Below are positions 1 to 64,000 of a DNA stretch of 64,000 nt, in pieces. The stretch comes from Pseudonocardia alaniniphila (GTDB lineage Bacteria > Actinomycetota > Actinomycetes > Mycobacteriales > Pseudonocardiaceae). The position numbers and the translations under genes are program-made. The stretch spans positions 62,001 through 126,000 of the forward strand of contig NZ_JAKXMK010000013.1 in assembly GCF_022524485.1 (NCBI RefSeq), given 5' to 3'. The notes under the pieces were generated by a model. The model saw nothing but the letters and a program-made list of their open reading frames with translations, made no database searches and was not told where the DNA came from. Within the stretch, counting starts at the first letter, position 1, and the number at the start of each line of letters is the position of its first letter.

Positions 1-134
1 GCACCAAGTTCCACCCGGGCACCGGCGTCGGACGGGGCGGAGACGACACGCTCTTCGCGCTCGTCGAGGGTGCGGTCGAGTTCGGCTACACCCGCGGCCG
101 CAAGGTCGTCAACATCGTGCCGGCGTCGGCCTGA
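1..134 (+). CDS. rpmA: Ribosomal protein bL27, C-terminal end (partial)
   Basis: The last 43 codons of a gene entering from the left, ending in TGA at 132-134. The visible peptide contains the bL27 signature [15 protein letters not shown] and a basic tail ending VNIVPASA. bL27 is a large-subunit protein near the peptidyl transferase centre. The gene sits directly before obg, as in most actinobacteria, where rplU-rpmA-obg is a conserved order. The 5' part is outside the window. Confidence 0.93.
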
Positions 135-161
135 GGCCGGCACCACCCCAGTTCTTCTAGA

Positions 162-196
162 GACGGCGGGCCGCCCTCGGTGGGTGGCCCGCCGTC
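162..196 (+). terminator. Hairpin between rpmA and obg
   Basis: Perfect 11-bp inverted repeat GACGGCGGGCC (162-172) and GGCCCGCCGTC (186-196) around a 13-nt loop. It lacks a T-run, which is common for actinobacterial terminators. It would end or attenuate rpmA transcription just before the obg ribosome binding site. Confidence 0.6.
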
Positions 197-217
197 GTCG
201 TGTGTGAGGAGAGGTCG

Positions 218-1780
218 ATGTCGAAGTTCGTGGACCGGGTGGTGCTGCACGCCACCGCGGGGGCGGGCGGCAACGGCTGCGCCTCGGTGCACCGCGAGAA
301 GTTCAAGCCGCTCGGCGGCCCTGACGGCGGCAACGGCGGGCAGGGCGGCTCGATCGTTCTCGTCGTCGACCCCGGGGTCCATACCCTCCTCGACTTCCAC
401 CACCGCCCGCACGCGATGGCCCGCAACGGTAAGCAGGGCCAGGGTGGCTTCCGCGCCGGCGCCAACGCCGAGGACATGGAGCTACGGGTGCCCGACGGCA
501 CTGTCGTCTTCGACGACAACGGCGAGATCATCGCCGACCTCGTCGGCGCCGGCACCCGTTTCGTCGCGGCGGAGGGTGGGCGTGGCGGGCTGGGCAACGC
601 CGCGCTCGCCTCACAGGCCCGCAAGGCCCCCGGATTCGCGCTCCTCGGTGAGCCGGGAGAGAGCCGTGACCTCACGCTCGAACTGCGGTCGATGGCCGAT
701 GTCGGCCTCGTCGGGTTCCCGTCCGCGGGCAAGTCGTCGCTGGTCGCAGCCCTGTCCGCGGCGCGGCCGAAGATCGCCGACTACCCGTTCACCACGCTCG
801 TGCCGCAGCTCGGGGTCGTCACCGCAGGCGAGGAGGTCTACACCGTCGCCGACGTCCCGGGTCTCATCCCCGGGGCGTCCGAGGGCCGCGGTCTGGGCCT
901 GGACTTCCTGCGCCACATCGAGCGCTGTTCGGTGCTCGTGCACGTCGTCGACTGCGCCACGTTCGAGCCCGGCCGTGACCCGGTGTCCGACGTCCAGGCG
1001 CTGGAGGACGAACTCGCCCGCTACACCCCGGCGCTGGGCGGCGAGCTGTCCGAGCGGCCCCGGCTGATCGCGCTGAACAAGATCGACGTCCCCGACGCGC
1101 AGGAGATGGCCGAGCTCGTCACGGCCGAGCTCACCGAGCGCTACGGCTGGCCGGTCTTCCCGATCTCCACGGCGAGCCGCGCCGGGCTACGGGAACTGAC
1201 GTTCGCCATGGCCGAGCAGGTGCGGGCCTACCGCGCCGCCCAGCCGGTGGCCGAACCCACCCGCATCGTGCTGCGACCACAGGCGGTGGACGACGCCGGG
1301 TTCACGATCGAGGAGGACTCCGAGCTTCCCGGCGGTTTCATCGTTCGCGGCTCCCGCCCCGAGCGGTGGATCCGGCAGACGTCGTTCGACAACGACGAGG
1401 CCGTCGGATACCTGGGCGACCGCCTCGCGCGGCTCGGCGTGGAGGAGGCCCTCGCCAAGGCCGGCGCGAAGCCGGGCTGCCCGGTGACCATCGGCGACGT
1501 CACGTTCGACTGGGAGCCGAGCACGCCCGCCGGTGTCGCCGTGCTGATGTCCGGCCGCGGCACCGACCGGCGGCTGGACCGCGACTCGCGTGTCAGCGCC
1601 GCCGAGCGCAAGGCAGCCCGCATCGAGCGGCGCAGACCACGCACCGATGCAGAGCTGTTCATGGAGGAGCCGGACGGGCCGGCCGAACGGTTGACCGACC
1701 CGGATGCGGGTGGCACCTGGGACGACGCCGTGTGGGACGAGCCTGCGGACTCCGGGGATCGGCCCCGGACCAGGCCGTGA
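218..1780 (+). CDS. obg: GTPase Obg/CgtA
   Basis: Essential ribosome-associated GTPase acting in 50S assembly and stress control. The ATG at 218 follows GAGGAGAGG and gives 520 residues; an in-frame upstream GTG at 200 lacks such a site. The N-terminal glycine-rich Obg fold covers about 1-158. The G domain follows, with the P-loop GFPSAGKS at 166-173, switch II DVPG, NKID and an STAS-type G5 motif. An OCT-type C-terminal domain and an acidic tail follow, as in actinobacterial Obg proteins. The stop codon overlaps the proB GTG start (GTGA), so the two are translationally coupled. Confidence 0.96.
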
Positions 1781-2901
1781 CTGCCCGGCGACAGCTCGCA
1801 GCGGCGCGCCGGATCGTCGTCAAGGTCGGGTCGTCGTCGCTGACCAGCCTGGACGGCGGGCTCGACCCGCTGCGGCTCGAGGCACTCGTCGACGCGCTCA
1901 TCGCCCGCCGCAGCGCGGGCAGCCAGGTGGTGCTCGTGTCGTCGGGGGCGATCGCGGCAGGCCTCGCCCCGCTCGGGCTGGCTCGCCGTCCCCGGGACCT
2001 CGCCACCCAGCAAGCCGCGGCGTCCGTCGGGCAGCTGTTGCTCGCGCAGGCCTACGCGGCGTCGTTCGGGCGGCACGGGCAGGCGATCGGGCAGGTGCTG
2101 CTCACCGCCGACGACATGATCCGCCGCGCCCACTACCGCAACGCCCAGCGCACGCTGGAGCGGCTGCTCGGCCTGGGCGTGCTCCCGGTGGTGAACGAGA
2201 ACGACACAGTGGCCACCGACGAGATCCGCGTCGGCGACAACGACCGGCTGGCCGCGCTCGTCGCCCACCTGATCGGAGCCGACGGGCTCGTGCTGCTCTC
2301 GGATGTCGACGGTCTGTACGACGGCGACCCGCGGCTGCCCGGATCGCGGCTGCTCAGCGAGGTGGATGCGCCGACGGATCTCGCATCGGTGCGGGTCGCG
2401 CGCCCTGGCGAGGGGAGCCTCGGGCGCGGCGGGATGGCCACCAAGATCACGGCGGCGGCGATGACCGCTGCCGCGGGTATCCCCGTGCTGCTCGCGGCGG
2501 CCGAGGACGTCACCTCCGCCCTGGACGCCTCGGAGACGGGCCCCAAGGTGGGCACGGCGTTCCGGCCGTCCGGGCGGCGGATGTCGGCCCGGCGCTTCTG
2601 GCTGCGCCACGCGGCGGACGTGCGCGGATCCCTCGACCTCGACGCCGGCGCAGTGGCCGCGGTGATCGGCCGCCGCCGCTCCCTGCTCGCCGCCGGCATC
2701 CACGGGATCTCCGGCGACTTCGTCGCAGGTGACGTGGTGGACCTCGTGGGGCCGCACGGACAGGTCGTCGCGCGCGGTGTGGCGGGGTTCGACGCCACGG
2801 AACTGCCCGCGCTCATCGGCCGCCGCTCTCGCGACCTGGCCCCCGAGCAGCGCCGCGAGGTCGTTCACGCCGACGACCTGGTCCCCCTGACCACCCCCTG
2901 A
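1777..2901 (+). CDS. proB: Glutamate 5-kinase
   Basis: ATP-dependent phosphorylation of L-glutamate, the first step of proline synthesis (cytosol). The 374 residues match the family. An amino-acid kinase fold fills about 1-270, with the N-terminal nucleotide motif VVKVGSSSL, the [11 protein letters not shown] loop, the conserved VVNENDTV substrate region and a GRGGMATK motif. A PUA domain covers roughly 285-365. The chosen GTG at 1777 overlaps the obg stop; the open frame extends much further upstream, but only inside obg. proA, the usual partner, is not in this window. Confidence 0.95.
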
Positions 2902-2940
2902 CCCCCGACGCCCCGCGTTCGCCAGTTCCCGGGGCCCGGC

Positions 2941-3784
2941 TTCCAGAGCGCGGGTGGCCCCCTTCCCCGCGAGTTGCCCGTTCTTCGGGGGCGAGTCGCC
3001 GCTATTCGCGTGCGAGTCGCCCGCGAGCACGGCCGTGTCCGTCGTCGCGGCCGTGGGCTCTTCCAGAGCGCTCCCCACGCTTCGCGCGGGTCGCCTGTTT
3101 CCAGAGCGCGAGTCGCCTGCCTTCCCCGTGTGAGTCGTCGCGTTCGCTGAGCGCGGGCCGCCCCCACGGGCCGAGCGTGGATCGCCTTGCTTCTGCGGTT
3201 CGCCTGTTGCTCGGGCGCGAGTCGCCCGTTTCGCGTTCGAGGCGCCGCCCCCTAGAGTGCGGGTTGCCTCTCGCCCAGAGCACGTCGCGCGAGTTGCCTG
3301 TTCCAGAGCGCGAGCCGCCCGCCTCCGCGTGCGAGTCGCCGCGTTCCCGCCGCCGTTCCTGCGGAACGCCCCTTCTTCGGGCGCGAGTGCGACTCGCGCG
3401 CAGGAACCGGCCGACTCGCGCGCGTTTGTCCGCCCGTTCTCGCGAGTTGCCTGTCGCTCCGGCGTGAGTCGCCCCGTTCCGCGTGTGAGCTGCCTATGGT
3501 TTGCGTAAGTCGCCCGTTCCTGAGGTGAATCGCCCGCTACCTGCGAGAGGCCCGTTCTCCGGACGCGCGTCCGCTCGCTCGTCACGGCGGTCGTCGGTTT
3601 CCGGGCGTAAGTCGCTGCCGGCTCGCACGAGCCACTCAGGGCCGCCGGCCTTGTTTTGCGCGAGTCGCCGGTTCCCCGCGAGCGGCTCACTCCGAACTGC
3701 GAATCGTCCGCCATTCACACGCGTTGTCCGCCCGCACGCCAGTCTCCGGCTCAGCGTTGCCCACGCTTCGCCTGCGAGTCGGCT
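2941..3784 (+). repeat. Degenerate 21-22 bp tandem repeat array
   Basis: The gap between proB and the next gene (about 900 bp) has no credible gene. It is built from an imperfect unit with core GAGTCGCC, often preceded by GCGC or GCGT and followed by an NGTTC stretch. Core copies start near 2971, 2993, 3014, 3088, 3110, 3132, 3155, 3179, 3197, 3219, 3239, 3261, 3291, 3312, 3333, 3444, 3466, 3487, 3507, 3527 and 3662, mostly 20-22 bp apart. A longer submotif TTCCAGAGCG occurs four times (2941, 3061, 3099, 3301). The repeat decays towards 3784. Open frames across it on both strands encode repetitive Arg/Gly/Ser-rich peptides and are treated as spurious. Confidence 0.85.
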
Positions 3785-3828
3785 GACCCGGGTTGTCGCC
3801 ACCCCGGCGCCCGGACGAGGATCGGGCG

Positions 3829-5076
3829 GTGGCTGCCGCTGACCGCGCTCGCGCCAGCATGGTCGACGTCCTCTGTGACGCCGGCCGTATCCGCTCGCCC
3901 GCAGTCGAGGACGCGTTCCGGAGCGTGCCACGCCACCTGTTCCTACCCGGGCTCTCCCTCGACGAGGCCTACGCCGACGAAGCGGTCGCGGTCCAGTTCG
4001 CCGACGGTGTGGCCACGAGCTCGGCATCCCAGCCGTCCATGATGGCGATCATGCTCGAGCAGCTCGACCTGCGGCCCGGGCAGCGCGTCTTGGAGATCGG
4101 GGCGGGCACCGGCTACAACGCCGCTCTGATGGCGCGGATCCTCGGCCCGAGCGGAACGGTCACAGCTGTCGACATCGACGAGGATCTCATCGAGCGCGCC
4201 GCTTTCCACCTCGCGAGCGCTGGGGTGGACGGCGTGGAGTTGGTGGCTGCGGACGGTGCGCTCGGCTATCCGCCCGGGGCGCCCTACGACCGGATTGTGC
4301 TGACGGTCGGCAGCGGCGACATCCGGCCCGAGTGGGTGGCCCAGCTCGTGCCGGGCGGGCGGCTGCTGCTGCCGATCGCCGTGCGGGGGAGCCAGCTGTC
4401 CACGGCCCTCGACCTCGGGCCCGACGGCGTGCTGCGCAGCCATTCCGTGCGCAGCTGCGCCTTCATCCGGCTTCGTGGCGTGGGGGCGAGCACGGACGTC
4501 GCGACCCGGCTCGACGGCGTCGGCCTCATGTTGCAGGTGCCGGAGGACGGACCCCGGGCGGAGGCAGCCGGCGTGTCCGCGGCGCTCGCCGAACCGGGTG
4601 CGCTGCTCACCGTGCCCGTGGCGCTCGGCGCCGCGGACGTGTGGGACGGGTTCGGACTCTGGCTGGCCCTGACCGAGCCGGGCGCGTGCCGGCTGCTGGC
4701 CGCCGAGCCGGAGACCGGCCTGCCCGACGGCTTGCTGCCCCTCGGTCCGGGTTCCGGCACCATCGCGCTCGCCTCCATGGCTGACACGCAGCCGCCCGGT
4801 CTCGCGATGGTGGTGGCCGGACCAGGGCGACCGGACGGTCGCGGGCCAGGGGCCGTGGCCGTGCGGGAGTTCGGCAGGGGCGGGCCGACCCTCGCCGGGC
4901 GGTTGCTCGCGGCGCTCGACCGGTGGCTCGCCGCGGGGCGGCCGGGCGCGGCGGAGTGGCGGATCGTCGCCGTGCCCGCCGGGGCGGCCTACGAGGACCC
5001 GCCGCCCGGCGTGGGCGTGGTGCGCAAGGTGCACTGCAGCCTGCTCGTGGACCTACCCGTGCCCGTGCCGAGCTGA
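3829..5076 (+). CDS. Protein-L-isoaspartate O-methyltransferase family protein, long form
   Basis: SAM-dependent methyltransferase of the PCMT family, which in the canonical case repairs isoaspartyl residues. The SAM motif VLEIGAGTGYNAAL sits near residues 87-100, preceded by the PCMT-typical stretch SQPSMMAIMLEQL. Only the first 200 or so of 415 residues match PCMT; the C-terminal half is an Ala/Gly/Pro-rich extension that I do not recognise. Such long variants occur in actinobacteria and may modify other substrates. The GTG at 3829 has GAGGA 7 nt upstream; a TTG at 3793 in the same frame is possible but has no ribosome binding site. Convergent with recQ. Confidence 0.8.
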   Translation: MAAADRARASMVDVLCDAGRIRSPAVEDAFRSVPRHLFLPGLSLDEAYADEAVAVQFADGVATSSASQPSMMAIMLEQLDLRPGQRVLEIGAGTGYNAALMARILGPSGTVTAVDIDEDLIERAAFHLASAGVDGVELVAADGALGYPPGAPYDRIVLTVGSGDIRPEWVAQLVPGGRLLLPIAVRGSQLSTALDLGPDGVLRSHSVRSCAFIRLRGVGASTDVATRLDGVGLMLQVPEDGPRAEAAGVSAALAEPGALLTVPVALGAADVWDGFGLWLALTEPGACRLLAAEPETGLPDGLLPLGPGSGTIALASMADTQPPGLAMVVAGPGRPDGRGPGAVAVREFGRGGPTLAGRLLAALDRWLAAGRPGAAEWRIVAVPAGAAYEDPPPGVGVVRKVHCSLLVDLPVPVPS

Positions 5077-5120
5077 GCGGGCTCCTCCAGGACCGCCGCT
5101 GCGGAACCGGTGGCTCGGGC

Positions 5121-7238
5121 TCAGCCGGCTTGCGCCAGCGCGAACGGCAACACGGCGGACGCCCCGGCTCGGCGCAGCATCCTGGCGGCCACCGTGGCCG
5201 TCCAGCCGCTGTCGATCACGTCGTCGACGAGCAGGACGGGCCCGTCGGGGACGGCGAACGCCGGTGGCTCGAACGCCGGCCAGACCGCGGCCAGCCGCTG
5301 AGCGCTGTTGGAGTGCTCCCCAGGCCGCGGCCCCGCGGGGACGACGCTGCCCAGCAGCGGGAGCCGGCCGATCTCGGCGATTCGACGGGCCAGGTGGTCG
5401 AGCTGGTGGGGCCGGGTGCGCGAGCCGATGCCGACCACGCCCACGGGGCGCTCGGCCCATCCCCATCCGGCCAGCACCCGGACGCACGCGTCCAGCACGT
5501 CCTTGGGAACCGGCGCGTCCTGGCCCGTGACCAGCTCACGCAGCCGGGTGCCCCATCCGATGTCGGACAGCCGCCCGATGACGCGCCCGGTATCGGCGAG
5601 CTCTCCCGCGGAGATCCGGCCGGACACCGGCACCCCGAGCTCGGCCATCCCGCTCGGCCACTGCTTGCGCGGCGCGACCTCGACACCGGGACGGGCGAGC
5701 CGTTCCTCCGCCGCGGTGGCGGCGCTCGTGTCGACGTCGGTGCTCCACATCGGGCCTGCGCAGTTGTCGCAGCGCCCGCACGGCTGAGCGTGGGGATCGT
5801 CGAGCTGGCGGCGGAGGAACACCAGCCGGCAGTCGGTGGTGTCGATGTAGTCGAGCATCGCCTGCTGCTCGGCGCGGCGGGCCTCGGCGATGCGCCGATG
5901 GCGCTCCTCGTCGTAGACCCACTCCTGCCCGGTGGCGACCCATCCGCCCTTGACGCGCTGCGCCGCGCCGTCGCTGTCGAGCACCTTGAGCAGCATCTCC
6001 AGGCGGGTGCGCGAGAGGTCGACGCGCGTCTCGATCGCGGCCGTGGAGAGCGACTCGGGCCCGAGAACCCGCAGTGTCTGGCGAACCACCGGCTCCGGCG
6101 GGAACGCGAGCGAGGCGAAGTAGGACCAGATGTCGCGATCCTCCTGGCCGGGCAGCAGCACCACCTCGGCACGTTCGACGGCACGGCCTGCGCGACCGAT
6201 CTGCTGGTAGTAGGCCACCGGCGACGCAGGAGCGCCGAGGTGGACGACGAACCCGAGATCGGGTTTGTCGAAGCCCATGCCCAGCGCGCTGGTGGCGACG
6301 AGAGCCTTCACGCGGTTGGCGAGGAGATCGCCCTCGGCTGCGAGCCGCTCCTCGGGCTCGGTCTTGCCCGTGTACGACGCCACCGGGTAGCCGCGCTCGC
6401 GCAGGAACTCCGCCACCTCCTCGGCGGCCGCGATCGTGAGCGTGTAGATGATGCCCGCGCCGGGCAGGGCGTCGAGCTGCGCAGCGAGCCAGCCCAGCCG
6501 CTGCGCGGGCGTGGGCAGCCGCACGACGGACAGCCGCAGGCTCTCGCGGTCGAGCGTGCCGCGCAGCACCAGTGGCTCCCCAGAGGCCAGCCCCAACTGC
6601 TCGGTGACGTCGACGACCACCCGGTCGTTGGCCGTGGCGGTGGTGGCGAGCACCGGGATGCCGGCGGGCAGGTCGGCGATGAGCGCGCGCAGCCGCCGGT
6701 AGTCGGGACGGAAGTCGTGGCCCCAGTCGGACACGCAGTGGGCCTCGTCGACCACGAGCATCCCGGCGCTCGCGGTGAGCCGGGGCAGCACGCGATCACG
6801 GAAATCCGGGTTGTTGAGCCGCTCGGGGCTCACCAGGAGGACGTCGACCTCGCCGGCGTCGACCGAGGCATAGGTGCGCTCCCAGTCGGCGGTGTTGGCC
6901 GAGTTGACCGTGGCGGCGTGGATGCCTGCGCGCGCGGCGGCGTCGATCTGGTTGCGCATGAGCGCCAGCAGCGGCGAGACGATGACGGTGGGGCCGGCGC
7001 CCGCGGCCCGCAGCAGCGCCGTGGCGACGAAGTACACCGCCGACTTGCCCCACCCCGTGCGCTGCACCACCAGCGCCCGCCGTCGATCTGCGACGAGCGC
7101 GTGGATCGCCGTCCACTGGTCGTCGCGCAAGCGGGCCGATGGACCGGCCAGGGTGGCGAGCACGGCCTCGGCGCGCTGCCGGAGATCTTGCTGTGTCAGA
7201 TCTTCGTGCGTGGAGGTACCTGTCGTCACGCAACCCAT
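5121..7238 (-). CDS. recQ: RecQ-family ATP-dependent DNA helicase with C-terminal phosphoribosyltransferase-like domain
   Basis: Superfamily 2 3'-5' DNA helicase. From the ATG at 7238 the protein has 705 residues. It shows the Q-motif region (RLRDDQWTAI), motif I RTGWGKSAVYF, motif II DEAH, motif III TTATA and motif VI QQIGRAGRA. A zinc-binding cluster (CRLVF...CGRCDNC) follows. The last 180 or so residues resemble a ComF-type phosphoribosyltransferase with the PRPP loop VLLVDDVIDSGWT near the end. The fusion is known from some actinobacterial RecQ proteins; the role of the PRPP-loop domain is unclear. An upstream in-frame ATG at 7337 would add 33 poorly conserved residues. Confidence 0.88.
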   Translation of the reverse strand: MGCVTTGTSTHEDLTQQDLRQRAEAVLATLAGPSARLRDDQWTAIHALVADRRRALVVQRTGWGKSAVYFVATALLRAAGAGPTVIVSPLLALMRNQIDAAARAGIHAATVNSANTADWERTYASVDAGEVDVLLVSPERLNNPDFRDRVLPRLTASAGMLVVDEAHCVSDWGHDFRPDYRRLRALIADLPAGIPVLATTATANDRVVVDVTEQLGLASGEPLVLRGTLDRESLRLSVVRLPTPAQRLGWLAAQLDALPGAGIIYTLTIAAAEEVAEFLRERGYPVASYTGKTEPEERLAAEGDLLANRVKALVATSALGMGFDKPDLGFVVHLGAPASPVAYYQQIGRAGRAVERAEVVLLPGQEDRDIWSYFASLAFPPEPVVRQTLRVLGPESLSTAAIETRVDLSRTRLEMLLKVLDSDGAAQRVKGGWVATGQEWVYDEERHRRIAEARRAEQQAMLDYIDTTDCRLVFLRRQLDDPHAQPCGRCDNCAGPMWSTDVDTSAATAAEERLARPGVEVAPRKQWPSGMAELGVPVSGRISAGELADTGRVIGRLSDIGWGTRLRELVTGQDAPVPKDVLDACVRVLAGWGWAERPVGVVGIGSRTRPHQLDHLARRIAEIGRLPLLGSVVPAGPRPGEHSNSAQRLAAVWPAFEPPAFAVPDGPVLLVDDVIDSGWTATVAARMLRRAGASAVLPFALAQAG

Positions 7239-7282
7239 GGTGGACGAGCACACCGACAGCCGAGCGAGCAGGGGAGTCCGGC

Positions 7283-7291
7283 TGTGGACAA
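7283..7291 (-). promoter_or_regulatory. DnaA-box-like 9-mer upstream of recQ
   Basis: TGTGGACAA on the + strand reads TTGTCCACA on the - strand, identical to the actinobacterial DnaA-box consensus. It lies about 45 bp upstream of the recQ start codon. A single 9-mer can occur by chance. Confidence 0.3.
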
Positions 7292-7533
7292 CCGGTGTGA
7301 TGCCTGCGTCCGCGAGCCTGCGGATCGTCTCGAGCACCCATGCCGAGAGCAGTAGTCGAGACCTGTGGATGGAGATCTTTCAGCGGCTTCGGCTTGGGGT
7401 CGTTCGACGATCTTGCCGGCCTCGAACGTGGCGCCGGCGCGAGGACCACCTGCGGACGCAGATCGAGCACAGATTAGGTTTCCGCGCCGCGCCCGTCTGT
7501 ACGTGTGAGATCGACTCACGGGAGGTTGACACA

Positions 7534-8100
7534 ATGCGGAAATTGATCTTCGGCATGAACGTGACCCTGGACGGCTACATCGCCGCGCCCGGCGACGACA
7601 TCGGCTGGAGCGGCCCGCGGAACGACGAGCTGTTCCAGTGGTGGCTCGACCAGGAGCGGGCGAACGACCTGTCGCTGTACGGGCGCAAGCTGTGGGAGAC
7701 GATGAGCTCCTACTGGCCGACCGGCGACCAGCAGCCCGACGCCTCCCCGGCGGAGATCGAGTTCGCGCGGAACTGGCGGGACACGCCGAAGGTGGTGTTC
7801 TCCTCGACGATCGACAAGGTCGACTGGAACACCCGCCTGGTCACCAGCGCCGCGGTCGCCGAGATCACCCGGCTCAAGGCCGAGGACGGCGGCCCGATGA
7901 GTATCGGCGGCGCGACGCTCGCCGGTGCTGCCATGCGGGCCGGGCTGATCGACGAGTACGCTCTGGTCACCCACCCGGTCCTGGTGGGCGGCGGCACGCC
8001 GTTCTTCACGGCGCTGGACAGCTGGGCGAACCTGAACCTGGTGGAGACGCGGACGTTTCCCGGCGGCGTGGTGCTCACCCGATACGAGACGGGGCGATGA
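7534..8100 (+). CDS. Dihydrofolate reductase family protein (RibD C-terminal-like)
   Basis: 188-residue NADPH-binding reductase fold of the DHFR/RibD-C superfamily. The N-terminus MRKLIFGMNVTLDGYIAAP is typical of the stand-alone YyaP/YwjB-type members common in actinobacteria. A conserved GGATLAGAAMRAGLIDEY block near 125-145 and the HPVLVGGGTPFF motif follow. The ATG has a clear GGGAGGT site. The true substrate of this group is mostly unknown, so folate reduction should not be assumed. The short inverted repeat GTGAG-N5-CTCAC at 7505-7519 overlaps the leader. Confidence 0.85.
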   Translation: MRKLIFGMNVTLDGYIAAPGDDIGWSGPRNDELFQWWLDQERANDLSLYGRKLWETMSSYWPTGDQQPDASPAEIEFARNWRDTPKVVFSSTIDKVDWNTRLVTSAAVAEITRLKAEDGGPMSIGGATLAGAAMRAGLIDEYALVTHPVLVGGGTPFFTALDSWANLNLVETRTFPGGVVLTRYETGR

Positions 8101-8284
8101 GCACGGGCCAGACGCTCGGCTCGTGAGGCCAGGTCGAAATCCTTCCTCACGTGCTCACCGTGGCCCTCGGCTTCGAGGCAACTTTCCCGGCCCCTTCGTC
8201 GCGTTCCGAGTGAGGTGTTGACCGACTCGCCGAAGATGAGAACGGCGCTGGGTTCTGCCGGCCGGGTCGTTCCACGGGTGATTT

Positions 8285-8316
8285 CGACGAGTCCAGCCCG
8301 TGCGCTGGACTCGTCG
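8285..8316. terminator. Bidirectional terminator hairpin
   Basis: Perfect 13-bp stem CGACGAGTCCAGC (8285-8297) and its complement (8304-8316) around a 6-nt loop. It lies between two convergent genes (reductase ending at 8100, sigma factor ending at 8336), where it could stop transcription from either side. Confidence 0.75.
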
Positions 8317-8335
8317 ACGAGCGGGACTTTCGTGA

Positions 8336-9343
8336 TCACAGTGTCGGAGGCAGCCCCAGCCATGGTTTGTCGGTGGCGTCGAATCCGGTGAGCTCGGCGA
8401 TCTTCCCGTCGGCGATGTGCAGGACCGCGATGTTCAACAGCCGGTACTCCGGGTCGTCGGGGGTGCGGCGGTACAGTGCGGCGGCAGGCATGCAGTTGAC
8501 CGTCGTGGTGATACAGCGCCAGTCGTCGTAGCCGGGCTGGAAGAGCCCACCGGAGACCCAGCCGTCCACCGCCTCCTTGGCCCCCGTGATCACGGTGCCC
8601 GGATCGGGCAGCATCGCGAAGCGCAGGTCGTCGCGCAGCAGGGACATCAACCCGTCGAGGTCGTTGCGCTCATGGGCGTCGATGTAGGACTTCACCACGC
8701 TGCGCTCGTCATCCGACAGCTCGTGAGTGGCAGGGCTCCGCCAGTCGAGGCGGCGGTCGGGCAGCTGCTCGCGCATCGTCACGCGCGCCCGCTGCAGTGC
8801 GCTGGTCACCGATGCGACGGTCATCTCGAGGACGTCGGCGGCCTTCGACGCCGGCCAGCCGAGGACGTCGCGCAGGATGAACACCGCCCGCTGCCGCGGC
8901 GGCAGGTGCTGGACGGCAACGATGAACGCCAGCTCGATCGTCTCCCGCGCCACCACCGATTCCTGCGGATCCTCGGGGAGCATCCGGTCGGGGTAGGGCT
9001 GCAGGTACAGCATCTCGGAGCCGGAGTCCGACAGCCCGGACGGTACGGGTGTCCGGTCGTTGCGCTTCTCCAGGAAGTCGAGGCAGGCGTTCGTCGCGAT
9101 CCGGTACAGCCAGGTCCGCAGCGCGGCGTGGCCCTTGAACGACTCCCGCTTGTTCCACGCTCGTAGGAACGTCTCCTGCGTCACGTCCTGGGCGTCCTCG
9201 TAGTTCGCGAGCATCCGGTAGCAGTGCACATGCAGCTCACGCCGGTGGCGCTCCGTGATGAGTGCGAACCGCGCCGCGTCGCCTGAGCGGGCCGCCGCGA
9301 TGAACGTGGCCTCATCGGCGCCCAGCGGTCTGGCGTCGGTCAT
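8336..9343 (-). CDS. ECF RNA polymerase sigma factor with SnoaL-like C-terminal domain
   Basis: 335-residue extracytoplasmic-function sigma factor. Region 2 is seen in the first 95 residues (DAQDVTQETFLRAW, ALRTWLYRIATNACLDFL). Region 4 is at about 150-205 (LPPRQRAVFILRDVLGWPASKAADVL). A 120-residue SnoaL/NTF2-like domain follows (SYIDAHERNDLDGLMSLL...). This layout matches the TIGR02960-like group of long ECFs, which lack a classical anti-sigma factor and are thought to be controlled by the C-terminal domain. Start chosen at the ATG with AAAGGA 9 nt upstream; another ATG lies two codons earlier. Divergent from the MoxR gene. Confidence 0.9.
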   Translation of the reverse strand: MTDARPLGADEATFIAAARSGDAARFALITERHRRELHVHCYRMLANYEDAQDVTQETFLRAWNKRESFKGHAALRTWLYRIATNACLDFLEKRNDRTPVPSGLSDSGSEMLYLQPYPDRMLPEDPQESVVARETIELAFIVAVQHLPPRQRAVFILRDVLGWPASKAADVLEMTVASVTSALQRARVTMREQLPDRRLDWRSPATHELSDDERSVVKSYIDAHERNDLDGLMSLLRDDLRFAMLPDPGTVITGAKEAVDGWVSGGLFQPGYDDWRCITTTVNCMPAAALYRRTPDDPEYRLLNIAVLHIADGKIAELTGFDATDKPWLGLPPTL

Positions 9344-9495
9344 GGTCATCAATCCTTTCACCGGTGCGAGGGCTACCAGAACTGACGACATGGCGGAGGA
9401 TTTCTGATCGGTGAAGCCGCAGCCGCGGCCATGAGCAGTGTGCCTTCCTGTCCGGTTCGGGCCACCACTTCGTTCACGGGCTGTCGCGAGGCAGG

Positions 9496-10380
<885 letters not shown>

Positions 10381-10431
10381 CCCGGCGCGTCGGGCCACGG
10401 GTCGGCGAGAAGCTGGCCCAGCAGCCCGGCG

Positions 10432-11883
10432 ATGGCTCATGATGAGACGGTGACCACAGTGGCCGGCCAGAGGTCGGAGCACGGCCTGCCCGGACATCTC
10501 GTCGACTTCGTGGCGGCCCTGCGGCGTCATGGAGTGTCGGTCGGGCCGGGGGAGACGGTGGACGCCGCGCGCGTGCTCGGTGCGCTCGACCTGATCCATC
10601 GCGAGCACGTTCGCGAGGGACTCGCTGCAGCCCTGCTGCGCCGATCGGGTCAGCGGCAGGTGTTCGACACCCTCTTCGAGCTGTACTTCCCGGCGGCCCT
10701 GGGCTCCGGTTCCGCGGAGGTCGAGGTGCCCCGCGTGGACGACGTGCCCGACGGGCCCGTGGACGTCGACGCGCTCCGCGACATCCTGGCCGACCTGCTG
10801 CGCGACGGCGACACCGAAGCCCTCGCCGAGCTCGCCCGCGCGGTGGTGGACGCGCTCGGGCACTCGGGCGCCTCCGGCACGGGCGTGCGGGGGGCCGGCG
10901 GGCAACCCAGCTGGTCGGCCTACCAGGCGCTGCGGGTGCTCTCGCCCGAGACGCTGCTGGCCCGGATCCTCAGCGACCTCAAGGCAAGCGGCGCCGACGA
11001 GGATTCATTCAGCGACGAGGTGCGCCGCCGCGAGATCCGTGATCGCATTGCGGCGTTCCGCAAGATGGTCACCGACGAGGTGCGCCGGCGCACCGCCGAG
11101 CAGCGCGGACGCGACCACGTGGCCAAGACGGCCGTGCCCAAGCAGGCCGAGCAGGTCGAGTTCCTGTCCGCACACGCTGAGCAGCTCGCTTTGCTTCGCC
11201 GCACCGTGCATCCGCTGGCCCGCCGCCTCGCGTCCCGGTTGGCGGTGCGCCGAAAGCACGCCAAGCGCGGCACGCTGGACATGCGCCGGACGCTGCGCCG
11301 GTCGATGTCCACCGGCGGCGTGCCGATGCGCCCGGCGTACCGCAAGCGACGCCCCGGGCGCCCGGAGCTGGTGGTGCTCTGTGACGTCTCCGGCTCGGTG
11401 GCCGGGTTCAGCCATTTCACGCTGCTGCTGGTGCAGGCCCTGCGCGAGCAGTTCAGCAAGGTGCGGGTGTTCGCGTTCGTCGAACGTGCCGACGAGGTGA
11501 CGCACCTCTTCGACCCGGGGATGGGGCTCTCCGGGGTGATGCAGCGGGTGTTGCGGGAGGCCGACCTCGTGGCCTTCGACGGCCACAGCGACTACGGCGG
11601 TTCCTTCGGCACGTTCGCGGAGAACTGGGGCGACGTGGTGACGCCGAAGACCTCCTTACTGGTGCTGGGTGACGCACGCACGAACTACCGCGACCCGAAC
11701 CTCATGGTGCTGCGCCGGCTCGTCGGGCAGGCGCGGCACGCCCACTGGCTCAACCCGGAGCCGCGCAGGCAGTGGGGTACCGGTGACTCCGCCGCCCTCC
11801 GCTATGGCGAGGTACTACCGATGCACGAGTGCCGCACGGCAGGGCAGCTCGCCGACGTGGTGGAGGGGTTGCTTCCGGTCTGA
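10432..11883 (+). CDS. VWA domain-containing CoxE-like protein
   Basis: 483-residue partner of the preceding MoxR ATPase. The C-terminal half carries the CoxE/VWA domain with the metal-ion-dependent adhesion motif DVSGSVAGFS and a later GHSDYGGSF segment. A basic stretch RRTLRRSMSTGG just before the VWA domain is typical of CoxE proteins. The N-terminal half is helical, of unknown fold. It follows the ATPase by 51 bp in the same direction, so they likely form an operon. The start ATG has only a weak ribosome binding site. Confidence 0.87.
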   Translation: MAHDETVTTVAGQRSEHGLPGHLVDFVAALRRHGVSVGPGETVDAARVLGALDLIHREHVREGLAAALLRRSGQRQVFDTLFELYFPAALGSGSAEVEVPRVDDVPDGPVDVDALRDILADLLRDGDTEALAELARAVVDALGHSGASGTGVRGAGGQPSWSAYQALRVLSPETLLARILSDLKASGADEDSFSDEVRRREIRDRIAAFRKMVTDEVRRRTAEQRGRDHVAKTAVPKQAEQVEFLSAHAEQLALLRRTVHPLARRLASRLAVRRKHAKRGTLDMRRTLRRSMSTGGVPMRPAYRKRRPGRPELVVLCDVSGSVAGFSHFTLLLVQALREQFSKVRVFAFVERADEVTHLFDPGMGLSGVMQRVLREADLVAFDGHSDYGGSFGTFAENWGDVVTPKTSLLVLGDARTNYRDPNLMVLRRLVGQARHAHWLNPEPRRQWGTGDSAALRYGEVLPMHECRTAGQLADVVEGLLPV

Positions 11884-12010
11884 CCTCGAGTCGCTAGCAC
11901 ACGCGTACCGAGCGAGTCCAGTACTTGACCCTGCGTGACGGAACTCGGCATTCTGCTCCGTCAGAGTGATCCACGCAAAAGGGTCATCGTTGACAACGGT
12001 GGAGTGCCTC

Positions 12011-13567
12011 ATGACCGCAGCTTCGGTGTCCCGTCGATCACGAGTGGTTGCCGTGGCAGCCGTTGCCCTCGCCGCGTCGCTGCTGGGCGCCACTCCTGCC
12101 GCGGCGGCCTCTGCCGACGCTGCGGGGGCGCAAAAGTGCGGCACGGTGGACCAGATCATGGAGTGCGTCTCCGTGGAGGGCGTGCGCGCGCACCTGGAGG
12201 AGTTCCAGGCGATCGCCGACGCCAACGACGGCACGCGCGCCTCGGGCACCCCGGGCTACACGGCGTCGGCGGAGTACGTGGCCGAGCAGGCCCGCGACGC
12301 CGGGCTCGACGTGACTACCCAGGACTTCGAGTTCGCGTTCTTCCAACTGAACAGCCAGGCCTTGGCGCAGACCGAGCCCACCTCCGTGACCTATACGGCG
12401 GGCACCGACTTCGTCGCGACGACGTTCTCGGGCAGCGGTGACGTGACCGGCACGGCCGTGCCGGTCGACCTTCGGCTGCCCTCGACCGGCGGCTCCACCA
12501 GTGGGTGCGAGGCCGAGGACTTCGCCGGCTTCCCCGACGGGGGCATCGCACTGCTGCAGCGCGGCACCTGCGAGTTCAGAGTGAAGGCGCGCAACGCCGA
12601 GGCCGCAGGCGCCGTGGGTGCGGTGATCTTCAACGAGGGCGACGCGCCGGATCGCACCGAGCTGCTGCAAGGCACGCTCGGCGCGCCGATCGGCATCCCG
12701 GTGGTGGGCACCACCTTCGCCATCGGCGAGGCGCTGCAGAACGCCACCGTGCAGCTGCAGGTGGACGCCGTGAGCGAGAACCGCACAACCACCAACGTCT
12801 TCGCCGAGACGCCGAACGGTGGCGACAACGTGGTGATGGTGGGGGCCCACCTCGACTCGGTGCCCGAGGGCCCCGGCATCAACGACAACGGCAGCGGAAG
12901 CGCGGCGATCCTCGAGGTGGCGCGGCAGATCGCCGGGGTGAAGACGGATGCAACGGTGCGATTCGCCTGGTGGGGTGCGGAGGAGCTCGGGCTGCTCGGC
13001 TCGCAGCACTACGTGCAGACGCTGCCGCAGGACGAGCGCTCCCGGATCGCGGGCTACCTGAACTTCGACATGGTCGGCTCGCCCAACTTCGTGCGGTTCG
13101 TCTACGACGGCGACAACTCCGACGCCGCCGGCGCGGGCCCCGGGCCCGAGGGCTCGGCTGCCATCGAGGACGTGTTCGAGAAGTTCTACGCCGACCGTGG
13201 CCTGGCCTACCAGGGCACCGACTTCGACGGCCGCTCCGATTACGGGCCGTTCATCGCGGCCGGGATCCCCGCGGGCGGGCTGTTCACCGGCGCGGAGGGC
13301 GTGAAGACCCCGGAGCAGGCGTCGGTGTACGGCGGCACGGCGGGAGCTCCCTTCGACCCCTGCTACCACCAGGCCTGCGACACGATCACCAACATCAGTG
13401 ACACGGCGCTCGACGAGAACGCCGACGGGATCGCCTTCGCGACCCTCACGCTCGCATCCGATCCGACGCTGATCACGGGCCCGGCGCCGGCGGCACCGTC
13501 CGGGCCGGCCGCACCTCCCGCGGGTGGCGGCGGGCTCGCGCACGACCATGAGGGCCTCCGCTCCTGA
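12011..13567 (+). CDS. Secreted M28-family zinc aminopeptidase
   Basis: 518-residue exported metallopeptidase resembling Streptomyces aminopeptidase S. It has a Sec signal peptide (basic start, hydrophobic stretch, ATPAAAA cleavage region near 30), a PA domain insert at about 130-245, and an M28 catalytic domain. Predicted zinc ligands are H280, D292, E325, D353 and H453, with E324 as the catalytic base (motifs GAHLDSV, NDNGSGS, WGAEELG, NFDMVGS, CYHQACD). The ATG at 12011 has GGAG 6 nt upstream. A Pro/Ala/Gly-rich tail ends the protein. It likely degrades extracellular peptides. Confidence 0.92.
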   Translation: MTAASVSRRSRVVAVAAVALAASLLGATPAAAASADAAGAQKCGTVDQIMECVSVEGVRAHLEEFQAIADANDGTRASGTPGYTASAEYVAEQARDAGLDVTTQDFEFAFFQLNSQALAQTEPTSVTYTAGTDFVATTFSGSGDVTGTAVPVDLRLPSTGGSTSGCEAEDFAGFPDGGIALLQRGTCEFRVKARNAEAAGAVGAVIFNEGDAPDRTELLQGTLGAPIGIPVVGTTFAIGEALQNATVQLQVDAVSENRTTTNVFAETPNGGDNVVMVGAHLDSVPEGPGINDNGSGSAAILEVARQIAGVKTDATVRFAWWGAEELGLLGSQHYVQTLPQDERSRIAGYLNFDMVGSPNFVRFVYDGDNSDAAGAGPGPEGSAAIEDVFEKFYADRGLAYQGTDFDGRSDYGPFIAAGIPAGGLFTGAEGVKTPEQASVYGGTAGAPFDPCYHQACDTITNISDTALDENADGIAFATLTLASDPTLITGPAPAAPSGPAAPPAGGGGLAHDHEGLRS

Positions 13568-13576
13568 CGGTGGCGC

Positions 13577-14344
13577 TCAGTCGGTGCCGGTACGCAGGGC
13601 GAAGCGCTCGGCCACCGCGATGTCGCCCGTGACCGGCAGCTCGCCTGCGGGGCGGCGGCGGTAGAGGTAGAGCAGCAGGTCGGACGCGGATGCCTGGATC
13701 AGCGCATCCGGCCGCTGATCGGTGCGGTCGGCCAGCCGTTGCCACCGAGTGGCGCCGTGCTCGTCCTCGCCGACGGCCCATCGGATGCCGGTGTCGACGG
13801 CCGAGAGCTCCAGCGTGCCCCCGACCGGAGCGGCTTCCTTCGTGCGGAACGGGGTGCTGACCTCGAGGAACTCCTCGACGGCATCGGTGGCGGCCGCGGC
13901 GTCGAGAGCCTGTGGGCGTCCGACGGCCTGCTCGGCGTCCCAGCGGTGGACGGCGGCCTCCTGGACCTGGTGGCGCACCACGAAGCCGGCGTCGCTCCTG
14001 GCGGCCCAGGTGTAGACGGGCTCGTCGGGCGCCGCCCCCCGGAGCGACTTCACCAGCCGAGAGGCGCCGGCGCGTAGCTCGGGCACCAGCCGCTCCTCCT
14101 CGGGCCGCGCGGCCTCGGGGACCGTGGCCGGATCCTGCACGCGCTCGGCCACGACGGTGCCCCAGAACTGCTGCACCTCGAGCAGGTGCCACACCAGGTC
14201 GGCCACCGACCACTCCGGGCAGCTCGGCACGGGTGACGTGAGATGGCCCTCGGCCGCGTCGGCGAGGGCGAGGGTGTCGGCCTCGATGCGCTGGAACGGA
14301 TCGAAGTGGGTGACAAGCCCGTATGAGCTGCGGTGATCAATCAC
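13577..14344 (-). CDS. Maleylpyruvate isomerase family mycothiol-dependent protein
   Basis: 255-residue protein of the DinB-like mycothiol-dependent family. The N-terminal helical bundle holds the conserved segments CPEWSVADLVWHLLEVQQFW (near 42-61) and RHQVQEAAVHRWDAE (near 124-138), whose histidines form the metal site in the family. The C-terminal domain follows. Most members have no assigned substrate; some are S-transferases or isomerases that use mycothiol, which fits an actinobacterium. GTG start. It converges with the M28 peptidase with only 9 bp between. Confidence 0.85.
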   Translation of the reverse strand: MIDHRSSYGLVTHFDPFQRIEADTLALADAAEGHLTSPVPSCPEWSVADLVWHLLEVQQFWGTVVAERVQDPATVPEAARPEEERLVPELRAGASRLVKSLRGAAPDEPVYTWAARSDAGFVVRHQVQEAAVHRWDAEQAVGRPQALDAAAATDAVEEFLEVSTPFRTKEAAPVGGTLELSAVDTGIRWAVGEDEHGATRWQRLADRTDQRPDALIQASASDLLLYLYRRRPAGELPVTGDIAVAERFALRTGTD

Positions 14345-14399
14345 GATGGGGACGCTAGCGGGAGCGACCGACAGGAACCGGACCTCGCTTCGACCGTTT

Positions 14400-14438
14400 C
14401 AACTGTCTGTTGACCACTTCAACACGGAGTTGTAGCGT
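14400..14438 (+). promoter_or_regulatory. Promoter with two CAAC-N5-GTTG operators
   Basis: Two palindromes, CAAC-TGTCT-GTTG (14400-14412) and CAAC-ACGGA-GTTG (14420-14432), start exactly 20 bp apart, about two helical turns. They overlap a plausible sigma-70 promoter: TTGACC at 14410-14415, a 17-bp spacer and TAGCGT at 14433-14438. The first palindrome runs into the -35 box and the second fills the spacer, a geometry suited to repression. The promoter would drive the ABC importer operon that starts at 14478 and ends in a gene for a DNA-binding protein. Confidence 0.6.
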
Positions 14439-14477
14439 CTGCGCCCATCCTGCCGCTCCCCGCTCCTGGAGGTATCC

Positions 14478-15461
14478 GTGCCTGTCCTGCCGCAGAATCC
14501 GACGGGCCGGTCCCGATCGGGCAGTTGGTGCACCGCCGCGCTCGCGGGGCTCCTGGCCGTGGTGCTCGCCGGGTGCGGTGGCGGCGGGGACGGCGGAGAA
14601 GCCGCCGCGCCGCAGGCCCCCGGTGGTGGAGGCGCGATCCCGGACGTCTCCGCGGTGGTGTCCGGAGTCCAGAAGGATCCGCAACTCGCCGCCATGCTGC
14701 CGCCGCCGATCGCGCAGGCGGGCGTCCTGTCCCTCGGCTCGAACCTCCAGTCGGCGCCGAACAACTTCTACGCGGCTGACGGCACCACGCCCGTCGGCTA
14801 CGAGGTCGACCTGGCGAAGGCGATCGCGGCGAAGCTCGGCGTCACGGTGAAGTACCAGGACATGGCGTTCGGCTCGCTCATCACGAGCCTCCAGTCCAGC
14901 CGGGTGGATCTCACGATGGCCGCGATGAACGACACCGCCGAGCGTCAGAAGCAGATCGACTTTGTCGACTACTTCACGTCCGGCATCACGATCATGGTCC
15001 GCAAGGGCAACCCGGACGGCATCACGGGCCCCGACACCTTGTGCGGGAAGGCGGTGGCGCTCGTGCAGGGCACGAGCCACCAGGAGTTCGCCACCGAGCA
15101 GAGCGCGAAGTGCGTGCAGTCCGGTCAGGCGGCGATCACGATCACTGCCACCGACAGCGACACGCAGAACCAGAACCAGCTGCGCACCGGCCGGGTCGCG
15201 GCCATCCTGAACGACCTGCCCAGCGCGGTCTACATCTCGCGAACGGCGGGCGACGGCAACTTCTTCGAGGTCGTTCCCGGCGAGCCGATCAACGGAGGCC
15301 CGTACGGGATCGGCATCAACAAGACCAACACGCAGCTCACCGAGGCGGTGCGCGGGGCTCTGCAGTCGCTGATCACGGACGGCACCTACGGCAAGATCCT
15401 CGACGCATGGGGCGTCCAGCAGGGGGCCGTCCAGCAGGCGGGCACCAATGCCGGAAGCTGA
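14478..15461 (+). CDS. Polar amino-acid ABC transporter substrate-binding lipoprotein
   Basis: 327-residue extracytoplasmic binding protein of the SBP_bac_3 (glutamine/polar amino acid) family. The signal peptide ends in the lipobox LAGC near residue 33, so it is a lipoprotein. A Gly/Ala-rich linker precedes the binding domain, which starts with GVLSLGSNLQSAPNNFY and includes the family pattern PVGYEVDLAKAIAAKLGVTVKY. The GTG start has GGAGGT upstream. First gene of a four-gene operon; its stop overlaps the permease start by 14 bp. Confidence 0.92.
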   Translation: MPVLPQNPTGRSRSGSWCTAALAGLLAVVLAGCGGGGDGGEAAAPQAPGGGGAIPDVSAVVSGVQKDPQLAAMLPPPIAQAGVLSLGSNLQSAPNNFYAADGTTPVGYEVDLAKAIAAKLGVTVKYQDMAFGSLITSLQSSRVDLTMAAMNDTAERQKQIDFVDYFTSGITIMVRKGNPDGITGPDTLCGKAVALVQGTSHQEFATEQSAKCVQSGQAAITITATDSDTQNQNQLRTGRVAAILNDLPSAVYISRTAGDGNFFEVVPGEPINGGPYGIGINKTNTQLTEAVRGALQSLITDGTYGKILDAWGVQQGAVQQAGTNAGS

Positions 15462-16389
15462 CGTGGAGCAGGGGCGCTCGCTCGCCGTGGGCGAGGAGTT
15501 GCCGATCGTCCGGCTCCGCCACTGGGGCCGCTGGATCAGCGGCGCCGTCGTCCTCGCCCTGCTCGCCCTGCTCGGGGTCGCACTGGCGCAGGCACAGATC
15601 GACTACGGTTCCGTTCCCAAGTTCCTCTGGTACCGGGTGGTGCTGGTCGGCCTGCTGAACACGGTGCTTCTCGCCGTGATCGCACAGGGGTCGGCGATCG
15701 TGATCGGGGTCGTGATCGCCCTGATGCGCCGCTCGGTCAACCCCGTCGCGCGGTGGTTCGCGGCGGCCTACATCTGGCTGTTCCGCGGTCTTCCGGTGCT
15801 GCTCCAGATCCTGATCTGGTACAACCTGGCGCTGGTCTTCACCTACATCTCGATCCCGCTGCCGTTCGGCGGCTACCTGCTGCACGAGCAGACCAACGTG
15901 CTGGTCACCGCGTTCGTGGCGGCGCTGCTCGGGCTGGCGCTGAACGAGAGCGCCTACATGGCCGAGATCGTCCGGGCCGGGCTGAACAGCGTGGACGGCG
16001 GTCAGACCGAGGCGGCGAAGTCGATCGGGATGGGCCCGCTGCTGACGCTGCGCCGGGTGGTGCTGCCCCAGGCGATGCGGGTGATCATCCCGCCCACGGG
16101 CAACGACTTCATCAACATGCTCAAGGGCACCTCGATCGCCTCCGTCATCGGCGTCACCGAGCTGATCCACGCCGCCAACAACATCTCGTCCAACAACCTG
16201 CTGGTGATGGAGACGCTCCTCGCCGCCGCGATCTGGTACATGGTCGTGGTCACGATCGCCGGAATCGGCCAGCACTATCTGGAGCGGTCGTTCGGCGCGG
16301 CCGACCGCGTGGGTTCGGCCGGCGGTGCCTGGTCGCGTGCGGCCCGCGCGCTCCGCACCGCCCCCACGGTGAGGAGCCGGGATGTCTGA
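15448..16389 (+). CDS. Polar amino-acid ABC transporter permease
   Basis: 313-residue inner-membrane permease of the HisM/GlnP type with about five to six membrane segments. The cytoplasmic EAA loop ([29 protein letters not shown]) contacts the ATPase. [11 protein letters not shown] is the typical family motif. A single permease gene implies a homodimeric channel. A soluble N-terminal arm of about 30 residues precedes the first membrane helix. It overlaps the lipoprotein gene upstream and the ATPase gene downstream. Confidence 0.92.
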
Positions 16390-17164
16390 CGCGATCCACG
16401 ACCAGGCGCCCGTGCTGCGTGCCGTCGGCGTGCGCAAGCGGTTCGGCGACACGGAGGTGCTACACGGCGTCGACCTGACCGTGTCGAGGGGGAAGGTGGT
16501 GTGTCTGCTCGGTCCCTCCGGCGCAGGCAAGAGCACGTTCCTGCGGTGCATCAACCACCTCGAGACGATCGACGGTGGCCAGGTCTGGGTGGACGGGGAG
16601 CCCATCGGCTTCCGGCTGCGCAACGGGAAGCTCTACGAGCTGCCCGAACGCGAGGTGGCCCGCCAGCGCCGCCACATCGGCATGGTGTTCCAGCGGTTCA
16701 ACCTGTTCGCCCACCGCACCGTCCTGGAGAACGTGGTGGAGGGTCCCGTCAAGGTGCTCGGTGTGGCTGCCGCTGCCGCTCGCCGGGATGCGCTCGAACT
16801 GCTCGACCGGGTGGGGCTCGCCCATCGGGCGGACGCGTACCCCGGGCAGCTCTCCGGCGGGCAGCAACAGCGGGTGGCCATCGCCCGCGCGCTCGCGATG
16901 AAGCCCAAGCTGATGCTCTTCGACGAGCCGACCTCGGCGCTGGACCCCGAGTTGGTGGGTGAGGTGCTCGAGGTGATGCGGGCGTTGGCAGCCGAGAACA
17001 TGACGATGGTGGTCGTGACCCACGAGATGGGTTTCGCCAAGGAGGCCGCCGACGAGGTGGTGTTCATGGTCGACGGTGCGGTGGTGGAGACCGGGCCGCC
17101 GGATCAGGTGCTGGGCGCGCCGCGTCACGAGCGCACCCGCCAGTTCCTGGCCAGGGTCCTGTGA
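16382..17164 (+). CDS. Polar amino-acid ABC transporter ATP-binding protein
   Basis: 260-residue ATPase with Walker [10 protein letters not shown]-loop FQRFNLF, signature LSGGQQQR, Walker [13 protein letters not shown] and H-loop THEMGFA, all typical of the GlnQ/HisP group. It overlaps the permease upstream by 8 bp, and its stop codon overlaps the next gene by 4 bp (GTGA). All four genes of the operon are therefore translationally linked. Confidence 0.94.
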
Positions 17165-18927
17165 GCGGCGACGTTCGCGAGGCCCGGCTCTCGCCTCGCT
17201 ACCTCGCCCAGTTCGACGAACCGGCCGGGTATCTCGACTTCGCGCGGTTCGGTCCACCGTCGCATGTGGTGCTGGACACCACCGCGCAGCTGCTGGAGCT
17301 GTCGACGAAGGCCGGTCCCGCCACGGTCGACGAGCTGATGCGGCAGGAGGTGCGCGCGAAGGCGGCCATCGCGCGGCTGTGCGGCAGCGACACCGACCAC
17401 GTCGTGCTCGTGCCGAACACCAGCACGGGCCTCTTCCAGGCGGCGTTCAACGCGCCGGGTGGCGAGGTGCTCGTTGCGGCTGCGGAGTTCCCGGCCAACA
17501 CCTACCCGTGGGCCCGCGCGGAGGCAGTGGGCCGCAGCAGGGTTCGCTGGTTGTCCCCGCCCGACGGGCACGTCACGGCCGACGCGGTCGCCGGGGCCCT
17601 GACCGGCGACACCGCCGTGGTCTCGGTCAGCGCGGTCGACTTCCGCACCGGCTATCGGGCGGATCTCGCCGCACTCCGCGAGGTGGTGGGCGATCGGCTC
17701 CTGGTGGTGGACGGAATCCAGGGGTTCGGGGCGGTCGACGCGCCGTGGGACGCTGCCGACGTCCTCGTGGTCGGCGGTCAGAAGTGGTTGCGAGCGGGCT
17801 GGGGCACGGGCTTCGTGGTCCTGTCGGACCGCGCGTTCGAACGGATGCAGCCGGTGCTCTCCGGTTGGACCGGCGCCCGTGACCCAGGGCTCTTCGACGA
17901 CGAGATCCACCCGCCTGCCGACACCGCGGCTGCCTGGTCGATCAGCAACCTCAGCCCGGTCACCTCGGGTGCCTTCGCCGCCGCGCTCGAGCTCGTCGAG
18001 GACGCCGGCATCGCTGCGGTGGAGGGCCGCATCCAGGAGCGTGTCGGGGAGCTGGAGGAGGCACTGCTGTCGCTGGGGGCACGGATCGTGTCGGCCACCG
18101 GCAGGCGTGGGGGCATCCTGGCCTTCGAGCTGCCGGGGCAGCCCGCTGAGCGGGTCGGCGCAGCGCTGGCCGCCGAGGGGATCGCCGCGACGGTGCGTAC
18201 CGAGCACGTCCGACTATCGCCCCACGCCTCCACCCCGGCGTCGGTCGCGGAGCATGTCCGGTCGACGCTGTCGCGGCTGGAACGGGCTCCCCTTTCCTCG
18301 TCGTCACGGCCCACGGTCGGGTCGTCCGGCGAGGCGTCACACGGCGTGCTCACCGCGCTGATCCCTGCGGTGTCGGGCCTGGCCACGATGCTTGGTCCGG
18401 GCAACGAGGTGGTGCTGCACGACCTGTCGCGGCTACCCGACTCGATCATCGCGACGGCGGGCGACGTCACCGGCCGCGCCACAGGCGGCCCGATGACCGA
18501 CCTGCTGCTCGGGCTGGTGCGCCGCGGCACCACGCACGACCTCACCGACTACGAGACCCACGGGCCGAACGGCCGTCCCATCCGCTCGTCCACGATCTTT
18601 CTGCGGGACGAGGCGGGGGTGGCGATCGGCTGCCTGTGCATCAACAGCGAACGTCCGGCCGCCACGACCGGCGCTCGCGGCGAGGTGGAGCAGCGCGAGA
18701 CCTTCCTGCCGGACGTCGACAGCCTGCAACGGTTCCTGGTGGACCATGCGATCGACCGCACCGGGGTGCCGGTGGACCTGATGAAGAAGAGCCACAAGGC
18801 TGCCGTGGTGCAGGAGCTGGACGAGGCAGGCTACTTCCTGATCAAGGACTCCGTGGACCGGCTCGCTGCCGAGCTGGCAGTCACCAGGTACACGATCTAC
18901 AACTACCTCAACGAGATCCGCCGATAG
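17161..18927 (+). CDS. Fusion of class V aminotransferase-fold protein and YheO/DauR-type transcriptional regulator
   Basis: 588 residues in one open frame. Residues 1-375 form a PLP-dependent class V aminotransferase (NifS/kynureninase-like), with D184 and Q187 in [11 protein letters not shown] and the Schiff-base lysine K208 in [13 protein letters not shown]. After a Ser/Pro-rich linker (about 376-392), residues 395-510 match a YheO PAS domain ([32 protein letters not shown]). The end (about 530-588) is the YheO-type helix-turn-helix, [19 protein letters not shown]. YheO proteins such as DauR control D-amino-acid use. Last gene of the importer operon, so it may sense the imported amino compound through PLP chemistry and act on the palindromes at 14400-14432. 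An internal start giving a separate regulator cannot be excluded. Confidence 0.85.
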
Positions 18928-18945
18928 CGGCTCGGCAGACTGTTC

Positions 18946-19133
18946 ATGATCATCGGTTCGGGGTCGGAAGCCGGGTTATGTGCCGTCCCGGGGCCCGAAG
19001 TGTTGATCATGGATCCGCCATGTGCCAGAGGCGGGCGATATCGATCCAGCAATCGCCCTCCAGGCTGATCAGCATGATCATCGGTTTGGGACCGACAAAC
19101 GGGTCATGTGCTGCTGTGAGGCCCCAAGTGTTG
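18946..19133 (+). repeat. Pair of 60-bp direct repeats with inverted CATGATCA ends
   Basis: The 340-bp gap after the fusion gene holds two ungapped copies, 18946-19005 and 19074-19133, identical at 45 of 60 positions by eye. Both begin ATGATCATCGGTT and end AAGTGTTG. The first is bounded by CATGATCA and TGATCATG in inverted orientation. This looks like a small dispersed intergenic repeat. No credible gene is seen here; a 74-codon frame on the - strand (19007-19231) crosses the repeats and is judged spurious. Confidence 0.6.
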
Positions 19134-19267
19134 AACAACGCGTTGCGCCCGCACGCCCTGGGGCCGGTCGCCTCGGGCGGGGGGGCCGTCGACTCAGCGG
19201 AGCACGAATGGGCAGGTCCGCGACGTGTCAAGGCCGGGAGGGCGATCGTCCGGGGTGGGCGACCGGA

Positions 19268-19654
19268 TCAAGGATGGCGGCCTGCCAGCAGGCAGAACTC
19301 GTTCCCCTCCGGGTCGGCGAGTACGACCCAGCTCTCGTCGCCCTGGCCGACGTCGGCGTGTCGAGCACCGAGGTCGAGCAGGCGGCGGACCTCGTCGTCC
19401 TGCTCCCTGTCGGTCGGGTTGAGGTCGAGGTGGAGCCGGTTCTTGACGGTCTTGCCCTCAGGCACCTGCGCGAACGTCAACGTCGGTGGCACGGGGCCGA
19501 GGTGGTTCCTGCCTTCAGGCGCCAGGGGGGAGCCGATCGTGACAAGGCCGTCGTCTTCGTCCTGCACCTCGTAGTCGAGCACCGAGCACCAGAACCGGGC
19601 GAGACCGTGAGGGTCGGCACAGTCGATCGCGAGCTCGGTGAACTTGCTGGCCAT
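19268..19654 (-). CDS. VOC family (glyoxalase/bleomycin-resistance fold) protein
   Basis: 128-residue single VOC module. The start MASKFTELAIDCADPHGLARFWCSVLDYEV and the end WVVLADPEGNEFCLL are characteristic of the glyoxalase-like small proteins abundant in actinobacteria. Metal-ligand positions fall in the family pattern (RLHLDLNP, then DPEGNEFC), but the substrate cannot be read from sequence. It is transcribed away from the AlkB-like gene with 131 bp between. Confidence 0.88.
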   Translation of the reverse strand: MASKFTELAIDCADPHGLARFWCSVLDYEVQDEDDGLVTIGSPLAPEGRNHLGPVPPTLTFAQVPEGKTVKNRLHLDLNPTDREQDDEVRRLLDLGARHADVGQGDESWVVLADPEGNEFCLLAGRHP

Positions 19655-19785
19655 GTCAGGACCTCCCGGTCACGAAACGGGTCGGCGGAAGGCCACACGC
19701 TAATCGCAGTGCTCGGCGGCGAGGTGAGCTGCGCGCGGTGTGATCAGCATCGAACTGATGTTCGATTCCGTGTAGCGTCGCCGGG

Positions 19786-20412
19786 GTGTTGCACCTCGAT
19801 CTGGCCTGGCAGCCGTCGCTGTTCGGTGCCGCCGCCGACGGTGTCGAACTCGACGCGGGCTTCGGTGGTGTGCAGCGCCGTGAGCTGGGTGACGGGGCGT
19901 GGGTCGACCACGGGCCCGGCTGGTGCCGTGGTGCCGATGATCTGTTCGCCCGCATCCTCTCCGCCACTCCGTGGGCGGGCCGGGATGTGTGGATGTACGA
20001 CCGGGTGTTGCCCGAGCCGCGGCTCACCCACCGCTGGCGTCTCGACGACGGTCCCGCGCCGCCCGCCGAGCTGCGGGAGATGGCCCGGGTGCTGAGTGAT
20101 CGCTACGGCGTGGAGTTCACGCAGGTGGGCGCCAACCTGTACCGCGACGGTTCCGACAGCGTCGCGTGGCACGGCGACCGCGTGGCCCGCGATCTCCCGG
20201 AGGCGATCGTCGCGCTGGTCTCGCTCGGTGCGGTACGGCCGTTCCGGCTGCGTCCCACCGGCGGCGGTGCCTCGGTGGGCTATCTGCCAGGGCCGGGCGA
20301 CCTCCTCGTGATGGGTGGGTCCTGTCAGCGCACGTGGCAGCACTGCGTGCCCAAGACCCGTTCGGTCGGGCCGCGCGCCAGCATCCAGTTTCGGCACGCC
20401 TACCAGCGCTGA
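19786..20412 (+). CDS. AlkB-like alpha-ketoglutarate-dependent dioxygenase
   Basis: 208-residue Fe(II)/2-oxoglutarate oxygenase of the AlkB family, which demethylates alkylated nucleic-acid bases. The iron triad is WHGD (His and Asp) and the distal His in QRTWQHCVPK. RASIQFR supplies the oxoglutarate-binding arginines. The substrate-loop segment GANLYRDGSDSVAWHGD is typical of bacterial AlkB2-type proteins. The GTG start lies close to the divergent VOC promoter region. Confidence 0.9.
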   Translation: MLHLDLAWQPSLFGAAADGVELDAGFGGVQRRELGDGAWVDHGPGWCRGADDLFARILSATPWAGRDVWMYDRVLPEPRLTHRWRLDDGPAPPAELREMARVLSDRYGVEFTQVGANLYRDGSDSVAWHGDRVARDLPEAIVALVSLGAVRPFRLRPTGGGASVGYLPGPGDLLVMGGSCQRTWQHCVPKTRSVGPRASIQFRHAYQR

Positions 20413-20453
20413 CGCCTATGGCGTAGATCGCAGCCCGGATCGCGGAGGCGGCT

Positions 20454-20467
20454 TGACCGGTCGGTCA
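20454..20467 (+). promoter_or_regulatory. TetR-type operator candidate TGACCG-GT-CGGTCA
   Basis: Perfect 6+2+6 palindrome in the leader of the SPW gene, 57 bp before its start codon. The spacing and composition resemble TetR-family operators, and a TetR gene follows the SPW gene, so it is a reasonable target. Function is inferred. Confidence 0.45.
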
Positions 20468-20524
20468 GTCAAGGAGCATGCTCGTTCTATTGGATATCAA
20501 CTCCTCACGAGGGAAGTGATCGCG

Positions 20525-20887
20525 ATGACCGCGAGGTCATGGCACCGGTGGCAGGACTGGGCAGCGCTGGTGATCGGTGTGCTGACGGCTCTGTCGCCCA
20601 TCGTGGTGAGCACCGACGCCACCGCGTTGTGGACGCTCATCATCTTCGGTGTGCTGATTGCAGCCACGGCGCTCTGGTCGCTCGGGCGGCCGGGGTCGGT
20701 GGCCAGCGAGTACGTGCACGCGGTGCTCGGTGTGTTGCTGTTCATCTCGCCCTGGGTGCTGGCCTACACCGCCCTCACCGGGTCGTCCTGGACGTCCTGG
20801 GTCGCGGGCGTGCTGACGGTCGCGGTGGGTATCGCCGCCCTTCCGGCGGCGAACGCGGAGCACCGGGGGCTCGCCGGGCAGCACTGA
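20525..20887 (+). CDS. SPW repeat membrane protein
   Basis: 120-residue integral membrane protein with four predicted helices and the SPW-family motif FISPWVLAY in its second half, with a degenerate counterpart (LSPIVV) in the first. Family function is unknown. The ATG is preceded by GAGGGAAG. A 12-bp tandem repeat crosses the stop codon, and a strong terminator follows. Confidence 0.85.
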   Translation: MTARSWHRWQDWAALVIGVLTALSPIVVSTDATALWTLIIFGVLIAATALWSLGRPGSVASEYVHAVLGVLLFISPWVLAYTALTGSSWTSWVAGVLTVAVGIAALPAANAEHRGLAGQH

Positions 20888-20915
20888 GATCGGCACTGAG
20901 ATCGGCACTGAATCG
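20881..20915 (+). repeat. 12-bp tandem repeat at the SPW gene stop codon
   Basis: GCACTGAGATCG occurs at 20881-20892 and 20893-20904, followed by an 11-bp partial copy missing one base (20905-20915). The TGA stop of the membrane-protein gene is inside the first copy, so slippage here would not change the protein. Confidence 0.7.
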
Positions 20916-20947
20916 CAGTGCTGAACCACTGGCAGAACCGATCGACA

Positions 20948-20980
20948 GCACGGCCGCGGCCCGGTTGGTCGCGGCCGTGC
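20948..20980 (+). terminator. Terminator hairpin after SPW gene
   Basis: Perfect 11-bp stem GCACGGCCGCG (20948-20958) and CGCGGCCGTGC (20970-20980) with an 11-nt loop. It lies between the SPW gene and the TetR gene, so the latter is probably transcribed at least partly from its own promoter or by read-through. Confidence 0.72.
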
Positions 20981-21013
20981 CGCACGTCAGGATGTAGTGG
21001 TGGTGAGAGGGAG

Positions 21014-21592
21014 ATGAACGAGCGGGGCGCGCGCGACCGGATCCTGGCCGCCGCGGAGGAGTTGTTCGCCGACCGCGGGTTCGACGCCACGCCGACCTCG
21101 CAGATCGCCGAGCGGGCCGGTGTACCGAAGGGTTTGGTGCACTACTACTTCAAGCGCAAGCCCGACCTGCTGACGGCGCTCGTGGAGCGGCTACCCGAGG
21201 ACCGTCTCGATCCCGCGCACGTGGTGGTGCCCGGGGACGTTGCGTCGAGCCTGCACCGGCTCGTCGACGCGCTCGACCGCACGCAGGCCTCGTCGGCCGT
21301 GCTCTCGCACCTGCTCTGGCGGGAGGCGGACACCCACCCCGCCGTTCTCGACGCGCTCCGCACGCGCTTCAACCTGCTCGTCGAACAGGTTCGCGCCGTC
21401 ATCGCGGCGGCCCGGCCGGACGACTGCGTCGCGGCCGATGTGGACAGTGCCGCGCACCTGCTGGCCTCGGCCGTCAGCTACCGGCATTCGGTAGCCCGGC
21501 ATGCCGAGGACGGGCGCGCGACCATGCGTCGGGAACTGCGGTTCCTGGCCGACGCGCTGGCGGCGGGCGCAGGCGCGGTGTCCACGGCGTAG
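21014..21592 (+). CDS. TetR/AcrR family transcriptional regulator
   Basis: 192-residue regulator with an N-terminal TetR helix-turn-helix (ARDRILAAAEELFADRGFDATPTSQIAERAGVPKGLVHYYFKRKPDLL split across about 5-52) and a helical ligand-binding domain. The ATG at 21014 follows GAGAGGGAG; the frame is open further upstream but without a site. Likely targets are the SPW gene (palindrome at 20454-20467) or the downstream dioxygenase gene (palindrome at 21644-21661). Confidence 0.88.
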   Translation: MNERGARDRILAAAEELFADRGFDATPTSQIAERAGVPKGLVHYYFKRKPDLLTALVERLPEDRLDPAHVVVPGDVASSLHRLVDALDRTQASSAVLSHLLWREADTHPAVLDALRTRFNLLVEQVRAVIAAARPDDCVAADVDSAAHLLASAVSYRHSVARHAEDGRATMRRELRFLADALAAGAGAVSTA

Positions 21593-21643
21593 GCGCTGGA
21601 TTCACCGGAACGTTACTTCGTATCGCGTCGACACGGCTCACAC

Positions 21644-21661
21644 TTGAACCGCTTGGTTCAA
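21644..21661 (+). promoter_or_regulatory. 18-bp operator-like palindrome TTGAACC-N4-GGTTCAA
   Basis: Perfect 7-bp arms around GCTT, placed just before the AGAGGAG ribosome binding site of the dioxygenase gene. A bound repressor here would block elongation or translation initiation. The cognate regulator is unknown; the neighbouring TetR is one candidate. Confidence 0.5.
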
Positions 21662-21675
21662 CCAGAGGAGTCGAC

Positions 21676-22533
21676 GTGACCGCTCTCGACCTGACCGCCT
21701 TCACCGACCTCGGTGTGTTCACCCCCGACGACGGCCCCGAGGCCGCGAAGACCTTCTACGACCGGTGGGGCTTCGTGGTGCTGCGCGACCTGGTCGGCGC
21801 TGACCTGATCGACGCCATGGAGGCGGAGTGTGTGGCCGCCCAGAGCGGAGTGCTCGCGGGTGAGCTGGACGCGCGGTACGGCTCGCGGCGGTACCTCGAC
21901 GACGAGCGCAAGGCCGAACGGTTCGTGAACTACGTGGATCACGTCGAGGAGCTCGTCCCGGCGATCGGCACGGCGCTCGCCACCCCGGCGCTCGTCGATC
22001 TGGTGACGCGGATCCTCGGCCCCGGCTTCTGGCCCAGCCGCGACGGCGTCGTCTACCAGGACGCACGGCCGGGGCGGGAGTCCGGATACACCCGGATCGG
22101 CTGGCACGCCGACTGGCAGGCCATCCCGCACCTCGACATCTGGCCCGGCACGGCGTTCACGTTCCACATCGACGGCACCAGCCCCGCGAACGGCTTTCTC
22201 CGCGTGGTGCCCGGCAGCCATCTCTGGGCCACCGCCTCGCCGTTCGAGAACATCAACAACGTCGCCGTGCCCGATGGCACGCCCGCCGCCCGGGGCTACA
22301 CCGACACCCCGGCGCCGGCGCCCATGCCGCTCGGCTTCGAGAAGGTCCGCGGGGAGATCCCGGTGTACGCAGAGCGGGGCGACGTGATCCTCCACGACGC
22401 GTACCTGTGGCATTCCGCGGCGCGTGCCACCGACGACGACACGATGCGTCGCCACGTCCGCGGTGGCTGGCACGGCGGTGACCGGAGCCTGATGGACCGG
22501 GAGACCGGATTCGTCAAGAACGCCGCTCGCTGA
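21676..22533 (+). CDS. Phytanoyl-CoA dioxygenase family protein
   Basis: 285-residue Fe(II)/2-oxoglutarate dioxygenase of the PhyH family. The iron ligands are in GWHADW (His, Asp) and in the distal LHDAYLWHSA segment. FLRVVPGSHLW is the family's conserved strand before the distal histidine, and MRRHVRGGWHGG carries the arginine expected to bind oxoglutarate. Such bacterial enzymes hydroxylate varied small molecules, so the substrate is open. The GTG start has a strong ribosome binding site immediately after an operator-like palindrome. Confidence 0.87.
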   Translation: MTALDLTAFTDLGVFTPDDGPEAAKTFYDRWGFVVLRDLVGADLIDAMEAECVAAQSGVLAGELDARYGSRRYLDDERKAERFVNYVDHVEELVPAIGTALATPALVDLVTRILGPGFWPSRDGVVYQDARPGRESGYTRIGWHADWQAIPHLDIWPGTAFTFHIDGTSPANGFLRVVPGSHLWATASPFENINNVAVPDGTPAARGYTDTPAPAPMPLGFEKVRGEIPVYAERGDVILHDAYLWHSAARATDDDTMRRHVRGGWHGGDRSLMDRETGFVKNAAR

Positions 22534-22559
22534 GCCCGGCCTGCTCCTGGAGTGGAGGC

Positions 22560-22584
22560 CCTGCTCATGCCGGACACGAGCAGG
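22560..22584. terminator. Possible terminator hairpin between convergent genes
   Basis: CCTGCTC (22560-22566) and GAGCAGG (22578-22584) form a 7-bp stem with an 11-nt loop in the short gap between the dioxygenase and the deaminase genes, which converge. Modest stem length makes this a weak call. Confidence 0.4.
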
Positions 22585-22611
22585 ACTACCCCACGGCGGC
22601 GCAGGCCGTTG

Positions 22612-23598
22612 TCACGGTGCGCTCGTCAGCCATTCCTCGATGCGCTCCACCCCGTCGTCGACGAACTCCGGCGGCGCGCCCGAACCCACCAGCGACGAGC
22701 GCGCGAGCTGCGCCAGCCGCTCGTCGGACAGGCCCATCGTCGTGCGGGCCAGTTCGTACTCCCCGCGCAGGCCGGGGCCGAAGAGCAGCGGGTCGTCTCC
22801 GTTCAGCGTGCAGCGAACGCCCGCGTCGAGCAGCCGGACCAGCGGGTGCTCCTCGAAGGACGGCACCACGGCGAGCATCACGTTGGACGTCGGGCAGACG
22901 TCGAGCACGACCTCCTCGGTGGCGAGCCGCTCCACCAGCGCGGGGTCCTCGATCGCGCGGACACCGTGGCAGATCCGCCGGGCGCCCAGCGCGTCGAGCG
23001 CGCCGTAGACGCTGGCAGGCCCGGCGAGCTCGCCGGCATGCGGAGCGGAGATCAGACCGGCGTCGCGGGCGATCCCGAACGCCTCCGCGAACGGCTCCGG
23101 CGGGAACAGCGCCTCATCGGCCGCCAACCCGAACGACACCACGCCGGCGTCTGCGTAGCGGGCGGCCAGCTTCGCCAGCTCCACCGCCTGCTCGGGATCG
23201 AAGTCGCGCAACGCCGAGACGATCCAGCCGCACCCGATCCCGCGGCGGTCGGCGGCGCGCCGCCCCTCGTCGAGGACGATCTCCAGCACTTCGTCGGCGG
23301 TGCCGAGCGCGCCCACGTACCGGGGCGGGTAGAAATGCGGCTCGACCCACACCGCCCCGTCGTCGGCGGCGTCGTCGACGACCTCGCGCACCACACGTCG
23401 AAGGTCATCCTCCGTGACGATCAGCGCCGACGCGGCCCGGTACTGCAACCCGAACTCGCCGAACGACGTGTAGCCCCGCACGGGTGGGACGGCCACGCCT
23501 GCGGCGGTGGCCAGGTCGGCCAGCGTCGAGGGCCGCATCGCTCCTTCGAGGTGGAGGTGCAGGTGGGCTTTCGGCAGCTGCGCGAGATCCCGCACCAT
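22612..23598 (-). CDS. Adenosine deaminase family protein
   Basis: 328-residue metal-dependent amidohydrolase of the adenosine/AMP deaminase family. The metal and catalytic motifs are present: HLHLEG near residues 13-18, the HAGE motif near 200, CHGVRAI, and the terminal GDDPLLFG with paired aspartates. It is the last gene of an ABC importer operon and overlaps the binding-protein stop codon by one base (TGATG). The true substrate may be adenosine, adenine or another aminated heterocycle brought in by that importer. Confidence 0.88.
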   Translation of the reverse strand: MVRDLAQLPKAHLHLHLEGAMRPSTLADLATAAGVAVPPVRGYTSFGEFGLQYRAASALIVTEDDLRRVVREVVDDAADDGAVWVEPHFYPPRYVGALGTADEVLEIVLDEGRRAADRRGIGCGWIVSALRDFDPEQAVELAKLAARYADAGVVSFGLAADEALFPPEPFAEAFGIARDAGLISAPHAGELAGPASVYGALDALGARRICHGVRAIEDPALVERLATEEVVLDVCPTSNVMLAVVPSFEEHPLVRLLDAGVRCTLNGDDPLLFGPGLRGEYELARTTMGLSDERLAQLARSSLVGSGAPPEFVDDGVERIEEWLTSAP

Positions 23599-24665
23599 CA
23601 GACGGTGGCCTTTCCCTGGAAGACGTTGTCGAGCACGGTCGTATCGACGATCTTTGCCACGTCGGGCAATGGGGTCACTCCGGCAGCCGTGTATGCCCTG
23701 TACATAGGGCCGGCCAGGCGCGCAGGGTCGATCCGGAACAGCCCGTGCGAGGCCGTGAGCTCGTTCTGGGTGTAGAGGATCTGCAGCTGGTTCTCCCGGG
23801 TCTGCTGGGCGAGGTCGAGGCCGAGGTCGGCGCCGTACTTCTCCACCGCGAGGTGGGCGGCGACGGAGGGGTCGGCGGCGTTGTCCTGCCAGCCGCGGAT
23901 GGTGGCGCGCATGAACTTCTCGACGGTCGGGCGGTTGGCCTGCAGCCAGGAGCGCTGGCTGCACACGATGCTGGAGTACTGATCGAGCCCGAGCTGCTGG
24001 TAGGTGGTGACGAAGAAATCGCGGTTCTGCACCATGCCCTGCTGCTCGAGGATGATGGGCTGGTTGGTGGCGAAGCAGGTGTAGACGTCGCCCTGGCCGT
24101 CGACGAGCGGGCTGGGTTCGTAGCCGACGGGGATGAACTGGTACTCGACAGGCACGCCTGCCAGCCGCATCGCGGCATCGATGTAGGGCTGCAGGCCCTG
24201 CTGGCCGAGCACCCGAGTGCCGACGATGTCCTTTGCGGTGCGCACGGGGCGGCGCGCCAACGACAGCAGTCCCGCGGGCGTGTTCTCGTACGTCGTGCCG
24301 TAGGTGACGAAGTCGTTGCCCGCATTGACCGCCGACAGGAAAGCCTGCAGCCCCACGGGGATCGCGATCTCGGCGCCGTGCCCGGCGAGGGTCTGGGTCG
24401 GATCGGGTGCGTTCGGGCCGCCGGGGAGGAACTCGACGTCGAGGCCCTCCTGTTTGTAGTAGCCGCGGTCGTCGGCGATCCAGAAGCCGGCGAACTCCAC
24501 GTTGGTGATCCAGCCGAGCGCTACGCGGACGGGGGCGCGTGCACCGTCCCCGCCGGGGGTATCGCCGCCGGTGCCACAGGCGGCGAGCGCGGCGAGGCCC
24601 AGGCCGGAGATGCTCGCGGTGCGCAACAGCCGGCGGCGGGACCAGAGGGTGGGGACGCTGGACAT
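23598..24665 (-). CDS. ABC transporter substrate-binding protein, NMT1/THI5-like
   Basis: 355-residue lipoprotein of the SsuA/THI5 (NMT1) binding-protein family. The leader contains a twin-arginine-like RRRLLRTAS stretch and lipobox AAC near residue 30. The family start VRVALGWITNVEFAGFWIADDRGYY and the GLDVEFLPGG strand are clear. Members bind sulfonates, taurine, thiamine-pyrimidine precursors or nitriles. The downstream deaminase favours an aminated pyrimidine or purine ligand here, an inference only. Confidence 0.88.
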   Translation of the reverse strand: MSSVPTLWSRRRLLRTASISGLGLAALAACGTGGDTPGGDGARAPVRVALGWITNVEFAGFWIADDRGYYKQEGLDVEFLPGGPNAPDPTQTLAGHGAEIAIPVGLQAFLSAVNAGNDFVTYGTTYENTPAGLLSLARRPVRTAKDIVGTRVLGQQGLQPYIDAAMRLAGVPVEYQFIPVGYEPSPLVDGQGDVYTCFATNQPIILEQQGMVQNRDFFVTTYQQLGLDQYSSIVCSQRSWLQANRPTVEKFMRATIRGWQDNAADPSVAAHLAVEKYGADLGLDLAQQTRENQLQILYTQNELTASHGLFRIDPARLAGPMYRAYTAAGVTPLPDVAKIVDTTVLDNVFQGKATV

Positions 24666-24704
24666 GGGTCTCCTCGGAGTGGGTCGGTAGCCGTGCAGGA
24701 AGGC

Positions 24705-25496
24705 TCAGGTGAACCGGGTGATGCCCCAGCGCTCGACGCCGCGTGCGCCAACGAAGCAGGCGACCGACACGACGGTGGCGACGAGCGCGGTGCCCCAGGC
24801 GCGATCGACCTGGTAGAAGCTCACCGACTGCGCGAACAGCGTGCCCAGGCCGTGTCCACCCATCAGGTATTCGGCGAGCATCGCGGCGAGCACGGCCGTG
24901 GGCGCGGTGAGCCGGAAGGCCACCAGCAGCCCGGGCGCGGCGTGCGGGAGCAGCAGCAGGCGAAGCACCGTGGAGCGGGACGCGCCGAGCACCGCCATCA
25001 GGTCGGACGCGGCCCGCGGCGCGGCGCGTAGCCGGGAGCCGACGAACACGAAGGCCGGGAAGAACGAGGCGACCGACGTGATCACCAGGACTGTCACCCA
25101 GCCGTAGCCGAGCACCGCGGCGAACACCGGGATCATCGCGACCACCGGAACCGACCGCATGACCAGCGCGAGGGGCGTCACCAGCCCGGAGAGGATCCGG
25201 GACGCCCACACCGCGACGGCCATCCCCGTGCCCAACGCCATCCCCGCGACGAGACCGCCCGCCGACATCGCGAGCGTCCAGCCCAGGTCGGGCAGGTAGG
25301 CGCCGACGTTGCCGGCGACGTCGGTGAACACCAGCGCCGGTGGGGGCACGACGATCTGGTTGACGCCGCTCAGCCAGGACCACAGCTGCCACGCGACGAC
25401 GAACGCGGCCACGGTCCAGTAGCGGGAGACGAGCCGGCCGAGGGGGCGCGCGATCAGCCGCGCCGGCGCGGAGCCGCGCGGCAATTCGGTACTCAT
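24705..25496 (-). CDS. ABC transporter permease, SsuC/TauC type
   Basis: 263-residue permease with about six membrane helices and the binding-protein-dependent EAA-type loop (DLMAVLGASRSTVLRLLLLPHAAPGLLVAFR). It is one of two adjacent permeases in the operon, which suggests a heterodimeric channel. It starts at an ATG only a few bases after the neighbouring permease gene ends. Confidence 0.88.
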   Translation of the reverse strand: MSTELPRGSAPARLIARPLGRLVSRYWTVAAFVVAWQLWSWLSGVNQIVVPPPALVFTDVAGNVGAYLPDLGWTLAMSAGGLVAGMALGTGMAVAVWASRILSGLVTPLALVMRSVPVVAMIPVFAAVLGYGWVTVLVITSVASFFPAFVFVGSRLRAAPRAASDLMAVLGASRSTVLRLLLLPHAAPGLLVAFRLTAPTAVLAAMLAEYLMGGHGLGTLFAQSVSFYQVDRAWGTALVATVVSVACFVGARGVERWGITRFT

Positions 25497-25503
25497 CGCT
25501 CGC

Positions 25504-26286
25504 TCACCGGAATCTCCGGGTCACCGTGGCGCGCAGGGCCACCAGCAGCACGTACGCGAGCAGGGACATGACGGCCGCCGTGAGGGCTGCGGCCCAGAGC
25601 TGGTCGATCCGGACGTTCTGCATGGAGCTGACCAGCAGCACGCCGAGCCCGCGGGGCGCGCCGAACCACTCCCCGACGACGGCACCGAGCACCGCGGCCG
25701 GCGCGGCGACGGTGAGGCCGTCGATGATCAGCGGGAGCCCGGCCGGTAGCTGCAGCCGCAGCAGGGTGGCGACCCGGCCCGCGCCGAGCACGGCGAACAC
25801 GTCGCGCTGGGTGTCGCTCGCCGCCCCGAGCGCCGACGTGGCGGCCACGAAGAGAGCGAAGCCGGCCGCCAGCGCGGCGACCAGGGTGGGGGTGGCCTCC
25901 CGCCCGGCAGTGGTGATCAGCAATGGACCCAGGGCGATGAGCGGCACCGCGTTCACGACGGCGGCGAGCCGGTCGAAGCCCGGACCGGCGGCGGGCACCA
26001 GCACGCTGAGCACTGCGACCAGCAGAGCGACGACGCTGCCGAGCAGGAACCCGGCCAGCGCGGCGGTGCCGGTGGCGACGAGCGCGCGTCCCAGCAGCTG
26101 CTGCGCGCCAGGCTCGGCGACGTACCCGACGACGGCGGTGAGCGCCGGCCAGCCGGCCCCTGCCAGCCTGAACCGGCCGACGACCTCGACGAGCACGAGC
26201 AATGCGACGACACCGCAGGCGGCGAGCCACGGGCTCCGGCGGAGCGCGCCAGTGCCGGCTGCCCCGGGTTCTTCGCTGCGGCTCAT
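25504..26286 (-). CDS. ABC transporter permease, SsuC/TauC type (second)
   Basis: 260-residue membrane protein paralogous to the neighbouring permease, with the loop DVFAVLGAGRVATLLRLQLPAGLPLIIDGL. The ATG at 26286 overlaps the ATPase stop codon by 4 bp. A much longer open frame upstream runs inside the ATPase gene and is not used. Two different permeases in an SsuABC-like system are less common than one. Confidence 0.86.
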   Translation of the reverse strand: MSRSEEPGAAGTGALRRSPWLAACGVVALLVLVEVVGRFRLAGAGWPALTAVVGYVAEPGAQQLLGRALVATGTAALAGFLLGSVVALLVAVLSVLVPAAGPGFDRLAAVVNAVPLIALGPLLITTAGREATPTLVAALAAGFALFVAATSALGAASDTQRDVFAVLGAGRVATLLRLQLPAGLPLIIDGLTVAAPAAVLGAVVGEWFGAPRGLGVLLVSSMQNVRIDQLWAAALTAAVMSLLAYVLLVALRATVTRRFR

Positions 26287-27110
26287 GTGGTCGCCGCGGC
26301 GGGCTCGGCGTCGTCGAGCAGCCCGGTGAGCAGGTCGACGAGGGCATGGAACTCCGGGTCGCGGGTGACCTCGCTGCCACGCGGGTGCGGGATCTCGACC
26401 TGCTGCACGTGCCGCACCCGCCCCGGCCGGCCCGTCATGACGACGACCCGGTCGGCCAGCAGCACGGCCTCGTCGACGTCGTGGGTGACCAGCAATGTGG
26501 TGATCCGCTGCTCCATCCAGATCCGCGCCAGCTCGAGGTTCATCCGCCGCCGGGTGACCGCATCCAGCGCGCCGAACGGTTCGTCGAGCAGGAGCACGTC
26601 GGGTTCCAGGGCGAGCGCGCGGGCGATCGCGACGCGCTGCCGCATCCCGCCCGAGAGCTGGCGGGGACGGGCGTCCTCGAAGCCCGCCAGGCCCACCAGT
26701 TCGAGCAGCGCGTCGACACGTTCGCGGTCGACCGCGCGACCGGCCACTCGGAACGGGAGGGCCACGTTGTTGCGCGCAGTGGCCCACGGCAGCAGCGCGT
26801 GCTCTTGAAAGGCCACGCCGAGCCGGTGGGCCGCGATCAGCTCGGACGGGCTGCGGCCCTCGACGAGCACCACACCCTCGGTGGGAGTCTCGAGACCGGC
26901 GGCCAGCCGTAGGAGGGTGGACTTCCCACAGCCGGACGGACCCAGGACCGCCACGAACTCCGCGCGGGCGATCTCCAGGTCGAGACGATCCAGCGCACGC
27001 ACCGCCTTGCCGCGCCGGAGTGGGAAATCCTTCACGATCCCGTGCAAGGAGATGGCCGCGCCGGTGGAGCTCTCGGTGGGCACAGGGGTGGCGCCATGTG
27101 CTGCTCGCAT
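26283..27110 (-). CDS. ABC transporter ATP-binding protein, SsuB/TauB type
   Basis: 275-residue ATPase with Walker A GPSGCGKS, Q-loop FQEHALLPW, signature LSGGMRQR, Walker B VLLLDEPFGALD and H-loop VTHDVDEAV, all standard for the nitrate/sulfonate/taurine group. The ATG at 27110 is chosen because GGAG precedes it; an earlier in-frame start (27206) would overlap the divergent TetR promoter. First gene of the importer operon. Confidence 0.9.
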   Translation of the reverse strand: MRAAHGATPVPTESSTGAAISLHGIVKDFPLRRGKAVRALDRLDLEIARAEFVAVLGPSGCGKSTLLRLAAGLETPTEGVVLVEGRSPSELIAAHRLGVAFQEHALLPWATARNNVALPFRVAGRAVDRERVDALLELVGLAGFEDARPRQLSGGMRQRVAIARALALEPDVLLLDEPFGALDAVTRRRMNLELARIWMEQRITTLLVTHDVDEAVLLADRVVVMTGRPGRVRHVQQVEIPHPRGSEVTRDPEFHALVDLLTGLLDDAEPAAATT

Positions 27111-27148
27111 CTCGGGCTCCGGTGAATCGCGCGTCACACACGCTGGGA

Positions 27149-27177
27149 AGCGACAGTCGCTGCCGTGTCGCGGCGAC
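27149..27177. promoter_or_regulatory. Overlapping operator-like palindromes between divergent genes
   Basis: AGCGAC-A-GTCGCT (27149-27161) and GTCGC-G-GCGAC (27167-27177) lie in the 113-bp gap between the ABC operon and the divergent TetR gene. Both are perfect. The position is right for a TetR operator that controls both directions. Confidence 0.4.
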
Positions 27178-27223
27178 GGCGCCCAGAGGTCACGGCAGTG
27201 GCTCAACGGTAGCGTGTCGCGCC

Positions 27224-27835
27224 ATGGCGAACCCGGGTTCGGAGCGGGACCGGCTGCTCCGGCTGGCCGCCGATCACGTGCTCGAGCAGGGCATAGCCGA
27301 CATGACGCTCCGCAGCCTCGGTGCGGCGATCGGCACGAACAACCGGATGCTTCTCTACTACTTCGGCTCCAAGGAAAAGCTGATCGGGGAGACGCTGCTG
27401 GAGGCGTCCCGGCGGTTCCCGGCCTTCACAGCGGCGATGACCGCCCTCGACGATCCCGGCACGCCGCTTGTCGAGAGGCTGCTGGCGTGTTGGCGCGGGA
27501 TCGCCGCGCCGGAGAACCTCCCGTTCCTGCGGCTCTTCTTCGAGATCTTCGGCCAGGCGGCCCACAACCCCGGTCGCTTCGACGACTTCCTCGCCAGGGT
27601 CGGCCACGACTGGACCAACCAGGTGGCGGGTGCGTTGCGAGTCGAGGGCGTGCCGGCTGTCGTCGCCGGTCGGATGGCCCGCGAGATCGTCGCGCTGTGG
27701 CGCGGCCTGCAGTTCGACCTCATCTCCACGGGCGACGCCGACGCCGTGGCGGCGAGCTACGCCGTGACCGCCACGGCGTTCGCGCAGCGCTGCCGGGCCG
27801 CGATCGAGGAGCAGGCTGCCCACCCGGCGAGCTGA
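27224..27835 (+). CDS. TetR/AcrR family transcriptional regulator
   Basis: 203-residue regulator. The N-terminal HTH (RDRLLRLAADHVLEQGIADMTLRSLGAAIGTNNRMLLYYFGSKEKL region, about 8-55) is followed by a helical effector domain. It is transcribed away from the NMT1-type ABC importer and deaminase operon with 113 bp between start codons, which points to local control of that operon and of itself. Confidence 0.88.
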   Translation: MANPGSERDRLLRLAADHVLEQGIADMTLRSLGAAIGTNNRMLLYYFGSKEKLIGETLLEASRRFPAFTAAMTALDDPGTPLVERLLACWRGIAAPENLPFLRLFFEIFGQAAHNPGRFDDFLARVGHDWTNQVAGALRVEGVPAVVAGRMAREIVALWRGLQFDLISTGDADAVAASYAVTATAFAQRCRAAIEEQAAHPAS

Positions 27836-27937
27836 GGACATGGCAGCGCTCTGACGTGCGGGGAACCGTGTGGTTCACAGCACGTTACGGATGCTGGATC
27901 GCCCCTGACCACCGGCTCGCGCACTACTGTTCCTTTG

Positions 27938-28531
27938 ATGAGTCCCAAGATCGGGGTGATGGGCGGGACGTTCGATCCCATCCATCACGGACACCTCGTT
28001 GCGGCCAGTGAGGTCGCCGACCGCTTCGGTCTCGACGAGGTGGTCTTCGTGCCCACCGGTCAGCCATGGCAGAAGTCGGAGCGCGAGGTGAGCGCCGCCG
28101 AGGACCGCTACCTGATGACAGTGGTGGCCACGGCGTCCAACCCCCGGTTCACGGTCAGCCGCGTCGACATCGACCGCGGAGGGCTCACCTACACCTCGGA
28201 CACGCTCCGGGACCTGCATGAGCAACGGCCAGGCGCCGACCTCTACTTCATCACCGGCGCCGACGCGCTGGCGCAGATCCTGTCCTGGCAGAAGCTGGAC
28301 GAGCTGTTCAGCCTGGCGCACTTCGTCGGGGTCACCCGCCCGGGTTACGAGCTGGACGGCCACCACCTGCCGGACGGCTCGGTCACGCTCGTCGAGGTAC
28401 CGGCGTTGGCCATCTCGTCCACCGACTGCCGGCGCCGCGTCGCCGAGGGCCATCCGGTCTGGTACCTGGTGCCGGACGGGGTGGTGCAGTACATCTCGAA
28501 GCGCGGCCTCTACCGCGAAAAGGACGAGTGA
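27938..28531 (+). CDS. nadD: Nicotinate-nucleotide adenylyltransferase
   Basis: Makes nicotinic acid adenine dinucleotide from NaMN and ATP in NAD synthesis. The 197 residues show the nucleotidyltransferase motif [11 protein letters not shown] at about 9-19, the central [14 protein letters not shown] block and the ISSTDCRRR signature near the end, all standard for NadD. ATG at 27938, with a TTG one codon earlier. In mycobacteria nadD is followed directly by rsfS; here rsfS is 27 kb downstream. Confidence 0.95.
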
Positions 28532-28558
28532 CCAGCGCCGTAGCCCTACCATCCCCTC

Positions 28559-29407
28559 GTGGATCCGGGTGGCGATCAGCTCACTGAACGCCAACGGGAG
28601 CTCCTGCACGACTGGCTGCCTGGGGCCGAGATCGTGCAGGACCACAGCTGGGGGCTCGTCGGCACCACCGTGCTGGAACTGGTCCATCGCGGCGCCCGTT
28701 ACGTCGCCAAGGCAGGCGACGCGAAGGACCATCACCTGGCGCGTGAAGTGCGGGCGCACCGCAACTGGCTCGGCCCGTGGACGTCACGGGGGCGGGCACC
28801 GCAACTCGTGCACGCGGACGGCGAGGCCAAGCTGCTCGTGACGCGTTACCTGCCGGGCGAGCTGGTGGAAGGCAGCGAGCACGAGTTTCGTCCGGACATC
28901 TACCGGCAAGCCGGCGAGTTGCTGGCACGGTCGCACGAACAGGTCGCCATCGAGGACGAGGAGTTCGAGGCCAGGGAGAAGGTGAAGTCGCTCGCGTCGC
29001 TCGGCATGCCACACCGCATCGCTCCGGACGTGGTGGCGCGACTCCGTGAGCTGGTGGAATCGTGGCCGACGCCGCCGGTGACTCTCGTGCCGACGCACGG
29101 TGACTGGCAGCCTCGAAACTGGCTCGTGCACGAGGGCGTGGTGAGCGTCATCGACTTCGGACGGGCCGGCCTGCGTCCCGCTTTCGCGGACTTCGCCCGG
29201 CTCGCGGTCCAGCAGTTCCGGGCGGATCCGGCGCTCGAGTCGGCGTTTCTGGACGGGTACGGCAGCGATCCGCGTGAAGCGGCTGCGTGGCGTCGCAACG
29301 GGGTTCGAGAGGCGATCGGTACCGCGGTGTGGGCCTACCAAGTGGGCGACGAGCGCTTCGAGCAGCAGGGTCACCGGATGATCGCCGAGGTGCTCGCGGA
29401 CGGCTGA
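28559..29407 (+). CDS. Aminoglycoside phosphotransferase-fold small-molecule kinase
   Basis: 282-residue APH/choline-kinase-fold protein. The catalytic loop HGDWQPRNW and the metal motif VIDFGRAGLRP are intact. The N-lobe has the ATP-binding lysine region ARYVAKAGD. These genes are often annotated as aminoglycoside phosphotransferases, but most have unknown metabolite substrates, so resistance should not be inferred. It starts 28 bp after nadD in the same direction. GTG start with a weak ribosome binding site. Confidence 0.82.
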   Translation: MDPGGDQLTERQRELLHDWLPGAEIVQDHSWGLVGTTVLELVHRGARYVAKAGDAKDHHLAREVRAHRNWLGPWTSRGRAPQLVHADGEAKLLVTRYLPGELVEGSEHEFRPDIYRQAGELLARSHEQVAIEDEEFEAREKVKSLASLGMPHRIAPDVVARLRELVESWPTPPVTLVPTHGDWQPRNWLVHEGVVSVIDFGRAGLRPAFADFARLAVQQFRADPALESAFLDGYGSDPREAAAWRRNGVREAIGTAVWAYQVGDERFEQQGHRMIAEVLADG

Positions 29408-29520
29408 GAGGCAGTTCCGCCCACTCGTTGACGGCCGGACACCTCGCCGCTTCCTTCTCGCTGCTCATCGCGGTTGGACGGTGACTCACGGCCTCAGACG
29501 TACGCCAACCGGCCCATTCC

Positions 29521-29577
29521 TCGGACGTCCGAACAGTCCGATCACGTCGGCCGAAAGGGTTGAAGATCATTCAACCC
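29521..29577 (+). promoter_or_regulatory. Two palindromes upstream of the Roadblock gene cluster
   Basis: TCGGACGTCCGA (29521-29532) is a perfect 12-bp palindrome. GGGTTGAA-N5-TTCAACCC (29557-29577) has perfect 8-bp arms. Both precede the first Roadblock gene (start 29620) and could be operators; the second could also form an RNA hairpin in the leader. Confidence 0.45.
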
Positions 29578-29619
29578 GAGGGATAGGGCAAACTCCTCGG
29601 AGCGGAAGGATTTCTGCTG

Positions 29620-30282
29620 GTGACGATTCGCGACATGGTCCTCGGCCTGCTCGATCTGCCGGGCTCGAGATACTCCTGTGTGGCCGAACGGGAAAACGGT
29701 CAGATACTGATCGAGTCCGGCGTGGCGGCGGTCGACCCGGCCGTTGTGCTGCGCTGGGGAACAGAGGCGACAACCGTTCTCGAGGCGGCAGTGGACGGGG
29801 GTTTGGAAGACGTCATCCTGACCTCGGGCTACCTTTATCACCTCGTTCGTCCGCTCGGTGTTTCGCGCTCGTTGCTGGTTTATCTCTGCGTGGACAGGGC
29901 GCGGGCCAACCTGGCGTCGGCCCGGCGGGAACTGGCCGCCGTCCGGTTCGAGGATCGGGCCGTCACAGTGGCGCCTCCCAGGCCGCCGCCTGAGTCGTTT
30001 CAGGGGCTCCCACCTGCGATTTCACATGCTGCTTCCGCCATGCCGCCCGCGTCGGCCCCGCCCGTCCGGCCGTCGGCCGTCGCACCGACGACACCTGCGG
30101 CCGTCGCGGTTCCGCTGCCCCGCAGGGCCGGCCCGCGAGCAATTCCGGGCTTTGCTCCGCCGTCTCAGCAGCGGTGGTCGGCAGACCCGATCCTCGGTCG
30201 ACAATGGGCAAATGATGTCGCGACGATGAGCCGGCTGTTGACGGCTCTGCGCGCATGGGGCGACGATGTCGAATCGCCCTGA
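29620..30282 (+). CDS. Roadblock/LC7-like protein 1, with Pro/Ala-rich tail
   Basis: 220 residues. The first 110 match the Roadblock/LC7 (MglB-like) fold that regulates small Ras-like GTPases: VLGLLDLPGSRYSCVAERENGQIL, then YLYHLVRPL and a final helix RARANLASARRELAAV. The remaining 110 residues are Pro/Ala/Arg-rich and probably disordered, with a short helical end. It shares the final-helix pattern with the next protein, so they are recent paralogues. GTG start with GGAAGGA upstream. No partner GTPase gene is adjacent. Confidence 0.75.
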   Translation: MTIRDMVLGLLDLPGSRYSCVAERENGQILIESGVAAVDPAVVLRWGTEATTVLEAAVDGGLEDVILTSGYLYHLVRPLGVSRSLLVYLCVDRARANLASARRELAAVRFEDRAVTVAPPRPPPESFQGLPPAISHAASAMPPASAPPVRPSAVAPTTPAAVAVPLPRRAGPRAIPGFAPPSQQRWSADPILGRQWANDVATMSRLLTALRAWGDDVESP

Positions 30283-30410
30283 AAAACGTTGTTACAACCC
30301 CACCGAATGGTGCCCTGCAACCTGTACGTTACGGTCTTCCGTACCCCGATGAGAAAAGGCTGTCCCACATCTCCCCGACCGTGTGACGGCCTGCCCTGGA
30401 GGCTCTGGCA

Positions 30411-30860
30411 ATGAGCAGTATCGACTACACACTGGACTTGGCTGCCAACATCAAGGGCGCCTTCGCCGTCGCGATCGTCGACTACGACAGCGGGATGACC
30501 CTCGGCTCCCGCGGCGGAAGCCCCGAGTTCGACCTCGACGTCGCCGCGCCCGGCAACAGCGATGTCGTGCGCACGAAGCTCGACGTCATGCAGAAGCTGG
30601 GCCTGCGGGAGTCGATCGAGGACATCCTGATCAGCCTCGACACGCAGTACCACCTCATCCGGCCGATCCGCGGCAACTCCGACGAGAAGCTGTTCTTCTA
30701 CCTGGTGCTGAACCGGGCGCAGGCCAACCTGGCCATGGCCCGTCGTGACCTGCGGATGATCGAGCAGCAGTTCTACATGACCAACCCGACGCCCGGACGG
30801 CCGGTGCCGAGCCAGCAGGACGGCTCCGCGTACTTCCAGGCCAACGCGGGTCACCGCTGA
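30411..30860 (+). CDS. Roadblock/LC7-like protein 2
   Basis: 149 residues consisting of little more than one Roadblock/LC7 domain: FAVAIVDYDSGMTLGS, then DTQYHLIRPI and the helix RAQANLAMARRDLRMIE. The ATG has GGAGG 8 nt upstream. In actinobacterial conservons (cvn) such a protein accompanies a sensor kinase, a DUF742 protein and a GTPase; none of these is found around it. A short palindrome GTTGT-T-ACAAC lies upstream at 30288-30298. Confidence 0.82.
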   Translation: MSSIDYTLDLAANIKGAFAVAIVDYDSGMTLGSRGGSPEFDLDVAAPGNSDVVRTKLDVMQKLGLRESIEDILISLDTQYHLIRPIRGNSDEKLFFYLVLNRAQANLAMARRDLRMIEQQFYMTNPTPGRPVPSQQDGSAYFQANAGHR

Positions 30861-30879
30861 TCGAGGTCGGCGACAGGTC

Positions 30880-31476
30880 GTGGTGCGCCACCGGCGCCCG
30901 GTGAACATCCGGGACGACGGTCTTCCTGCCGTCATCGGCCCGCTCGTCACGGCCGGTGGGCTCGACATGGCCGTCGTCCTCGATGTCGACAGCGGGATGG
31001 TGCTGGACGCGTGGGTTCGCGGGGGCCTCGGTGATGCGGAGGCGCTCGGTGCCGGGCACGCGGACGTCGTGCGGGCGCTGCTCGCCGTCGCCGGCCACCC
31101 GGTGCGCGAGCTGATCCTCTCCGAGGACCGCCACCGTCACCATCTGGTCCGCTGCGTCCCCGACCCGTTCGGCGGGCGGCTGGCTCTCGCAGTCGTCGTC
31201 ACCGGGTCGTCGAGGATCGTCAGACGGATGCGCAGGCGCCTGCGTGAGCTCCCCGATGCCTGCCTGACGACGGGACCCTGGATCCCGTCGTCAGGTCTCG
31301 GGGGTCCGCCTCCCGCACAAGGAGTACCTGTCGAATGGGCTCCCGCGCTCGCCCTGGCTGACACCGCCGTGATCCACCGGGTCGGCACGGGCACGCCGGC
31401 GCCCGCCCCGCGCCACGGTCCGGCCCCGCCCTCAGCACTCCCGCCCGCCCGCCGGGGCGACGGATGGCCACCGTGA
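30880..31476 (+). CDS. Roadblock/LC7-like protein 3, divergent
   Basis: 198 residues. The first 125 resemble a Roadblock/LC7 domain (GGLDMAVVLDVDSGMVLDAW, then DRHHLVRCV, final basic helix RRMRRRLREL). The tail is Pro/Ala-rich. A perfect 13-bp hairpin lies in the DNA exactly where the domain ends, so the real protein may be shorter and the tail may be a read-open artefact of high GC content. GTG start, weak ribosome binding site, 19 bp after the previous gene. Confidence 0.6.
   Translation: MVRHRRPVNIRDDGLPAVIGPLVTAGGLDMAVVLDVDSGMVLDAWVRGGLGDAEALGAGHADVVRALLAVAGHPVRELILSEDRHRHHLVRCVPDPFGGRLALAVVVTGSSRIVRRMRRRLRELPDACLTTGPWIPSSGLGGPPPAQGVPVEWAPALALADTAVIHRVGTGTPAPAPRHGPAPPSALPPARRGDGWPP
31263..31295 (+). 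terminator. Strong hairpin inside the third Roadblock frame
   Basis: CCTGACGACGGGA (31263-31275) and its exact complement (31283-31295) make a 13-bp stem with a 7-nt loop. The hairpin has terminator geometry but falls about 130 codons into the annotated frame, at the end of the recognisable domain. Confidence 0.55.
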
Positions 31477-31636
31477 TCTGGTGCGAGGCGACGCCCCGTC
31501 GGCCTGGATGACGATCGTGGTGTCGTTCTGGGCGAGCAGCGCCCGGGCATGTGCGGGTAGATCCGACTGCGCAGCACGTGAATCGTGATCACGTGACGAT
31601 CTTCGCTTTCACGATATTCGACGAGGCCGGCGTCGT

Positions 31637-32632
31637 TCAGAACACCCGGATTGCGATCTCCGCCGGGTCGCCGAGCAGGGACTCGATCTCGTCGTCGAGG
31701 CGGACGAGCGTGATCGACACGCCCGCCATGTCCAGCGACGTGCAGTACTCGCCGACGTAGTTGCGGCCCACCGTGATACCGCGGTCGGTGAGCTGGTTGT
31801 GCGCCCGCCGGTAGACGATGTACAGCTCACTGATCGGGGTGCCGCCGAGGCCGTTGACCATCAGGGCGACCCGGTCGCCGGACTCGAACGGCAGGTCGCT
31901 CACCACGGCGTCGAGCAGCTCGTCGACGATCGCGTCTGCCGGCATCAGCTTCACCCGCCGGCGCCCGGGCTCGCCGTGGATGCCGACACCCATCTCGATC
32001 TCGTCGGCAGGCAGGTCGAACAGCGGTGATCCCTTCGCGGGCGGCGTGCACGCGGTGAGGGCCATGCCCATCGTGCGCGTGACGCTGTTGACCTTCTCGC
32101 CGATACGGCAGATCTCGTCGAGGTCGGCACCGCGCTCGGCCGCCGCCCCGACGGCCTTCATCACGAAGAAGTTGCCCGCCACACCCCGGCGGCCGACGGT
32201 GTAGGTCGAGTCCTGGACCGAGACGTCGTCGTCGATGAACAGCGTGCGGACGGTGATGTCCTCGGCCTCGGCGAGCTCCTGGGCCATGTCGAAGGCCATC
32301 CGGTCGCCGGTGTAGTTGTTCACCAGCAGCAGCACGCCCTTGGGCGAGGCGAGCAGCTTGATCGTCTCGTAGACGTAGTCGGTGGGCGGAGCGGCGAACA
32401 CGTCACCCGGACACGCGGCGTCGAGCATGCCCGCGCCGACCGTCATGACGTGGGCGGGCTCGTGACCGGATCCGGACCCCTGGATGATCGAGACCTTGTC
32501 CTCACGCGGGGCGTCCGTCCGCATGATCAGGTTGTAGTCCGGGACGTAACGGAGCGTGTCCGGATTGGCCAGTGCGAGGCCCTCCAGCATCTCCGGAACG
32601 TAGTTCTTCGGGTCGTTGACGAACTTCTTCAT
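31637..32632 (-). CDS. dhaK: Dihydroxyacetone kinase, substrate-binding subunit DhaK-like
   Basis: 331-residue DhaK-type protein that binds dihydroxyacetone or a related ketose covalently through a histidine. It starts MKKFVNDPKNYVPEMLEGL, contains the GSGSGHEPAH motif, and carries the hemiaminal-forming histidine in GIHGEPGRRR near residue 214. The ATG at 32632 is chosen for GGAG six nt upstream; an ATG four codons earlier lacks one. It follows dhaL, as in bacterial dha operons. No dhaM (PTS donor) is present, so phosphoryl transfer may come from ATP on DhaL. Erythrulose-like substrates are possible. Confidence 0.9.
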   Translation of the reverse strand: MKKFVNDPKNYVPEMLEGLALANPDTLRYVPDYNLIMRTDAPREDKVSIIQGSGSGHEPAHVMTVGAGMLDAACPGDVFAAPPTDYVYETIKLLASPKGVLLLVNNYTGDRMAFDMAQELAEAEDITVRTLFIDDDVSVQDSTYTVGRRGVAGNFFVMKAVGAAAERGADLDEICRIGEKVNSVTRTMGMALTACTPPAKGSPLFDLPADEIEMGVGIHGEPGRRRVKLMPADAIVDELLDAVVSDLPFESGDRVALMVNGLGGTPISELYIVYRRAHNQLTDRGITVGRNYVGEYCTSLDMAGVSITLVRLDDEIESLLGDPAEIAIRVF

Positions 32633-32687
32633 CCGGTTCTCCATCGGTCTCGTCGGCGAGGGACTCGCCGTCCCGTCGTCGGGCTGC

Positions 32688-33338
32688 TCAGGAGCTCACC
32701 GATCCGGCCCAGGTCTGCGCGACACGTTCGGCCATCACCGCGACGGCGACAGCACCCGCGTCGGGTGACCCGATGCTGCGCTCACCCGTGTAGCTCGCAC
32801 GGCCGCGCATCGCCTGCATCGATGTCGTCGCGTCGGCGGCGGCCCGAGCGGCGCCCGCGGCGACCTTCGCGACCTCGGGGGCCGGGGTCGACGGGTCGGC
32901 CGCGAGCTGCACGGCGATCGCGTCCGTCATCGGTACCAGCGCGTCCAGCAACGTCTTGTCGCCGACGTCGGAGTTGCCCCTCTTCTTGATCCCCTCAGCG
33001 GCTCCCCGGAGCATCGCGACGGCGTCCTGGCCGGTCAGCTCCGTCTTTCCCTTGACCGCCGCGGCAGCACGGAGGAACGCCGTGCCCCACAGCGGGCCGG
33101 ACGTGCCGCCCACCCGCTTGGAGATCGTCAGGGCGATCTTCTGGAGGAAGACCGATGGCTCGCCGCGGTCGTAGGTGTCCCACTCGGCCAGCACGATCTC
33201 GAACCCGCGAGCGAGGGAGTAGCCGAAGTCGCCGTCGCCCACGACGGCGTCGAGCTCACCGAACTCACGCTCGTTGTCGACGGCGGTCTGCGCGATCGTG
33301 CGGACGATGAACTCGAGACTCGCTGAGGACGGCGACAT
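32688..33338 (-). CDS. dhaL: Dihydroxyacetone kinase, nucleotide-binding subunit DhaL-like
   Basis: 216-residue DhaL domain, an eight-helix barrel holding ADP/ATP and two magnesium ions. The metal-binding aspartates are in LDAVVGDGDFGYS near residues 30-42, and the nucleotide loop contains GGTSGPLWGTAF. A later GNSDVGDKTLLDAL motif is also diagnostic. The ATG at 33338 has GGGAG 8 nt upstream; an overlapping GTG at 33347 is an alternative that would couple it to the HAD gene stop. Confidence 0.9.
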   Translation of the reverse strand: MSPSSASLEFIVRTIAQTAVDNEREFGELDAVVGDGDFGYSLARGFEIVLAEWDTYDRGEPSVFLQKIALTISKRVGGTSGPLWGTAFLRAAAAVKGKTELTGQDAVAMLRGAAEGIKKRGNSDVGDKTLLDALVPMTDAIAVQLAADPSTPAPEVAKVAAGAARAAADATTSMQAMRGRASYTGERSIGSPDAGAVAVAVMAERVAQTWAGSVSS

Positions 33339-33343
33339 GATGC

Positions 33344-34147
33344 TCACTCCCTGCTGGACGGTCGGGCCGGGTGCGGCGCAGCCTTGGTGAGGAGCGTCCG
33401 GAGATGGTCGAGGCGGACGAAGGGAGTGGGGTCGAGCGCCAGCGGGTCGTCGAGCACCCGCGTGGTCTCCTGCGGATCGCCCAGCGACGACACCACGAGC
33501 GTGGCGCCGGTGAAGTCCTCGTCACCGGTGTAGCTGCTCGGGGTGACCACGCAGGAGAGCCCGGCACCGAGCGCCGAGAGCAGCCCGTTGCGGCTGTCCT
33601 CCACGACCACGACGGAGCCGGGTGGGGTCCCGATCTCCGACACGGCGAGCAGGTAGATGTCCGGCGCGGGCTTCTTCTGTGCGACGACGTCGCCTGCGAA
33701 GACCGAGAACCGAGGCGCCAGCGCGTCGCCCATCACGCGCTCGAGCACGCTGCGCACCGATGCCTCGGCGGAGGTGGACGCGACGGCGAGCGACCAGCCG
33801 GCGTCGGCGGCCTCCTCAGAGATGCGCCGCACCCCCGGCCGCGGCGGGATCGTCCCGCTCGCGATGATCCCGGTGTAGATCTCGGTCTTGCGGCGATGCC
33901 AGCGCGCCACGTGGTCGGCCAGCTCGGCAGGGTCGGAGGGGAGCCCTGCCGAGCTGATGAACTCAGGCGTCAGCATCGTCGCCATTCGTTCCTTGCCGCC
34001 GCCGACCAGGAGCTTCTGGCCGTACTCGGCCTCGCTCCAACGGACCGGCAGGTCGAACTCCTCGAACATCGCATTGAACGCAGGTAGGTGGCCGTAGCGC
34101 TCGGTGTCGGCGAGGACACCGTCGCAGTCGAAGACGAGGGCGGGCAC
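33344..34147 (-). CDS. HAD-superfamily hydrolase, beta-phosphoglucomutase/CbbY-like
   Basis: 267-residue HAD phosphatase. Motif I is FDCDGVLADTE with both catalytic aspartates (residues 7 and 9), motif II is VASTS, and motif III/IV is KKPAPDIY...VVEDSRNG. A small alpha-helical cap lies between motifs I and II, as in CbbY and phosphonatase-type enzymes. It sits between the aldolase and DhaL genes with 3-bp spacing or overlap, so it likely removes phosphate from a sugar-phosphate intermediate in the same pathway. GTG start. Confidence 0.87.
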   Translation of the reverse strand: MPALVFDCDGVLADTERYGHLPAFNAMFEEFDLPVRWSEAEYGQKLLVGGGKERMATMLTPEFISSAGLPSDPAELADHVARWHRRKTEIYTGIIASGTIPPRPGVRRISEEAADAGWSLAVASTSAEASVRSVLERVMGDALAPRFSVFAGDVVAQKKPAPDIYLLAVSEIGTPPGSVVVVEDSRNGLLSALGAGLSCVVTPSSYTGDEDFTGATLVVSSLGDPQETTRVLDDPLALDPTPFVRLDHLRTLLTKAAPHPARPSSRE

Positions 34148-34150
34148 CGG

Positions 34151-35011
34151 TCAGCCGACTCGGCCGGCGCTGCCGAACAGATCCATCAGCGACCCGGTCA
34201 TGTCGACGGCCTGCTGACGCACCGACCGGAACAGCGACGGCGGGTCCCATTTGTCCTTGGCCGCCGTCTCCTGTAGGAACGCGAGACTCGACTTCATGAA
34301 GGTCTCCTTGAGCGCGGTGGAGATGTTCACCTTCGCGCAACCGCGGTCGATGAGATCGCGGAACTGCTCGTCGGAAAGGCCGCTTCCACCGTGCAGCGCG
34401 ATGGGGATCGGATGGGCGGCGACGATGTCGGACACGCGCTGGAAATCGAGTGTCGGCGCTGCTTTGTACGTGCCGTGCGCATTGCCGATCGAAGGTGCGA
34501 AGACATCGACCTGGGTGGCATCGAGGAAGTCGAGGGCGACCTGCAGATCCTGCCTCCTCGCCTCGGTGTCGGAGCCGATCCCGTCCTCAACACCGGTGAT
34601 CGACTCGATCTCCCCTTCGACGTGCGCGCCGTGCCTGCGCGCCTCCGCGACGACCTCGATGGTCTGCCGGGTGTTCTCCTCGACCGGCAGGTGAGAGGCA
34701 TCGAACAGCACCGAGTTCCAGCCACGGTCGAGGCACGTGGTGATGACCTCGCGCTCCGGGCAGTGGTCGAGGTGCAGCGTGACCGGGACCTCGATGCCCG
34801 CGGTCATGGACGTCCACATGGAATACAGCACGTCGATGCCGATCGACTTCACGGTCTTCACCGACGTCTGCACGATCAACGGCGACGCTTTCTCGACGGC
34901 CGCCGCAAGAACCGCCTCGAGAGTCAGATCATTGAACACGTTGATCGCCGGCACGCCGTACCGTTTGTCGAAGGCGTCGGAGAGGATGTCGTCGAGCGAC
35001 ACGACAGGCAC
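34151..35011 (-). CDS. Class II fructose-bisphosphate aldolase family (ketose-bisphosphate aldolase)
   Basis: 286-residue zinc aldolase related to Fba/GatY/KbaY. Zinc ligands are the histidines in HLDHC, NAHGTYK and ALHGGSG, and the phosphate-binding segment KVNISTALKETF follows. It cleaves a ketose (bis)phosphate to DHAP and an aldehyde. Its grouping with DhaK/L and a HAD phosphatase points to a side-pathway sugar rather than glycolysis. GTG start without a clear Shine-Dalgarno site; a TAGCAT box seven bases upstream would allow a leaderless transcript. Confidence 0.88.
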   Translation of the reverse strand: MPVVSLDDILSDAFDKRYGVPAINVFNDLTLEAVLAAAVEKASPLIVQTSVKTVKSIGIDVLYSMWTSMTAGIEVPVTLHLDHCPEREVITTCLDRGWNSVLFDASHLPVEENTRQTIEVVAEARRHGAHVEGEIESITGVEDGIGSDTEARRQDLQVALDFLDATQVDVFAPSIGNAHGTYKAAPTLDFQRVSDIVAAHPIPIALHGGSGLSDEQFRDLIDRGCAKVNISTALKETFMKSSLAFLQETAAKDKWDPPSLFRSVRQQAVDMTGSLMDLFGSAGRVG

Positions 35012-35082
35012 GGTTCGATGCTAGCCAGGTGGTATTGCATTTCCAGGCGTGGTTCTCCCCATCTTCGCCTGGGGGAAATCCC

Positions 35083-36900
35083 CTACCTCGGAGCTTCGGA
35101 CAGGTCCGTCCAGCGGGCGAGGGCCGTCCGGTTGGGCGCCCCGGTCTTGCGCAGCAGCGCTCCCACATGCTTCTCGACGGTCTTCGCCGAGATCCCGAGC
35201 CGGTCGGCGATCTGCTTGTCGCGCATTCCGAGCTCCACCAGCGTGCGGACCTCGCGCTCCCGGCTGGTGAGCCGGTCGTTGCCGACGCGGTCGCGCCCCC
35301 GGACGGCGCCGATCACGCTCTCGGTGAGCAGCGCGTCCCGGCGGGCCGCAGCCAGTACGGCGCGGGCGAGCGCGGCGCCGTCCAGGTCGGTCCCGACGCA
35401 GCCGCTGGCCCCGGCGTGCACGGCGTCGCGCAGCAGTTCGTCGGAGAGGTCGTCGGTCATCACGAGCATCGAGACGCCCGGTACCGCGGCCCGTATGTAG
35501 GAGGTCAGCCGGGCGCCGTCGAGAACCGGCATGCGCAGGTCGAGCAGCACGACGTGCGGGTCGAGCACCCGCACCGCGTCGACCACGTCACGGGCGTCGC
35601 TGATCTCACCCACGACGAGGATGTCGGGCTCCGCCTGGCCCAGCAGCCGCACGAGGCCCGCCCGTACGACGGGCCGCGCGTCGGCGACGAGCACTCGCCA
35701 CGGCACGTCCGCGCGTGCCGCGCTACCCGTGTCGCGTGGCTCGTAGGGGATCCGCGCCCGGATCCGCGTGCCCCACCCCGGCGTCGACTCGATCTCCAGC
35801 TCGGCGCCGAGCCGATGCGCCCGTGCGACGATCCCGTGCAGCCCGAGGCCGGACCGACGGCGATCGGTGAGGACCGCGGAGTCGAACCCGACGCCGTCGT
35901 CCTCGACGACGACCACGACGTCCTCGGCGCCGTACATCATGCCGACCCGCACGGACGCCGCCCTGGCGTGCGTGATGACGTTGGTGAGCGCCTCTTGGAC
36001 CAGGCGCAGTGCTTGCTGGCCGATCTCGGGTCGCAACGCAGGCGGCTCGCCGGTGACGACGAGGTCGGTGCGGATGCTCGTGGTCGAGCGGGCCCATGCG
36101 AGCTCGACGGCGATGGCGTCCTCCAGCGAGTGCAACTCGAGAAGAGCCGGCCCCAGGCCGAGGACGGTGCGCCTGGTCTCGGCGAGCGCGGCGCGGGCCG
36201 CCTCCCGTGCGGCGGAGATGTGCTCCGAGCCCGGCTCCTCGGAGGCGTCGAGGTGCAGGAGGATCGACCCGAGGGCGCGGGCCACGGTGTCGTGGACATC
36301 ACGCACGACCCGCTCCCGCTCGGCGCTCACGGCCAGTCGCCGGGCCCGTTCAGCGGCTTCGGCGTGCAGCCTCGCGTTCACGATGGCGATGGCGGCGTGG
36401 GTGGCGAACAGACCCAGCAGGCCGATGTCCTCGTCGCGGAACCGGACCTGCGGGTCGGTGCTGAACACGACGCAGGCCCCGATGATCCGGCCGCCCCACT
36501 CGATGGGCACCGCGACGGTCGCGTGCAGCCGGGCTCGATCGGGCGGGGCGACGTGGCCCCCGCTGACCTGGGAGTAGCTGTCGAACACCACCGGCGCCCG
36601 GTTGGCGACGACCGCGCCGGTGGCGCCCTCCTCCAGCGGGAAGACCTTGCCCTCCTGGCAGCCGACGCCGAGATCGACCTCCTTGCGGTAGGTCCCGGCC
36701 CGCTCGTCGACGGTGGAGATGGAGCCGGCGTCGCCGCCGAGGAGTACGACTGCACGCCGCAGGATGCGCTGCAGCAGCGGCTGCAAGCTGAACTGGCCCG
36801 CGAGGTCTTCGACGGCTCCGGTGAGAGCGTCGACCTGGTCGTGCGGACTGACCCGGGCGTGTCGTCCGAAGGTGGCGGCCAGGGTCTCCTCGCTGCTCAC
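35083..36900 (-). CDS. Fused GAF-histidine kinase and LuxR-type response regulator
   Basis: 605 residues combining both halves of a NarX/NarL-type two-component system. A GAF domain spans about 30-180. A HisKA_3 helix carries H203 in VVRDVHDTVARAL, and an HATPase domain follows with N307 in QEALTNVIT and the G box DDGVGFD. A receiver covers about 402-515 with phospho-acceptor D454 in LLDLRMP, and a LuxR HTH covers about 540-600 (LTSREREVRTLVELG). The receiver is degenerate: the usual acidic pair is reduced (VADARP) and the conserved lysine after GASG is missing. It lies between the sugar importer (divergent) and the aldolase operon (same strand) and likely controls both. Confidence 0.88.
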   Translation of the reverse strand: MSSEETLAATFGRHARVSPHDQVDALTGAVEDLAGQFSLQPLLQRILRRAVVLLGGDAGSISTVDERAGTYRKEVDLGVGCQEGKVFPLEEGATGAVVANRAPVVFDSYSQVSGGHVAPPDRARLHATVAVPIEWGGRIIGACVVFSTDPQVRFRDEDIGLLGLFATHAAIAIVNARLHAEAAERARRLAVSAERERVVRDVHDTVARALGSILLHLDASEEPGSEHISAAREAARAALAETRRTVLGLGPALLELHSLEDAIAVELAWARSTTSIRTDLVVTGEPPALRPEIGQQALRLVQEALTNVITHARAASVRVGMMYGAEDVVVVVEDDGVGFDSAVLTDRRRSGLGLHGIVARAHRLGAELEIESTPGWGTRIRARIPYEPRDTGSAARADVPWRVLVADARPVVRAGLVRLLGQAEPDILVVGEISDARDVVDAVRVLDPHVVLLDLRMPVLDGARLTSYIRAAVPGVSMLVMTDDLSDELLRDAVHAGASGCVGTDLDGAALARAVLAAARRDALLTESVIGAVRGRDRVGNDRLTSREREVRTLVELGMRDKQIADRLGISAKTVEKHVGALLRKTGAPNRTALARWTDLSEAPR

Positions 36901-37048
36901 CCCGGAGGCCAGGGCACGCAGTGGCGTGAGGCGCGCATGTTCGGATGGTAGCTGCGATGACGCCTGCCGACTTCCCGCGAACGGCGCCCGCCGAACGGTC
37001 CGAGGTGTGCCTCGGCGCGTTCCGTCTCGTTGACGGGTGCGGGCAGGT

Positions 37049-37091
37049 TTCCTAGTGTCCGGCGCGGGGTGATCGGGGTCACCCTTCCTAG
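37049..37091 (+). promoter_or_regulatory. Candidate regulator sites before the sugar ABC operon
   Basis: The 336-bp gap between the divergent kinase-regulator gene and the importer operon has no gene. It contains a direct repeat TTCCTAG (37049-37055 and 37085-37091, 36 bp apart) flanking the inverted repeat GGGTGA-N6-TCACCC (37067-37084). These are candidate binding sites for the adjacent LuxR-type regulator. Confidence 0.35.
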
Positions 37092-37236
37092 GGGGTCCAG
37101 TGGCGGGCAGCGCGGATGCACGTTCGATGGCACAACCTCGCCTGCCCAGCCGGCCTCGTCCAAGCGCATGCGGCGGGCCGTCCGAGCGACACGAACCGCG
37201 GTCCGCTCCGGCGGCCGTGGAGAGGGAGCGGGAGCG

Positions 37237-38280
37237 ATGATGCGAACGATCACGGGCGGTAGGCGCTCACTGGCGACAGCCCTGGCCGTGGCACTGGCGG
37301 GGATCGTTGCTCTCGCCGGATGCACCCAGAAGAACCCGGACGCCGCGGCGGGCGGGGGAGGCGGCGAGGACCGGGTCACCGTGGCGTTCGTGCCCAAGCT
37401 GCAGGGCATCCCGTACTTCGAGGCGATGAACACCGGTGGCCGGCAGGCGGCCGAGGACCTCGGCATCGAGTGGATCTACCGCGGCGGCACCACCGCCGAT
37501 CCGGGCGCGCAGACCGACATCGTGAACTCGCTGATCCAGCAGCGCGTGGACGTCCTGGTGGTCGCACCGAACGACCCGGACTCGATGGCTCCGGTGCTGC
37601 AGGAGGCCAAGGACGCCGGCATCCACGTGATGACCAGTGACACCGACGCCCCGGGCTCCGTGCGTGAGGCGTTCGTCAACCAGGCCACCGCGGAGGGCGT
37701 CGGCACCGCGCTCACCGACTCGCTGATGACGGCGATGGGCGGCTCCGGCAAGTACGCGATCGTCTCCTGCGGCCAGACCGCCGCGAACCTCAACTCGTGG
37801 ATCGAGGTGCAGCGCAGGGTGACCGCGGAGAAGTACCCCGGCGCGCAGATCGTCGACGTCGTCTACGCGGGTGAGGACGAGGCGCAGTCGGTGGCGATGG
37901 CGAAGGACCTGATGAACGCCCACCCGGACCTCACCGGTCTCGTCGGGGAGTGCACGGCGTCCGCACCGGGCGTCGCCAAGGCCGTGACGGAGGCGGGCAA
38001 GGTCGGGCAGGTCTTCACGGTCGGTCTCGGCACGCCGCAGTCGATGAAGCAGTACCTCGAGAACGGCTCGTCCTCCGCGGCGATCCTGTGGGACGTCGAG
38101 CAGCTCGGCTACCTCACCGCGTGGGCGGGCAAGCAGCTCGCGTCGGGCACGCCGTTCCAGGCCACCAACAAGGTCAACGACTCGCTGACCGCGGTGCAGT
38201 GGACCGAGAGCGACAAGTCGCTCCTGCTGGGCAACCCGTTGCAGATCACCAAGGACAACGTCGACCAGTACAACTACTGA
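37237..38280 (+). CDS. Sugar ABC transporter substrate-binding lipoprotein (RhaS/RbsB type)
   Basis: 347-residue periplasmic-binding-protein I family lipoprotein. Signal peptide with lipobox LAGC near residue 29. The mature part starts VTVAFVPKLQGIPYFEAMNTGGRQAAEDLG, the classical pattern for rhamnose/AI-2-like binding proteins. The paired ATG codons at 37237 and 37240 follow GAGGGAGCGGGAG. First gene of a five-gene operon (binding protein, ATPase, two permeases, isomerase), an order shared with RhaSTPQ and Lsr importers. The ligand is probably a free sugar or polyol. Confidence 0.9.
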   Translation: MMRTITGGRRSLATALAVALAGIVALAGCTQKNPDAAAGGGGGEDRVTVAFVPKLQGIPYFEAMNTGGRQAAEDLGIEWIYRGGTTADPGAQTDIVNSLIQQRVDVLVVAPNDPDSMAPVLQEAKDAGIHVMTSDTDAPGSVREAFVNQATAEGVGTALTDSLMTAMGGSGKYAIVSCGQTAANLNSWIEVQRRVTAEKYPGAQIVDVVYAGEDEAQSVAMAKDLMNAHPDLTGLVGECTASAPGVAKAVTEAGKVGQVFTVGLGTPQSMKQYLENGSSSAAILWDVEQLGYLTAWAGKQLASGTPFQATNKVNDSLTAVQWTESDKSLLLGNPLQITKDNVDQYNY

Positions 38281-38284
38281 CCCG

Positions 38285-39834
<1,550 letters not shown>

Positions 39835-39838
<4 letters not shown>

Positions 39839-40833
39839 CGGCCACAACCACGGCTGTGCCGGTCGCCCGCAGGCGGCCGCGCGTGCGCGCCATCGAGGGG
39901 CAGGAGCTCGCGCTCCTCGGCGTGACCGGGCTGCTGTGGCTCGTTCTCGCGCTGACCACCGAGACGTTCCTCACCGCGGGCAACGTGCAGAACATCCTCT
40001 TCACGGTCGCGCCGATCGCGCTGATCGGCATCGGCATGACCGCGGTGATCGTCACGGCCGGCATCGACGTCTCCGTGGGCAGCCAGGCCGCGGTGGTGAT
40101 GGTCGTGATCGCCCTGCTCGTCAGGGATGCGGGGCTGCCGTTCCTGCCGGCGCTTGCGGTCGCCGTCGTCACCGGGCTGGCGCTGGGGGCCGTCAACGGG
40201 CTGCTCGTGGCCTACGGCGGGATCCACCCGATCATCGTCACGTTCGGCACGCTGAACATCTACCGGTTCGTCGCCCTGCAGATCTTCGGGAACGAGCAGG
40301 TCGCGGGGGTGCCCGGCACGTTCGGCCCGATCGGGGGCGGTGCCGAGGGACGGCTGCTCGGGGTGCCCGCGGCGTGGTGGCTCACGGTCGTGCTGGCCGC
40401 CGGGATGTGGTGCTACATGCGGTTCTGGGCCACCGGACGCCATCTCTACGCGGTGGGCGGTGACGCGTTCGCCGCGCGGCTGGCCGGCGTGCGTGTGCGG
40501 AGGCGGCAGATCAGCGCCTACGTCCTCACCGGTGCGTGCGTGGGCCTGGCGGCCTGCGTGCTCATCGGCAGCGGCGGGCTCGTGCAGCAGAACGTCGGCA
40601 CCGGCCTGGAACTGCGGGTCATCGCCGCTGTGGTCATCGGCGGCACCAGCATCATCGGCGGGCGCGGCACCGTTCTCGGGACGCTGCTGGGCGCGCTGCT
40701 CGTCGGCACCGTCACCAGCGCCGTCACGCTGCTGACCTGGCCGACCGAGCTGACCCAGCTCTTCATCGGGCTGTTCATCCTCGTGGCGGTCGGTGTCGAC
40801 CTGCTGCGCGAGCGGCGCAGGAGTGCCACATGA
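39835..40833 (+). CDS. Sugar ABC transporter permease (CUT2 family)
   Basis: 332-residue membrane protein of the RbsC/RhaP type with eight to ten predicted helices. Family motifs are VTAGIDVSVGSQAA, LGAVNGLLVAYGGIHPIIVTFGTLNIYR and VIGGTSIIGGRGTVLGTLLGALL. Starts at a GTG overlapping the ATPase gene and ends with an ATGA overlap into the second permease. Confidence 0.92.
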
Positions 40834-41900
40834 CCGACACCCGCACCCCACCGGCGCCGGCCGTCGGACACGGCGAGAGCATCGCGCAGCGGGTGCTGCG
40901 GGTGGCGCTCACCGAGCGGGTCGTGCTGCTCGCGGTGCTGCTCGTCGTGGTGGTCGTGTGGTTCCGGCTGCTGGGTAGCGGTGGCTACCTCGTCGCGCCC
41001 TACGACCTGCGTTACCTCGGCAATGCGCTCGAGTCGATGGTGCCGTTCGCCCTGCTTGCGCTCGCCGAGCTCTTCGTGATCGTCTCCGGCCGGGGTGGCA
41101 TCGACCTCTCCGTCGGCGCGATCGTGTCGCTCGCCGGGATGGTGTTCGGGTTGATGGTCGGCGAGTGGGGTTGGCCGCTGCTGCCGTCGATCGTCGGCTG
41201 CCTCGTCGTGGGGGCCCTGCTCGGCGCGGTCAACGGCACGCTCGTGGCCTACCTGCGGTTCCCGGCCCTCATCGCGACCCTGGCCACCTACTACGCCTAC
41301 AGCTCGCTCGCCCTCGTCGCCAACGCGAACGCCCCGATCTCCACGCCGCCGATCGTGGCGCTGCACGACCTCACCCGGAACGTGGAGCTGCCGCTGCTCC
41401 CGCCCGTCCCGTTGCACGTGTTCACGATCCTGCTGCCGTGCGTCGTGCTGGCGTGGGTGGTGCTCGCCCGATCGACCTACGGCCGGTCGCTCTACGCCGT
41501 GGGCACCAACGACGTCGCCGCCGGGTACGCGGCGCAGCCCGTGACGCGCACCCGGTTCACCGCGTACGTCGTCTCCGGCCTGCTCTCGGGCGTGGTCGCG
41601 CTGGTGACGGTGGCGCAGTTCGCCTCGGCACGGCCGGACGCGGGCACCGTCGGCAACGGGATGGCGCTTCCCGCGATCACGATCGCCGTGCTCGGCGGCG
41701 TCGCCATCCAGGGCGGGATCGGGCGTATCGGCGGCGTTCTCGTGGCGGCGCTGCTCGTCACGTGGCTCAACGCCGGGATGCTGCTCGCCTTCGAGGGCTC
41801 GGACGGCAGCCGCTACCAGCTGCTCGCGCTGGGGCTCGTGCTCGTGCTGTCCGCCCTGCTCAACACGCTGGCCCTGCGCCGGTACGGCCGGCTCTCGTGA
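40830..41900 (+). CDS. Sugar ABC transporter permease (CUT2 family), second
   Basis: 356-residue paralogue of the preceding permease, expected to form a heterodimer with it. The motifs SGRGGIDLSVGAIVSLAGM, LGAVNGTLVAYLRFPALIATLATYY and VLGGVAIQGGIGRIGGV are clear. The ATG overlaps the previous stop (ATGA). Two unlike permeases plus one two-domain ATPase matches the rhamnose or AI-2 importer layout rather than ribose, which uses a homodimer. Confidence 0.91.
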   Translation: MTDTRTPPAPAVGHGESIAQRVLRVALTERVVLLAVLLVVVVVWFRLLGSGGYLVAPYDLRYLGNALESMVPFALLALAELFVIVSGRGGIDLSVGAIVSLAGMVFGLMVGEWGWPLLPSIVGCLVVGALLGAVNGTLVAYLRFPALIATLATYYAYSSLALVANANAPISTPPIVALHDLTRNVELPLLPPVPLHVFTILLPCVVLAWVVLARSTYGRSLYAVGTNDVAAGYAAQPVTRTRFTAYVVSGLLSGVVALVTVAQFASARPDAGTVGNGMALPAITIAVLGGVAIQGGIGRIGGVLVAALLVTWLNAGMLLAFEGSDGSRYQLLALGLVLVLSALLNTLALRRYGRLS

Positions 41901-41923
41901 ACGTCGCACGCCCCGGAGGTCCC

Positions 41924-42790
41924 ATGAACCCGCTCGGCATCCACGCGCTCGTCTGGGCCGGTGGGTGGTCCCACGCCGAGTGCGAGCACGCCGTGCGCAA
42001 CACCAGGGAGGCCGGGTACGACCTGATCGAGATCCCGGCGCTCGACCCGGCCACCATCGATCCGAGCCACACGAAGTCGGTGCTCGCCGACCACGGTCTG
42101 CGTGCCGTGTGCTCGCTGGGGCTCGACCTCGACGCCGACATCTCCTCGCCCGACCCGGAGGTGGTGGCCCGCGGCGAGGCGAAGCTCGCGGACGCGCTGG
42201 CCGTGGTGACCGGCGTCGGAGGCGACTACCTCGGTGGCGCCGTCTACTCGGCGCTGGCCAAGTACGGCCATCCGCTCGACCCCCGCGGCCGCGACAACAT
42301 GATCGCGGGCCTGCGCCGTCTCGCCCGCGCCGCGGCCGACCACGGTGTGACGGTCGGGCTGGAGCCGGTGAACCGGTACGAGTCGAACGCGATCAACACG
42401 GTGGCCGATGCCCTCGCCGTGATCACCGACGTCGGCGAGCCCAACGTCGTGGTGCACCTGGACGTCTACCACGCCAATATCGAGGAGCGGGACTTCACCG
42501 CTCCGGTCGTGGAGGCGGGGGACCGGCTCGGATATGTCCACATCGGCGAGTCGCACCGCGGGTATCTCGGCACCGGCACGATCGACTTCCCGGCGTTCTT
42601 CGCCGCGCTCGCGGCGGCGGGCTACGCCGGGCCGGTCACGTTCGAGTCGTTCTCCCGGGCGGTGGTCTCCGCCGATCTCTCGGACCGTCTCGCGGTCTGG
42701 CGCAACATGTGGTCCGACGGGATGGACCTGGCGGTGCACGCCCGCCGGTTCATCGCCGACGGCCTTGCGGCAGCGGAGCGAACGAGGTAG
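41924..42790 (+). CDS. TIM-barrel sugar isomerase/epimerase (ketose 3-epimerase-like)
   Basis: 288-residue AP-endonuclease-2-like TIM barrel of the D-psicose/D-tagatose 3-epimerase group. The metal site is seen in GLEPVNRYESN (Glu near residue 147), HLDVYHANIEE (Asp and His), VHIGESHRGYLGTG, and the final VTFESFS glutamate. The ATG at 41924 has GGAGGT nearby. It closes the importer operon, so it probably acts on the imported sugar before phosphorylation. It converges with the NAD-epimerase gene with 8 bp between. Confidence 0.87.
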   Translation: MNPLGIHALVWAGGWSHAECEHAVRNTREAGYDLIEIPALDPATIDPSHTKSVLADHGLRAVCSLGLDLDADISSPDPEVVARGEAKLADALAVVTGVGGDYLGGAVYSALAKYGHPLDPRGRDNMIAGLRRLARAAADHGVTVGLEPVNRYESNAINTVADALAVITDVGEPNVVVHLDVYHANIEERDFTAPVVEAGDRLGYVHIGESHRGYLGTGTIDFPAFFAALAAAGYAGPVTFESFSRAVVSADLSDRLAVWRNMWSDGMDLAVHARRFIADGLAAAERTR

Positions 42791-42798
42791 CGACCACC

Positions 42799-43665
42799 TC
42801 AGTCCGAGGGCGGTGACTGCTCACCGGCCGACACCGCGGGGTGCTCGTCGCGGGCGTCCCATCCGAGCTCCGCGAGTGCCTTCGCGGTGGAGTAGAAGCC
42901 CGCGTCGCCCGGGAGCGGGGCACGCAGCGGCACCTGCGGGTACCAGCGCCGGGCCAGCTCCTCGGACGCCGTGGTGCTGGCGGTGCGCGTCCCGACGATG
43001 TTGTAGACGCCGTGGCCGGGTGCCGGGCGGTGCAGGGCCAGCAGGCAGGCCGCGGCCGCCGAGTCGAACGACGTCCAGCCCCACAGGTGGAGCCGTTCGT
43101 GCTGGTCGTCGTTGTCGCCCGCCGCCCGCGCGGCCGTGATGTCCTCGCGCAGTGCGTGCAGCCGCAACGCGGAGAACGGCACGTGCGGCCGTCGTCGCGC
43201 GAACGCCGCCATCTGCTGCTCGACCAGCCATTTCGAGAGGCTGTAGGAGTCCTCGCAGTACGAAGGGTGCTCCTCGTCGACGGGGAAGTAGTCATAACGC
43301 GGATCGGCGCTGTAGATCCCGCCGATCGCGTTGACGCTCGACGCCACGCAGACGGCGCGCAACCCGTGTTCCTCGGCCGCCACCAGCACGTTGTACGTGC
43401 CACCGACGTTCGTCCGGTACACCTCGGGCTCCGGGTAGCGGGGGCTGGTGAGCGCGCCCAGGTGGACCACGGCGTCCGTGCCGGAGAGCGCGGCCCGCAC
43501 CTCGTCGAGCTCGGTGAGGTCCGCCGCTCGCCACTCGACGTCGGTGGTCGTCGCCGGGACCGCGGCAGGCAGATCCACGGCGAGCACGCCGTGGCCTGCC
43601 TTGAGCGCCCGGGCGACGACATAGCGACCGAGCCTGCCCGCCGCGCCGGTGACCGCTATCCGCAC
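42799..43665 (-). CDS. NAD-dependent epimerase/dehydratase family protein (uronate-dehydrogenase-like)
   Basis: 288-residue extended short-chain dehydrogenase. The Rossmann motif is VTGAAGRLGRYV and the catalytic motif is YSLSK, with the serine in CVASSVNAIGG. Its length and the segment SPRYPEPEVYRTNVGGTYNVLVAA resemble uronate dehydrogenase and related sugar-acid enzymes. It is the last gene of a long - strand operon beside an enolase-superfamily dehydratase, a pairing seen in oxidative uronate pathways. GTG start with GGAG 7 nt upstream. Confidence 0.82.
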   Translation of the reverse strand: MRIAVTGAAGRLGRYVVARALKAGHGVLAVDLPAAVPATTTDVEWRAADLTELDEVRAALSGTDAVVHLGALTSPRYPEPEVYRTNVGGTYNVLVAAEEHGLRAVCVASSVNAIGGIYSADPRYDYFPVDEEHPSYCEDSYSLSKWLVEQQMAAFARRRPHVPFSALRLHALREDITAARAAGDNDDQHERLHLWGWTSFDSAAAACLLALHRPAPGHGVYNIVGTRTASTTASEELARRWYPQVPLRAPLPGDAGFYSTAKALAELGWDARDEHPAVSAGEQSPPSD

Positions 43666-43668
43666 CGC

Positions 43669-44958
43669 TCAGCTCCAGAGCCGGTCGTGGCTCGACTCGC
43701 CGTCCCACTGCGCCGACTCGGCGAAGAACACGGGGTCGCGCGGGTCGAGCTGCGCCATGAACAGCTCCTCGTTGATGTCGCCGAACCCGAGCCCGGGCGT
43801 GTCCGGCACGGCGATGTGGCCGTCCTGGATGAGCGGGCGGGGCAGATCGGTGACGAGATCGCTCCAGAACGGCACGTCGGCGGCGTGGTGCTCCAGCGCG
43901 AGGAAGTTCTCCGTGGCCGCCGCGAGGTGCACGCACGCCATCGTCGCGATCGGCGACGCCGCAAGGTGCAGGGCCATCGCGACACCGCGTTCCTGCGCGT
44001 AGTCGCCGAGCCTCTTGGTCTCGGTGATGCCGCCGGACGTGGCGGGGTCCGGGTGGATCACCCGCACCGCGCCCGCGTCGAGCAGCGGCTTGAACCCCTC
44101 GGTGAGGTAGATGTCCTCGCCGGTACACGTCGGCACCGCGACGGCCTCGGTGAGCTGGCGCCACTGGTCGGTGAACTGCCAGGGGATCAGGTCCTCGATC
44201 CACGCCAGCGTGAACGGCTCCAGCGCGCGTCCGATCCGGATGCAGGAGTCGAGCGCGATATGTCCGAAGTGGTCGGTGGCGAGCGCGACGTCGTACCCGA
44301 TGATCCCGCGCACGGTCTCCACGTAGCTCGCCAGGTGCTCCACGCCCTTGGCCGTGACCTGGATACCGGAGAAGGGGTGCATCACCGTGGTGGTCTCGCG
44401 GGCCTCCGGTGGCGCGATCACCGTGCCCGGAACGTCCCAGAGCAGGTTCACGCCGAGGTCCATCTTGAGCATCGTGAACCCGCGCTGCTTGCGCTCCAGC
44501 AGCCGCTGCCCCATCTCGTGCGGGTCGGGCACCGACGGGGTGTCGGCGTAGCAGCGGATCGAGTCCCGGAACTGCCCTCCGACCAGCGCGTACGCGGGCA
44601 CACCGTAGGCCTTGCCCGCGAGGTCCATCAGAGCCATCTCGACGCCGGACACGCCGCCGCCCTGCCGAGCGTGGAAGCCGAACTGTTTGATCTTGCGGAA
44701 GATCTTGTCGACGTTGCACGGGTTCTCGCCGACGAGGCGGCTCTTGAGCATCAGTGCGTAGGTGGCGCTCGCCTGGTCGCGCACCTCGCCGTAGCCCACG
44801 AGGCCCTGGTTCGTGTCGATCCTGATGATCGACGACCGGAACGGCACTTCGTGCAGGTTGGCCACCCGCAGGTCGGTGATGCGCAACGCGCTCGGCCGCG
44901 AGGCCGTGCTGACGTGCTCCTCGGTGACGACGGACGCGTCGCTGCTCGTGGTGGTCAC
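43669..44958 (-). CDS. Mandelate racemase/muconate lactonizing enzyme family protein (sugar-acid dehydratase-like), 1
   Basis: 429-residue enolase-superfamily enzyme. An N-terminal capping domain is followed by a barrel with metal ligands in ALATDHFGH (Asp), LAWIEDLIP (Glu) and TCTGEDIY (Glu), plus a histidine in ALHLAASP that would act as acid or base. The family abstracts the proton next to a carboxylate, usually to dehydrate a sugar acid. An N-terminal extension of about 25 residues is Ser/Thr-rich. The neighbour upstream encodes an RraA-family protein, a pairing repeated at 52.5-54.4 kb. GTG start with GGAGAGGAG. Confidence 0.88.
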   Translation of the reverse strand: MTTTSSDASVVTEEHVSTASRPSALRITDLRVANLHEVPFRSSIIRIDTNQGLVGYGEVRDQASATYALMLKSRLVGENPCNVDKIFRKIKQFGFHARQGGGVSGVEMALMDLAGKAYGVPAYALVGGQFRDSIRCYADTPSVPDPHEMGQRLLERKQRGFTMLKMDLGVNLLWDVPGTVIAPPEARETTTVMHPFSGIQVTAKGVEHLASYVETVRGIIGYDVALATDHFGHIALDSCIRIGRALEPFTLAWIEDLIPWQFTDQWRQLTEAVAVPTCTGEDIYLTEGFKPLLDAGAVRVIHPDPATSGGITETKRLGDYAQERGVAMALHLAASPIATMACVHLAAATENFLALEHHAADVPFWSDLVTDLPRPLIQDGHIAVPDTPGLGFGDINEELFMAQLDPRDPVFFAESAQWDGESSHDRLWS

Positions 44959-44959
44959 C

Positions 44960-45793
44960 TCAGCGCTCCTCTCCGGCGCGAGCCGCGCGCCACTGCTGGA
45001 AGTCCGCCTCGATCTCCTCGCTCCACGTGGCGACGTCGATCTGCGCGCTCGTCCAGCGCCGTTCCGACAGGCGCTGCTTGCCGAACACGTCCCGCACGCG
45101 GGTGTCCTCGCTCGCCGCGGCCACGTCCGCCGCGAGGTGCGCGGGGATCACCGCCACGCCCGTAGGCGTGCCGAGCACGACGTCCCCCGGCAGCACGGTG
45201 ATGCCCCCGATGCGGATCGGGATGTTGATCCCGGCGAGCGTGACACCGCGGATCGGCGTGGGGTCGACGGCCCGGTGGAAGATGTTGACCCCGCCCTCGA
45301 GCTGCTGCAGCCCCTGCAGGTCGCGGATGCCTCCATCGATCACGGCGCCGACGCCGGTGCGGGTGGCCACGGCGGTGCCGAGGTTGTCGCCCACCACGGT
45401 GCCCTCGACGATCTTGCCGAAGATGTCGACGACCATGATGTCGCCGCTCTCCAGCGTCTCGATCACCCAGGAGTTCTGCCGGTCGCCCTCCAGATGCCCT
45501 TCCCGTCTCCCGGCCTCCACCACCACCGCGTCGAGGTCGGGTCGGTGCGGCAGGAACTGCGCCGTGACGGCCCGTCCGACGATCACGGTGCCGGGGTGGG
45601 TCTCGCGCCACTCGCCCGCGAACTGCCGCACGTATCCGGCCTTGAACAGGAACCCCCACGCCTCCTCGGTGGTGGCGAGGCGCAGGCTGTCCAGCACCTC
45701 GTCGGGCACTCGGGGCCGGCCGGAGCCGAAGCGCTCACCTGTCCAGGCCGCCGTGAGCTCTTCGAGGTCGTCCTTGCCGGGTTGGATGCGCAC
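44960..45793 (-). CDS. RraA family protein, long and divergent, 1
   Basis: 277-residue member of the RraA/HMG-CHA-aldolase family. The metal-site motif VIDGGIRD is intact, and IGGITVLPGDVVLG matches the family. The usual acidic motif after PGD (GDxDGV) is replaced by GTPTGV. The protein is about 40 residues longer than its relative at 53730, partly in an insert around the NSWVIETLESGDIMVVDIFGKIVEG region. Family members cleave or decarboxylate oxo-acids, or inhibit RNase E. The dehydratase next door suggests an aldolase or decarboxylase role on its product. Confidence 0.8.
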   Translation of the reverse strand: MRIQPGKDDLEELTAAWTGERFGSGRPRVPDEVLDSLRLATTEEAWGFLFKAGYVRQFAGEWRETHPGTVIVGRAVTAQFLPHRPDLDAVVVEAGRREGHLEGDRQNSWVIETLESGDIMVVDIFGKIVEGTVVGDNLGTAVATRTGVGAVIDGGIRDLQGLQQLEGGVNIFHRAVDPTPIRGVTLAGINIPIRIGGITVLPGDVVLGTPTGVAVIPAHLAADVAAASEDTRVRDVFGKQRLSERRWTSAQIDVATWSEEIEADFQQWRAARAGEER

Positions 45794-45829
45794 GTCCTCT
45801 TCGCCTTCTCTCTCGTCGGGTCGTACGGG

Positions 45830-46618
45830 TCAGATCAGGCCGGCCACCCGCCGGGCGGTGGCCTGCAGCAGCGGGACGTAGCCGAGCAGCTCTGCGCGCT
45901 CCACCACGAAGGTGACCGTGGAGACGCTGACACCGCCGCGCGGCCTGCCGGCGCGGTCGAGCACGACGGCACCGATGCACCGCACCGTCGGCTCGTTCTC
46001 CTCGTCGTCCATGGCGTAACCGCGCTCGCGCACGAGGGCGAGCTCCGCGTGCAGCGCGGCCACGTCGGTGATCGTGGACGGGGTGCGGGACTCCATCCCG
46101 GCCGACATGACGATCGCCTCCACCTCGGGCCGCGGGAGGTGGGCGAGGATCGCCTTCCCGATCGCCGTGCAGTGCAGGCGCAGTTGGTTGCCCACTCGCG
46201 AACGCATCTCGTAGGGCTTGTCGCTGTCGACCTTGTGCAGGTAGACGGCGTGGTCGCCGACCCGGACAGCCAGGTGGACGGTGTTGCCGCCCGCGCCCCG
46301 CTGCAGCTCCTGCAGCGTCGGCCCGACCCCTGCCGACAGCATCCGGACGATCCGTGCCCCGAGCCCGCCGAGTCGGGTGCCGATCCCGTAGCGCCCGTCA
46401 CCGCAGTTCTGGGCGAAGCCCTCCGCGCCGAGCGTGGCGAGCACGCGGTACGCGGTGGAGCGGGGGACACCCGCCCGCTCCGCCACGTCCATCAGCCGGT
46501 GCGGCCCGTCCTCGACGGCGAGCGCCTCGAGGATCCGCATCGCCTTCTCCACCGAGGTTCCCGCCGGGCTGGACCGCCCCCGTCGCGGCGTCGCCGCCTC
46601 GTCCAGCCCAGAACTCAT
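45830..46618 (-). CDS. IclR family transcriptional regulator
   Basis: 262-residue IclR protein: an N-terminal winged HTH (SVEKAMRILEALAVEDGPHRLMDVAERAGVPRSTAYRVLATL split across 22-62) and the IclR effector domain (LHCTAIGKAILAHLP; GVSVSTVTFVVERAELLG). Its ATG overlaps the permease stop codon by 4 bp, so it is expressed with the importer and the catabolic genes around it. IclR proteins often sense aromatic or sugar-acid intermediates. Confidence 0.92.
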   Translation of the reverse strand: MSSGLDEAATPRRGRSSPAGTSVEKAMRILEALAVEDGPHRLMDVAERAGVPRSTAYRVLATLGAEGFAQNCGDGRYGIGTRLGGLGARIVRMLSAGVGPTLQELQRGAGGNTVHLAVRVGDHAVYLHKVDSDKPYEMRSRVGNQLRLHCTAIGKAILAHLPRPEVEAIVMSAGMESRTPSTITDVAALHAELALVRERGYAMDDEENEPTVRCIGAVVLDRAGRPRGGVSVSTVTFVVERAELLGYVPLLQATARRVAGLI

Positions 46619-48624
46619 CCCTTGACCGCGCCCGCGGTCAGACCCTCGGTGAGGAACCGCTGCCCGAAGGCGTACATGAGCACCACCGGGATGCTGATCA
46701 GCAGCGATGCCGCGGCGAGCTGGCCCTGCGGCACGACGTCGCCGAAGATCATCGACTGCATCCCGACCGGCAGTGTCATGTAGTCGTTGCGCGTGATGAA
46801 CACGAACGCGAAGAGGAACTCGTTCCACGCGTTGGTGAGCGTGAACAGCGCGACGGCCAGCAGCCCGGGCTTCGCCAGCGGCAGCACGATCCGCACGAAC
46901 GCCCCGAATCGCGTGCAGCCGTCGACGAGCGCAGCCTCCTCCAGATCGGCCGGGATCGACTTGAAGTAGCCGACGAGCAGCCACGTCGCGAACGGCAGCG
47001 TGAACGTCGGATACGTGATCACCAGCGCCCAGAGCGAGTCGTTCAGCTGGATGCCGCTCATCAGCTGGTAGAGGGGGATGAACAGCAGCGCGCCCGGCAT
47101 CACGTAGGTGAGCAGGATCGTCACCGTGAAGCTCTCTGACCCCCGGAACTTCAGCCGCGCCAGCGCGTAGCCCGCGAGCGCGGCGCAGACCAGCGCGATC
47201 ACTGTGGAGGCCACCGACACCAGGATCGTGTTGATGTACCAGGTGCCGAACTCCCGGCCCGTGAACAGGTTGGTGAACTGCTCGGTGCTCCACGGAGTGG
47301 GCCACAGATCGTTGGTGCGCATGACGATCTGGTCGTCGGACTTGAACGCCGTGACCGTCATCCAGTAGAGCGGGGCGAGCACGAACGCCAGCAGTGCGAC
47401 GAGCGCGACACCCGAGCCGACGCCGTTGACCAGCCGGGATGCTGCCCGGTTACCGCGGGCGGCGAGCGTGGAGACGATCCGTCCGACGGCGGCGGCGAGC
47501 AGCACGCACACGCCGAGCACGAGCGCGGCCTTCCAGATGATGTGCGGGGAGACCCAGGCGAGCACCACGGTGGCGACGGCGACGATCACCCACGGCATCG
47601 CCCTGCGCTGGGCCGGGCTGAGCCGGCTGCGCCCGAGGTCACCGGTGCCGGGCAGGTCACTGCGGCGCATCATCCGCACGAGGATCAGCACCAGGATGCC
47701 GACGATCGGCACCATCACCAGGGTCACGGCGGCACCGGCGCCCAGCTGCAACTGCTGGATGGCCTTGGAGTAGGCCACCATCACGTACGGGGCGGTGGCA
47801 TCGCCGGGTCCGCCCTGGGTCATGAGCCAGATGAGATCGAAGTTGTTGAACGTCCAGATGGACGACAGCAAGACCGTCACGATCATGACGTGGCGCAGTC
47901 CCGGCAACGTCACGTGCACGAACCGCTGCCACGGCGTCGCCCCGTCCACCATCGCCGCCTCGTGGAGGCCGCTGTCGATCGCCTTGAGCCCGGCGAGGAA
48001 GGTCACCGCGAAGAACGGGATGCCCTTCCAGACGTTCACCAGGATCACCGCGGGCATCGCGAGCTCCGGATCGGACAGCCACCCCGCGGGCCAGCTGTCG
48101 ACGAGCCCGATCGCCGCGAGCACCGGGCCGATGCCGGAGTCGGTGAGCAGGACGTTGACGCTGCCGAAGATCGGGTCGAACAGCGACCGCCACGTGAAGG
48201 CCGTGACGACCGTCGGGACCACCCACGGCAGCAGGATCACCCCGGCGACGATGGCCTTGCCGCGGCGCATGTGGTGCAGCATCAGCGCCGCGATGAGGCC
48301 GAGGGTGACCTTGAAGATCTCGGCGTACGCCGTGAACACGAACGAGTTGAGCACGCCCTTGTGGAACACCGGGTCGTCGACCAGGGCGGTGTAGTTGTCC
48401 AGGCCGACGAAGACGGACTCGGCGCCGTGCCGCTCGGTGGTGCTGGTGAAGATCGAGCTGACGATCGGGAACAGGATCAGCCCGGCGATGAGGATCAGGG
48501 TTGGTCCGATGAACACTGCGGCCAGCCGCCAGTCGCGCCCGAGCACCCGCTGCGTGCTGGTGAGCGAGGACGACGTACGAGACGCCGGGCGGACGGGTGC
48601 GGGCCGCGGGCGCAGGACGGTCAC
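46615..48624 (-). CDS. Sugar ABC transporter permease, MalF-MalG single-chain fusion
   Basis: 669 residues that contain two complete CUT1 permease domains in one chain. The first (about 30-325) is MalF/UgpA-like with the EAA loop EAAMVDGATPWQRFVHVTLPG. The second (about 395-669) is MalG/UgpE-like with EEAALVDGCTRFGAFVRIVLPLAKPG. The linker (about 325-395) holds two extra hydrophobic segments. Separate MalF and MalG proteins are the rule. No ATPase gene is in this operon, so a shared MsmK/MsiK-type ATPase is expected. GTG start overlapping the binding-protein stop. Confidence 0.88.
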   Translation of the reverse strand: MTVLRPRPAPVRPASRTSSSLTSTQRVLGRDWRLAAVFIGPTLILIAGLILFPIVSSIFTSTTERHGAESVFVGLDNYTALVDDPVFHKGVLNSFVFTAYAEIFKVTLGLIAALMLHHMRRGKAIVAGVILLPWVVPTVVTAFTWRSLFDPIFGSVNVLLTDSGIGPVLAAIGLVDSWPAGWLSDPELAMPAVILVNVWKGIPFFAVTFLAGLKAIDSGLHEAAMVDGATPWQRFVHVTLPGLRHVMIVTVLLSSIWTFNNFDLIWLMTQGGPGDATAPYVMVAYSKAIQQLQLGAGAAVTLVMVPIVGILVLILVRMMRRSDLPGTGDLGRSRLSPAQRRAMPWVIVAVATVVLAWVSPHIIWKAALVLGVCVLLAAAVGRIVSTLAARGNRAASRLVNGVGSGVALVALLAFVLAPLYWMTVTAFKSDDQIVMRTNDLWPTPWSTEQFTNLFTGREFGTWYINTILVSVASTVIALVCAALAGYALARLKFRGSESFTVTILLTYVMPGALLFIPLYQLMSGIQLNDSLWALVITYPTFTLPFATWLLVGYFKSIPADLEEAALVDGCTRFGAFVRIVLPLAKPGLLAVALFTLTNAWNEFLFAFVFITRNDYMTLPVGMQSMIFGDVVPQGQLAAASLLISIPVVLMYAFGQRFLTEGLTAGAVKG

Positions 48625-50042
48625 TGCCGATAGCCCTGCTGCTCGAAGATCTGGACCATGCGCTCGTGGGCCGTCGCCACCGCGTCGGCCGGGCGGGTGC
48701 CCTGGATGACCGCCTGCATCATGTCGGTCAGCAGGTAGGCCGCGACCACTGCCTGCTGACCGGGGCTCGGGGGCTGCGGGAACGAGTAGCCGGTCGATGT
48801 GGTCAGCGGGAGCGGCGCCCGGGTCTGCTCGCGGATCGCGCCGAAAGCCGGGTCACCGCTGGTGTAGTACGGGTCGGAGTCCCACACCTTGTCCCATGAC
48901 GGGTTCACCAGGCAGGGCGCCTCCTTCGCGACGCCGAGCAGGGCGGAACCGCTGACCATGTACTTCGCCACCTGCTTGGCGAGGTCGGGGTTCTTCGCCC
49001 CCTTGAACACGACGAAGGAGTTCGACTGGCCGTACGCGAGCGGCTTGTCGATCGCCGGGCCGAAGGCGCCGTTGAACGGATGGGTGTTCGCGTAGACCGG
49101 GTTGCCCTTGGTCTTCGAGTCGGCGTAGACGCTGTACTGGTTGAGGGTCAGCCCGAGGATGCCGGCGAGCCAGTTCTCGTTGTTGCTGGAATCGGTCCAG
49201 CTCTCGATCCCGGGCGGGCGCATCGGTTCGTACTTCGGGTTCGTGTAGATGTCGCCCATGAACGAGACGGCCTCGACGGTCTCCGGCGAGTTGAACACCA
49301 CCTTCTGCCCGGTGTTGTCCGCGATCGCCCCGCCGTAGGTGTTGATGACGTTCTCGATGAACCCGTTGGCGTCGCCGGAGCGGTTCACCGTGAGGCCCCA
49401 CCCGAAGCGCCGCTTCGCCGGATCGGACACCTCCAGCGCGTTGTCCCGCAGCTCCTCCCACGAGTACGTGGGCTTGAGCTCGATTCCCTTCTCCTGGTAC
49501 CAGTCCTTGCGCAGGTACATCCCGGACGCGATGAAGTGGTACGGGATTGCGTACCAGCGCCCGTCGAAAACGCAGTAGTTCGTCGCCTCGGTGGCCGGCT
49601 CGCCGTAGAGCCCGCGCATCTCCTCCACCACGTCGGTGAGGTCGGTGAGGTCGCCGAGGTTCTGGAGCTGGCCGACGAACCGGGAGTCGCTCATGAACGC
49701 CAGGTCACGGGCGTTGCCCGCCTTCACCTCGGCGTCCATCTTGGCGACCATGTCGCCGGAGTCGCCCTGCACCAGGTCGTTCTGGATCGTGGTGCCGGTG
49801 GCCTGCGCGAACGCCTGGAGCGACCGGTCGAAGGCCGCGTTGGCGGCCTCGGAGTAGAGCTTCTGGGAGAGCGATCCCATCGAGCCGCCGCGGAACTGGG
49901 CCGCCGCGTCGATCACCTCCTGCGGGACCTGGACCTGCACCTGCGGGGCAGCGGGCTGGCCGCCGCATGCGGTGAGACTCAGGATTCCCAGTGCGCTCGT
50001 TCCGAGGAACTTCCTCCGGGACCATTCCGAACGCTGGGCCAT
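48621..50042 (-). CDS. Sugar ABC transporter substrate-binding lipoprotein (CUT1)
   Basis: 473-residue extracellular binding protein of the MalE/UgpB group. The leader has a twin-arginine SRRKFLG and lipobox LTAC near residue 26, so export may be by Tat. Binding-domain features include YAIPYHFIASGMYLRKDWY and GGAIADNTGQKVVFNSPE. The ATG at 50042 has GGAGGAGT nearby. It forms an importer with the fused permease encoded next. Large size and aromatic-rich segments fit an oligosaccharide or glycoside ligand. Confidence 0.9.
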   Translation of the reverse strand: MAQRSEWSRRKFLGTSALGILSLTACGGQPAAPQVQVQVPQEVIDAAAQFRGGSMGSLSQKLYSEAANAAFDRSLQAFAQATGTTIQNDLVQGDSGDMVAKMDAEVKAGNARDLAFMSDSRFVGQLQNLGDLTDLTDVVEEMRGLYGEPATEATNYCVFDGRWYAIPYHFIASGMYLRKDWYQEKGIELKPTYSWEELRDNALEVSDPAKRRFGWGLTVNRSGDANGFIENVINTYGGAIADNTGQKVVFNSPETVEAVSFMGDIYTNPKYEPMRPPGIESWTDSSNNENWLAGILGLTLNQYSVYADSKTKGNPVYANTHPFNGAFGPAIDKPLAYGQSNSFVVFKGAKNPDLAKQVAKYMVSGSALLGVAKEAPCLVNPSWDKVWDSDPYYTSGDPAFGAIREQTRAPLPLTTSTGYSFPQPPSPGQQAVVAAYLLTDMMQAVIQGTRPADAVATAHERMVQIFEQQGYRQ

Positions 50043-50279
50043 GACCACTCCTCCCGCGTCCTGCCGAAGGGGACGCGTGCCGACGGGGCGACGGTGCAAC
50101 CGACGGGGGCCGGGAGGCGCTGCACCTCCCCGGGCGTGCCAGGAACGGGCCCGCATGCAGGGCCCACCGCGCTTTCCCCGAGAAACGGACACCGGGCCGG
50201 CGCGGAGCGCAGCGATCTCCGGCCCCCTTGCCGGAGAGAGCGCTGTGCCATATTGGGTTTCATGTAGCGGAACGACGTA

Positions 50280-50292
50280 TCGCGTAATGCGA
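50280..50292. promoter_or_regulatory. Operator-like palindrome TCGC-N5-GCGA upstream of the importer operon
   Basis: Perfect 4+5+4 palindrome in the 273-bp gap between the Gfo/Idh gene and the binding-protein gene, about 240 bp before the start codon. The AT-rich stretch next to it (50250-50290) is unusual for this genome and probably marks the promoter. The IclR or FadR-type regulators of this cluster are candidate ligands. Confidence 0.35.
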
Positions 50293-50315
50293 CGCGGATC
50301 ACAGTAGGAGGGTGA

Positions 50316-51500
50316 TCAGGGACTGTCAACGGTGGAGATCAGCGGGTGATCGATACCGGCCGAAATGTCCGTGTTTCGTGAGCGATCACCGGGCAGGCCG
50401 TCGAACAGCCCCGATGCGCTGCGCGGACGCCACAGCGGGACCCCTCCGGTCCCGCGCAGCTCGTCGAGCGGCATGACCGCGTGCTGCTCGGCCGAATCCA
50501 GCGCCCGCAGGACCACCAGCATGTTCGCGACGCTCTGCCCGACGGTGCCCACCACCGGCTCGCCGTGCCGCACGGCATCGGAGAAATTGCAGAGCTCCGC
50601 GTAGTAGCCGTTGTCGATCCCGCGGAACACGTCGGTCTGCGACGTCCCGTCCGGACGGCTCAGCGTCACCCGCCGCTCCGCCTCCGGGCCGGACAAAACG
50701 AGCACGCCCTCCGTCCCGTAGAGCCGCATGTCGTTCGGCTCCTCGGGAACGGCGATCTCCGAGTACGTCGACGTGTAGTTGCCGATGGCGCCGCCCGCGA
50801 AGGCCAGGTTCAACGTCAGGTCCGATGGCGAGTCGATCGTGCTGTTGACCCACTGGACGGCGGCGTGGACCCGGGTGATCTCACCGCAGAGCATCCGGAT
50901 CTGGGCGATGTCGTGCACACCCGCATCCAGGTACACACCGCCCCGATACTGCGGCCGGTGCCGCCAGGGCGTGCTGGTGAACGAGCCTTCCCGGGGCACG
51001 AGATGCCCGGCGCGGCGCCAGGCCATCAGGTGTAGCTTGCCGATCGCGCCGTCGTCCAGCAGGGCACGCGCGTGGCGGATGTCGTCGCGGTAGAAGTAGT
51101 TCTCCCCGATCAGGATCGTGCGGTCCGGATGCCGGTCCTCCAGTGCCAGGAACGCCTGCGCCTGCTCCTCGTCGGTGCCGGTCGGCTTCTCGCAGAGAAC
51201 GTCCTTGCCGGCGGCGAGCGAGTGTTCCGCCACCTCGTACAGGGAGGGGATCGGCACCGAGATCAGCACCGCGTCCACGTCGTCACGGGCGAGCAGCCGG
51301 TGGTGATCGGGAGTGAAGCCGGCCATGTCGACGCCGCTGTAGGACGAGAAGCGCTCGCCCTGAGCGGCCGACCGGTCCGCGAACGCCGTGACGACGAATC
51401 GGTCGGGGAGCCGGCGCAGCGCCGGCCAGTGCAGCTTCTCGACGGCCAGCCCGGTGCCGATCAGCCCGAGCCGGATCGGCCCTGCCTCGCTCGCTCCCAA
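50316..51500 (-). CDS. Gfo/Idh/MocA family oxidoreductase
   Basis: 394-residue NAD(P)-dependent sugar or cyclitol dehydrogenase. Rossmann motif GLIGTGLAVEKLHW, the catalytic EKP motif at DVLCEKPTGTDEE, and GGVYLDAGVHDIAQIRML with the conserved D-x3-H-D pattern in the substrate domain. The start is a TTG at 51500 with a distant GGAGGG; no better in-frame start was found. Located between the FadR-type regulator and the importer on the same strand. Confidence 0.87.
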   Translation of the reverse strand: MGASEAGPIRLGLIGTGLAVEKLHWPALRRLPDRFVVTAFADRSAAQGERFSSYSGVDMAGFTPDHHRLLARDDVDAVLISVPIPSLYEVAEHSLAAGKDVLCEKPTGTDEEQAQAFLALEDRHPDRTILIGENYFYRDDIRHARALLDDGAIGKLHLMAWRRAGHLVPREGSFTSTPWRHRPQYRGGVYLDAGVHDIAQIRMLCGEITRVHAAVQWVNSTIDSPSDLTLNLAFAGGAIGNYTSTYSEIAVPEEPNDMRLYGTEGVLVLSGPEAERRVTLSRPDGTSQTDVFRGIDNGYYAELCNFSDAVRHGEPVVGTVGQSVANMLVVLRALDSAEQHAVMPLDELRGTGGVPLWRPRSASGLFDGLPGDRSRNTDISAGIDHPLISTVDSP

Positions 51501-51578
51501 CTCGCACCCGTCCCTCCGCCCCGACGCCGGGGCATCGAAAGGGGACTCGCCGCGGCCTTGCGGTCGAGTCGTCGTCTC

Positions 51579-52322
51579 CTACCGCTTCGCCGTCCGGGCC
51601 TTCGTCTTCTGCTCCTTCTCCGCGAGGATCGGGATGTTCCGTTGCAGGTGTGATCGCATCGCCTCGCGTGCGGCGTCCGGATCCCTCGCCATGAGCGCCG
51701 CGAAGATCCGGCTGTGGGCATCGGTGGCGCGGTGCAGGCCGCCGGGCACCTCGTTCGTCACCCGGCGGCTCGCGGTGCCGAGCCAGCGGGCCGAGTACAT
51801 GATCCGGTCGAGGATCCGGTTGTCGGCCGCGCGACAGATCGCCATGTGGAACTCGTGGTCGACCTCGAGGTAGTCGTCCGGCTCGTCTTCGAGGCTCGCC
51901 ATCCGGTCGAGCTCCTCCCGGAGCCCGGCGAGTGCCTCCTCGCTGATGTTCACCGCAGCCATCGCGGCAAGCTCGGGTTCGAGCAGCAGGCGCATCTGAT
52001 GCAGCTCCTGCAGCAGCTCGACGACGTGCTCCTCCGGCAGCCACTCGGCCAGGAGCGGATTCAGGTAATCCCACTCGGCTTGCGGCCGGACGACGACGCG
52101 ACGGCCCTGCGCGATCTCCACGATGTCGAGCGACGCGAGGATCTTGAGCGTCTCGCGCGCGACCACGCGGGAGACCCCGAACTCCTGCGAGATGTCGAGC
52201 TCCGACGGGGCGCGCTCCTCCTCGAACTCCCCGTTGACGATCCGGCGCGTCAGGTGGGCGGCCACCTGCACCGGGAGCGTGCGGACCTTGACAACGTCCG
52301 CGAGCTCTTGTCTCCTAGCCAT
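51579..52322 (-). CDS. FadR/GntR family transcriptional regulator (FCD type)
   Basis: 247-residue regulator. GntR winged HTH at about 15-80 (APSELDISQEFGVSRVVARETLKILASLDIVEIAQGRRVVV region). The FCD domain has the metal-ligand pattern VDHEFHMAICRAADN plus downstream histidines. Such proteins respond to carboxylic and sugar acids. A near-perfect GntR operator lies 9 bp before its start codon, and it is divergent from the dehydratase/RraA pair at 52.5-54.4 kb, so it likely represses both itself and that pair. Confidence 0.9.
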   Translation of the reverse strand: MARRQELADVVKVRTLPVQVAAHLTRRIVNGEFEEERAPSELDISQEFGVSRVVARETLKILASLDIVEIAQGRRVVVRPQAEWDYLNPLLAEWLPEEHVVELLQELHQMRLLLEPELAAMAAVNISEEALAGLREELDRMASLEDEPDDYLEVDHEFHMAICRAADNRILDRIMYSARWLGTASRRVTNEVPGGLHRATDAHSRIFAALMARDPDAAREAMRSHLQRNIPILAEKEQKTKARTAKR

Positions 52323-52330
52323 GTCAGCAG

Positions 52331-52343
52331 CTTATAGGACAAG
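52331..52343. promoter_or_regulatory. FadR/GntR operator candidate CTTAT-AGG-ACAAG
   Basis: The complement reads CTTGT-CCT-ATAAG, palindromic at all arm positions but one pair and close to the FCD-regulator consensus TTGT-N3-ACAA. It sits 9 bp upstream of the regulator start codon, in the 232-bp divergent gap. The rest of that gap holds the dehydratase promoter and no gene. Confidence 0.6.
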
Positions 52344-52554
52344 TTCCGATCCTCCGTCCGAATTCGAAGACCACGACTGGTCGCTGCGCAAAGCGGTCCG
52401 AGAGCGAACGTTTCGACGTCGCCACGGTGTGGGCTTCCTGGCATCCGATCGCGCGCAGCGCGCCGTCGGCATCGAGATCACCGTGTCCGACGGCCAGCTG
52501 ATCGCCTGACCTGCAGGAATCCCGTCACCGGGCCAGTGGGCCGGAAGGAGACAC

Positions 52555-53712
52555 ATGAGGATCGTCAACGTCACGACGGCCGTCGTCCGCTATCACGGCG
52601 AGGCGACGCTGGTGCGGATCGACACCGACGAGGGCATCAGCGGTTTCGGCGAGGCCAATCCCGACGCCGGTGCCGGAGGCGTCGTCGGAATGATCAACTT
52701 TCTGAAGGGCCTGCTGATCGGAGAGGACCCGCGCAACGTCGAGCGGTGCTGGGAGAAGCTCCGGCGCAGGAAGGTCTTCGCCGGTCCGCAGGCAGGCGTG
52801 TTCGTGATCGCCCTGAGCGGCATCGAGCTGGCGCTCTGGGACATCGCGGGCAAGGCCGCGGGCCAGCCCGTGTACCGGCTGTTGGGCGGCAAGTTCCGTG
52901 ACCGGATCCGGCTCTACGCCGACTGCGGCGACGGCGACGACCCCGACGGTTCGGTGTCCGGCTGCGTCGACCGGGCCCAGCGGATGGTCGAGGAAGGCTT
53001 CACCGCGATCAAGTTCGACATCGACGACCTACAGCACCCGGCGAAGTTCGACGAGTTCAACCACACCGTGGGCGCCGCAGAGCTGCGCTCGATGGTGGAG
53101 CGGGTGGCGGCCGTCCGGGAGGCGATCGGTCCGGACGTCGACCTGGCCATCGACCTGCACGCCCGTTACGACGTGCCGAGCGCCTGCCGGATCGCCTGGG
53201 AGCTGGAGCCGTTCCACCTGATGTGGCTGGAGGAGCCGATCCCGGCCGAGAACATCGACGCGCTCGTCCGGGTACGCGCCCAGACCCGCACGCCGATCTG
53301 CGCAGGCGAGAACCTCTACCTGCGTTGGGGATTCCGTGAGCTGCTCGAACGCGGAGCGGTCGACGTGATCGAGCCCGACGTGCCGAAGTGCGGCGGCCTG
53401 GCCGAGGCCAAGAAGATCGCCAACCTCGCCGAGATGCACTACGTGCCGTTCGCGCCGCACCTCGTCTCCACGCCGCTCGGCACCATGGCCACGGCCCACC
53501 AGTGCGGCGCGATCCCCAACTTCCTGGTGCAGGAATGGCACGCGCTCGAGGAGCGCGAGGTCTGGGACAGCTACGTCACGGCGCCCGACGGCAGCGGCTC
53601 GATCGTCAAGGACGGGTACATCACCCTCCCCGACAGCCCTGGCATCGGCGTCGAGCTCGACATGGACGGCGTCCGCGCGCACGCCGTACCCGGCTACGGG
53701 ATCTTCGAGTAA
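52555..53712 (+). CDS. Mandelate racemase/muconate lactonizing enzyme family protein (aldonate/galactonate dehydratase-like), 2
   Basis: 385-residue enolase-superfamily enzyme. The N-terminal cap is followed by a barrel whose ligands are in AIDLHARYD (Asp and nearby His), MWLEEPIP (Glu) and CAGENLYLRWG (Glu), with a histidine in FAPHLVSTPLG. The Asp-x-His pattern resembles aldonate dehydratases of the galactonate/mannonate type. The ATG has GGAAGGAGACAC upstream. It is followed at once by an RraA-family gene. Confidence 0.88.
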   Translation: MRIVNVTTAVVRYHGEATLVRIDTDEGISGFGEANPDAGAGGVVGMINFLKGLLIGEDPRNVERCWEKLRRRKVFAGPQAGVFVIALSGIELALWDIAGKAAGQPVYRLLGGKFRDRIRLYADCGDGDDPDGSVSGCVDRAQRMVEEGFTAIKFDIDDLQHPAKFDEFNHTVGAAELRSMVERVAAVREAIGPDVDLAIDLHARYDVPSACRIAWELEPFHLMWLEEPIPAENIDALVRVRAQTRTPICAGENLYLRWGFRELLERGAVDVIEPDVPKCGGLAEAKKIANLAEMHYVPFAPHLVSTPLGTMATAHQCGAIPNFLVQEWHALEEREVWDSYVTAPDGSGSIVKDGYITLPDSPGIGVELDMDGVRAHAVPGYGIFE

Positions 53713-53729
53713 GAGGGGGAACGCACGAC

Positions 53730-54443
53730 ATGACGAACGGAACCGCACGTCCCGATCCCGCCTGGGTGGCGCAGACCGCGAAGCGGTTGAAGGCGCTGTA
53801 CTCGGCTGTCGTCTACGACATCATGGACGAGATGGGCCTGCCCCATCAGTGCCTCGACCTCGCCATCGCGCCGCTGGACCGCTCGATGCAGGTGGCAGGC
53901 CCCGCCTACACCGTGGCGGCCGGCCCCGACATGCGGGAGCGCGCCGAGATGCCGCCGAACACGAAGCTGGCCGACTTCGGCGTCTTCACACAGATGTACG
54001 ACGGCTGCGTCGTCGTGGTCGCTGCAGCGGGCGAGCGCCAGAGCGGCATCTGGGGCGAGCTGATGAGCAACGCGAGCCGAGCCCGTGGAGCCACGGGCGT
54101 CGTCATCGACGGCGGCATCCGTGACGGTCGGCTGGTGCGTGAGATCGACGGACTGTCCGTCTTCGCGCGGTACACGTCTCCGATCGAGTCGCTGCGCCGC
54201 TCCCGGATCCACGATCTCGAGGTGCCGATCTCGATGACCGGCACGATCAGCAGTCAGGTTCGGGTCGACCCCGGCGACTGGATCTTCGGGGACGAGGACG
54301 GCGTGCTGGTGATCCCGAAGGACGCGCTGGACGAGGTGCTGGCGAAGTCCGAGGAGGCCAAGGACATCGAGGACAAGGTCCGCGAGGAGGTCCAGTCGGG
54401 CGTTCCGGTGATCGACGTCTACAACAAGTACGGCCGCCTCTGA
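53730..54443 (+). CDS. RraA family protein (HMG/CHA aldolase-like), 2
   Basis: 237-residue protein with the complete family pattern: a SAVVYDIMDEMGL start, GELMSNASRARGATGVVIDGGIRD (Arg-Asp metal site) and VDPGDWIFGDEDGVLVIP, which keeps the acidic GDxDGV motif. Members with this acidic motif act as pyruvate-type aldolases or oxaloacetate decarboxylases rather than RNase E regulators. It lies 17 bp after the dehydratase and likely processes its 2-keto-3-deoxy product. ATG after GAGGGGG. Confidence 0.85.
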   Translation: MTNGTARPDPAWVAQTAKRLKALYSAVVYDIMDEMGLPHQCLDLAIAPLDRSMQVAGPAYTVAAGPDMRERAEMPPNTKLADFGVFTQMYDGCVVVVAAAGERQSGIWGELMSNASRARGATGVVIDGGIRDGRLVREIDGLSVFARYTSPIESLRRSRIHDLEVPISMTGTISSQVRVDPGDWIFGDEDGVLVIPKDALDEVLAKSEEAKDIEDKVREEVQSGVPVIDVYNKYGRL

Positions 54444-54455
54444 GAACGATCTCCC

Positions 54456-54493
54456 ACCGCACACCTCGCGGCGCGGTCCGTGGGGTGTGCGGT
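54456..54493. terminator. Bidirectional terminator between convergent operons
   Basis: Perfect 10-bp stem ACCGCACACC (54456-54465) and GGTGTGCGGT (54484-54493) with an 18-nt loop, between the RraA gene (+) and the anti-sigma gene (-). Confidence 0.68.
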
Positions 54494-54501
54494 TCCGGGG
54501 G

Positions 54502-54933
54502 CTACGCCTCGCGGGGCAGCGGGGGCACCTTCGCGCTCGTCATCATCATCGTGATGCCGTCGTGTTCGCGGCTCACCCCGACGTCGTCCATGCACGAGTG
54601 GATCATCAACAGGCCCTGCCCGCGGAAACCCGCAGGCTCGGGGCGCCACAGCTTGCCGCCCGCCACGGCGACGAGCACGCGCCTGCCGCCGTCGGGCTCG
54701 GCGTACTGACGGGCCGCGACGCGCACCTCCGCGCCGATCTCCGACGGGTGGATCTGCTCGATGGCGTTCGACACCGCCTCGTTGACGGCCATCACCACAT
54801 CGTCGATCTCCTCGTCGGGCCATCGCAGATTGCCCAGCCATCGACGAAACCGCTGGCGTACGACCGACAGCGACACCGGATCAGCCATGAGCACCATGGA
54901 GATCACGGCGTCGAGGTCCTCGGAGTACACCAT
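54502..54933 (-). CDS. Anti-sigma-factor-like serine kinase (RsbW/SpoIIAB-type HATPase)
   Basis: 143 residues of the HATPase_c_2 type. The N-box VVMAVNEAVSNAIEQIH is clear at about 46-62, and the glycine-rich lid FRGQGLLMIHSCMDDVG follows. These proteins bind and inhibit a sigma factor, or phosphorylate a STAS-domain antagonist, which is encoded immediately upstream. No sigma factor gene is next to it. Start ATG at 54933, weak ribosome binding site. Confidence 0.85.
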   Translation of the reverse strand: MVYSEDLDAVISMVLMADPVSLSVVRQRFRRWLGNLRWPDEEIDDVVMAVNEAVSNAIEQIHPSEIGAEVRVAARQYAEPDGGRRVLVAVAGGKLWRPEPAGFRGQGLLMIHSCMDDVGVSREHDGITMMMTSAKVPPLPREA

Positions 54934-54947
54934 CGCCCGTGCGCCGA

Positions 54948-55325
54948 TCAGGCCGTGATGGCCTCGTCGAGGGAGCCGAACAGCGAGAGCACCTCGTCCA
55001 GCCCCATCGTTCTGATGGGCCTGATCACCGATCGCGTCTCGTCGACGACCACCCGCAGCGGGGTACGTGTCGCGCGGCCCTCGTCGTGCAGCGCGACGAG
55101 GAGCCCCATGCCGGACGACGACAGGAAGTCGACGCCGGAGAGGTCGAGCACCACAGGCCGTCCCGCCGCCTGCTGGAGGGCCTCGCTGCCCGCCTCGAGC
55201 AGCCGGCCACCGGTGCTCAGGTCCACTTCCCCCTGGACCATGAGCACCAGGCAGCCGTCCCGGTCGTCACGGTTGAGTGTCATCAGCTGCTCGGCCGGCG
55301 GCATCCCGCCCAGGAAGCCGTTCAT
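54948..55325 (-). CDS. STAS domain anti-sigma-factor antagonist
   Basis: 125 residues (or 111 if the ATG at 55283, MTLNRDD, is used). STAS fold with the phosphorylatable serine in VDFLSSSGMGLLVALHDEG and a GEVDLSTGGRLLEA strand-helix. It works as the partner of the HATPase protein in a partner-switching module. Neither start has a strong ribosome binding site. The long open frame further upstream is not used. Confidence 0.82.
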   Translation of the reverse strand: MNGFLGGMPPAEQLMTLNRDDRDGCLVLMVQGEVDLSTGGRLLEAGSEALQQAAGRPVVLDLSGVDFLSSSGMGLLVALHDEGRATRTPLRVVVDETRSVIRPIRTMGLDEVLSLFGSLDEAITA

Positions 55326-55350
55326 GTTGGCGCAGCGTACAGATGGTCCG

Positions 55351-55578
55351 TCAGGAGTCACCTCCGTGAGGTACCGCAATGGTGTTCGGTCGCCACTGCG
55401 TGTCGCACAGGACGCGTTTGGCCAGGGCGACGATGTCCTTGAGGCCGCGGCGATCGAGCAGGCGCGCGACGTCGCGGGCCGCCGCTTCGGCGACCTCGTC
55501 GAGCTCGGCCATCGTCGGCTCTCGCACCGTCGATTCCTGCCCCATCGGCCCCCCGGCTGCCCTCGTCCCCACACCCAT
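55351..55578 (-). CDS. Small hypothetical protein upstream of the STAS gene
   Basis: 75 codons from an ATG at 55578. The middle, MAELDEVAEAAARDVARLLDRRGLKDIVALAKRVL split across about 23-57, would be a strongly amphipathic helix pair, unlike typical shadow-frame peptides. It lies 25 bp before the STAS gene on the same strand, so it may be the first gene of the partner-switch operon. No family was recognised and the ribosome binding site is weak, so the call is tentative. Confidence 0.4.
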   Translation of the reverse strand: MGVGTRAAGGPMGQESTVREPTMAELDEVAEAAARDVARLLDRRGLKDIVALAKRVLCDTQWRPNTIAVPHGGDS

Positions 55579-55717
55579 TGATCATGCCGGTACCCGTTCG
55601 ATGGCGGAATTCAAACCTCGGTGGTGCCGGCCGAGGTAGCCGACTCCTCGCGTCGCCGCGGCGGCTGGGACAATGTGCGTGACGAGGTGGGCCGAGGTCC
55701 GCCGGGAGAGGGGAACG

Positions 55718-56131
55718 GTGACGGCGACCGACGAGGCGCTCGACATGGCCCGTGTGGCGGTAGCCGCTGCAGCCGACAAGAAGGCGCAGGACATCGTCGT
55801 GCTCGACGTGTCCGACCAGCTGGTGATCACCGACTGCTTCGTGATCGCCTCCGCGCCCAACGAACGGCAGGTGCAGGCCATCGTCGACGAGGTCGAGGAG
55901 AAGCTCCGCGAGCACGGGGCGAAACCCACCCGCCGCGAGGGCACCCGCGAAGGGCGCTGGGTGCTGCTGGACTTCGTCGACGTCGTGGTCCACGTGCAGC
56001 ACAGCGAGGAGCGCGGGTTCTACGGGCTCGACCGGCTCTGGAAGGACTGCCCGCGCATCGCGTTCCCCGAAGCCGAGGTCGGCGCGGACGGTTCCGGGCC
56101 GGGCAACCTCGACGGGGACGGCATCGGGTGA
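55718..56131 (+). CDS. rsfS: Ribosomal silencing factor RsfS (Iojap/YbeB)
   Basis: Binds uL14 and blocks subunit joining when nutrients are short. 137 residues, with the family features KKAQDIVVLDVSDQLVITDCFVIASAPNERQVQAI (split over about 20-55) and GRWVLLDFVDVVVHVQHSEERGFYGLDRLW near the end. The GTG at 55718 follows GGGAGAGGGG; an in-frame ATG at 55673 is poorer. Its stop overlaps the phosphatase start (GTGA). Confidence 0.94.
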   Translation: MTATDEALDMARVAVAAAADKKAQDIVVLDVSDQLVITDCFVIASAPNERQVQAIVDEVEEKLREHGAKPTRREGTREGRWVLLDFVDVVVHVQHSEERGFYGLDRLWKDCPRIAFPEAEVGADGSGPGNLDGDGIG

Positions 56132-56745
56132 GCCTGCGGCGACTGGTCCTGTTGCGGCACGGCCAGACGGACTACAACGTCGAAGGCCGGATGCAGGGCC
56201 ACATCGACTCGATGCTCACCGAGACGGGAGTGGCCCAAGCCGCCGCCGTCGCCCCGGAGATCGCCCGCATCGCCCCGGATCGCCTCATCAGCTCGGACCT
56301 GCGGCGGGCTGTGGACACCGCCGACGTCGTCGGCGCCGCGTGCGGCCTGCCCGTCAAGTTCGACTCCCGGCTACGTGAGACGCACCTCGGTGAGTGGCAG
56401 GGCCGCACGGTGCCGGAGATCGAGGAGGGCTGGCCAGGCGCCATCGCCGCCTGGCGCTCCGATCCCGCGTGGCGCCCGCCCGGAGGCGAGTCGCGGATCG
56501 ACGTGGTTCGCCGCGCGCAGCCCGTGGTCGACGAGCTGGACGAGGAGTACGCCTCGGCGCCGGACGGCACCGTGGTGCTCGTCGCGCACGGAGGCCTGAT
56601 CGGAGGCCTGGTCAGCGGGCTGCTGGCATTGCCGACGTCGTCATGGCCCGCAATCGGGGGGATCGGCAACTGCCACTGGGCCGTGCTGGCCCGCCGCGCC
56701 GACCACCCACGCTGGCGGCTCGCCGGTTACAACGTCGGCACGTAG
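56128..56745 (+). CDS. gpgP: Histidine phosphatase family protein, glucosyl-3-phosphoglycerate phosphatase-like
   Basis: 205-residue phosphoglycerate-mutase-fold phosphatase. Catalytic RHG motif in LVLLRHGQTDYNVEGRMQG near residues 9-12, the second histidine in VVLVAHGGLIGGL, and a conserved E in LRETHLGEWQG. In Mycobacterium tuberculosis the gene after rsfS (Rv2419c) is gpgP, which dephosphorylates glucosyl-3-phosphoglycerate on the way to glucosylglycerate. The identical position supports the same assignment here. Confidence 0.78.
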   Translation: MSLRRLVLLRHGQTDYNVEGRMQGHIDSMLTETGVAQAAAVAPEIARIAPDRLISSDLRRAVDTADVVGAACGLPVKFDSRLRETHLGEWQGRTVPEIEEGWPGAIAAWRSDPAWRPPGGESRIDVVRRAQPVVDELDEEYASAPDGTVVLVAHGGLIGGLVSGLLALPTSSWPAIGGIGNCHWAVLARRADHPRWRLAGYNVGT

Positions 56746-56767
56746 TGACCGGTCCCGACAGTCAGGA

Positions 56768-57511
56768 ATGACCGGCCCGCTCCTCCTGATACTCGGCGAC
56801 TCGCTCACCTTCCACGGCCCGCAACGCGCCGAGCCCGCCGATGAGCCCAGGCTGTGGCCCAACGTCGCGGCGACCGCGCTCGGTGGTCGCGCGGAGCTCG
56901 TCGCCGGGATCGGATGGACGGCCCGCCACGCCTGGCACGCGCTCATCAACGACCCCCGCGTGTGGGCGGTCATGCCGAGGGTCGACGCGCTCGTGCTGGC
57001 CGTCGGCGGGATGGACAGCCTGCCGTCGCCGCTGCCCACCGCGTTGCGCGAGTTGATCCCGGTGCTGCGCCCCGACGGGCTGCGCCGGGCGGTGCGGGCC
57101 GGGTACCGCACGGCCCAGCCCGGTCTTGCCCGGGCGTTCGCCGCGACGGTCCCCGGCGGCGGGCCGGTCGCGCTCCCGCCGCGGTTGACCGTCCGCCACC
57201 TGGAGCGATGCCGGCAGGCTGTGCTCACGATCCGGCCCGGGATCCCCGTCGTCGCGATGCTGCCGTCGGTGCACCGTGCCGCGGCCTACGGGGCGGTGCA
57301 CGCCGGTCGGGCCGCGGCCGAGCGCGCCACCCGCGGGTGGGCGCGCGAGCGCGGGGTGGCGCTCGTGGACCTGGCGGCCCTGGTCGGCGAGCACGTCCTC
57401 GGTGGGCACGGCAACCCCGACGGGATGCACTGGGGATGGCAGGCGCACGCGGCGGTCGGCGCGGCCTGCGCCGACGCGCTGCGTCCCACGCTGGGCCGCG
57501 CGCGAGCGTGA
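56768..57511 (+). CDS. octT: SGNH-fold acyltransferase, diglucosylglycerate octanoyltransferase OctT-like
   Basis: 247-residue SGNH/GDSL protein. Block I is GDSLTFHG near residues 10-17 with the nucleophile serine, and the catalytic Asp-His pair lies in PDGMHWGW near 222-229. It matches the position of Rv2418c (OctT) in mycobacteria, which adds octanoate to diglucosylglycerate, an early step of methylglucose lipopolysaccharide synthesis. ATG start 22 bp after the phosphatase. The enzyme assignment rests on synteny and motif. Confidence 0.75.
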   Translation: MTGPLLLILGDSLTFHGPQRAEPADEPRLWPNVAATALGGRAELVAGIGWTARHAWHALINDPRVWAVMPRVDALVLAVGGMDSLPSPLPTALRELIPVLRPDGLRRAVRAGYRTAQPGLARAFAATVPGGGPVALPPRLTVRHLERCRQAVLTIRPGIPVVAMLPSVHRAAAYGAVHAGRAAAERATRGWARERGVALVDLAALVGEHVLGGHGNPDGMHWGWQAHAAVGAACADALRPTLGRARA

Positions 57512-58383
57512 CCATAAAGTTCGTCGTCGTGCCCGTCGCTGTCGTGACCGACTCCACCGCGTACCTGCCTCCGGGAGTTGCGGAGGAACGCGGGATCCGG
57601 GTGGTGCCGCTGGAGGTCCGGCTGGGGCAGCGCGTGGGGCGGGAGGGTACCGACATCGACACCGCGGAGCTGTCCGCCGCACTCGCCGACCGGCACCTCG
57701 ACGTGCAGACCTCCCGGCCGGCCCCCGCCGACTTCGCGGACTGCTACAGCGGAGCCCTCGCCGCCGGTGCGGACGGAATAGTGTCGGTACATCTGTCCCG
57801 GGAGCTCTCCGGCACGTGGGACGCGGCGCGGCTGGCAGCGGAGCAGGTGTGCCGACGGCGCATCCGGATCGTCGACTCCCGGGCGGCTGCCATGGGACTC
57901 GGTTTTGCAGTGCTGGCCGCCGCGGACGCGGCGGACACCGGCGGCGACATCGAGGTCGTGGAGGAGGCGGCAACCGACGTCGCGGACCGGTGCCGCGTCT
58001 TCTTCTCCGTCGACACCCTCGATCGGCTGCGCCGTGGTGGACGGATCGGGCCCGCGGCGGCACTCGTCGGCACGGCCCTTGCGGTCAAGCCCTTGCTGCA
58101 CGTGGCGCAGGGCCGCATCGTTCCGCTGGAGAAGGTGCGGACCACCGCGCGCGCGGTCCAGCGGCTCGTGGAGCTCGCGGTGCGGGCCGCGGGCGACGGG
58201 CCGGTGGACCTTGCGGTGCATCACCTCGGCGCAGCCGCCCGCGCGGAGGAGGTGGCCGCGCTGTTGCGCGAACGGCTGCCCCAGGCGACACGGCTGCTCG
58301 TGTCGGAGGTGGGCGCGGTGATCGGGGCACACGTCGGGCTGGGGTTGCTCGGGGTGGTCGTGGTACCGAAGGGCGATCGGTGA
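57508..58383 (+). CDS. DegV family fatty-acid-binding protein
   Basis: 291-residue DegV protein. The N-terminal domain starts AVVTDSTAYLPPGVAEERGIRVVPLEVR, and the ligand-binding TSRPAPADFADCYS and SGTWDAARLAA segments and the conserved RIVDSRAAAMGLGF strand are seen. DegV proteins (FakB-like) bind a fatty acyl chain and can present it to an acyl kinase. The GTG overlaps the octT stop (GTGA); a GTG at 57529 is a shorter alternative. Same order as in mycobacteria (Rv2417c). Confidence 0.9.
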   Translation: MTIKFVVVPVAVVTDSTAYLPPGVAEERGIRVVPLEVRLGQRVGREGTDIDTAELSAALADRHLDVQTSRPAPADFADCYSGALAAGADGIVSVHLSRELSGTWDAARLAAEQVCRRRIRIVDSRAAAMGLGFAVLAAADAADTGGDIEVVEEAATDVADRCRVFFSVDTLDRLRRGGRIGPAAALVGTALAVKPLLHVAQGRIVPLEKVRTTARAVQRLVELAVRAAGDGPVDLAVHHLGAAARAEEVAALLRERLPQATRLLVSEVGAVIGAHVGLGLLGVVVVPKGDR

Positions 58384-58565
58384 TCGCGTTGGGCGGGCCA
58401 CCGGCATGGTTGCGCGCACCCAGATCGGATGATGCAACCCGGCCTCGGTCGCGGTCGCCCCTACGGGCGGTATTCGAATCTGCCGGCTGAACCCCGGTGG
58501 TCGAGTGAAACACCTCTGCCGGGTGAACATTGATTCCCCGGTTTTGAAGCCTTCGTTACTTGTGC

Positions 58566-59057
58566 ATGGCAAGTATGAGCACCAGATCCGGCCACGGGTG
58601 GAGGCGCCGCCGCATCGCGTTGGCGTTCATGGCGATTTCCGCATTGCTGGCGTTCGCGCCGCAAGCCTCGGCTCAGCCTGCACAGTCGTCAACGGTAGCG
58701 GGGGCATCGCCCGCGGCGGCGGCCGTCGGGGAGCGGGTCGTCCTGACGGCAACGGTCACCTGCCCAGGATCGCCCGAGGGCGGGCTCGGCGTGACGTTCT
58801 TCGACGGTCCGAATCTGCTGGCCACCGCGCCGGTCGACGCCGAAGGGAATGCAGAGCTGGCGACGTCGTTCGTCACTACTGGCACCCACGACATCACGGC
58901 CGCCTACAACGGAAACGACAACTGCGGGGCCTCGTACGACGAGACGACGGTCGAGATTTCGGATGCACCGCCGCCTACTCCGCCGTCCGGCGGTCTGATC
59001 AGTTTCGACCGTATCGCCAATGGCAACACGTTCAACAACATCGGCAACAACTACTAG
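58566..59057 (+). CDS. Secreted Ig-like domain protein with Asn-rich C-terminus
   Basis: 163-residue exported protein. Signal peptide with an Arg cluster (WRRRRIALAF), hydrophobic core and AQASAQ-like cleavage near residue 37. One bacterial Ig-like (Big_3_5 type) domain follows, at about 45-130 (VGERVVLTATVTC, VTFFDGPNLLATAPVDAEGNAELA, THDITAAYNGNDNC). A Pro-rich spacer leads to a short Asn-rich end, FDRIANGNTFNNIGNNY, which looks like a separate motif. Start uncertain between ATG 58566 and 58575. Its place inside the degV-comEA interval is not seen in mycobacteria. Confidence 0.75.
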   Translation: MASMSTRSGHGWRRRRIALAFMAISALLAFAPQASAQPAQSSTVAGASPAAAAVGERVVLTATVTCPGSPEGGLGVTFFDGPNLLATAPVDAEGNAELATSFVTTGTHDITAAYNGNDNCGASYDETTVEISDAPPPTPPSGGLISFDRIANGNTFNNIGNNY

Positions 59058-59149
59058 CGGTACCCGATCCTGATGACGTTTCGGGCGTGATGCCCGCCGT
59101 CCGGGTGTGCCCGACAGATCACAGCAGGCGAGGTGGTGGTGGGGGCGAG

Positions 59150-59178
59150 TTGTCCCCATCACCGGCCGGCTGTCCACA
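59150..59178 (+). promoter_or_regulatory. Two DnaA-box-like 9-mers upstream of comEA
   Basis: TTGTCCCCA (59150-59158) and CTGTCCACA (59170-59178), same strand and exactly 20 bp apart, each one mismatch from the actinobacterial DnaA box TTGTCCACA. The first comEA codon is 50 bp downstream. Function is not proven. Confidence 0.4.
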
Positions 59179-59228
59179 GGTTCGGAAGTCGCCCGGGCCA
59201 GGCGCCATTCCGGACCTAGCGTCGATCC

Positions 59229-60224
59229 GTGGCCCGACCCGACCCTCCCTCCCCGCCCGCACGGTTGGCGGCCGTGCTCGCCGCTCCGCACGAGGCAGCG
59301 CGCCAGGGGGCCGGGGCCTACGGGCCGGTTGATGCCGGGCGGGCGTGGAACGCGGGCCAGGCCGGTGAGCCGCCCACGATGCCGGTCCCGTTGGCAGGGC
59401 CCGTCGAGCCCCACCCCCCGCCGGACGACCGCCGCGCAGGCGGAGCGCTGCGCCGCCTGTTGCCCGCCGGCTGGCAGGGCGCGCGGATCGATCCGGGTCG
59501 GCCAGGAGCCACCGCGTTGGCGCTCATCGCGGCAGCGGCGGCGGTCGTGGCCGCCATCGGCGTCTGGGTGGAACGGCCGCGCGCGGAGCCCGTCGGCGCG
59601 CCGCCCGGACTGGCCGTGGTCAGCGACGAGGCCGCTGGTGAGCCGCCCGGTCAGCAGGTCGCCGACCCAATCGTTGCCGGGCCGATCGCCGCCGGGCCGC
59701 CGGCCGGGGCCGAGCCGGGCGCCCCAGCTGATCCGGCCCCGGCCGCCGGTGCGGGCCTACCGCAGCCGTCCGTGCCGCTCGTCGTCAGCGTCTCGGGCCG
59801 GGTCCAGCGGCCGGGGCTCGTCGAGGTTCCCGCAGGTGCCAGGGTCGCCGACGTCCTGCACGCGGCGGGCGGCGTGCTCCCGGGCACCGACCTGGCCGGG
59901 GTCAACCTCGCCCGGCGGGTGGTCGACGGCGAGCAGGTTGCCGTTGGGGTCCCGCCTGCCCCGGATGCCGTGCCCGCAGCCGGCGCCGGCGGCCCGGTGC
60001 CGCCCGGCCCGGCGCGTCCCGGCGTCCCGCCCGGCCGGGTGGATCTCAACGCCGCCACAGTGGAGCAGCTCGACGTCCTGCCGGGAGTCGGGCCCGTCAC
60101 CGCCCAGCGCATCATCGAGTGGCGCACGCGCCACGGCCGGTTCGCCCGCGTGGAACAACTGCGGGAGATCGAGGGCATCGGCGAGCGTCGGTTCGCCCAG
60201 CTGCGAGAACTGGTCAAGGTCTGA
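59229..60224 (+). CDS. comEA: ComEA-type helix-hairpin-helix DNA-binding protein
   Basis: 331-residue membrane-anchored DNA receptor. A Pro/Ala-rich cytoplasmic arm (about 1-90), one transmembrane helix (ALALIAAAAAVVAAIGVWV, about 94-113), an Ala/Pro linker, an SLBB domain at about 180-245 (SVSGRVQRPGLVEVPAGARVADVL) and a C-terminal tandem HhH (VDLNAATVEQLDVLPGVGPVTAQRIIEWR, then LREIEGIGERRFAQL). Starts with GTG. Its stop overlaps the comEC start (TGATG). Confidence 0.9.
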   Translation: MARPDPPSPPARLAAVLAAPHEAARQGAGAYGPVDAGRAWNAGQAGEPPTMPVPLAGPVEPHPPPDDRRAGGALRRLLPAGWQGARIDPGRPGATALALIAAAAAVVAAIGVWVERPRAEPVGAPPGLAVVSDEAAGEPPGQQVADPIVAGPIAAGPPAGAEPGAPADPAPAAGAGLPQPSVPLVVSVSGRVQRPGLVEVPAGARVADVLHAAGGVLPGTDLAGVNLARRVVDGEQVAVGVPPAPDAVPAAGAGGPVPPGPARPGVPPGRVDLNAATVEQLDVLPGVGPVTAQRIIEWRTRHGRFARVEQLREIEGIGERRFAQLRELVKV

Positions 60225-62959
60225 TGCGCGCCCGCGATCCCGGCGAGCCCCGGCGCCCGCCCGATCTGCGGCTCGTGCCCGCTGCCTTGGCGGTGTGGGC
60301 CGTCATGCTGATCGGAATCGGCTTCGGGCCCGTCGCCGCTCTCGGCACCGGTGCAGCCGCCGTGGTGATACTCGCCGTCTTCGCGATGCCGGCGTTGCGA
60401 CCGAGGCGCGGCGCACCCGCCGTGCTGGCCGCCGCGGGCTGTGCGGCAGCCGCCGCTGTGGTGGCCACCGCGCACACCCTGCTCCTCGTACAGCATCCGC
60501 TGCCGGAGCCGGCCGAGCGGGGAGCGGCGGCGACGCTGCGGGTGGTGCTCCGCGACGACCCTCGGCCGATCCGCACCGAGGCCTACGGTTCCACCCCGGG
60601 CATCGCCGGGCAGGTCCTGATCCCGTCCGTGTTGGCCGGGGTGCAGGTCGATGCGGGCCACTGGAGCGCGGGCGGGAGGGTGCTGCTCATCGCGCCTGCC
60701 GAGGGCTGGGCCGGGTTGCTGCCGGGGCAGAGCGCCACTGCCGAGGGCCTGCTGGCCCCCGCCGGGCGCCGGGATCTCACGATCGCCGTGTTGCGGGTGC
60801 GCGGGCCGCCCCACGAGGTCACGCCTGCGCCGTGGTGGCAGCACGCGGCCGGCGGGTTGCGCAGCGGCCTTCGCGAGGCCGCCGCCGCCGTGCTGTCGCC
60901 CGCACCAGCCGGGCTGCTCCCCGGGTTGGCGGTCGGCGACACCGCCGGTCTCACCTCCGAGGTGGAGGCCGACTTCAGGGCCGCGGGTCTCACCCACCTG
61001 CTGGCCGTGTCCGGGGCGAATCTCGCCATCGTCGGTGGCGCGGTGCTGGCCCTGCTGCGGCTGCTGCGAGCCGACCCGCGGCTCGCAGCAGCACTGAGCG
61101 CCGCGGCGATCGCAGGGTTCGTGGTGCTCGCCCGGCCGTCGCCGAGCGTGGTGCGAGCGGCGGCGATGGGCGCAGTGGTACTGCTCGCGCTGGCGCTCGG
61201 CCGGGGCCGCTCCGCGCTCCCGGCGCTGGCAGTGGCCGTGCTGGTGCTGCTGCTGATCGATCCGGCGCTGGCCGTCGACCCCGGGTTCGCGCTGTCCGTG
61301 CTGGCCACCGCCGCTCTGGTGCTCCTCGCACCCGGCTGGACCGATGCCATGCGTCGGAAGGGCGTGCCCACATGGGCGGCGGAGGCGCTCGCGGTCCCCG
61401 CCGCGGCGTTCCTCGTCACGGCGCCCCTGGTGGCCGGGCTCAGCGGAGCGGTGAGTCCGATCGCGGTGGTCGCCAACCTGCTCGCCGTGCCCGCAGTCGC
61501 CCCGGCGACCGTGCTCGGCGTGCTCGCCGCAGTGCTGTCTCCGCTCGGTTCCGCACCGGCGCAGGCGTGCGCTTGGCTGGCCGGGCCTGCGGTGGGATGG
61601 CTCGTCGAGGTCGCCGACCGAACAGCGGCCGTGCCGGGCGCGGTGCTCCCGTGGCCGGACGGGCTCACGGGCGCCCTCCTGCTCGGCGGACTGGTGCTGG
61701 TGCTGCTCGTGCTCGGCCGGTCGCGGCGGTGGAGAGCGATGCTGCTCGCGGTGCTCGTCGGGCTGGGGCTGGTGCTCGTTCCCACGCGGCTCGTTCCGCC
61801 GGGATGGCCGCCTGCCGGTTGGGCCGTGGTGGCGTGCGACGTCGGACAGGGCGACGCGGTGGTGCTCGCCACCGGCCGTCCGGGCTGGGTGGTGCTGGTC
61901 GACGCCGGCCCTGGTGACGGACCGGTCGATGCGTGCCTCGACCGGCTCGGCGTGGAGGGCATCGCCATGGTCGTGCTCAGCCATCTGCATGCCGACCATG
62001 TCGGTGGCCTGGCGGGAGCATTGCGCGGGCGGCCGGTAGGGGCGGTCGCTGTCGGCCCGGTCCATGAGCCGCACTGGGCGTTGCGGACCGTGGCACGCCA
62101 GGCAGCAGAGGCCGGCGCACCTCTGGTGGCGCTGACGGCGGGGCAGCGGCTCCGGTGGCCAGGGCTCACCGTGGACGTGCTCGCTCCCCGGCATCCGGCG
62201 TTCGGTGTCGATCCCGACGACGGCACGGCGGTCAACGACGGCTCGCTCGTGCTGCGGGCCACCATGCCGGCGGCCACCGCGTTGCTCACCGGCGACGTCG
62301 AACTCGCAGCTCAGGCAGATCTGCTGGCGTCCGGAGCCGACCTGCGCGCAGACGTGCTCAAGCTGCCCCACCACGGCTCGCGCTACACGTCGGACACCTT
62401 CCTCACCGCCGTCGCTCCGCGCACGGTGCTGGTGAGCGTCGGTGCGGGAAACCGGTACCGGCACCCCGATCCCGGCCTGCTCGGCGGGCTCGAGCGGCGG
62501 GGAGCGGCGGTGCGGCGCACCGACATCCATGGCGACATCGCAGTCGTGGCCGACGTGGCAGCGGGTGCCGGCGACGCGGAGCGCGCACCCCTGCAGGTCG
62601 TCAGCAGGGGCAGCCCGTTGCCGGCTCCACGCCGCGGCCCGTCATGGCGCCCGCCGCTCCGCCCCGTGCCCCGCCCGCACCGCTGCGCCATCGGCGTTCC
62701 CGCCGGTGCCGGCCGGCGGGGCCGCCGGCCCGTCGGGTGGACGTGCCGGCGGCGCCGTCGCGATGCGGTCCCCGGTCAGCGTGATCCCCCCGGGGGCTGC
62801 GTCCACCGGGTCAGGGCCACGGCTCGGCGAGTGGGCTCAGAGACCGCGCTGACCACCTGTGCCGGGCGATCGTGTCGGGGTGTACGGGCTGCACCACGTC
62901 GTGGCCGTCCTCGCCGTCCGGGCTGGACGACTCAAGCCCGCGGGCGGTCGACTCGCTGA
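60224..62959 (+). CDS. comEC: ComEC/Rec2 DNA-uptake channel protein
   Basis: 911-residue polytopic membrane protein. Several N-terminal helices, a soluble OB-like segment, the Competence domain with LAVSGANLAIVGGAVLALLR, more helices, and a C-terminal metallo-beta-lactamase domain with HLHADH at residues 587-592 and later LPHHGSRYTSD. The recognisable homology ends near LQVVSRG (about residue 795). The last 115 residues are Arg/Pro-rich with no recognisable fold and may be a lengthened frame caused by loss of the usual stop. No holA follows, unlike in mycobacteria. Confidence 0.9.
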   Translation: MRARDPGEPRRPPDLRLVPAALAVWAVMLIGIGFGPVAALGTGAAAVVILAVFAMPALRPRRGAPAVLAAAGCAAAAAVVATAHTLLLVQHPLPEPAERGAAATLRVVLRDDPRPIRTEAYGSTPGIAGQVLIPSVLAGVQVDAGHWSAGGRVLLIAPAEGWAGLLPGQSATAEGLLAPAGRRDLTIAVLRVRGPPHEVTPAPWWQHAAGGLRSGLREAAAAVLSPAPAGLLPGLAVGDTAGLTSEVEADFRAAGLTHLLAVSGANLAIVGGAVLALLRLLRADPRLAAALSAAAIAGFVVLARPSPSVVRAAAMGAVVLLALALGRGRSALPALAVAVLVLLLIDPALAVDPGFALSVLATAALVLLAPGWTDAMRRKGVPTWAAEALAVPAAAFLVTAPLVAGLSGAVSPIAVVANLLAVPAVAPATVLGVLAAVLSPLGSAPAQACAWLAGPAVGWLVEVADRTAAVPGAVLPWPDGLTGALLLGGLVLVLLVLGRSRRWRAMLLAVLVGLGLVLVPTRLVPPGWPPAGWAVVACDVGQGDAVVLATGRPGWVVLVDAGPGDGPVDACLDRLGVEGIAMVVLSHLHADHVGGLAGALRGRPVGAVAVGPVHEPHWALRTVARQAAEAGAPLVALTAGQRLRWPGLTVDVLAPRHPAFGVDPDDGTAVNDGSLVLRATMPAATALLTGDVELAAQADLLASGADLRADVLKLPHHGSRYTSDTFLTAVAPRTVLVSVGAGNRYRHPDPGLLGGLERRGAAVRRTDIHGDIAVVADVAAGAGDAERAPLQVVSRGSPLPAPRRGPSWRPPLRPVPRPHRCAIGVPAGAGRRGRRPVGWTCRRRRRDAVPGQRDPPGGCVHRVRATARRVGSETALTTCAGRSCRGVRAAPRRGRPRRPGWTTQARGRSTR

Positions 62960-62974
62960 GGTGGGATGCGGAGG

Positions 62975-64000
62975 TCAGGTGAGGCTTCTGAGTTCAGCTG
63001 TGCGTTCCTCGCCGGGCTCGACGCCGCCGCCGAGACGGAGGCAGGTGAACGAGACCAGGCTCGTCAGGGAGATCCCGATGACCCAGACCGCCACGGCGAG
63101 GCCGTTGCCACCGCCGGCGGCCAGGAGGGCCGTCGAGGCAATGGGGGTGAGTGCGCCACCCAGCACGGATGAGATCTGGAAGGCGACGGACGCTCCGCTG
63201 TAGCGCACATGCACGGGGAACAACTCGGCGAGCAGGGTGGCCTGCGGCCCGTTCACCGTGCCGACGGTGAGACCGGAGACCGCATACGCGATCAGCGCCG
63301 CCGGGTACGAACGGCTGTCGAAGAGGAGAAAGAACGGGATCGCCCAGACCACCATGGACACCAGCCCGAGCACGGTCAGCGGTCTCACGCCCCGGTGTTC
63401 GGAGACCCTGGCGGACACGAGGATCCCCAGGAAGAACGTTATTCCGAACATCCCGGAGAGCAGGAGCATCGCGGTGGGGGAGAAGCGCAGGATCTGCTGT
63501 CCGTACGGGATGAGGTAGACCGCGAGCAGCAGCCCTACCGCGGGGGACGCGGTGACGGCGAGGGTGCCTGCGACGAGTGCTCTCGGGTGCCCGCGGACGA
63601 GTGCCCCGAGGGGAAACCGCACGAGCTGTCGGGACTCGCGCACGCGATCGAACGCCGGGCTCTCGCGCAGGCACAGGCGCACGATCAGCCCCGCGACGAC
63701 CAGCGTGATGCTCAGGAGGAACGGGATACGCCATCCCCACGCCTGGAACTGCTCCCTCGATATCAGCGAGCTGCAGAGCAGCGTGATCGCGGTGGCCAGC
63801 ACCAGGCCCGCCGGGTTTCCCAACTGGGGGAGTGAGCCGTAGACGATCCGGCGGTTCGGCGGTGCGTGCTCGACGGCCATGAGCACCGCACCGCCCCACT
63901 CGCCGCCGAGGCCGACGCCCTGGATGATCCGGCAGAGCACGAGCAGCGCAGGTGCCGCCGCGCCGATGCTGGAATAGGTGGGCAGCAGTCCGGTCACGAA
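62975..64000 (-). CDS. MFS transporter, metabolite:H+ symporter (MHS) type, partial
   Basis: The last 340 or so residues of a transporter whose 5' end is beyond the right edge (family length is about 430). Family signatures include CRIIQGVGLGGEWGGAVLMAVEHAP (start region of helices 4-5), WRIPFLLSITLVVAGLIVRLCLRESPAF and the late LFPVHVRYSGASVAFQISSVLGG. MHS-type permeases take up dicarboxylates, alpha-ketoglutarate, shikimate or osmoprotectants. It converges with comEC with 15 bp between. Confidence 0.88.
   Translation of the reverse strand, partial: FVTGLLPTYSSIGAAAPALLVLCRIIQGVGLGGEWGGAVLMAVEHAPPNRRIVYGSLPQLGNPAGLVLATAITLLCSSLISREQFQAWGWRIPFLLSITLVVAGLIVRLCLRESPAFDRVRESRQLVRFPLGALVRGHPRALVAGTLAVTASPAVGLLLAVYLIPYGQQILRFSPTAMLLLSGMFGITFFLGILVSARVSEHRGVRPLTVLGLVSMVVWAIPFFLLFDSRSYPAALIAYAVSGLTVGTVNGPQATLLAELFPVHVRYSGASVAFQISSVLGGALTPIASTALLAAGGGNGLAVAVWVIGISLTSLVSFTCLRLGGGVEPGEERTAELRSLT

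Follow-up and report, generated by a model that had tools for sequence, protein, structure and literature searches.

An aminotransferase-fold enzyme fused to a YheO-type regulator, with a conserved candidate operator, in an amino-acid importer operon of Pseudonocardia and its relatives

Regulators of the MocR/GabR type (GntR family) carry a fold-type I PLP domain and a helix-turn-helix (HTH) in one chain and control genes for amino compounds. MocR proteins consist of an N-terminal GntR winged helix and a C-terminal aspartate-aminotransferase-like domain. To our knowledge, they are the only PLP-fold transcription factors known otherwise. Regulators of the YheO/DauR/CfiR type are free-standing and have a PAS_6 domain followed by an HTH_22 domain. 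PMC4519771 names five architectures that contain PAS6, notes that YheO orthologues are often found linked with an L-PSP (RidA-type) gene, and reports that the free YheO protein CfiR represses its neighbouring L-PSP gene in Campylobacter. Here we describe a protein from Pseudonocardia alaniniphila that joins both kinds of element, a PLP-fold enzyme and a YheO-type regulator. We found no description of this fusion in the open-access literature; it might be among the five PAS6 architectures of PMC4519771.

The window, by which we mean the whole stretch of 64,000 nt analysed here, contains a single open frame of 588 codons on the plus strand (17161-18927) that runs from a GTG at 17161 to a TAG ending at 18927 and encodes 588 aa. 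This gene comes last in an operon with the order SBP_bac_3-permease-ATPase-fusion, as the sequence-only reading had proposed. On the same strand it is preceded by genes for a family 3 substrate-binding protein (SBP) of an amino-acid importer (14478-15461; SBP_bac_3, 114.6 bits), the importer permease (15448-16389; BPD_transp_1, 81.2 bits) and the importer ATPase (16382-17164; ABC_tran, 126.8 bits). The best NCBIfam match of the permease was a cystine permease model, with 145.6 bits versus a cut-off of 300. The GTG start of the fusion overlaps the ATPase stop by 4 nt (GTGA, 17161-17164), and in all 80 loci measured (98 loci are fused) the start codon lay -8 to +3 nt from the ATPase stop, where the start taken for each locus was the in-frame codon nearest -3, a choice favouring that value. 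Just 3' of the fusion gene are two copies of a 65-nt element (18945-19009 and 19073-19137) that are 75% alike. When 18940-19145 was searched against the P. alaniniphila genome, 45 matches were obtained including the query itself, several of them forming arrays with a spacing of about 200-300 nt on contigs C33 and C34; the element is a dispersed repeat family.

The N-terminal half of the protein has a class V aminotransferase fold (17188-18276, about residues 10-372; Aminotran_5 at residues 60-344, 88.5 bits). It is followed by a variable linker (18277-18348, about residues 373-396), a YheO-like PAS_6 domain (18349-18651, residues 397-497; 93.1 bits) and an HTH_22 DNA-binding domain (18736-18912, residues 526-584; 69.3 bits), and all three Pfam scores exceed their cut-offs. 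The ORF and the Pfam matches thus bear out the earlier claim that one frame joins the two parts, the motif YNYLNEIR assigned to the HTH was found at the C end of the protein, and the positions given for D184, Q187 and K208 agree. These residues were identical in all 99 rows of an alignment of fused proteins (83 of them distinct; the L081 row has no PAS domain), so that the Asp and Gln at the PLP and the Schiff-base Lys expected of a class V PLP enzyme are present throughout. Between two reference columns the linker measured 20-27 residues in 90 of the 99 rows, with a full range of 1-43 in which the value 1 comes from a single row, and its mean conservation was 0.49 versus 0.84 for the aminotransferase-fold (AT) half and 0.87 for the PAS domain. 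Between the window and its nearest named relative, Pseudonocardia xinjiangensis (L006, 85%), dN was well under dS in all three domains (dN/dS about 0.14 for AT, 0.28 for PAS and 0.12 for HTH). The open frame, the domain scores, the invariant residues and the low dN/dS together indicate that this is a real, conserved fusion and no chance read-through. Within the PAS domain, residues 491 and 493 (GCLC) are two cysteines in 98 of the 99 rows, the remaining row being the one without the domain, and the free regulator L174 has one cysteine in the matching motif; a redox or metal role of these cysteines is possible.

The same architecture had been proposed for a search in other genomes. Among 80 loci from named genomes, the best 80 of 91 relatives, 67 had an unbroken single-frame fusion accompanied by the SBP, permease and ATPase genes, which rules out an assembly artefact. 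The sequence-only reading would have been contradicted by close homologues in which the two halves are always separate genes; enzyme and regulator were separate neighbours only in the distant relatives L174, L180, L181 and L182. It had also looked to a constant linker and constant operon partners: the partners are kept in the 67 loci, but the linker varies in length and sequence. The fusion-bearing genomes are labelled Amycolatopsis, Pseudonocardia, Herbihabitans, Mycolicibacterium, Mycobacterium, Nocardia, Saccharothrix, Kibdelosporangium, Umezawaea, Lentzea and Actinosynnema, and a contig labelled Rhodococcus rhodnii (L054) had gene positions and identities like those of the Kibdelosporangium loci. 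The other 13 loci comprised 11 with the enzyme only, one with a PAS-less enzyme-HTH protein (L081) and one broken (L070). No SBP or permease was found at the 11 enzyme-only loci, mostly within 6 kb on each side, and one of them (L083) had an ATPase fragment at the locus edge. Of 390 genomes in the window's family, 171 had a match at E 1e-30 and 136 a match over the full length. A class-wide sample of 394 genomes gave 27 matches, the sole full-length one being the window's own.

Many genomes keep the enzyme by itself. When a common pathway was searched for around the enzyme-only relatives at named loci, no neighbour gene recurred in more than two of them. In a set of small genomes with the enzyme-only form (L120-L132 and L134-L137), two flanking families recurred in 17 loci and one in 14. 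These flanking genes resemble, among others, undecaprenyl diphosphate synthase and PhoH-like genes and look like housekeeping genes, suggesting that the enzyme-only form is a core gene in small genomes.

The region 14390-14440 had been singled out beforehand as a DNA site, and a conserved tandem palindrome is present there, at 14398-14432 (plus strand), 45 nt before the SBP start. In the alignment of SBP-gene promoters the unit TTCAAC-N5-GTTG is repeated at a 20-bp step, giving the candidate operator TTCAAC-N5-GTTG-N5-TTCAAC-N5-GTTG. With wider extraction windows and the window locus itself left out, all 67 SBP promoters scored at least 17 of 20 matches (36 at 20, 24 at 19, 6 at 18 and 1 at 17), with a step of 20 bp in 62 loci and 22 bp in 5. 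The maximum was 14/20 in 680 single-base shuffles of the promoters and 15/20 in the 11 enzyme-only loci scanned whole. In the assembly of the window's own genome (9.37 Mb, 115 contigs), a search with up to three mismatches returned 14398-14432 (no mismatch), its reverse strand (two) and one other place (three), which was all that was found by way of a second site; 14398-14432 is the sole close match.

Across the 390 family genomes, 145 had a tandem site with at most two mismatches, and a reversed control pattern occurred in one genome. The site was present in 136/136 genomes with the full fusion versus 9/254 without it (Fisher p about 4e-95, genomes being counted regardless of kinship). Eight of the nine fusion-less sites sit at a YheO HTH or at an enzyme of the fusion's family, so that a dedicated candidate operator co-occurring with HTH or enzyme is observed by comparison. 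In G058, G061 and G062 the gene immediately after the site encodes an enzyme-HTH_22 protein that gives no PAS_6 match, and about 2-4.5 kb of flanking sequence on each side showed no importer gene. G070, apparently the strain of L081 (the site is identical), has the enzyme-HTH form; no importer was found within 6 kb of L081. In two genomes, G077 and G158 (loci L218 and L219), the site precedes the enzyme alone with no HTH behind it, which counts against the enzyme-repressor reading given below, and in G287 a perfect site precedes a remnant whose HTH is 82% identical. Alone of the nine, G228 had no relevant neighbour in its 3-kb locus: this two-mismatch tandem site (L223, G228:C2:401268-401302), with no YheO or class V gene around it, is probably there by chance.

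A consensus scan of 14340-14520 found no sigma-70 promoter. A TTGAC-N16-18-TANNNT pattern was present in 41 of the 67 operator sites, and the operator may overlap the operon promoter. From the comparison with related genomes, the fused protein very probably controls the amino-acid importer of its own operon through this matching site. On the other side of the operator lies a divergent MDMPI_N/DinB_2 gene (13577-14344, minus strand). Among the best 80 of 91 named relatives it has a relative in L006 alone and is for that reason probably outside the system.

PAS-less enzyme-HTH proteins were found in L081, L216, L217 and L221, where the importer is absent as well. In a tree of the AT and HTH parts they formed two pairs, L081-L217 (support 100/99) and L216-L221 (88/88), giving two state changes, which we read as two apparent losses of PAS because the fused clade as a whole has the domain. 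The enzyme motifs are kept in all four proteins. Within the two groups, dN/dS of the AT part was 0.34 and 0.30 versus 0.13-0.32 in ten full-length pairs, and that of the HTH was 0.30 and 0.38 versus 0.00-0.13; by these ratios the enzyme appears still constrained and the HTH less so. The joint absence of PAS and importer can be read in three ways: the PAS domain senses the imported compound and goes with the importer, enzyme and HTH suffice for autoregulation, or decay of the regulatory part is under way. It fits the PAS domain as sensor of the imported compound at least as well as it fits a PLP sensor.

The PAS-HTH halves of the fused proteins formed one clade (SH-aLRT 98; 99/95 in a second tree), indicating a single origin of this part of the fusion. 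Its sister group consists of four free YheO regulators, L173, L174, L180 and L230 (99/98; union with the fused clade 97/93; some branches are long). In the enzyme tree, enzyme-only proteins interleave with fused ones, so that several losses or gains are needed, and the class V enzymes encoded next to L174 and L180 are only remotely related to the fused enzyme. L174 and L180 adjoin a class V enzyme and RidA, and L173 lies beside an amino-acid permease and a gene like D-serine dehydratase/3-hydroxyaspartate aldolase. In L230 (genome G168) a PatB-like C-S lyase, with 324 bits versus a cut-off of 340, comes after the free YheO gene and takes the place of the class V enzyme, and a tandem site with two mismatches lies between an oligopeptide-type ABC transporter and the divergent YheO gene. 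This locus (L230, 4373-8364) possibly serves the uptake and cleavage of sulfur-substituted cysteine peptides. A tandem site precedes the permease gene in L174 (18/20, step 22); L173 has one strong site and no tandem (14/20), and the best tandem in L180 (16/20, step 18) is hardly above controls. By these scores, a convincing tandem site among the sister regulators is present in L174 and L230 only.

With a single-site matrix, L174 scored 22.4 bits versus a shuffled maximum of 11.5 and L173 27.1 versus 15.2; the best sites of L180, L181 and L182 fell in the expected promoters but under the shuffled maximum. Such matches prove little, since the best single site also beat the shuffles in three of six other free-YheO loci (L169, L171 and L172), at places with no relevant promoter. 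L181 and L182, on rhizobial plasmids, have the order SBP-permease-permease-class V enzyme-RidA-YheO with a site in the SBP promoter (17/20, step 19), and their YheO proteins fall outside the sister clade. Their operons (L181, 4357-12964; L182, 4367-13008) adjoin dioxygenase and maleylacetate reductase genes and may serve to break down a non-protein amino acid of aromatic or heterocyclic type. Another rhizobial class V gene (L183) lies beside RidA and importer genes, but its regulator is of the LysR type and a PAS protein is not annotated there. Enzyme-YheO pairs like that of L174 were found in one of 246 genomes of its genus at E 1e-80, L174 itself, and a search for a solved relative of the PAS-HTH half gave no match at E up to 10.

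The enzyme half shares its fold family, with D-x-x-Q and K, with SufS/CsdA, EgtE, kynureninase and PvdN. A cysteine desulfurase of the SufS/IscS type was rejected, as the SufS model scored 53.7 bits versus a cut-off of 475.1. C74, the only cysteine of the enzyme half, is a Cys in 65 of the 99 rows and Ser or Ala in 34, which makes the enzyme half unlike a persulfide-forming desulfurase. The EgtE lyase model (TIGR04343) was absent from the window's matches at E 0.001 and gave 32.1 and 37.4 bits, against a cut-off of 400, for the enzyme-only L068 and L083. No NCBIfam model reached its cut-off for the window protein or the enzyme-only relatives, leaving no substrate assignment by this route. A parallel with mimosine lyase, for which PMC3333776 mentions MidABC/MidD, was considered without gain. 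The neighbours of the unfused cousins suggest beta-elimination over transamination: RidA, which clears enamine products, adjoins their separate class V enzymes. Across L001-L114, RidA was not found at any fused locus, so the case for beta-elimination is drawn from cousins with only about 33% identity in the class V enzyme. By this analogy, PLP beta-elimination is the likely chemistry of the enzyme half. A D-amino compound, as the sequence-only reading had it, is weakly suggested by the gene neighbours of a single sister regulator, L173.

Taken together, we favour, with a probability of about 0.6, a single-chain enzyme-repressor ('trigger enzyme'), acting at a tandem operator, that would autoregulate how an imported amino acid is taken up and degraded. 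Inside the family-3 amino-acid importer operon, a class V PLP enzyme would have been joined to a YheO-type regulator, and the C-terminal HTH would bind the tandem TTCAAC-N5-GTTG palindromes upstream of the SBP gene. A dimer is the usual state of the class V PLP fold, and the PLP-fold dimer and the PAS domain may hold the HTHs as pairs. The bound protein would repress, or otherwise control, SBP-permease-ATPase-fusion. Repression is the likely mode, by analogy with CfiR and its adjacent L-PSP gene (PMC4519771). The amino acid brought in by the importer, or its product, would then change the state of the PAS domain and possibly of the PLP site, upon which the operator would be released, and the enzyme half would break down what the importer brought in, most probably through PLP beta-elimination. 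That the protein binds DNA and PLP, represses the operon and is catalytically active, and what its signal is, we infer from these comparisons.

A serious contender, to which we give somewhat less than even odds, is that the PAS domain is the sole sensor, and that the enzyme half is a normal catabolic enzyme attached to its repressor to allow co-expression and dimerization but exchanging no signal with it. It would agree with the joint absence of PAS and importer in four relatives with two changes on the tree, with free YheO regulators that occur without a fused enzyme, and with the retention of the enzyme alone elsewhere. However, the fusion is kept in all 67 importer-bearing loci among the best 80 of 91 named relatives despite the variable linker, and PAS-less enzyme-HTH proteins persist in four genomes. 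The existence of these PAS-less forms behind the operator would also suit an enzyme half that is non-catalytic and acts only as a MocR-like sensor of PLP or amino acid, and a conserved catalytic lysine is compatible with GabR-like sensing. We regard this as improbable, because five enzyme-only, HTH-less relatives (62-78% identical) share D184, Q187, K208 and many other invariants, so that the chemistry is probably retained.

As to the reaction itself, a true transaminase, racemase or epimerase, and no beta-lyase, seems unlikely to us. The Pfam family is the broad Aminotran_5 and no NCBIfam model assigns the protein at its cut-off, but RidA beside the unfused cousins and the C-S lyase beside a sister regulator suggest elimination, and the top NCBIfam models, far under their cut-offs, were mostly desulfurases and lyases. 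A joined frame that misleads, with an internal start yielding a free YheO regulator, would find a GTG at residue 396 of the window protein with a purine-rich stretch upstream. Such a start, which would also have contradicted the sequence-only reading, is not conserved: among 15 linkers inspected, L006 and L020 have no start codon and the positions differ in the rest, which makes it very improbable. A tentative extension of the enzyme-repressor reading is that the class V enzyme itself recognizes its substrate in the form of a PLP adduct and shifts the HTH at the tandem operator, catalysis being the signal. The protein would then be a second, independently evolved PLP-enzyme transcription factor, the mirror image of MocR with the enzyme first and the HTH last, and L081, L216, L217 and L221, which have kept an operator of their own in two separate branches, would represent its simplest version.

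Compared with known systems, the tandem palindrome TTCAAC-N5-GTTG as candidate operator of the importer operon is new here, and it gives a candidate DNA motif to part of the little-known YheO family, a branch tied to amino-acid-breakdown PLP enzymes, RidA proteins and amino-acid transporters. With the candidate operator, the operon readout, the unfused cousins and the natural PAS-less versions, one can test directly whether turnover by an enzyme is able to determine how its importer is expressed. The rhizobial operons of L181 and L182 resemble the locus in having an importer, a class V enzyme, a YheO protein and a related tandem palindrome before the SBP gene, but there the enzyme gene and the regulator gene are unfused and RidA lies in between. 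Free YheO/DauR/CfiR-type regulators have the same PAS_6-HTH_22 order as the window protein, whose regulator is not free-standing but the C-terminal third of a PLP enzyme. The protein would work somewhat as MocR proteins do, but membership in MocR/GabR was rejected, as there was no GntR match and the domain is of class V (not class I/II) and N-terminal. As the sequence-only reading had stated, HTH type, domain class and domain order all differ: in the window protein the N-terminal class V fold is followed by PAS_6 and then the C-terminal HTH_22. The fusion would thus represent a conserved route to a PLP-fold transcription factor that is unrelated to MocR.
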